Origin: a virus
Virus record (IMG/VR): IMGVR_UViG_3300027976_000183
Coordinates: 1 to 26,470 of that record
Strand: one strand, 5' to 3'
Length of the DNA stretch: 26,470 nt
Each line of letters begins with the position of its first letter. Position 1 is the first letter of the stretch. Shown here piece by piece: positions 1 to 26,470 of the stretch. The notes under the pieces are model-generated. The model searched no databases. It was not told the origin of the DNA and saw nothing but the letters and a program-made list of their open reading frames with translations. Position numbers and translations under genes: made by a program.

Positions 1-125
1 ATGTCGAAATGCTCCTCGTTTTCTATTTCTTTTATTTCAGCCTTAAGATCTTCTCGCGCAGAATCTAAAACCGTAATTAATTCGGCTACTGTGAACGTAT
101 CATCTAGTTTCATGTTCTTAGTCAT
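1..125 (-). CDS. Small phage protein, N-terminal part (runs off the window)
   Basis: Leftward reading frame starting at ATG 125 and still open at base 1, so only the first 41 residues are visible. It begins MTKNMKLDDTFTVAELITVL and continues into a charged, lysine- and glutamate-rich helical segment. A good ribosome site (GAGGAAA) lies 4 bases upstream of the start. The start overlaps the stop of the preceding leftward gene in an ATGA junction, which supports translational coupling. The family is not recognised; the visible part suggests a short helical or coiled-coil early protein. Last visible gene of the leftward cassette. Confidence 0.7.
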   Translation of the reverse strand, partial: MTKNMKLDDTFTVAELITVLDSAREDLKAEIKEIENEEHFD

Positions 126-385
126 TTCGTTTCCTCATTTTGCAATGAGGCATAAAAGTTAACCGAGTAATCTGCCGTTACTTTAAACTTCTCAACTTTG
201 TCTGGTGTTTCAACATCGCGCACTTCTACGATAAGATTAAAATCATTTGCGTCGCCGTGGTCGCCGCAGTCCCAATACTCCTCTGCTACCGTAGTTGCGA
301 CATCTTCCGTAGTCCAGTCATTGCCTTTAAACGCTTCCCAGTCATCGTCCATGTCGTCATGTCGGTATTCAAATTTATGTGTCAT
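122..385 (-). CDS. Acidic small phage protein of unknown function
   Basis: An 87-residue leftward gene with a strong ribosome site (AGAGGAAAG) just upstream of ATG 385. The N-terminal part is very acidic (DDMDDDWEAF around residues 10-19). The C-terminal half alternates hydrophobic and polar residues as expected of beta strands, ending in a VTADYSVNFYA segment. The layout (acidic helix containing W and an EYW motif, then strands ending in F-Y-A) resembles a family of small, widespread phage proteins without known function; this is recognition by eye. The stop overlaps the next start as ATGA, and the start overlaps the end of the zinc-ribbon gene upstream. DNA mimicry is possible given the charge, but nothing shows it. 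Confidence 0.75.
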   Translation of the reverse strand: MTHKFEYRHDDMDDDWEAFKGNDWTTEDVATTVAEEYWDCGDHGDANDFNLIVEVRDVETPDKVEKFKVTADYSVNFYASLQNEETK

Positions 386-551
386 TTCTTTCCTCTATTT
401 TTATTCTTCCTTTGTATGCACAAGACGGCTCTTTTCTCCCGCCGATAAACGAACACCAAACTTCTCCTCTTTGATTTAAAAGAAGCGTACTGCCGCACTT
501 AGGGCATTTTATAGAAGCTATTGGTTGGGACCATTTAATGGCATCATTCAT
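375..551 (-). CDS. 58-residue zinc-ribbon protein
   Basis: Short leftward gene from ATG 551 to TAA 377-375, with ribosome site GGAAACG directly upstream. The product has a CPKC pair at residues 16-19, followed by a strand-rich stretch and cysteines at 33 and 44, consistent with a four-cysteine zinc ribbon. The C-terminus is basic (KGRIKIEERN). Such ribbons in small phage proteins may bind nucleic acid or a host protein, but no function can be assigned. It overlaps the neighbouring genes at both ends: the upstream 40-residue gene ends in an ATGA junction with its start, and its own last codons overlap the start of the acidic gene by 11 bases. The packing argues that this is a real gene. Confidence 0.65.
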   Translation of the reverse strand: MNDAIKWSQPIASIKCPKCGSTLLLNQRGEVWCSFIGGRKEPSCAYKGRIKIEERNDT

Positions 552-670
552 TTCGTTTCCTTTTTCACCAACATTAAACAGATTTTACAAGTCACTTTTT
601 CAATATCATCTGTTGCACGACCAGCTTGCGTCGCGTCTTTAGAACAGACCAGAAATATTCTACCGTTCAT
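548..670 (-). CDS. 40-residue phage peptide with CxxC pair
   Basis: Very short leftward gene from ATG 670 to TGA 550-548. The product starts MNGRIFLVCSKDATQAGRAT and ends in a VTCKICLMLVKK segment; cysteines at residues 9, 28 and 31 could bind zinc. The VTCKxCL pattern near the C-terminus recurs in small zinc-binding phage proteins that I recognise only as a type. The start lies inside the end of the gene upstream and the stop overlaps the next start (ATGA), so it fills the gap between two better-supported genes. No obvious strong ribosome site precedes it, so it is probably translated by coupling. Its length makes it less certain than its neighbours. Confidence 0.55.
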   Translation of the reverse strand: MNGRIFLVCSKDATQAGRATDDIEKVTCKICLMLVKKETK

Positions 671-947
671 TGTCAATTTGATCATGTGTATTTTTGGAAT
701 TGCTGCCATGGGGTTTCTTTCTCAGGTAATCAGACAACGGTTTATATCGCTCAAATTTACGCTGGCTATTTATACGTTCATATACCATGTCGTCTGCTAT
801 GTTAGCGTCTGTTTTCCTGTAACCAGTTTTGTAAGAGCTTACGCAGTCGCTGCACATTGAAATGGTTATGTAAGGGTGATCGCCCTGTAACCACCTCTCG
901 TTACACTTGATGCAGATGGTGTTTGGGTGTCTAGTTATCTTTTCCAT
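660..947 (-). CDS. Small protein with two CxxC pairs (zinc finger)
   Basis: A 95-residue leftward gene from ATG 947. Cysteine pairs at residues 12-15 (CIKC) and 32-35 (CSDC), about 16 residues apart, form a typical zinc-finger arrangement in the N-terminal third. The rest is strongly basic and polar, with several RK and KK pairs, and looks helical or disordered. A GAGG sequence lies 11 bases upstream of the ATG, a little far but usable. The start overlaps the end of the membrane-protein gene upstream and the last codons overlap the following 40-residue gene. Function unknown; nucleic-acid binding is an inference from the zinc finger and the basic tail. Confidence 0.7.
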   Translation of the reverse strand: MEKITRHPNTICIKCNERWLQGDHPYITISMCSDCVSSYKTGYRKTDANIADDMVYERINSQRKFERYKPLSDYLRKKPHGSNSKNTHDQIDNER

Positions 948-1105
948 ATGTACATTACCTCAGTCGCAAAGGGGAATGGCCATACGATGACTAGCACTAA
1001 ATAGAAAAGGTACTCGCCTGATTCTGCGCCGATCCGAACGTGTCTGAAGTACCAACACCAACCGAATATCAGACCAAATATCAAGTAACTTAGAAAAAAA
1101 AGCAT
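935..1105 (-). CDS. 56-residue membrane protein with two transmembrane helices
   Basis: First gene of the leftward cassette, from ATG 1105 to TAA 937-935, with a clear ribosome site (AAAGGAAA) upstream. Two hydrophobic segments are visible: residues 2-20 (starting LFFLSYLIFGLIFGW) and about residues 31-48 (YLFYLVLVIVWPFPF). They are separated by a short polar loop with two arginines and a histidine. Small two-helix membrane proteins are common among phage early genes and may act in exclusion or membrane remodelling, but nothing here fixes a role. It is not obviously a holin: there is no lysis gene beside it, and it sits in the early region next to the Cro-like gene. Confidence 0.7.
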   Translation of the reverse strand: MLFFLSYLIFGLIFGWCWYFRHVRIGAESGEYLFYLVLVIVWPFPFATEVMYIWKR

Positions 1106-1127
1106 AAAATTTCCTTTACATAGGCAA

Positions 1128-1146
1128 TGTTAATGGGTTATTAACA
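1128..1146. promoter_or_regulatory. Operator-like perfect inverted repeat in the divergent control region
   Basis: TGTTAAT and ATTAACA form a perfect 7-bp inverted repeat around a 5-bp centre (GGGTT). It sits in the 62-bp gap between the leftward cassette (start at 1105) and the rightward Cro-like gene (start at 1168). This is where a divergent phage control region would place a repressor operator. The same TGTTAA half-site recurs in a second inverted repeat inside the Cro-like gene. No convincing -35/-10 pair could be read on either strand of the gap, so the promoters themselves are not annotated. Confidence 0.5.
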
Positions 1147-1167
1147 CTTTTTAAACTTGGAGTAAAC

Positions 1168-1341
1168 ATGGAAAATATAAAAAAACTTAAGCGTTTTATG
1201 TTGGTTAACAATAATGTAACATTGTTAACTGCTTATTTAGGATATAAGTCAACGGCTACTATTCACATGTGGGTTTCTCGCAAGCGAATACCGGCACACC
1301 AACTAGATAGGGTACTAACATTTATGAAGGGGTTTAAATGA
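1168..1341 (+). CDS. Cro-like helix-turn-helix regulator
   Basis: A 57-residue protein, too small for most gene finders. The ATG at 1168 follows a GGAG ribosome site 6 bases upstream. The core reads as a five-helix Cro/YdaS-type DNA-binding fold: a helix containing VTLLTAYLGY, a turn, a recognition helix around STATIHMWVSRKR, then IPAHQLDRVLTFM. That pattern (VS-K-IPA following the recognition helix) is characteristic of Cro-like phage regulators. It is the first rightward gene and overlaps the recombination ATPase gene by an ATGA junction, so it heads the replication operon. It faces the leftward cassette across a control region with inverted repeats, so it probably governs the switch between the two early transcripts. 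No partner CI-type repressor is in the window. Confidence 0.75.
   Translation: MENIKKLKRFMLVNNNVTLLTAYLGYKSTATIHMWVSRKRIPAHQLDRVLTFMKGFK
1204..1229. repeat. Second operator-like inverted repeat, inside the Cro-like gene
   Basis: GTTAACAAT at 1204-1212 and ATTGTTAAC at 1221-1229 form a perfect 9-bp inverted repeat around an 8-bp centre. Each arm contains GTTAAC, itself a palindrome. The arms share the TGTTAA word with the intergenic repeat at 1128-1146. A binding site for the encoded regulator within its own gene would be plausible autoregulation; this is inference from symmetry alone. Confidence 0.45.
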
Positions 1342-2246
1342 GTTTTCTCTCAAAGGTTTCGAAAGGAAAAATTAAAAAGCCGAGGTTAGTTCTAATTTAT
1401 GGAACAGACGGAACAGGTAAATCCAGCTTCGGAGCGCAGGCACCAAAGCCTATTTTCCTTGGTGCAGAATCGGGTACGGATAACCTAGACGTTTCCAGGT
1501 TTCCAACGCCGCACAGTTGGACAGATATCGAGAAACAACTAGGCGAATTACTCACGGTCGATCACGAGTATAAAACCTTGGTAATCGATTCTCTTGATTG
1601 GATCGAGCCACTACTAAATCAGCACATATGCGACCGCTACGGTACAAAGTCAATTGATCTTGCGGCAGGCGGCTACGGCAAAGGTTACGTCGAAGCTGTA
1701 AACGAATGGATCAAGTTTAATAAAATCCTAACTAGAATCAGAGAAGAAAAAGGGATGAATATCATCCTAATTGCTCACTCTGAAATTATTAAATTTACCG
1801 ATCCCTCAACTCAATCTGAATACGACCGCTACTGTCTAAAGCTGTACAAGAAATCGGCGGCTCTGTTTCGCGAATTTTGTGATGCAGTTCTTTTTGCAAA
1901 CTTCGAAGTTTTCTCTAAAAAAGATGGCTCAAAAACCAGGGCATACGGCGACGGTGTACGTGTGATTTATACCGAGCGCAGACCAGGATTTGACGCAAAG
2001 AACCGCTTTAATCTGCCGTTTAGTATGCCGCTATCTTATGAGGACTTCTCAAACGCTTGCGACACAGCAACTTCTGAACTGCCCGAAACTGTTTTAAAAT
2101 CCATTCTCGAAATTGTTGAAGAACTGCAAGATCAAGAGCTAAAACAAAAGATAATCACTGAATCAAAAAAAGTGGAAAATGATGTAGCAAAACTGCAATC
2201 ATATAAAAATAAATTACTAAAAATCTTAGAAGAAAAAACAACGTAA
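1338..2246 (+). CDS. RecA-fold phage ATPase (AAA_24 family; Sak4-like recombinase)
   Basis: A 302-residue cytoplasmic ATPase. Walker A is GTDGTGKSS (residues 22-30) and Walker B is TLVIDSLDW (around 80-88), followed by a beta-strand segment with MNIILIAHSE. This is the compact RecA-like core of the phage nucleotide-binding family that includes Sak4 single-strand annealing recombinases. The last 60 residues form a charged, probably coiled-coil tail. The start overlaps the Cro-like gene stop (ATGA), and the next gene is an ssDNA-binding protein 12 bases on. Sak4-type proteins are known to be encoded beside SSB and to need it for annealing, so the neighbourhood supports recombination. Function as a recombinase rather than another AAA_24 role is inferred from family and context. 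Confidence 0.8.
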   Translation: MSFLSKVSKGKIKKPRLVLIYGTDGTGKSSFGAQAPKPIFLGAESGTDNLDVSRFPTPHSWTDIEKQLGELLTVDHEYKTLVIDSLDWIEPLLNQHICDRYGTKSIDLAAGGYGKGYVEAVNEWIKFNKILTRIREEKGMNIILIAHSEIIKFTDPSTQSEYDRYCLKLYKKSAALFREFCDAVLFANFEVFSKKDGSKTRAYGDGVRVIYTERRPGFDAKNRFNLPFSMPLSYEDFSNACDTATSELPETVLKSILEIVEELQDQELKQKIITESKKVENDVAKLQSYKNKLLKILEEKTT

Positions 2247-2258
2247 AAGGAGAATGCT

Positions 2259-2717
2259 ATGGAAGAACTTAGGCCAGGTAAGTACATCGGTTCAATTATT
2301 GATTACAAGGTTTCTACAACCAAGGACGAACAACACGCGCTTATCATGCTTAGATTTCAGTTTGGAGATAGCCATACTTTGTGGTGGTCAAGACCACTAA
2401 ACAGCGATAAAATGATGGAAATCATTGCTAAAACGCTAACAACGTGCGGTTATGTTTACCCTGATTTGAGTTACCTATATGACAATACAACGTCGGCTTT
2501 TCCTACTGATAAAAAACTAGAAATAGTAGTAGAAAACAGCGAGTATAACGGCAAAACTAGGACACAAATTTCTTTTATTAACGAGCTAGGCGGCATGAGT
2601 TTTAAAAAGCTATCAGCAGAGGACGGAAAAAAACTAACCGCTCAATTTAATATCTCAGGCGCACTTGCTGCCAACCGAGCTAGCGCAGTTAAAAAAGATC
2701 CGGAAATTCCATTCTAA
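2259..2717 (+). CDS. Phage single-stranded-DNA-binding protein with SSB-type C-terminal tip
   Basis: A 152-residue protein with a strong ribosome site (AAAAGGAGA) before ATG 2259. The first 110 residues alternate strand patterns expected of an OB fold (GKYIGSIIDYKV, HALIMLRFQF, KLEIVVEN, KTRTQISFINEL). It ends in DPEIPF, closely matching the acidic DDDIPF tip with which bacterial SSB proteins bind partner proteins. Directly after the Sak4-like ATPase and before a helicase, it is best read as the phage SSB partner in recombination. Its overall sequence is not that of E. coli SSB; it resembles divergent phage ssDNA-binding families. The stop codon TAA at 2715-2717 lies within the apparent start region of the helicase gene. 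Confidence 0.7.
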   Translation: MEELRPGKYIGSIIDYKVSTTKDEQHALIMLRFQFGDSHTLWWSRPLNSDKMMEIIAKTLTTCGYVYPDLSYLYDNTTSAFPTDKKLEIVVENSEYNGKTRTQISFINELGGMSFKKLSAEDGKKLTAQFNISGALAANRASAVKKDPEIPF

Positions 2718-4132
2718 GACCTTACCAAGAAAATGCAGTGAAAAAAATCCGGTCGGTATATGCCACCGGATTAAAAAAAGTTTTACTGTCCATGCCAACC
2801 GGCAGCGGCAAAACCATCGTGTTCTGCCATATCCTAAAATCAATAACTCTCAAAAACAAAAAAGCTATCATAGTCGTAAGAGGCAGAAAGCTTGTGGACC
2901 AAGCGTCCAAGCGGCTCGATAACGAAAACGTACCGCACGGCGTTTTAATGGCTGGACACTGGAGAAACCAACCAAGTCAAAATATTCAGGTTTGCAGTAT
3001 CGATACCCTCTACTCACGGAAAATAAACTTCCCTGCCGAATTAATTATTATAGATGAGGCGCACCAAGCCACTTCGAAAGGCTATAAGTGGTTAGCCGAT
3101 CAATACCCCAACGCCTTTTTTCTGGCAGTAACGGCAACACCTTTTTGTAACGAATCACTAAGGCACATAGCAGATAAAATAATTACCTCTACCTCGTTTA
3201 ACGAATTAATAGACCTTGGATTTCTGGTACCGCCGAAATACTTCTGCCCTTCTATTCCAGATTTAACCGGCGTTAAGACATCCAATAAGGGTGATTTTGT
3301 CGTCGCTCAACTTGATGAAATTTTAAATACCCATAACCCAATTAGCGATATCGTATCGGTATGGAAAAAAAGCGCGGAACATAGGCCAACACTTTGTTTC
3401 GCGGTATCGCTCGCTCATAGCCAGTCTATAGTTGCAGCTTTTAATTCTGCCGGTATTCAGGCCGAGCACATCGAATCAGATCACAGTGACAAGGAGAGAC
3501 AAGGCGCTATCTCAAGACTTGAATCAGGCGAAATAAAAGTAATATCAAACGTTGGTATTTTTGGAACTGGCGTCGATATACCGGCAGTATCTTGCCTCAT
3601 TCTTGCTAGGCCAACTAAATCCTACTCGCTCTATATTCAGCAATGCGGTCGCGGTTCAAGAATAAGTGAAAACAAAAAAGATTTTATAATATTAGATCAT
3701 AGCGGAAATGTTTTAAGGCACGGTCTTATCACAGAAGAAAGAGAGGGCTCACTCGATCCGCTCAAGAAAACGGCTACGGTTATTTCAGGGCTATCGCGGT
3801 GCGGTAGTTGTTTCGCAGTTTATAAAAAAGATAATATAAATTGCCCTTTGTGCGGTTTTGAAAACGAGAGAAGCGGCAGATCAGAAAGTGGCAAACTTGA
3901 AATAAAAACAGCTATCGAAGAAACAACGGATCATTTCCATTTACAAGTAATTGCCAAGCGCGGGCATTTATACGATACTCAAAAAAGAAAAGGCTACAAA
4001 AAAGCTTGGGTACACTTCAAACTGTTAGAGCAGTTTGGAAAAGACATAGCAGATCAATATGCACCACTTAGAAAAATCCCGCCGCATATCCTCGAAAGGC
4101 TCAAGCGAGCAACATTCAATTCTGGTAAATAG
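2711..4132 (+). CDS. Superfamily 2 DEAH-type DNA helicase, apparent ATT start
   Basis: About 473 residues. Motifs in order, numbered from ATT 2711: LRPYQ (2-6), Walker A PTGSGKT (29-35), DEAH (115-118), TATPF (141-145), and arginine-finger motif QQCGRGSR near residue 300. A CxxC...CxxC zinc ribbon lies near 365-385, and the C-terminal part is basic. These define an SF2 helicase of the RecG/UvsW/RecQ-like phage replication group. No ATG, GTG or TTG start would include LRPYQ, a conserved part of the fold: the first standard start is GTG 2738, after it. The frame is closed by TAA at 2690-2692. ATT 2711, preceded by CGGAA, gives MLRPYQ, the usual N-terminus of such helicases. An alternative is -1 frameshifting from the SSB gene. 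Confidence 0.85.
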   Translation: MLRPYQENAVKKIRSVYATGLKKVLLSMPTGSGKTIVFCHILKSITLKNKKAIIVVRGRKLVDQASKRLDNENVPHGVLMAGHWRNQPSQNIQVCSIDTLYSRKINFPAELIIIDEAHQATSKGYKWLADQYPNAFFLAVTATPFCNESLRHIADKIITSTSFNELIDLGFLVPPKYFCPSIPDLTGVKTSNKGDFVVAQLDEILNTHNPISDIVSVWKKSAEHRPTLCFAVSLAHSQSIVAAFNSAGIQAEHIESDHSDKERQGAISRLESGEIKVISNVGIFGTGVDIPAVSCLILARPTKSYSLYIQQCGRGSRISENKKDFIILDHSGNVLRHGLITEEREGSLDPLKKTATVISGLSRCGSCFAVYKKDNINCPLCGFENERSGRSESGKLEIKTAIEETTDHFHLQVIAKRGHLYDTQKRKGYKKAWVHFKLLEQFGKDIADQYAPLRKIPPHILERLKRATFNSGK

Positions 4133-4415
4133 CATCTTAGAAAAATTAGGATGTCTGCCTCACCTTAAGATATGGAAAAATAATACCGGATCAATAGCAA
4201 CAGCAAATAGATTTGTATCATTTGGCTTGCCAGGTTCTTCAGATATCATCGGCATTATTAAACCTGGTAAATTCCTAGCAATCGAAGCTAAGACCGGCCA
4301 ATCAAAACAATCTGATAAACAGAAAAACTTCGAGAAAATGATTATAAGTTTAGGCGGTATATATATACTGGCGAGAGACTTAGCCGATGTGGATATGCTG
4401 TTAGTATCTTGTTAG
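4059..4415 (+). CDS. VRR-NUC family nuclease
   Basis: A 118-residue small nuclease of the PD-(D/E)XK superfamily. Visible motifs: SEQHSILVNSIL (helix with the early glutamate, about residues 16-27), NNTGS, the SSDIIGI segment with the catalytic aspartate (about 60-66), AIEAKTG with the E-x-K pair (about 74-80), then Q-KNFEKMIISLGGIYILARD. This is the order expected of a stand-alone phage VRR-NUC domain, which cuts branched DNA such as Holliday junctions. ATG 4059 is the only ordinary start that keeps the conserved N-terminal helix; it makes a 74-base overlap with the helicase gene and lacks a strong ribosome site. Position after an SF2 helicase and before the primase matches its role in replication and recombination. 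Confidence 0.85.
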   Translation: MHHLEKSRRISSKGSSEQHSILVNSILEKLGCLPHLKIWKNNTGSIATANRFVSFGLPGSSDIIGIIKPGKFLAIEAKTGQSKQSDKQKNFEKMIISLGGIYILARDLADVDMLLVSC

Positions 4416-4493
4416 CATCTTTAAGTGTTTCAATTTTCCTACACCTAGTCTAAAAAACTCTCACTAAATAAAAATCCCTTCTGAGGAAAATCC

Positions 4494-6959
4494 ATGCTTT
4501 TAAGTGTTCAAGACTTTCTACAGTCAATTGGTTTTACTATTGATGTTCCGCCGCTTGACGGTAATTTTCACAGATTTGACCGCAACGGAAAAAAGAACGG
4601 TTGGTTTGTAGGCTACCAAATCTATACCCAAAAAGGCGAAGTAATTCCTATATGTGTAGTCGGCGACTGGAAAACAAACGAGCAACATCAACTTAAACCG
4701 GATAAAAAACTAAATAAAGATGACAGAAAACTAGTGCAAGATAAAATTAATGAAGCACTTACTAAGAGCGAAAAAGAAAGAGAGAAGAAACAACTAGACG
4801 CTGAGATAGCGGCAGAAAAGTTAGTGTCTGAAATGAGTTTAGAAGTTAACGACTTCGAATATCTCATAAGAAAAAAGATAACTCACCACGGCACAGGGAT
4901 ATCCAAAGGAAGCCTTGTCGTTCCGATGAGAGACGACACCAGCAAAATTTGCGGCGCTCAAAAAATACTGCCAGATGGTTCTAAGTTTTTCGTTACCGGC
5001 CAAAAAGTATCAGGATGCTTTTTTCAGATCGGAGACGTAACAGATACCGTTATACTAGCTGAGGGGTTTGCAACTGCCGCGAGTATTTACCAGGCTACAA
5101 AAATACCGGTCGTCGTGACATTTAACTGCAACAACATTTTACATGTTGCCAAAATTTTCAGAAAAAAATTCCCCTCTGCTACTCTAATAATCGCTGGTGA
5201 CGATGATTTTGAAACAGAGGGAAACCCTGGAAGAACTAAAGCTGAACACACTGCCGGTGCGGTCGGAGCTATAACCGTATTCCCGGTTTTTGACAACAGG
5301 CAAAAAAAGCAAACCGATTTTAATGATCTGCATGTTGCAGAGGGCTTAGACATAGTTAGAGACCAGATTCTATCGGCGCTCGAAACCCAGGCCGAACAGG
5401 ACGGATACCTGCCACTTGGTTTTGACGGTGGCTCTCATTTCTTTTACTGCATAAAAAGCAAGTCAGTGGTCAGGACAGATTCTTTTTCTGAAAAGTTTAT
5501 CCTCGAACTTATGCCGCTCTCTTACTGGGAGGCCTGTTATCCAAATTCGAAAGGAAATGTTTCGTGGACTAGGGCCAAGTCAGATTTAATCGAGCTATCT
5601 AAATCGGCGGGCCAGTTTGATTCACTCAGAATCAGAGGCTCAGGGGTATGGATAGATAAAAACCGGATCGTCATAAACCTCGGATCAAAATTGATCGTAA
5701 ATGGTAAGCTAATGGCTATGAGCGCGATTAAGTCATGGTACGTTTATGTGCTTACCAAAAACAGAATACCCGATCTTGTGGATAACTATTTATCCACAAA
5801 TGAATGCTCATATCTTACGCAAGCATGTACTTCTCTCATGTGGAAGGAAGAAAAATCGGGCTACTTGCTCGCCGGTTGGATTGCCATTTCAAGAATTGCC
5901 GGTTCCCTGCCCGTCAGACCGCACGTCTGGCTGACCGGGGGATCAGGTACAGGCAAGTCCACGGTCATGGACACTCTTGTGCGTCCAGCGCTCGGTTTTG
6001 AGCCTTCAAAGCTATATCTGCAAGGCGGTACTACCGAGGCGGGAGTACGGCAATCGATCAAGGCGGATTCGATACCAATTATTTTTGATGAATTTGAAAC
6101 CACTTCGTTCGCTACAAAGTCGCGCACAGAGGCGATAATCGAGCTTCTGAGGCAGTCGTGGAGCATGACCAGTGGCCACATAGTCAAAGGTAGCGGCGCA
6201 GGCACTGCAAACCATTTTACGGTTAACTTTGCCGCTCTTGTTTCTTCAATACGTGTTGTGCTCGAAAATGACGCAGACGTTTCTAGGTTTTCCGTTCTGG
6301 AATTAAAACCGCACGGCTCAAATAATGAACAATGGAACGAAGTCAAAAAGGTAATTGCCCATATAACTGAGGACTACGGCGAGCGCCTGTTTAGCCGCAT
6401 GTGTAACATGATCCCGGTTATACTTGATAGCTACAAGGTTTTCTCGCTAGCTATCTCGCTGAAATCTAACCAGAGGGTAGGCCAACAGTACGGCATGCTA
6501 CTAGCTGGCTACTATGCTTTGGTAAGTGATAGTGCGGTAACGGCGCAACAGGCAGAACAATTTATAAGTAAACACTTTGGTTTTGAAGACGACGAAAACA
6601 CTTCTGATCATTACGAGTGCCTAAATCATTTGCTAACCAAAAAGATTTCAATAGTTGATTTTTCTGGCAATAGGTCTGATCTAAACATCGGCGAAGTTAT
6701 AAGTAACTTAAAAGATAAACATTCTGTTGCTTCTGAAATTGAGAAAATAAAAACATATGGAGTTTTGATCGAAGATGATTTCATACATGTGGCTAATCAC
6801 CACTCAACTTTAGAAAAAGAAATCTTCTCAGGAACGCGCTGGTCAGGTTCTTGGAAGCGCTCGCTCGAACGCATACCAGGTGCGGTCAAATGTAGAAAAC
6901 GAATTTCTTCAATAAATGCACTGCAATGTATATCTATACCGATTAGCTCTATTCAGTAG
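4494..6959 (+). CDS. Phage primase-helicase (TOPRIM plus DUF927 AAA+ ATPase)
   Basis: An 821-residue replication protein with ribosome site TGAGGAAAA before ATG 4494. Residues 1-90 form an N-terminal domain (GWFVGYQIYTQKGEV) followed by a charged coiled segment. A TOPRIM domain spans about 120-290: AEGFATA with glutamate 190, and AGDDDFE with aspartates 236-238, the metal-binding residues of primases. A DUF927-type helicase domain follows, with Walker A GGSGTGKST (482-490), Walker B IIFDEFE (529-535) and an arginine segment RFSVLEL. No N-terminal CHC2 zinc finger is seen. The protein should prime and unwind phage DNA. It closes the rightward replication operon and is followed by a strong terminator and an origin-like noncoding region. 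Confidence 0.85.
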   Translation: MLLSVQDFLQSIGFTIDVPPLDGNFHRFDRNGKKNGWFVGYQIYTQKGEVIPICVVGDWKTNEQHQLKPDKKLNKDDRKLVQDKINEALTKSEKEREKKQLDAEIAAEKLVSEMSLEVNDFEYLIRKKITHHGTGISKGSLVVPMRDDTSKICGAQKILPDGSKFFVTGQKVSGCFFQIGDVTDTVILAEGFATAASIYQATKIPVVVTFNCNNILHVAKIFRKKFPSATLIIAGDDDFETEGNPGRTKAEHTAGAVGAITVFPVFDNRQKKQTDFNDLHVAEGLDIVRDQILSALETQAEQDGYLPLGFDGGSHFFYCIKSKSVVRTDSFSEKFILELMPLSYWEACYPNSKGNVSWTRAKSDLIELSKSAGQFDSLRIRGSGVWIDKNRIVINLGSKLIVNGKLMAMSAIKSWYVYVLTKNRIPDLVDNYLSTNECSYLTQACTSLMWKEEKSGYLLAGWIAISRIAGSLPVRPHVWLTGGSGTGKSTVMDTLVRPALGFEPSKLYLQGGTTEAGVRQSIKADSIPIIFDEFETTSFATKSRTEAIIELLRQSWSMTSGHIVKGSGAGTANHFTVNFAALVSSIRVVLENDADVSRFSVLELKPHGSNNEQWNEVKKVIAHITEDYGERLFSRMCNMIPVILDSYKVFSLAISLKSNQRVGQQYGMLLAGYYALVSDSAVTAQQAEQFISKHFGFEDDENTSDHYECLNHLLTKKISIVDFSGNRSDLNIGEVISNLKDKHSVASEIEKIKTYGVLIEDDFIHVANHHSTLEKEIFSGTRWSGSWKRSLERIPGAVKCRKRISSINALQCISIPISSIQ

Positions 6960-7003
6960 TGCGACACACAAAGAAGCCATAAACACACATACGAACACAC
7001 GTC

Positions 7004-7036
7004 AAACCCTTGCAGCTCTAAGCTTGCGGGGGTTTT
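7004..7036 (+). terminator. Factor-independent terminator after the replication operon
   Basis: Left arm AAACCCTTGCAGCT (7004-7017), loop CTA, right arm AGCTTGCGGGGGTTT (7021-7035). The arms pair over 14 bp with one bulged T and two G-T pairs, followed by a T run (7033-7036). It lies 45 bp after the primase-helicase stop, where the rightward early transcript would end. Confidence 0.75.
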
Positions 7037-7119
7037 GTGTCAATGTGTCGGCATTTTCAACATATACATACACCTATAGAGAAGTAGAAATAGAGAAGGA
7101 GAAATAGATAGAGTAGTAG

Positions 7120-7149
7120 ATATATATATATATTATTATTATTATTATT
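7120..7149. repeat. AT / ATT microsatellite
   Basis: (AT)6 at 7120-7131 runs directly into (ATT)6 at 7132-7149. It ends the 79-nt stretch that has no C on the plus strand. On the minus strand the end of the repeat forms an extended -10 box, TGTTATAAT (7155-7147), but no good -35 element or leftward gene goes with it. The tract would melt easily. Confidence 0.8.
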
Positions 7150-7194
7150 ATAACACAGAGGGTGAATAAATAAAAAATTTCAGATAGTTAGCTT

Positions 7195-7222
7195 GTGTCA
7201 ACTTTTTCAAAACAGTTGACAC
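7195..7222. repeat. Perfect inverted repeat, GTGTCAAC / GTTGACAC arms
   Basis: Eight-base perfect arms at 7195-7202 and 7215-7222 around a 12-base T- and A-rich centre. It directly touches a second inverted repeat. The arms contain the GTGTCA word that recurs through the region. TTGACA occurs in the right arm on this strand and in the left arm on the other, but no fitting -10 box is present, so a protein-binding site or origin element is preferred over a promoter. Confidence 0.6.
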
Positions 7223-7244
7223 TGTGCTAAAAAATATTAGCACA
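7223..7244. repeat. Perfect inverted repeat, TGTGCTAA / TTAGCACA arms
   Basis: Eight-base perfect arms at 7223-7230 and 7237-7244 around a 6-base centre (AAAATA). It starts at the base after the preceding inverted repeat ends. No T run follows on either strand, so it does not look like a terminator. It could form a small hairpin or bind a dimeric protein. Confidence 0.6.
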
Positions 7245-7482
7245 ATCTATTTTATATGAATTAAAACAGATATTTATATTGGCGGCTAAAATTTATCCTG
7301 TGTCAGTTCCTACCCGTTTTTCATCGCCTCTGAGAGCACTCGCCTCACGGCCATACATCTGCTCTCACCTGGTAGTCTAATACTGGGCTCAGGAATTCAA
7401 GGTGAGTAGCCATTACCCATACCAGTGCATAGCTTGCATATTCCATGTTGGTTTCACTGGCAGGGCTTGCTAAGGATTTCTA

Positions 7483-7788
7483 TCAGATTGGATTATCTTG
7501 GTGCGGCCTGACTAGGTGCAGGGCGCAAAGATGGGACGAACAATTTTTGATCCTCTCATGAGCATCTTCCCAGCCTACGCATTGCTCACACATGGACCGG
7601 ATTAAAAGCTTTTTACTTTTTGTCCCGGTTAGTGCTTTCGTTAGCCTTCCTATATAGCGCGGCGGTACTCTGGTTAAGGCCAGATACTTATTCTCTGGAA
7701 GTCTCTCCTTTAGTGCTATCATTCTATCAGCCTGGTTTTTTTCTGCTATCTGCCGAGATAAGACCGGATCAATTTTCTGCAAAACCAT
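7483..7788 (-). CDS. Small phage protein with C-terminal cysteine cluster
   Basis: A 101-residue leftward gene from ATG 7788, with AAAGGA about 9 bases upstream. The N-terminal two thirds are helical and basic. The C-terminal third has the pattern IRSMCEQCVGWEDAHERIKNC, a later cysteine, then HLVRPHQ: a CxxC pair, a helix, a third and fourth cysteine, and an R-P motif. This resembles the zinc-binding end of small phage proteins in which a CxxC, a glycine and an I-x-x-C are followed by C-x-L and an arginine; their function is unknown to me. The gene is isolated: it converges with the replication operon and is divergent from the methyltransferase gene. Its own transcription unit suggests an accessory or regulatory role. 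Confidence 0.7.
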   Translation of the reverse strand: MVLQKIDPVLSRQIAEKNQADRMIALKERLPENKYLALTRVPPRYIGRLTKALTGTKSKKLLIRSMCEQCVGWEDAHERIKNCSSHLCALHLVRPHQDNPI

Positions 7789-7941
7789 AACTTCAATCCT
7801 TTATAAATTAGTATGTTGAAAACTCTTATTGTTTGTTTTGAATAAAAAGTAAACAGGAAAGTGCTGCCTACTAATTCCTTGACGACATGTTTCAAAAAAG
7901 AGACACTTGGAAAAATCAACTTGACTTCCCCAAAGGACCGC

Positions 7942-9099
7942 ATGGAAATCTCGCACGTCGATATCGACATCCTAATTACTGATCCCGATAATGCTCGCAA
8001 GCACGACGAAAAAAATATCAAAGCAATCATCGGCTCACTAAAAAAGTTTGATCAAGTTGAGCCTCTCGTAGTTCGGCGTCAAAATAATGTTGTGATCGGC
8101 GGCAACGGCAGACTTGAAGCTATGAAGAAAATGGGTATGTCAGAAGTTAGTGTCCACTACGTTGACCTTGATGATCAAAAAGCTAAGGCGCTCGCACTCG
8201 CACTAAACCGCACAAGTGAACTCGCAACATGGGACGACGACATCCTCGGCAAAGCTTTGCAGACTTTACAAGAAGATGGTTTTGACATTGCCGATATCGG
8301 GTTCGATGTTGGCGACTGGGACACACCTGAAAAAGAAGGGCTGAGCGATCCCGATGAGATACCAGAGGTAGCGCAAAACGTGCGCGGTGTACTTCGAGGG
8401 CAGATATGGAGGCTCGGTGAGCACCGGATGATGTGCGGGGATAGCACTAGCAAGGAAGATGTTGAGAGGCTGATGAATGGTGAGAAGGCTGATATGGTTT
8501 TCACTGATCCGCCGTATGGGATAAATGCTCCATGTGATCGCGTGGAGCATCGCGAGACATTTAAGAAACAGGGAATAGCTAAGAACCATAAGTACAGGCA
8601 GATTGAGGGCGATCAGACAACAGAGGTCGCTAATAAGGCGATAGAACTAATGGACGCCGACTGTCTTATTTTATGGGGTGGTAATTACTACGATTTGCCT
8701 CCTTCTCCTTGCTGGATTGTCTGGGACAAAAGAGTTGAAGAAAATCAATCTGATTTGAACAGCGATTGTGAATTGGCCTGGGTGAAACACAAACACAAGG
8801 CTAGTGTGCGAATTTTTCGACACCTTTGGAAAGGTATGATAAGGGCAAGTGAGAAGTCGGAGGCTCGTGTTCACCCTACACAAAAACCAATAGCCTTGGC
8901 TGAATGGTGTTTTGAAAATTACGGCAATCCCAAGTCAGTCGTCGATCTTTTCCTCGGTTCCGGCTCAACACTAATCGCTTGCGAAAAGACAAACCGCAAG
9001 TGCTACGGTTTAGAAATCGATCCTCATTACTGTTCTGTTATCATTGAACGGTGGGAGAAATTCAGCGGGAAGATCGCAACACTAGCTGCAAAGAAGTAA
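7942..9099 (+). CDS. ParB-like domain fused to DNA methyltransferase
   Basis: About 385 residues from ATG 7942, chosen because AAAGGA lies just upstream and the ParB-like fold begins at once (MEISHVDIDILITDPDNARK). Residues 1-100 form a ParB/sulfiredoxin-type domain with the GGNGRLEAMKKMG motif. The methyltransferase follows: motif IV DPPYG (about 189-193) and, near the C-terminus, motif I as LFLGSGSTLIAC plus GLEIDPHYC. DPPY before FxGxG is the order of beta-class N6-adenine or N4-cytosine methyltransferases such as CcrM. An upstream GTG at 7861 would add 27 residues of no evident fold. ParB-methyltransferase fusions are common beside phage terminase genes. No cognate restriction enzyme is nearby, so modification or regulation is likely. 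Target site unknown. Confidence 0.85.
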   Translation: MEISHVDIDILITDPDNARKHDEKNIKAIIGSLKKFDQVEPLVVRRQNNVVIGGNGRLEAMKKMGMSEVSVHYVDLDDQKAKALALALNRTSELATWDDDILGKALQTLQEDGFDIADIGFDVGDWDTPEKEGLSDPDEIPEVAQNVRGVLRGQIWRLGEHRMMCGDSTSKEDVERLMNGEKADMVFTDPPYGINAPCDRVEHRETFKKQGIAKNHKYRQIEGDQTTEVANKAIELMDADCLILWGGNYYDLPPSPCWIVWDKRVEENQSDLNSDCELAWVKHKHKASVRIFRHLWKGMIRASEKSEARVHPTQKPIALAEWCFENYGNPKSVVDLFLGSGSTLIACEKTNRKCYGLEIDPHYCSVIIERWEKFSGKIATLAAKK

Positions 9100-9103
9100 C
9101 AGT

Positions 9104-9457
9104 GTGACCGAAAGACCACAAAATAAAAACCTAAAGCACTTTAAACCCGGCCAGTCAGGTAACATTTCGGGAAGAAAAAAAGGTTTGCTTTCAAAAAGCG
9201 AAGTAGAAGATTTAGTCTCGCGCTGTTTTAATATGACTAAAGTAGAACTAAAAGAACTTATAGATAATCCCAAGAGCAAGATGATTGAGCTACACGTAGC
9301 GTCTATTATCGCTAACGGTATGAAAAAGGGCGAGCTATATAGCTTCGACGGATTACTAAATAGAGTGATCGGAAAAGTTAAAGATGAGATCGCAGTCGAG
9401 AACGCTCATTTTAGTTTGAACTACAAACTAGAAAAGAAATCCGATGATCAAGAGTGA
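9104..9457 (+). CDS. DUF5681-family phage protein
   Basis: A 117-residue basic protein starting at GTG 9104, four bases after the methyltransferase stop. Residues 13-28 (FKPGQSGNISGRKKGL) match the KPGQSGNPxGRPKG signature of DUF5681, a family commonly encoded just upstream of phage terminases and often carrying a DNA-binding look. The rest is helical with a long amphipathic stretch. It overlaps the next gene by 14 bases. Its position suggests a part in packaging, such as an accessory DNA-recognition factor, but the function of the family is not established. The GTG start has only a weak ribosome site, consistent with coupling to the methyltransferase gene. Confidence 0.75.
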   Translation: MTERPQNKNLKHFKPGQSGNISGRKKGLLSKSEVEDLVSRCFNMTKVELKELIDNPKSKMIELHVASIIANGMKKGELYSFDGLLNRVIGKVKDEIAVENAHFSLNYKLEKKSDDQE

Positions 9458-9746
9458 TAGGATTATCGAGCTACTAAAAGAAAATAAACTCTCAAGTAGA
9501 TTGATCGCGAGACAAACAAATAGTTCTGTTCAGTTGGTTCGTAAGTTAAAGAAAGAAATAAATAAGCCTGTTTTACCCGCGAAATACGCACTTAATTTAG
9601 TAATTAGAAATCACATCATGACAGTGCTGGAATTAAATCTGGGAAACAAAACACATACCGCACGAGACCTAGACATATCTCTAAGAACGCTAAGAACTAA
9701 AGTGCAACTCTACCAGAAACAAATTGCTGCCGAGGTTAACGATTGA
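9444..9746 (+). CDS. terS: Probable small terminase subunit (helix-turn-helix protein)
   Basis: A 100-residue, basic, mostly helical protein with two putative DNA-binding helices. The first is near residues 18-37 (LIARQTNSSVQLVRKLKK). The second is a Fis-type helix-turn-helix at about 57-92 (IMTVLELNLGNKTHTARDLDISLRTLRTKVQLY), the pattern seen at the end of Fis and NtrC proteins. It lies immediately before the large terminase gene, overlapping its start, and after a DUF5681 gene, which is the normal place for the DNA-recognition subunit of terminase. The small size and lack of a clear match to known small terminase families leave room for the DUF5681 protein being the functional small subunit instead. 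Confidence 0.55.
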   Translation: MIKSDRIIELLKENKLSSRLIARQTNSSVQLVRKLKKEINKPVLPAKYALNLVIRNHIMTVLELNLGNKTHTARDLDISLRTLRTKVQLYQKQIAAEVND

Positions 9747-11151
9747 AAGTAAAGCTTGCTTACAAAGATTCGTACCCTTCGGATATCAAAAAGATTGCAT
9801 CAACTTAGTTCGCCGCGACTTCGATTACTCAACTGGAAATCTAGAGATACTACTCTCAGGCTCGTATGGATCTGCAAAAAGTATTTTACTCGCGCATCTT
9901 GCTGTATCGCATTGTCTCTCTAACAAACGCGCACATGTGGCTATGGTGCGTCGCGCATTACCTGACATCAAGTCAACTATCTTCCGCGAGATACTGGAAC
10001 ATATCGAAGGCGATTCGAGAGAAGAAAATAAAGAAGGACTTGGTTACTTCTTAAAAGAAGGACGCGACTACAGCGCTAACCATACCAACGCGACGATTCA
10101 GTTTAGTAATGGCTCGGAGATATCGTCGATCTACTGGGCAGATAAAAGATATAAACGCTCAAGGTCTAAATCCTTTTCGATGATTCTTATTGAGGAAGGA
10201 ACAGAAAATAATCAAGATGACAAGGAAGGGTTTGAAGAAATCAAAGCGCGGTTACGCCGAGTAAAAGGCGTATATGAAAACGTTTTGATAGTAGCTACTA
10301 ACCCAGACTCACCCGCGCATTGGCTATATGATTACTTCATTCAGCCAAACATTCACGTCCAACATCCAACCAGATACGTGTTTTATTCCCGCACCGAGGA
10401 TAACCCCTATCTCGATACGATGTACATCAAGGGACTTCGTACCAACATGGACGCGAGGCGGGCGCGCCGCTACCTAGACGGTGAATGGATTGAGATCGGC
10501 AAAGATCAAATCTATTACGCTTACAGCACTGATAACTTCGTACCCGAAACTTACGAGTTTGATAAAGATTTCCCTATTCATATTTCTTGGGACTTTAACA
10601 TTGGGGTAGGCAAACCCTTATCTGCTGTTCTATTTCAGTACATCGACGATACATTTCATTTCGGACGCGAGATAGTAATCGAGGGTATGAGGACCGCCGA
10701 TAGCCTAGATGAAATGGCTAACCGTGGCTTATTAGATATGGAGTGCCCTTACTTCGTAGTGAACGGCGATGCCTCGGGTAAGCATAGGGATACGAGAAAC
10801 AGAAGAGACGACTACGAGATCATCGTGGACTTCTTATCTAACTACAAAACCGAAGCGGGCAAGGCACTCAAGTTTAAAAAGGTAGTGCCGTTATCTAACC
10901 CAACACTCAGGCTAAGGCATAACAAAGTAAACGCCTACTGTAAAAACGCTGAAAACAATGTCCGTCTACTGGTCTACAAAGACTGCCCAACACTCGACAA
11001 AGGTTTCCGGCTTGTGGAGTTACTGAAGAAAGCTTACTATTCTGAAGACGACTCTAAAGACTATCAACACATAACAACGGCAGCAGGCTACGGCATTTAT
11101 GCCGCAACTGTTCTGATGGCTGACCGTAATCAGCGAACAATTCAGCTTTAG
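9724..11151 (+). CDS. terL: Terminase large subunit
   Basis: About 475 residues, the packaging motor and nuclease. ATPase domain: FGYQKD near residue 19, Walker A SGSYGSAKS (45-53), RRALPDIKSTIF, Walker B SMILIEE (152-158) with catalytic glutamate, and coupling motif VATNPDSPAH. Nuclease domain: ISWDFNIG (first aspartate), VVNGDASGKHRDT (second) and a C-terminal region ending with TAAGYGIYAA. The layout matches RNaseH-like terminase nucleases of siphoviruses. The start is uncertain. TTG 9724 has no clear ribosome site. ATT 9742 sits 6 bases after GAGG (9732-9735) and overlaps the stop of the upstream gene. Either choice leaves the conserved domain intact. Confidence 0.93.
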   Translation: MLPRLTIESKACLQRFVPFGYQKDCINLVRRDFDYSTGNLEILLSGSYGSAKSILLAHLAVSHCLSNKRAHVAMVRRALPDIKSTIFREILEHIEGDSREENKEGLGYFLKEGRDYSANHTNATIQFSNGSEISSIYWADKRYKRSRSKSFSMILIEEGTENNQDDKEGFEEIKARLRRVKGVYENVLIVATNPDSPAHWLYDYFIQPNIHVQHPTRYVFYSRTEDNPYLDTMYIKGLRTNMDARRARRYLDGEWIEIGKDQIYYAYSTDNFVPETYEFDKDFPIHISWDFNIGVGKPLSAVLFQYIDDTFHFGREIVIEGMRTADSLDEMANRGLLDMECPYFVVNGDASGKHRDTRNRRDDYEIIVDFLSNYKTEAGKALKFKKVVPLSNPTLRLRHNKVNAYCKNAENNVRLLVYKDCPTLDKGFRLVELLKKAYYSEDDSKDYQHITTAAGYGIYAATVLMADRNQRTIQL

Positions 11152-11159
11152 GATTTAAA

Positions 11160-12566
11160 ATGGATATTGCTAGCCTAGTCGGCGAAGTGAAAAAATACGA
11201 TGACTACCTACATCACAACTACGAGTTATATAATATTTATAATGGTTCTCTGCTCCCATATGTGGAAGCCGAGTTAGCTAGGCAGTTATCGCCTCAGAGC
11301 TATGAGCAAGCACAGTTTAGAATCCCGCCGATCAACATGCTCAAACGAATCATGGATAAGCTATCTAAGGTTTACGCAAACCCGCCGCAACGGATAGTGG
11401 AAGGCAGCGATTCAGAAAAAGAATTATTCGATTGGTACTCAAAGAGTTTTAAGATCGATCAAAACATGGGTATGGCTAACGCCTACTTCAATCTAACTAA
11501 GCGCGCACTACTGGAACCATACCTATACAAACCTGATGCAATGAAGCCTGGTATCCCTAAGCTAAGAATCATCCCTTCTCACAGGGTTTTAGTTATCTCT
11601 CACGATAAATCTGATCCGACAATTCCCTCGGTAGTAGTTACCTACGAAGGCAAGTACCAGGCAACACCAACCGGCCAAGCTAGGAGATACTTCAAGGCGA
11701 CCTCAGCAAGTAACTTTATTTATTTCGATGAAGATAAGCGCAACATTACCGCACTATATGCACCTGAAAATAACCAGGATGGTGTTAACTTCTACGGCGC
11801 GATCCCATACGTTTATATGAACCGCTCCCCTGATAGCATAATGCCTACTCAGGACACTGATACTAAGCGTATGGCAATCTTAATTCCTACCCTGTTAGCT
11901 GATACAAATTACGCGAGCATGTTCCAAGCCTTCTCGATTCTTTACGGTATCGATGTCTCGGATCAAGGTCTGAAGATGGCACCGAACGCTTTCTGGACTT
12001 TCAAATCTGAAATGGGAATAGAATCTAAACCGCAAATCGGTTCGATCAAACCTGAAATGGATGTCGACGGTTCCCTAAACCTAATCGCTTCGCAGCTTGC
12101 TTTCTGGCTTAACTCACGCGGGGTACGTCCGGGATCAATCGGTGATATCAACGGGACAAACTTCTCATCTGGTATTTCAAAGATGATCGATGAGGCAGAT
12201 ACCGCCGATGACCGCAAAGAGCAAGTGCCTTACTTCAAACATGCTGAGGAAGAACTATGGGACTTAGTACTGCACAAAATGCATCCTATCTGGTCAAATC
12301 TTGGACTGATAGAAAACCGCACGTTCTACCGTCCGACCTCAACTGTAACGGTTAAATTTCCTGAACAGCTATCGATGCAAAAACGAAGTGAGCTAGTAAA
12401 AGAATCGATCGAGGAACTTAAGGCTGGTCTCACTACCAAAAAGATTGTGCTTAAAAAGCTTAACCCAGAAATGACTGACGAAGATATTGATCAGCTACTT
12501 AGCGAGATCGACACCAACGAGGTAATTAACATTGGCGTGGATGAAAACGAAAATAGAATTACCTGA
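11160..12566 (+). CDS. Portal protein (SPP1 gp6-like)
   Basis: A 468-residue protein directly after the large terminase, with AGGA 6 bases before ATG 11160. The N-terminal region (YDDYLHHNYELYNIYNGS, then PPINMLKRIMDKLSKVYANPP) is typical of phage portal proteins of the SPP1/HK97-like group. A middle strand-rich crown or wing region follows, and the C-terminal helical segment (KSELVKESIEELKAGLTTKK then MTDEDIDQLLSEI) matches the stem-to-tail part of these portals. Twelve copies should form the ring through which DNA enters and leaves the capsid. The gene ends 35 bases inside the next one. Confidence 0.85.
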   Translation: MDIASLVGEVKKYDDYLHHNYELYNIYNGSLLPYVEAELARQLSPQSYEQAQFRIPPINMLKRIMDKLSKVYANPPQRIVEGSDSEKELFDWYSKSFKIDQNMGMANAYFNLTKRALLEPYLYKPDAMKPGIPKLRIIPSHRVLVISHDKSDPTIPSVVVTYEGKYQATPTGQARRYFKATSASNFIYFDEDKRNITALYAPENNQDGVNFYGAIPYVYMNRSPDSIMPTQDTDTKRMAILIPTLLADTNYASMFQAFSILYGIDVSDQGLKMAPNAFWTFKSEMGIESKPQIGSIKPEMDVDGSLNLIASQLAFWLNSRGVRPGSIGDINGTNFSSGISKMIDEADTADDRKEQVPYFKHAEEELWDLVLHKMHPIWSNLGLIENRTFYRPTSTVTVKFPEQLSMQKRSELVKESIEELKAGLTTKKIVLKKLNPEMTDEDIDQLLSEIDTNEVINIGVDENENRIT

Positions 12567-12936
12567 TGACCTAGACCTATCTAAAGATGACCGAGACGTT
12601 ATCGCTGAAAACATCTTGGAATACATCAGAGATAGAACATTGTCAGGGGTAGGTATCAAGTCAGGTAGGCGCTTTAACTTCCCTGCCTACTCTGATTCTT
12701 ACGTCAAGTCAGCAGTCTTTAAGAGGGCAGGTAAATCAGCGGGCGAAATAAACCTAAAGCTATCGGGCGAGATGTTAGATGAGCTAAGGATTTTGTCAGC
12801 ACGTGGAAATAATATCCTGATCGGGTTTGAAAACGGCACCCTGTCAAATGACAAAGCAGATGGTAATAGCAAAACCCGTCCGTTTCTTGGTATAAACAAG
12901 GGAGAACTACAAGACATACTGAGGGAGTTTAAATGA
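12532..12936 (+). CDS. Neck / tail-completion-like protein, first of two related copies
   Basis: About 134 residues from TTG 12532, which lies 9 bases after GAGG; ATG 12541 is the alternative start, 18 bases from that site. Visible features: a helical N-terminus, RTLSGVGIKSG near residue 40, a basic middle, LKLSGEMLDELRIL near 85, and a C-terminal RPFLGINKGEL. The pattern (R-T-x-S-G, S-G-x-M-L, late R-P-F) is shared with the gene at 13290 and resembles phage virion morphogenesis or tail-completion proteins of the HK97 gp10 type, known to act at the head-tail joint. It overlaps the portal gene by 35 bases, which suggests tight coupling. The placement before the scaffold is somewhat early for a neck gene. 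Confidence 0.6.
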   Translation: MAWMKTKIELPDDLDLSKDDRDVIAENILEYIRDRTLSGVGIKSGRRFNFPAYSDSYVKSAVFKRAGKSAGEINLKLSGEMLDELRILSARGNNILIGFENGTLSNDKADGNSKTRPFLGINKGELQDILREFK

Positions 12937-13100
12937 CGTGCGGCGAATGCATTTACTTTGTTGATTTTTTTTGCCGTAGGTATCCGCCGACCATCACAGT
13001 TGTACACGATCCCGATGACGGGTTCACGCCATGCGTGGGTTTTCCTACAGTGGAAAAAGATGAATGGTGCGGCGAATTTAAATCAGACAAAAATCACTAA
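12933..13100 (+). CDS. 55-residue cysteine-rich protein
   Basis: Starts at ATG 12933 in an ATGA overlap with the preceding gene and ends at TAA 13098-13100, overlapping the next start by one base. The product opens MTCGECIYFVDFFCRRYPPT and ends with DEWCGEFKSD; five cysteines in all (residues 3, 6, 14, 34, 46). The CxxC-yF, CRRYPP and WCGEF elements recur in small zinc-binding proteins I associate with phage late regions, but no function is known to me. The exact overlaps at both ends and the conserved-looking pattern argue strongly that it is a real gene. Confidence 0.7.
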   Translation: MTCGECIYFVDFFCRRYPPTITVVHDPDDGFTPCVGFPTVEKDEWCGEFKSDKNH

Positions 13101-13297
13101 TGGAAGTATTTGAAAACGACTTCCTAGATTTCTACAAAGACTGTTTATACGAGTGCTGCACTGACACGCTGGCTCATAAGTTAGCTTGTGAATATGTTGC
13201 GGGTAAGTTCGGGATGACTAAAGAAAAGGCGCAATCTATTTTGGATTATCTTGGCTATCACTTACCGCCGACTAAATGGACTAGTAGCTATGAGTAG
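13100..13297 (+). CDS. Small helical protein of unknown function
   Basis: A 65-residue protein, acidic at the N-terminus (MEVFENDFLDFYKDCLYECC) and largely helical up to KEKAQSILDYLGY, with three cysteines in the first part and one more near residue 30. The ATG overlaps the stop of the cysteine-rich gene by one base, and its own end overlaps the start of the next morphogenesis gene at 13290. It sits among overlapping head and neck genes, so a minor structural or assembly role is possible. No family is recognised. Confidence 0.6.
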   Translation: MEVFENDFLDFYKDCLYECCTDTLAHKLACEYVAGKFGMTKEKAQSILDYLGYHLPPTKWTSSYE

Positions 13298-13754
13298 TTT
13301 TGATAAGGGCGTAGCAAATTTTACGAGCAAGCTGAAGTCAGTAATCAAAGACGCTAACCGTAGCGGTATTCTAGTTATAGGTAATATCGCAATCGATATC
13401 ATTAGGCGGCGTACTCGGTCAGGTAAGGGAGTGAGCGGTGATAGCAAGATAAAACTCAAACCATTGTCCAAGACATATATCAAGTTTCGGCAGAAAAACT
13501 CTGGCAGGTTATCGCCGTTTGCCTCGGCTCGTAAATCAAACCTAACCTTTTCAGGTAAGATGCTAAACGGTTTAGTGCGTGTAAAAACTCAAAAAGGTAT
13601 CATTATTACATTCGACACCAATAGAAATAAAGAAGTAGCGGGACACGTATCAGAGACCAGGCCGTTCATGGACTTGGCAAGCGATGAGGTTGCAGAGGTC
13701 GCAAAGACTTTTAGGAAATATTTTTCGGCTCTTGTCAAATCAAAAACTAAATGA
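13290..13754 (+). CDS. Neck / tail-completion-like protein, second of two related copies
   Basis: About 154 residues from ATG 13290, preferred over TTG 13251 because the fold begins with SSFDKGVANFTSKLKSV. The features parallel the gene at 12532: a long N-terminal helix, RTRSGKG, basic K-rich middle (KPLSKTYIKFRQKN), SGKMLNGLVRVK near residue 105, and RPFMDLASDEV near the C-terminus. This arrangement matches HK97 gp10 / virion morphogenesis proteins that act at the head-tail joint. Start and upstream stop overlap by 8 bases; the ribosome site is weak, suggesting coupling. The resemblance to the 12532 product suggests an old tandem duplication. Confidence 0.65.
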   Translation: MSSFDKGVANFTSKLKSVIKDANRSGILVIGNIAIDIIRRRTRSGKGVSGDSKIKLKPLSKTYIKFRQKNSGRLSPFASARKSNLTFSGKMLNGLVRVKTQKGIIITFDTNRNKEVAGHVSETRPFMDLASDEVAEVAKTFRKYFSALVKSKTK

Positions 13755-13778
13755 TCTAATCAAAGGAGATTTCAGAGT

Positions 13779-14405
13779 ATGAGTACGCCAACCGATCCCA
13801 GTGGGATCATCCCGCCAATCGTTTCCAGTGGAGATGATCCGGCCAAAAAAGATGTAGTCGCTTACGAAACTCATCAAAAACTATTAGCAGAGAAAAAACG
13901 GACTGCCGAAAGAAACTCTCAGCTTGAGAGTGAGCTAGCAGAAATCAAAGCGCGAGAATCCCAGCGGGAAACCACTGAACTAGAGCGTCAAAAAGATTTC
14001 GAGAAGTTGGCTCAGGTCAGGGATGAGCAACTTAAGGCAGCTAACGAGAAACTTTCTGCAATAGAAAATGAGCGAGTAGTAGCTAAGAAACTAGACGCTT
14101 TTTTAAAAACGCTTGGCGGGGAATTGCCGCAACACTACTGGGACTTAATACCGTTAGATCAAATCATCTTAGACCCAACAACTAAGATGGTAGATGAGAT
14201 GACAGTAGCAAAAACAGTAGAGGCATATCGTAAGACATTTCCCGAAACCATTAAGGTAGCGGGCGGTCAAAACAATATGCCAAGTAACGCGCCGCAAGGT
14301 AACCCAAACTCTAAAATGGACTATGAAGCGTGGAAGTCTCTTAAGCATAACGATCCGGTAAAATGGTCTGCCGTGCGAGAGGGACGTGTAACAATACCAA
14401 AATAA
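13779..14405 (+). CDS. Capsid scaffolding protein
   Basis: A 208-residue highly charged protein with a very strong ribosome site (AAAGGAGAT) before ATG 13779. A proline-rich start (SGIIPPIVSSGDD) is followed by a long coiled-coil region at about residues 25-110, rich in E, K, Q and R. A more globular segment (LKTLGGELPQHYWDLIPLDQI) and a C-terminal tail ending in basic residues come after. Coiled-coil, charged composition and position immediately before the major capsid gene are the usual signs of a phage scaffold, which assembles inside the procapsid and then leaves. No protease gene is visible nearby, so the scaffold may leave intact. Confidence 0.75.
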   Translation: MSTPTDPSGIIPPIVSSGDDPAKKDVVAYETHQKLLAEKKRTAERNSQLESELAEIKARESQRETTELERQKDFEKLAQVRDEQLKAANEKLSAIENERVVAKKLDAFLKTLGGELPQHYWDLIPLDQIILDPTTKMVDEMTVAKTVEAYRKTFPETIKVAGGQNNMPSNAPQGNPNSKMDYEAWKSLKHNDPVKWSAVREGRVTIPK

Positions 14406-14419
14406 CGAGAGGGTAGATC

Positions 14420-15310
14420 ATGAGTGTAACTTTACTAGCAGACGTTCAAAACCAGGTCCAAGCTTTCTGGTCTCCAGTCTTTATGGACCAATTGAAGGAA
14501 AATACTTTGTTGCCTTCACTGGTTAACAAAGCATACCAAGGCGAAATCAAAGCGTACGGCGACCGAGTTCGCGTATCCCAAGTTAACCGACCAACCGCGC
14601 AACGCCGCACTGTTGGATCAAATCACGAAGTGTTTCAAACTCAGACTTTGAGCACTAGCAACATCGACATCGTAGCTGACCAGGTAATTTCTGCCGGTTA
14701 CGAGTTTGATGATTTGGCGCAACTCCAGTCTCAAATCGGACAGCAAGATTCTAAAATCCGTCAAGGTCTTATGGAAGCTGTTGAGATCGAACTCAACAAA
14801 TATCTTTACAGCTTGGTTTTGCCTTCCTCTGCATCACCTGCTCACAGACTTTCAGGCGTAACTGATTTCAACGCGAGCCAAGTTAACAATGTCCGCAAGC
14901 TTGCTAGCCAAGCAAAATGGGCAAAGGACGGCGGCTGGTGGTTGCTTGCTGATCCAAGTTACATGACCGACCTTTTAAACGCTCAAACCCTGACATCTGC
15001 CGACTTTGTTGGCGGCGAATCACCAGTTATCGGCGGCCAGATGGCTCGTCAACGTTTCGGCTTTAACATGCTCGAGGATAACTCTTTAAGCGCTACTGTT
15101 AAGCCTTCTTTCATAACTGGCTCAGAAGATATGGCACTCGCTTTTCATCCTGATTTTATGCATCTTGTTATGCAAGCAATGCCGGAAATCAAAGTCTCTG
15201 ACCTACACAGCAACAAACAATTCGGATACGTTATCTCTATCCGTTTGATTGTCGGCGCTAAGGCTGGAATTGACGGCGCGAACAAGTGTGTCGCTATCTA
15301 TAACTCTTAA
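14420..15310 (+). CDS. Major capsid protein
   Basis: A 296-residue protein following the scaffold by 14 bases, with GAGAGGG ahead of ATG 14420. The N-terminal arm (MSVTLLADVQNQVQAFWSPV, then KENTLLPSLVNKAYQGEIKAYGDRVRV) and the later ISAGYEFDDLAQLQS spine-helix region look like HK97-fold coat proteins of the P22/T7-like coat group with an N-terminal arm and E-loop. There is a C-terminal strand series ending YVISIRLIVGAKAGIDGANKC. It has no visible delta domain or cleavage site. Codon use is noticeably cleaner than neighbouring genes, as often seen in abundant structural proteins. The function call rests on position and fold pattern. Confidence 0.85.
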   Translation: MSVTLLADVQNQVQAFWSPVFMDQLKENTLLPSLVNKAYQGEIKAYGDRVRVSQVNRPTAQRRTVGSNHEVFQTQTLSTSNIDIVADQVISAGYEFDDLAQLQSQIGQQDSKIRQGLMEAVEIELNKYLYSLVLPSSASPAHRLSGVTDFNASQVNNVRKLASQAKWAKDGGWWLLADPSYMTDLLNAQTLTSADFVGGESPVIGGQMARQRFGFNMLEDNSLSATVKPSFITGSEDMALAFHPDFMHLVMQAMPEIKVSDLHSNKQFGYVISIRLIVGAKAGIDGANKCVAIYNS

Positions 15311-15321
15311 GGATTAACTTA

Positions 15322-15531
15322 ATGGAATTTCTAGGCGATAGCTTAAGCGAGAATAAAAACATAGAGCATCTTTCAGGTTCTTCTCCGGAAGATTTGAAGG
15401 CTCAGCTAAGGCAGATCAAACTGCCTTACCGGATAGTCTCTATTTACTCTCAAGGCGGCGCACATATCGCTTGGATTATTCCGACACTTCCGATCAAGAA
15501 AGTTTCTAAAAACACATTAAAGGAGAATTGA
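15322..15531 (+). CDS. Small protein between capsid and decoration genes
   Basis: A 69-residue protein with ribosome site TAAGGA before ATG 15322, 11 bases after the capsid stop. An acidic, serine-rich N-terminal part leads into EDLKAQLRQIKLPYRIVSIY and a short strand pair (GGAHIAWIIPTLPIKK). The pattern of a helix followed by two strands recurs in small phage proteins, but I cannot name a family or function. Its place in the capsid operon suggests a minor virion or assembly role. Confidence 0.6.
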   Translation: MEFLGDSLSENKNIEHLSGSSPEDLKAQLRQIKLPYRIVSIYSQGGAHIAWIIPTLPIKKVSKNTLKEN

Positions 15532-15532
15532 T

Positions 15533-15961
15533 ATGCCAGTAGTAAGAGAATATACATCTGAGAAGCCAGGGTTTCCAAACCAACTAGAGTACCTGCGAGT
15601 CTCTTATGACTTTGCAGCCGATACCGGCGCGGTTGGCGTTTATGATCTGATGATCGCAAGCTCACGCATTTTGATTGTTCACGCACATTTGACAGTTAAA
15701 GCTGCATGTACATCCGGCGGTTCTGCAACTGTTATCTACGGCATAACCGGTGCAACATCGCGCTTTATGAACGTAACTCAGGGCGCGGTTGCAAACCTAA
15801 CAGCTAACGCAACTATCCTGCCTCTACCGGTCGAAGGCGCGCCAAACGTGTTGCCTACTCCGATCATAATGGCAGTAAACGACAAGTTGCTGATGACTGT
15901 TGCAACGGCAGCACTTACAGCAGGTCGAATCGAATTCGTTATTGGTTACATTAAACCGTAA
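15533..15961 (+). CDS. Probable capsid decoration protein
   Basis: A 142-residue protein with a strong ribosome site (AAAGGAGA) before ATG 15533. It is rich in alanine, threonine and valine with regular strand patterns (GVYDLMIASSRILIVHAHLTV, then TVIYGITG and KLLMTVATAALTAGRIEFVIGYI) and no cysteine apart from one. This looks like an all-beta, exposed protein. A beta-rich protein of this size directly after the major capsid gene, followed by a terminator, is typical of a head decoration or cement protein. No family signature was recognised, so the role is inferred from position. Confidence 0.55.
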   Translation: MPVVREYTSEKPGFPNQLEYLRVSYDFAADTGAVGVYDLMIASSRILIVHAHLTVKAACTSGGSATVIYGITGATSRFMNVTQGAVANLTANATILPLPVEGAPNVLPTPIIMAVNDKLLMTVATAALTAGRIEFVIGYIKP

Positions 15962-15973
15962 TCAGTTGGTGAG

Positions 15974-16021
15974 AGGTTAGCTAGTAATTGCCGATGGGGG
16001 TTTATTAGCTAACCTTTTATT
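15974..16021 (+). terminator. Factor-independent terminator after the capsid genes
   Basis: Left arm AGGTTAGCTAGTAA (15974-15987) pairs with TTATTAGCTAACCT (16002-16015) over 14 bp with a single G-T pair. The loop is 14 bases and a T-rich run (TTTATTT) follows. The strong stem between the decoration gene and the connector gene probably sets capsid transcript levels above those of the following genes. Confidence 0.75.
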
Positions 16022-16176
16022 TAAGTCGCTTCTTGACCAGAATATCAACCTCTGATTTATGCTAAAGCTGCACTCGAAACAGTGGGCAATCCATTTAACG
16101 GCGCAACAATCGTTAGTGACATGCCCGATTTACCGTAAAAAACAATCATTAAATATAATAAAAAACGGTGAGGCAA
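16022..16176. other. Spacer with a short open remnant, no gene called
   Basis: About 155 bp between the terminator and the connector gene. The frame from 16037 to 16138 is open for 33 codons with phage-like codon use (reading KAALETVGNPFNGATIVSDM in its middle) and a TAA stop, but it has no start codon with a ribosome site. It could be the tail of a decayed gene. The last 30 bases are A-rich and lead into the ribosome site of the connector gene. No promoter was clearly recognised. Confidence 0.35.
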
Positions 16177-17031
16177 ATGAACAGAAAACAGCGATTAATC
16201 TGGGATGATAACGGTACGAAGAAAGATATATCTCGGTCTTTAAATGATTTTAGAGCATCTAGTAATGTTGTATTTGACTACAAGGCAGCAACGGATACGC
16301 TCTATATCGGGACAGAATTACCGTTTAATTGCCGCTATTTTAAAATCGGTACAGTTAACGACCTCGCTTCCACTGTCTCTATCGCCGTATGGGACGGATC
16401 ACAGTGGACCGCTACCAAGGACTTGGTAGATGAAACGAAAACCAGCTTTTCCACCAGCACAACACTTGCACAATCTGGAATGATTTCCTTCGCACTTGAC
16501 CAGGATAACCGTGGTTGGGGAGTGGAGCAAGATTCGCACGATATCCCGGCACTATCGAGCGTTTATATTTATGATCTCTACTGGTCGCGCTGGACTTTTT
16601 CAGCAGACTTAAACCCGCTTACTTCCCTGGCCTACATCGGCAACTTGTACAGTACGGACAATGACCTTCACACATTTTACCCTGACCTTCGCAACGTCGA
16701 TCTAATGGACGCCTTCGAGACCGGTAAAACCGACTGGTTAGAGCAAGGCTTTTCCGCTGCCGAGGCGGTAGAAAGAGAGCTAAGGAAAAAGAATATAATC
16801 ATGCGGCGTGAACAGCTCTTTGACTGGTCTCTGCTACTTGAAGCCAGCGTACATAAAACAGCAGAAATTATTTACGGCGGGCTAGGTTCAGCGTATAGTG
16901 AGGCTAAGAAACTCGCATCGGCAGAATTTATCAAGGCAGTTGATCTCAAGTATTTTGAGACTGACAGAGACGGAAACGGCTTTATTTCGCCGCAAGAAAA
17001 AAGACATGCTCAAACATTTTTTACCAGGTAA
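16177..17031 (+). CDS. Head-tail connector-like protein with C-terminal EF-hand
   Basis: About 284 residues from ATG 16177, which follows GAGG at close spacing; GTG 16168 is the alternative. Residues 1-150 are strand-rich with WDGSQWTATKDLVDET and LAQSGMISFALD, a domain that recurs in phage connector or adaptor proteins. Residues 160-255 are helical, with repeated small helices (DLMDAFETGKTDWLEQGF, EREL, EASVHKTAEII). The C-terminus ends DLKYFETDRDGNGFISPQEKR: DRDGNGFISPQE fits the 12-residue calcium-binding EF-hand loop exactly (D at 1 and 3, N at 5, G at 6, I at 8, E at 12). It sits between the head genes and the tail terminator, where head-tail adaptors are encoded. Calcium binding is predicted from the motif only. 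Confidence 0.6.
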   Translation: MNRKQRLIWDDNGTKKDISRSLNDFRASSNVVFDYKAATDTLYIGTELPFNCRYFKIGTVNDLASTVSIAVWDGSQWTATKDLVDETKTSFSTSTTLAQSGMISFALDQDNRGWGVEQDSHDIPALSSVYIYDLYWSRWTFSADLNPLTSLAYIGNLYSTDNDLHTFYPDLRNVDLMDAFETGKTDWLEQGFSAAEAVERELRKKNIIMRREQLFDWSLLLEASVHKTAEIIYGGLGSAYSEAKKLASAEFIKAVDLKYFETDRDGNGFISPQEKRHAQTFFTR

Positions 17032-17034
17032 TTG

Positions 17035-17490
17035 ATGAGTAAAATAACAGATATCAGAAATGAGTTTGAAACGGTTATTAAGTCCGTTCTTACCTCATCG
17101 CGTCAAATAGCTAACCCATACGAGATAGAAAAGACTGCAAACGTAATTCTAAAAAACGGTTTCGGTATTGCCTTTGGACCTGGAACTAATACCGAGCGTC
17201 AACTTAGCTGCCAGTTATCTATAGACCGCGAGATAGCGATCATAATCACTAGGCAAGTATCAGCTACCGAGCACGATACCGCACGTCGGGAAGAAATAGA
17301 AAAAGATATTTTAGAAGACCAGTTTCAAGTTATCAGAGCGATTGAACGCGATCCAAGCTTAAATAATAAAGCCGCACGCGCAAGATATACATCGGACAAT
17401 GGACTTGAATATTTATTGTTGGAAAATTCCAGGTACTTTGTTTTGCAGTCAAACTTTGCTTTCGAGTATTTCGAAGATTTAACACCTTAG
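17035..17490 (+). CDS. Tail terminator-like protein
   Basis: About 151 residues from ATG 17035; CAGG lies 6 bases upstream, and a TTG just before is less likely. The sequence begins with a helix (KITDIRNEFETVIKSVLTSS), then NPYEIEKTANVILKNGFGIAFGP, strands with REIAIIITRQV, a helix (EEIEKDILEDQFQVIRAIE) and a last strand (ARYTSDNGLEYL, then FVLQSNFAFEY). This alternation and size suit the tail-terminator family (like lambda gpU), which caps the tube and joins it to the head. It is encoded directly between the connector and the tail tube gene, the expected position. No single signature motif was found, so confidence is moderate. Confidence 0.6.
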   Translation: MSKITDIRNEFETVIKSVLTSSRQIANPYEIEKTANVILKNGFGIAFGPGTNTERQLSCQLSIDREIAIIITRQVSATEHDTARREEIEKDILEDQFQVIRAIERDPSLNNKAARARYTSDNGLEYLLLENSRYFVLQSNFAFEYFEDLTP

Positions 17491-17500
17491 GAGAATATAA

Positions 17501-19015
17501 ATGTCTACTATTTCCAGCAGAAATTCGGTACTAGGCGTAGTCACTGAGGTAACTCAAAATCTGTTGAGAGCGCCGCAAGCTGCAACGGACTACGTTCCTC
17601 TACAAGATGACTTCGCTATTGAGCCAAACTTCGATCAGATCGAAAACCTAGAAATTAAATCATCTATCGGTATGGCAGCGTCTATTCAAGGCGGCGAAAA
17701 TCCTACCGCTTCGCTTTCTTTTTATCTAAAAGGTAGCGGCGTCGAAGGCACTGAACCCCAGTGGGGAGATATCGCCGAATCTTTTTTCGGTACTCAGACA
17801 ATTGAAGGCACTCAGAGATCAACAGCGGCAGCTTCTACAGCTTCGCTCATAAAAGTAACAGGTGCGGCTTCTTTGGTTGGCCAGGGTTACGGTATGCTCA
17901 TCAAAGATCCGGTCAACGGGTTTCGCGTAAGAGTGGTTCACAGCGTAGCAACAGACGACATTACTCCTTCATTTAATTTACCTAACGCACCTGGAACAGC
18001 GGTCGGACTTGGTAGACCGGTCTACTGGACACCTGCAAACTCTTTGCATAAGAGCCTGTCTCTTTGGTGGTACGGCGGTAACGGCGGCGCGGTTCAGGCT
18101 GTTTCCGGCGCTTTGATTAACGACTTTAGTTTCTCTCTAACGGCTAACGAAGCGGTTAACGCGACTGCCTCATTTGAGGCGCTTGCATTTTTCTTTGATC
18201 CAATTTTTATCTCTCCCACTCAGACATTTATCGACTTCACAAATGACGACGGTACATTTGCTGCCGCTGTTGCTTCCAAGTGGTACAAAGACCCTCACGA
18301 GTTAGCAGAAGCGGTTACTACTGGAATGAACGCTGCAAGTGTAGGTGAAACTCACTCATGCACATACGTTGACGCGACTGGCAGGTACTTGATCACTTCT
18401 ACGGGTGCGGTTTTATCCCTGCTCTGGAATACCGGCGTAAATGCGGCCAACAGCGTTGGCACTAAGCTAGGGTTTCTAGTCGCTGCCGACGATACAGGCG
18501 CAGCTCCCGCGACTGGTTACACTTCTGACAACGCTCAGTCATATGCAGCGCCGCATACGCCTTCATTTGATCCAAGTCAGTCGATCATTGCTAAGAATCA
18601 GGAAGTTATGATTGGTAATCAAACTGATTTTGCTTGCTTTAACCCTTCTGAAGTTAGCGTTACACTCTCAAACGGCGTGAGAAAAATCGAAGATATTTGC
18701 TCTGAATCTGGTCGAAGTGCTGCAATTATCAATAGCCGAGAAGCTGAGATAACTGTTACCGCACTTCTTACTCAGTACGATGCTAAGCAGATGGCGCGGT
18801 TTAGAAAAGGCGATGCTATCCGTTTCCAAACCACTATGGGAGCGAAACTAGGCGGCAACTGGCTACCTGGCTCAGTGGTTTACTCTTACGCACCGCAATC
18901 TAAAATCACTTCGATCATGATTACAAACGATGACGGTTTAGTTTCTCTTGAGATGACTTTACAGCCGTTTGTATCTGACACTGGAACGCCTGAATTTTAC
19001 CTAGGCCAGCTATAA
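17501..19015 (+). CDS. Major tail tube protein with an internal extra domain
   Basis: A 504-residue protein with ribosome site TAGGAGA before ATG 17501. It resembles phage tail tube proteins: an N-terminal arm (SSRNSVLGVVTEVTQNLLRA), IGMAASIQGGENPTASLSF, and a C-terminal half with EVSVTLSNGVRKIEDICSESG, MARFRKGDAIRFQTTMG and LVSLEMTLQPFVSDTGTPEFY. It is long for a tube protein (usually about 150-250 residues). The extra length includes a domain around residues 240-335 that resembles a segment of the distal tail protein encoded at 21552. Such insertions often decorate the tail surface. Position before the chaperones and tape measure is canonical. Confidence 0.75.
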   Translation: MSTISSRNSVLGVVTEVTQNLLRAPQAATDYVPLQDDFAIEPNFDQIENLEIKSSIGMAASIQGGENPTASLSFYLKGSGVEGTEPQWGDIAESFFGTQTIEGTQRSTAAASTASLIKVTGAASLVGQGYGMLIKDPVNGFRVRVVHSVATDDITPSFNLPNAPGTAVGLGRPVYWTPANSLHKSLSLWWYGGNGGAVQAVSGALINDFSFSLTANEAVNATASFEALAFFFDPIFISPTQTFIDFTNDDGTFAAAVASKWYKDPHELAEAVTTGMNAASVGETHSCTYVDATGRYLITSTGAVLSLLWNTGVNAANSVGTKLGFLVAADDTGAAPATGYTSDNAQSYAAPHTPSFDPSQSIIAKNQEVMIGNQTDFACFNPSEVSVTLSNGVRKIEDICSESGRSAAIINSREAEITVTALLTQYDAKQMARFRKGDAIRFQTTMGAKLGGNWLPGSVVYSYAPQSKITSIMITNDDGLVSLEMTLQPFVSDTGTPEFYLGQL

Positions 19016-19080
19016 AAAAAGAGTTTTGACTAGTTTCTCTTTAAAAAACTAGCTGATATCCAAATATTTACGGAGATATA
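19016..19080. other. Short spacer with a weak hairpin
   Basis: Sixty-five bases between the tail tube and chaperone genes. CTAGTTT (19030-19036) and AAACTAG (19046-19052) form a 7-bp A+T-rich dyad, without a T run after it, so it is not called a terminator. It could trim or stabilise the tail tube message. The ribosome site ACGGAGAT precedes the next ATG. Confidence 0.35.
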
Positions 19081-19473
19081 ATGCGACCGACTAAAAAGTT
19101 TACGCCTTCGATTTGTTCTGAAGGAAAATATGAAGGATACGTTATTTTAAACGTCCCAACATATGACGAACGAAACGATTTCTTTTTCATTGCTGATTAC
19201 GATATGGAAAAAAGCATCGAAGGCGTGGAAATGTCTGAAGCTGAAAAAGATGCACTCACTCTGAAAAAAACCAAAGCACGTATAAAAAATATCAAAGACC
19301 AGTTACCAGCTTGGATAGTGGAAATTAATATAAAAAGAATCGATGACGGTTTTATATTCGATAGCTACGAATCTGTTAAGTACGATTCTGAGGTCGGCGC
19401 ACTCGGTCAGGAAATGATTAACGAATTGATCGGGAAGTTTCGTTACGGAAACCCGCTGTTGCAGCCGAGTTAA
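19081..19473 (+). CDS. Tail assembly chaperone (lambda gpG-like, short form)
   Basis: A 130-residue protein with ribosome site CGGAGAT before ATG 19081. It starts with strand-rich residues (KYEGYVILNVPTYDERNDF), has an acidic helical middle (SEAEKDALTLKKTKARIKN) and ends PLLQPS at TAA 19471. Position between the tail tube and tape measure genes is that of the lambda G chaperone family, and the last codons contain a slippery AAACCCG that allows a -1 shift into the following frame. Most ribosomes should make this short form. The chaperone is expected to hold tube subunits and the tape measure during tail assembly and to be absent from the finished virion. The function is inferred from position and the frameshift. 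Confidence 0.8.
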   Translation: MRPTKKFTPSICSEGKYEGYVILNVPTYDERNDFFFIADYDMEKSIEGVEMSEAEKDALTLKKTKARIKNIKDQLPAWIVEINIKRIDDGFIFDSYESVKYDSEVGALGQEMINELIGKFRYGNPLLQPS

Positions 19474-19493
19474 GGCGGGCGGCGGCTGCAATA
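19449..19493 (+). promoter_or_regulatory. Programmed -1 frameshift site with downstream stem-loop
   Basis: AAACCCG at 19449-19455 is a canonical X-XXY-YYZ heptamer in the correct register (codons AAC and CCG). It is followed after one base by a stem: 19457-19467 pairs with 19483-19493 over 11 bp, nine of them perfect Watson-Crick (TTGCAGCCG with CGGCTGCAA), around a 15-base loop. The short product stop TAA (19471-19473) lies in that loop. Slippery site, structure and the open frame beyond give the full signal expected for the lambda G-T type shift. Confidence 0.85.
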
Positions 19494-19691
19494 TTTCGAG
19501 GCCACACATACGATAGTCCGATGAATTTAATTATTCATGATTACTGCTCAAGAAAAAGATTAGCAAGCTTAGGGTTTACTTCGGACCTGGCACTGTTAAG
19601 CGCTGATAACGCTGACGCCTTTATAGCGATAGATTTAAAGCTGCAAGAAATCCAACAAGAGAAGGCCAAGAAAGGTAAGCGAAATGTCTAA
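19455..19691 (+). CDS. Frameshift extension of the tail assembly chaperone (gpGT-like)
   Basis: After slipping back one base at AAACCCG the ribosome reads 78 more codons to TAA 19689-19691, giving a fusion of 125 plus 78, or 203 residues. The extension starts AVAAELRRAAAAIFRGHTYD and is clearly protein-like, with HDYCSRKRLASLGFTSDLAL and an acidic-basic helical tail ending KKGKRNV. There is no good independent ribosome site before the internal ATG 19521, which argues that the region is made only as the fusion. The extension overlaps the tape measure start by 8 bases. The G-T fusion in lambda contacts the tape measure and recruits tube subunits; the same is inferred here. Confidence 0.8.
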   Translation, partial: AVAAELRRAAAAIFRGHTYDSPMNLIIHDYCSRKRLASLGFTSDLALLSADNADAFIAIDLKLQEIQQEKAKKGKRNV

Positions 19692-21555
19692 TAAAGCAGT
19701 CTTAGAAGTCGAAGTAGTTACCGAAGGCGCGAAAAAGTCTCTCAAGGATTTCGAATCTAAAGCCGGTGATATGGGAAAAAATGTCGGCTCGGCTTTTACT
19801 TTTTTAAAAGTGGCAGCGGCGGCAGCGGTAGCAGTATTTGCAAGTAAACAAGTAATCGACTTTTTCGAATCTGGTATAGAAGCCGCTGTTATGCAGGAAC
19901 AGGCTATGGCTTCGCTTGCTCAACAGTTAAAAGCAACGGGCAGTTTTTCCAACAAGGCGATGACCGATTTTGCTGCCTTCGCTGACCAGATGGAATTAAC
20001 AACTACTCACGGCGATGATTTAATTATCAGTCAACTAGCTGTTGCTAAGGCAATGGGACTTACTAACTCACAGTCACAAGATCTCGTGAGAGCGGCAACA
20101 GAATTATCTGCCGTTACGGGAGATAGTTTAGCTACCTCAGTTGAAGCACTTGGTAAAACCTATGAAGGCATTACTGGTCGATCACCCGTTTTGAGAGAAG
20201 CATTAAGGGGTATTACCAAAGAAGCGCTAGCCAGCGGTGCGGGCATAAGGGCTGTACAGGCAGCACTCGGCGGTTCAGCAGAGGCTCAGATCAACACATA
20301 TGCAGGTTCTATAAAGCAAGCAGAAAACGCTTTCGGTAATTTACAAGAATCATTCGGCAAGATTATTATTGAAAATCCTGCTTTGCTTGCAACTATAAAA
20401 GCGGTCACAGATATTTTCGTAAAGATGCAAGCTGAAGTTAATGAAAACGAAAAATCATTAAGCGACTTCGTTACCCTTGGAGTAGAAGTATTAGCCTTTA
20501 GTCTTACCGCTGCCATGCCTATTTTGGGTTTTACCATAAGAGCGTTCCAGGGGTTATCTAATGCAGCAAGCGTTCTGGTGTTGGGTATGCTTGAATTAAA
20601 CAGGCTCTCAACTAAGCTTGACGCTGCACTGTTTGGCGGCGAAGCGGCTAAGGCGGCAGCAGTAAAAGCTGAGGCGGCCTCTGAAAAATTCGGGATGTTT
20701 TTTGCGAATAATGTTGAAGCGCAAGAAAAATTCAATCTTGGTTTTAAATCCCTACAAGATAAGGTAGACGGTGCCGCTCTTAAAATAGCTGAGGCAGATA
20801 ACGCAACAGCTACATCTTCTAGGGCTTCCACGTCCGAAAGGGCTAAGAATTACGGACGGGACGCCGAGGCTTCAAAGGGTAGAGAAGCCGCAATCAAATC
20901 CTTTTCAACACTTGAAGGCGTTTTAGGCGGCGAATCATCCAAGGTATTTAAGAAGTGGACCGATCAAAAACTAGAGCAGTTAAATGAATCTAAAAAAGTT
21001 GATGCGGGCATAGGTACATCGGCTCAAAGTACATTACAAATAAAAACAACGGCAATTAAGCAATTTACAACTGATTACAAATCAGAACTATCCAAAATAA
21101 AAATAAGTGAAGATGCAGCAAATGCATCAAGTGTTAGCTCATTTAAAACCGCATATGCTGAAAAGGTTTCGACAACAAAAACGCAGCAGGCCGTTATAGC
21201 GCAAGAACAAAAACCAAAGGCGGGGAGCACTACCATAGCTCTAACCGGCAGTAGTCCCGGCTTTGCTCGCGGGTTAACAGAAGTACCAAGTGGGTTTCCT
21301 AACGATACATTTCCAGCGCGTCTTACCTCTGGTGAGCGGGTAGTAGATAGTAGTACAAACGGCGATCTAAAAGAATTTCTATCAAGCGCAGGCGGTGCGG
21401 GATTTGGTAATCAAGAAGCTATCGCACTACTCAGACAGATCGCAGCTAACATGGGTATGGCTAGTCCACAAACAATTGAGGTCACGATAGATAAGAAGGT
21501 TTTAGGCAGAACTATCCTTGATCTGAACAGAAGAAACGAGAGGGTTACGGTATGA
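19684..21555 (+). CDS. Tape measure protein
   Basis: A 623-residue protein, ATG 19684. An N-terminal segment (ESKAGDMGKNVGSAFTFLK) is followed by hydrophobic stretches at about residues 35-60 (AAAAAVAVFASKQVIDFFESG) and 262-300 (LAFSLTAAMPILGFTIRAF). Long helical, alanine-rich regions rich in K and E fill the middle. The C-terminus carries GFARGLTEVPSGFPNDTFPA, then ERVVDSSTNGDLKEFL, a motif of tape measure ends. It is the longest tail gene and directly follows the chaperones, as in other siphoviruses. At roughly 0.15 nm per residue, a tail of about 90 nm would be expected; that is a rule of thumb. It forms the ruler inside the tube and may enter the host membrane. Confidence 0.9.
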   Translation: MSNKAVLEVEVVTEGAKKSLKDFESKAGDMGKNVGSAFTFLKVAAAAAVAVFASKQVIDFFESGIEAAVMQEQAMASLAQQLKATGSFSNKAMTDFAAFADQMELTTTHGDDLIISQLAVAKAMGLTNSQSQDLVRAATELSAVTGDSLATSVEALGKTYEGITGRSPVLREALRGITKEALASGAGIRAVQAALGGSAEAQINTYAGSIKQAENAFGNLQESFGKIIIENPALLATIKAVTDIFVKMQAEVNENEKSLSDFVTLGVEVLAFSLTAAMPILGFTIRAFQGLSNAASVLVLGMLELNRLSTKLDAALFGGEAAKAAAVKAEAASEKFGMFFANNVEAQEKFNLGFKSLQDKVDGAALKIAEADNATATSSRASTSERAKNYGRDAEASKGREAAIKSFSTLEGVLGGESSKVFKKWTDQKLEQLNESKKVDAGIGTSAQSTLQIKTTAIKQFTTDYKSELSKIKISEDAANASSVSSFKTAYAEKVSTTKTQQAVIAQEQKPKAGSTTIALTGSSPGFARGLTEVPSGFPNDTFPARLTSGERVVDSSTNGDLKEFLSSAGGAGFGNQEAIALLRQIAANMGMASPQTIEVTIDKKVLGRTILDLNRRNERVTV

Positions 21556-22667
21556 GTGAACCCGTTAAGTTTATGTACAATAATTTCGGCGATGCCCGCT
21601 CAACTACTAGAACGGTATCGTCACAGTTGGCCGGTTTCCCGCTTACTAGCGCGTTTGATTCGTACCGCTTTACAGGATGGAGACCTTCGGGCGCGTTTGA
21701 AGTTACCTCGGCAAACCTCAACATCTATATAAACGACGGTGCAGATAAAACCGTAGCTCTCACAAGTGCGGTATACGCAACTGGTGTTTTACTTGCTGCA
21801 CATATTCAAACCAGTCTTAATGCATCATCTACTAACTGGACCGTTAGCTATTCAACTACTACCTACAAGTTCACGGTAGGCAGGTCGTCAGGTACCGCCA
21901 TACTGAGGTTATCGCAAACCGTAAATGCAATCTGGGATATGATTGGATTTCTAGGAGCAACTGATACTAGCGTAGGCGTGTCCACTGTTGCAGATGTAAT
22001 CAGAATACACACAACAGAATGGATTAAATTCGATCTACTTAACCAGGCACCTATTGACTGTTTTATAGCGATCGGTTCCTTATCGAGTAGTTTCCCTATC
22101 CCAGAGACCGCGACCGTTACGATTAAGGGTAACAACCTAGATGATTTTTCTAGTCCCCCGCTATCTGAAACAGTAGTGCCAACAGCGGACGGTATCTTTA
22201 AATTCCTGACATCTGCCGACACTAGCTATAGATATTGGCGCGTAGATTTTGAAGATAGAGCAAACCCAAATGGACCGAGTGTATTTGATATTAGAGTGAT
22301 CTATTTCGGTGACGCTGTATCGATGCAGAGAAACATAAACAACGGCTTTAGAGCAGTTAAAATAGATAGAAGTAATGTAAGTGAGAGCGAGGGCGGCTCA
22401 TTATTCTTTAGAGAGAAGCCGAAATACTGGACTATACAAGGTGATATCGATTGGACGGTCCCGGCAGATAGAAAAATAGTATCCGACCTATTTGAATACG
22501 CTGGAAACACTAAGCCGTTTTTTGTTGCTCTTGATCCATTGACTGAGATATCGGATAATGTAAGTGAATTTACAAAATACGTTACCTTTCAAGGCAACTT
22601 AGATAAGAAGCATCTTCTTTATAATTACTTTAGTTTACCAGTCTCGTTTAGAGAGGTAATCGGCTAA
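21552..22667 (+). CDS. Distal tail / tail tip protein
   Basis: A 371-residue protein overlapping the tape measure stop by 4 bases (ATGA). Residues 1-50 suggest a strand-rich domain (YNNFGDARSTTRTV). Residues 51-140 resemble the extra domain in the tail tube protein. A middle region looks like a carbohydrate-binding or galactose-binding fold (SSSFPIPETATVTIKGNNLDDF, then YRYWRVDFED). The C-terminal part has strands and WTVPADRKIVSDLFEYAG, FFVALDP. The position after the tape measure is that of the distal tail protein (Dit) or a lambda gpM-like protein. The residues RYWRVDF are typical of phage tip domains that pack on a fold of this kind. No catalytic motif is visible. Confidence 0.65.
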   Translation: MSEPVKFMYNNFGDARSTTRTVSSQLAGFPLTSAFDSYRFTGWRPSGAFEVTSANLNIYINDGADKTVALTSAVYATGVLLAAHIQTSLNASSTNWTVSYSTTTYKFTVGRSSGTAILRLSQTVNAIWDMIGFLGATDTSVGVSTVADVIRIHTTEWIKFDLLNQAPIDCFIAIGSLSSSFPIPETATVTIKGNNLDDFSSPPLSETVVPTADGIFKFLTSADTSYRYWRVDFEDRANPNGPSVFDIRVIYFGDAVSMQRNINNGFRAVKIDRSNVSESEGGSLFFREKPKYWTIQGDIDWTVPADRKIVSDLFEYAGNTKPFFVALDPLTEISDNVSEFTKYVTFQGNLDKKHLLYNYFSLPVSFREVIG

Positions 22668-23101
22668 TGGCGATCATTCAGTTTAGGGATTTCGACACCT
22701 TTAGAATTGCAGATACGGCGGAAGTTGTACCGGCGTTTGGGTTTAGCGTTACCGATAAACAGCAATTAACCCAGGTCTTACTTACTACCTACATCCATGG
22801 AACAGTACCAGGAAATGACCGATTGCAAGCCTTTGTATATTCTGATCTGGCACTAACAAAGCTGGTCGCAACATCTGATTTCTTTGTTTTATCTCTAATA
22901 GAAAACCTTGGCGCAAACTGGTACGGCCAGATAGGTTTTACGTTCCCCACAAAACCATGGATCGGACTAGGAAACACTTTCTACGTATCGATTGGCAGTA
23001 GCAATTATACGAAAACTCTTTCGTATTACGTTTCTTTTCTGCTTACGAGTGCGCTTGCGCTTAAATATACCCTTGTATCCTTGCGAGGAGAGCCGGTTTA
23101 A
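22667..23101 (+). CDS. Minor tail protein
   Basis: A 144-residue strand-rich protein whose start overlaps the preceding stop by one base, and whose stop overlaps the following start by one base. Segments such as AEVVPAFGFSVTDKQQL, TYIHGTVPGNDRLQAFVYSD and WIGLGNTFYVSIGSSNYTKT suggest a beta-sandwich. It sits between the distal tail protein and the large hub gene. It has no recognised family, and a role in the tip is inferred only from position. The tight coupling suggests equal expression with its neighbours. Confidence 0.55.
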   Translation: MAIIQFRDFDTFRIADTAEVVPAFGFSVTDKQQLTQVLLTTYIHGTVPGNDRLQAFVYSDLALTKLVATSDFFVLSLIENLGANWYGQIGFTFPTKPWIGLGNTFYVSIGSSNYTKTLSYYVSFLLTSALALKYTLVSLRGEPV

Positions 23102-25212
23102 TGACCTTTGCAGTTGAAAAATTAAAGAGGTCGTCGGCTAGGTGGTATCTAGTCCGGTTAAATCCTTCGAGGCACGTTACCAGCTTACTGGGCGCAGAAG
23201 GCGGCGGGATTTATTCGATGACTATGCCTTACGCTATCTCATCGGTAACTAGAAACGGCGTCACTCTTACGGAAACAACTACCGCACCAGTAACAAATGA
23301 CTTTTGGTATCACAACGAAACCACGGGCGAGATAGAAATAAAGCTTGCGGCAGCGCCTAGTACAACAACAAATGTAATCGTAATTAAATACTACATATTT
23401 ATGACTAGCTCGGAAGGCCAACAAACCTACGAGACACCAACAGATTCGGCAACTCCTTTTAGAGTTTGGGAACCTAGAATTGAAGCCGCTCCAGTTATTC
23501 AGCAGGGCATACCTAATATAATTTACGGCGTTTTTACAATTGAAAGTATCTCGCTTGAGATAGTAAATACCGACCTTGATTTCCAGAAATACATGACCGA
23601 AAACGATTCGTTCAAAGATTCACCGGCCATGATCTGGCTTTGCATAGGTTCTGAAGATGTCATAAAGCTGGTCTATACAGGAAAATGCCAGGCTCCTACC
23701 GTTGGCAATCGGTCAGTTTCTATCAGTATTTTTGATACTGTTGCCAAGCTAGATCAACCTGCATATTTCGGCGATACTGCCGATGAATGTTTTTTTTATA
23801 AAACAGCGGCATCGTTTCCCAACATGAACCCATTATCGCATGGAACAGTTTGCCCGCTTATTATAGGTCAATTCAGCAGATACAGATTAAAGCCTGGGTT
23901 TCCGCTTGGATTTGTTTTTGGATCATCTATTTTAGATTCAGAGCACATGCACGAGGCCGTATGTATTAATTACGATCAAACTATTGCAGTCAATACAAAT
24001 AGAAGTTGGGGTTTATGTAGGGTTATGCATGACGGGAGCGCAAACCAATCATTTAGAAATGTTAAATGGGGAGCATGTTTTGCCGCTTCGAATTCCGGTA
24101 ATGTCTCTATATTTTCATTTACCCCTGCGGTCTGGGCAACTATGGATGTCCAGCTAGGCGATGCAGCCAGAATGGTGCAGGCCGTCATACTATCTGGAAT
24201 AGTCGAAAGAATAGATGATAATTTCACTTTTTTTGATGTAATAGTGAGAACCGATGCAACTGTGACGCCTGCATTTACGGCAGCAGTAATTTTATCTGAC
24301 CGATTAGACCTATCTGTTATTATAGTTTCCCCGGAGGGCGTAGAATATAGACCTCTACAATTTCGAGATTATGCCTATAATTATTTTACGACATCCGGCG
24401 GAAATAGATTTATAGAGTTATATTTCTACAATAACTTTGAATCGAGGGGTTACTTACCGGGGATCGGTACTCTCGATCCAAATGCCCACAAAGTTTTTTA
24501 TAAAATAGGTCTTAATACTGCTGATATACCGCTTCATAAACACGGCACAGTTATGAAAAGGATGGCAGAAAATTCTGGTATAGAGGTTCTTTCATCGACT
24601 TTTACGCAGGCAAATACGGATTTAAATGTTGGTGTTTTAACTTCTATTCCTGACTTTCAGGAAACAGAATACGGTTCCTACCTAAAACTTGCTGAGGAGC
24701 TATGTTACTCCTCTCTTGGCTTTGTATTTTCAAACGAAGATGGTAAGGCAGAATATCACCTTTTAAAAAATCCCGTACCAACAGAGACAAGAACAGATGA
24801 TTACGTCTTAGATAAATCTGTTAGCTTTGAAGTTAACTATCAAGATATTTTCACTAGGGTTATCGCGCAGAATGTAAATGATAAGACCGACCCCAACGGC
24901 ATTGGTAATTCATTCACCTCATCTGAAAACATAGTTTCGCGCTACCTATACGATATAAATAGACCTAAGCAGTTGTTTCATATTTTAGACGCGATATCGG
25001 GCAGAATAGCCGCGCATCTTTCAGTTGTTTCAAATCCTGTTTACCTATACCAGTTTTCTACTTCTACAATAGATTCTGAAACGAGTATCAATGATGATAT
25101 AACTTTAGTGTCTGATACCGTTTCGGGTGGAACAGCGGATGTAAAGGTTATCGGGGTATCTAGGGAAATTGAAAAAACAAAAATAACAGCAATTAAATAT
25201 GGGAGTGTTTAA
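23101..25212 (+). CDS. Baseplate hub / tail tip protein
   Basis: A 703-residue protein at the end of the tight tail cluster, starting at ATG 23101. The N-terminal part (LKRSSARWYLVRLNPSRHVT, then NGVTLTETTTA and NDFWYHNETTGEIEIKL) is strand-rich and resembles phage tip proteins. The following region (IESISLEIVNTDLDFQKYM, then LVYTGKCQAPTVGNRSVSISIFDTVAKLD) resembles the tail-hub domain in which tail genes form a ring. The C-terminal part has AGIEV-like strands and a helical tail. It is large enough to be the hub or Tal-like protein that carries the fibres; no endopeptidase or lysozyme motif was seen. The role is inferred from size, order and fold pattern. Confidence 0.6.
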   Translation: MTFAVEKLKRSSARWYLVRLNPSRHVTSLLGAEGGGIYSMTMPYAISSVTRNGVTLTETTTAPVTNDFWYHNETTGEIEIKLAAAPSTTTNVIVIKYYIFMTSSEGQQTYETPTDSATPFRVWEPRIEAAPVIQQGIPNIIYGVFTIESISLEIVNTDLDFQKYMTENDSFKDSPAMIWLCIGSEDVIKLVYTGKCQAPTVGNRSVSISIFDTVAKLDQPAYFGDTADECFFYKTAASFPNMNPLSHGTVCPLIIGQFSRYRLKPGFPLGFVFGSSILDSEHMHEAVCINYDQTIAVNTNRSWGLCRVMHDGSANQSFRNVKWGACFAASNSGNVSIFSFTPAVWATMDVQLGDAARMVQAVILSGIVERIDDNFTFFDVIVRTDATVTPAFTAAVILSDRLDLSVIIVSPEGVEYRPLQFRDYAYNYFTTSGGNRFIELYFYNNFESRGYLPGIGTLDPNAHKVFYKIGLNTADIPLHKHGTVMKRMAENSGIEVLSSTFTQANTDLNVGVLTSIPDFQETEYGSYLKLAEELCYSSLGFVFSNEDGKAEYHLLKNPVPTETRTDDYVLDKSVSFEVNYQDIFTRVIAQNVNDKTDPNGIGNSFTSSENIVSRYLYDINRPKQLFHILDAISGRIAAHLSVVSNPVYLYQFSTSTIDSETSINDDITLVSDTVSGGTADVKVIGVSREIEKTKITAIKYGSV

Positions 25213-25214
25213 AT

Positions 25215-25505
25215 ATGCCAGGTGAAATCAGAAGATTATATTTTGCAGATGGTGTTACTACTACGCCTGCCGAATTCGTTATTTTCTCGCGTAAAACAAG
25301 CGTTGTTTTATCTGCCGAGACTTCGAAAACCATAACCCTCGTTGGGTTTCCTGATGCTAGGGATATGATCTGGCAGCTTAAGAAACCGGCGGCAGATAAC
25401 TTTGAGCAGATCGATTGCACGATAACGACACCAAGTGCTACGAGTGTAGTTTTAGATTTCGGCGGCTTTTCAAAAACTGGCACATTCATTCTTTTGGGAG
25501 TTTAA
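25215..25505 (+). CDS. Small beta-rich tail-associated protein
   Basis: A 96-residue protein with GGGAG 9 bases before ATG 25215. It alternates strands throughout (IRRLYFADGVTTTPAEFVIF, then KTITLVGFPDARDMIWQL, SVVLDFGGFSKTGTFILLGV), with one cysteine and a run of threonines. The size and position between hub and fibre genes suggest a small tip or fibre-attachment protein, but no family was recognised. The ribosome-site context (GGGAG then TTTAAATATG) is nearly repeated before the fibre gene, suggesting equal translation. Confidence 0.55.
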   Translation: MPGEIRRLYFADGVTTTPAEFVIFSRKTSVVLSAETSKTITLVGFPDARDMIWQLKKPAADNFEQIDCTITTPSATSVVLDFGGFSKTGTFILLGV

Positions 25506-25507
25506 AT

Positions 25508-26470
25508 ATGTTAAGAATTTTATTATTGGTATGTTTTTTCGCAACGCAAGCGGCGGCATTAGAAGTTAACGGCGAACTAAAGAACGCTGTAGTTGAGAAG
25601 TTTGCGGCTGATCCGGTTACAGGGCTGATAAGCGGCAGGATTTATTTTAATACCGTAACAAATACCACGAGGTTATATGACGGTGCGGTTTGGAGAAACT
25701 CGGTTAATGTTGATTCAACTCAAACACTAACTAATAAGACGATCGCGGGCGCAAGCAACACTCTCACGGTTTTAGCAGCTACTCAGCTATCAGGCGCAAC
25801 ACCGATAGCTAACGGCGGTACGGGACAAACAACTCAAGCGGCAGGCTTTAATGCACTTAGTCCCATGACAACAGCAGGCGACTTAGTTAGAGGCGGCGCA
25901 TCTGGCGCTGGAACTAGAATAGCAGTCGGCGTAGACGGTCAATCGCTTCGAGTTGTATCGGGTGTTCCCGCATGGGCAGATGGTGGATCAGGTTCAGGTA
26001 CTCTAAACCTAATCACAAACCCGAGTGCATCAAGCGACGCAACAACAGGCGTAACTAACGGCACTTCCCACACTACAGCGCGAGTATCGGGTGCAAATAG
26101 TCCGCTCAATACTGCAATCCCTACAGCTTTTGAACTAACCGCTACAACAACAGCGGTAGAATCTGCGACCTCTGGAGTACGCTGGACTTACACAGTACCG
26201 GCAGCAATTCGCAACACAAAAATGAGAGTTGGATTTTCCTACACTGTACAAGCCAGTCAAACCTGGTCAGTGAGCGTAAGAAATACAGCAGGACGTTTGG
26301 TACTTAATACCGATGTTTCTAGTGATTCGATACTTGCGAATAGTACTGCAACAGTTACAGGTAACTTTTCAGCGGCGTTTGATTCTGATTCAGATTCGGG
26401 TAACTACACTGTAAATATAACTAGGACGGCGGGCGCTGGTACTGCGATCCTTTATGTGACTAACTTAGCG
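25508..26470 (+). CDS. Tail fibre-like protein with signal peptide (3' end outside window)
   Basis: ATG 25508 begins a frame that stays open to the window edge (321 residues). The first 17 residues form a classical Sec signal peptide: M-L-R, hydrophobic ILLLVCFFA, then TQAAA with an A-x-A cleavage site before L18-E19. It is followed by mature strands (NGELKNAVVEKFAAD) and the PIANGGTGQTT segment with FNALSPMTTAGDL, a hallmark of phage tail fibre and adhesin repeats. Later parts (SGVRWTYTVPAAIRN, then VQASQTWSVSVRN) are beta-rich. The GGTGQTT motif identifies a fibre; the signal peptide on a virion protein is unusual. An alternative is a secreted adhesin encoded by a prophage. Confidence 0.75.
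   Translation, partial: MLRILLLVCFFATQAAALEVNGELKNAVVEKFAADPVTGLISGRIYFNTVTNTTRLYDGAVWRNSVNVDSTQTLTNKTIAGASNTLTVLAATQLSGATPIANGGTGQTTQAAGFNALSPMTTAGDLVRGGASGAGTRIAVGVDGQSLRVVSGVPAWADGGSGSGTLNLITNPSASSDATTGVTNGTSHTTARVSGANSPLNTAIPTAFELTATTTAVESATSGVRWTYTVPAAIRNTKMRVGFSYTVQASQTWSVSVRNTAGRLVLNTDVSSDSILANSTATVTGNFSAAFDSDSDSGNYTVNITRTAGAGTAILYVTNLA

Follow-up and report, generated by a model that had tools for sequence, protein, structure and literature searches.

The locus studied here lies in a 26,470-base IMG/VR virus record known from metagenomes, which was analysed over its whole length and is herein called the window. Between the genes for a tail tube protein and a tape measure protein we found two overlapping ORFs, together with the following features.

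17501..19015, + strand: tail tube protein gene, matching Pfam PF18906 Phage_tube_2 with 30.3 bits (cut-off 27) and phrog_290 tail.
19081..19473, + strand: zero-frame product of 130 aa, a putative gpG-like tail assembly chaperone, seen as an ORF with >40 aligned relatives and modelled with AlphaFold2.
19449..19455, + strand: slippery heptamer A AAC CCG, re-paired as AAA CCC after the −1 slip, in exact register.
19455..19691, + strand: −1-frame extension of 78 codons plus stop, a probable gpT-like domain according to homologues, selection and AlphaFold2.
19457..19467, + strand: 5′ arm of a stem (conserved core 19461–19467), with the core pairs kept in the related locus L004.
19471..19473, + strand: zero-frame stop TAA, in the loop of the stem.
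19483..19493, + strand: 3′ arm of the stem (conserved core 19483–19489), with the core pairs likewise kept in L004.
19684..21555, + strand: tape measure protein gene, a 623-aa ORF with N-terminal homology to relatives at the same position.

The order of the genes is thereby tail tube, G, GT and tape measure, and because the tail tube gene is found directly 5′ of the G ORF (19081–19473), with terminase and major head protein genes farther upstream, the G/T pair occupies the position of G and T in phage lambda. No tRNA genes were encoded in the window and none of it matched Rfam. In another part of the window (7861–9099), a 412-aa ORF has a DNA methylase domain (N6_N4_Mtase) and, within the same protein, a weak match to the ParB N-terminus, and the approximately 900 bases at 6960–7860 contain simple AT-rich repeats, match nothing in Rfam and have no obvious + strand gene.

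The codons GGA AAC CCG occupy positions 19447–19455, which makes AAACCCG an exact X_XXY_YYZ heptamer, in the very register given by the original prediction, where AAC and CCG can re-pair as AAA and CCC. An open −1 frame spans 19422–19691 and gives 78 residues counted from 19455, resulting in a fusion of 203 residues, and the stop of the extension ends 8 bases within the tape measure ORF that starts at 19684. The length and end of this frame, as well as the placement of the zero-frame stop in the loop, had been correctly read in that same prediction.

Related IMG/VR loci, which are labelled with L-numbers (L002, L004 etc.), were collected via their tail tube and tape measure proteins, yielding 79 distinct junctions once duplicates had been dropped, along with four cases that were unclear or single-frame. 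The 79 loci share the same layout with a homologous extension, and all of the listed ones are in the −1 register. With a profile of the extension, a homologue preceding the tape measure gene was found at 65 of the 67 loci tested, and also at 27 additional distinct loci beyond those 67. When checked for interrupting stops, the extension held in its homologues, and the frameshift reading stood. Comparing the window with L004 past the zero-frame stop, we obtained a pS of 0.89 and a pN of 0.175 for the −1 frame, with the relation reversed in the other two frames; judging from these substitutions, the extension evolves as a −1-frame protein under purifying selection. One further locus, L158 (3989–4588), joins G to T within one ORF of 200 codons, and only the long form is thus expected there, unless another mechanism gives a short one.

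With regard to the slip site, an in-phase X_XXY_YYZ heptamer located no more than 30 nt from the zero-frame stop was present in 69 of the 79 loci, most often as GGGAAAC (22 loci), GGGAAAG (14), AAAAAAG (11), AAAAAAA (8) or AAAAAAC (6) and more rarely as GGGAAAA (3), AAACCCG (2), AAACCCT, CCCAAAC or CCCAAAG (one each). Analyzing the last 36 nt of the first 52 loci, we found an in-phase heptamer in 45, with 14 and 8 in the other two phases, while in matched control coding 5.3% of 36-nt stretches had a heptamer in phase. A heptamer alone is therefore weak evidence, since about 5% of controls have one by chance, and it is the conservation that makes the case. The AAACCCG heptamer, already noted in the original prediction to differ from the GGGAAAG of lambda, was confined to the species of the window and L004 among the relatives found, and a text search of the literature for AAACCCG together with frameshift and slippery gave no paper. 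Candidate slip sites of other kinds than X_XXY_YYZ were also seen at the end of the G ORF, these being GGGGGAG in L175, GGGGGAA in L197 and GTGGGGAAG in L007. The PRFect slip sites of actinobacteriophage tail chaperones are varied, having all four bases at X, Y and Z (PMC10885494); GGGGGAA (L197) and CCCGGAA (L099) occur both there and here, whereas the actinobacteriophage sites come from joins annotated in other phages, and the searched portion of the text on them held no example of AAACCCG.

The stem that follows the heptamer has nine Watson–Crick pairs (19459–19467/19483–19491), or 11 pairs when U19457–A19493 and G19458–U19492 at its foot are included, and a minimum free energy of −19.5 kcal/mol. 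It starts 1 nt after the heptamer if taken as the 11-bp stem, 3 nt after it if taken as the nine perfect pairs and 5 nt after it if taken as the seven-pair core, and hence the original description of nine perfect pairs starting one base after the heptamer was correct in its spacing for the 11-bp stem but not for the nine pairs. As a stimulatory structure we counted one that is stable, lies 5–8 nt downstream and goes beyond coding expectation, with random synonymous recoding of the −1-frame peptide AVAAELRRAAAAIFR used as the null. It was found that 17% of the window recodings were equally or more stable, a share that rose to 30% when the first 4 nt were skipped, the reason being that GCN codons occurring in runs can pair among themselves. 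The strength of the window stem is consequently for the most part a by-product of alanine-rich coding and, being matched by 17–30% of recodings, the stem is not by itself the evidence for frameshifting that it had been taken for.

It is accordingly possible, although we lean towards the opposite, that the hairpin has no role here beyond reflecting the GCN-rich coding of the extension. In addition to the recodings of equal or better stability, the loss of the outer pairs in L004 agrees with such a reading, but in L004 the seven core pairs are preserved by two compensatory changes, both synonymous and in the third position of Ala codons, and the L004 stem beats its own recoding null (1–2%). The structure after the slip site, compared with recoding, also had a mean z of −1.15 (51 nt) or −1.77 (99 nt) over 51 loci of the family, whereas control coding of the same 51 loci gave −0.21 (51 nt) and −0.09 (99 nt). 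As the structure exceeds recoding and the controls do not, RNA structure at this place is under selection across the family, and a stimulatory structure appears likely to be a family trait. Stronger stems at proline-type slip sites were not borne out in comparison with either GGGAAAG (Mann–Whitney p 0.34) or AAAAAAG (p 0.84). Very strong structures were seen after the slip in L111, L034, L156 and L120 (z −4.3 to −6.8, recoding null, 99 nt), and these would be good candidates for strong frameshift stimulators.

Another reading, which we consider unlikely, is that the frameshift is real but occurs elsewhere in the overlap, for example through slippage of a single tRNA on C_CCG, or else at C GGA AAC, which lies one codon farther upstream, with XXX being incidental. 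Five loci do keep an in-phase C_CCN without XXX (TTCCCCT in L101 and L104, AACCCCT in L106, CTCCCCT in L110 and AAC CCC TTG in L173), and C GGA AAC could be seen as a degenerate remnant, with GGGAAAC present in L012 of the same clade, but no re-pairing is possible in the P site at C GGA AAC. Moreover, TAC GGA AAC CCG is unchanged in L004 despite strong codon divergence, with upstream same-residue codons identical in only 23 of 52 cases, and AAACCCT is kept in L100. In the E. coli survey by Sharma et al. 2014 (PMC4066793), C_CCG alone reaches only 1.8–3.6-fold over background, even with a pseudoknot. The same survey has A_AA.C_CC.G among the 64 motifs tested and, using the IS3 pseudoknot, lists three heptamers below threshold that include A_AA.C_CC.A, not A_AA.C_CC.G (PMC4066793). 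It also gives CCN A-site codons as shifting less on average than AAN or UUN, with the class of slip sites having proline in the A site being weak in E. coli (PMC4066793), although these are reporter data from that species, and the host of the phage may differ.

We included seven proline-type loci in a tree of the G protein, with L173 left out as it was found later. All seven fell within one clade of 12 (support 95/92), a clade also including GGGAAAA and GGGAAAC members as well as L007 and L099. The proline-type loci did not form one sub-clade in this tree, with 3 changes on the tree, and an AU test of the seven as a single clade gave p 0.105, meaning that this grouping was neither shown nor rejected; using the extension tree alone, the proline-type sites were not grouped. 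The G tree suggests a drift of the site within that clade, away from GGGAAAN and towards a proline codon, the proposed series being AAACCCG and AAACCCT, then AACCCCT, TTCCCCT and CTCCCCT without an intact XXX. The four loci L101, L104, L106 and L110 have in common a stem of longer range, in which two pairs are compensatory. Whether this one clade has moved its frameshift from GGGAAAN to an A-site proline, with stem-helped slippage of tRNA-Pro on C_CCN setting the G:GT ratio, is a proposal for which we see the chances as evenly balanced.

That the −1-frame ORF would be a separate gene, having its own start at ATG 19521 or being translated by reinitiation after the TAA, is highly improbable. The ATG at 19521 does give 56 codons, but no Shine–Dalgarno-like sequence precedes it, a start there would lose the conserved ELRRAxAAxFRG part, L004 and most aligned relatives have no Met at that place, and in L158 the two halves are read as one continuous frame. 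The existence of that single-frame version could also hint at the two frames being a broken gene or a sequencing error, but this is refuted by the conserved layout, with independent contigs at 20–77% protein identity retaining both frames, their shared register and a slip site, and the L002 contig, near-identical to the window, being identical over 19000–19700, so that we give it a practically negligible probability.

The AlphaFold2 model of the G product was a confident one, with a pLDDT of 88.7. Among re-aligned PDB chains its first match was the HK97 tail assembly chaperone (2ob9), and this best structural match to the predicted fold was modest (Z 4.6), with 77 residues aligned at 4.0 Å and only 8% identity. 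Several matches of the G model in BFVD were named tail assembly chaperone, at E-values of 0.27 or worse. The T domain was likewise confidently predicted, as three helices (AlphaFold2 pLDDT 87), and its model had no convincing PDB match (Foldseek, VIA). No usable match was found for the G half in Pfam, PHROGs or NCBIfam, nor for the T half in Pfam or PHROGs, and no relevant hit emerged when PDB sequences were searched with profiles. Neither did we find any relative among GenBank phages, using tblastn with the fusion, the tail tube, the tape measure and the tail tube of a relative, or in the GTDB genomes scanned. As far as these searches tell, the family is new to Pfam, PHROGs, NCBIfam (G half) and GenBank phages.

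Considering the synteny, the conservation at 79 loci, the purifying selection in the −1 frame, the L158 fusion and the predicted fold, whose modest best match is the HK97 chaperone, we conclude that the locus very probably has a tail-chaperone −1 frameshift of the lambda G/GT type at AAACCCG, with a 203-aa GT fusion as the predicted minority product, in line with the original prediction. Counting against this reading are the A-site CCN codon of AAACCCG, belonging to a class less prone to shift in E. coli, a window stem no stronger than expected from its coding and the modest fold matches. Most ribosomes would stop at 19473, giving the 130-aa G protein, and a minority would slip back one base with tRNA-Asn (AAC) in the P site and tRNA-Pro (CCG) in the A site. 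The slipped tRNAs would re-pair on AAA and CCC, presumably with modest stimulation by the stem, and 78 more codons would be read to yield the GT fusion. If lambda is a guide, G may coat the tape measure protein, with the T domain recruiting tail tube subunits.

In lambda, the gpG/gpGT tail assembly chaperones are produced via a −1 frameshift that is conserved (Xu, Hendrix and Duda 2004; summarised in PMC5009743). With the ratio in lambda being about 30 G to one GT (PMC5009743), a low efficiency at AAACCCG would fit the role. The window and lambda are alike in having the order tail tube, G, T and tape measure, a short first ORF, an overlapping −1 extension, a slip site located close to where G ends and two products expected at an unequal ratio; they are unlike in their heptamers (AAACCCG and GGGAAAG, respectively), and no sequence similarity between them was detectable via Pfam, PHROGs or NCBIfam. 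Frameshifting of the −1 type between tail chaperone genes is well known in phages, and the kind of system found here is ordinary, with the proline-type slip site being its one unusual point.

The finding adds a putative tail chaperone family to the known class of G/GT frameshifts and, with the family being absent from the databases searched, gene callers will miss the GT fusion that these phages encode. A natural series is also provided by the proline-type sites, with which one could ask to what extent slip sites can drift from the rules seen in E. coli, and whether other sets of tRNA-Pro in the hosts, or downstream stems, may compensate.
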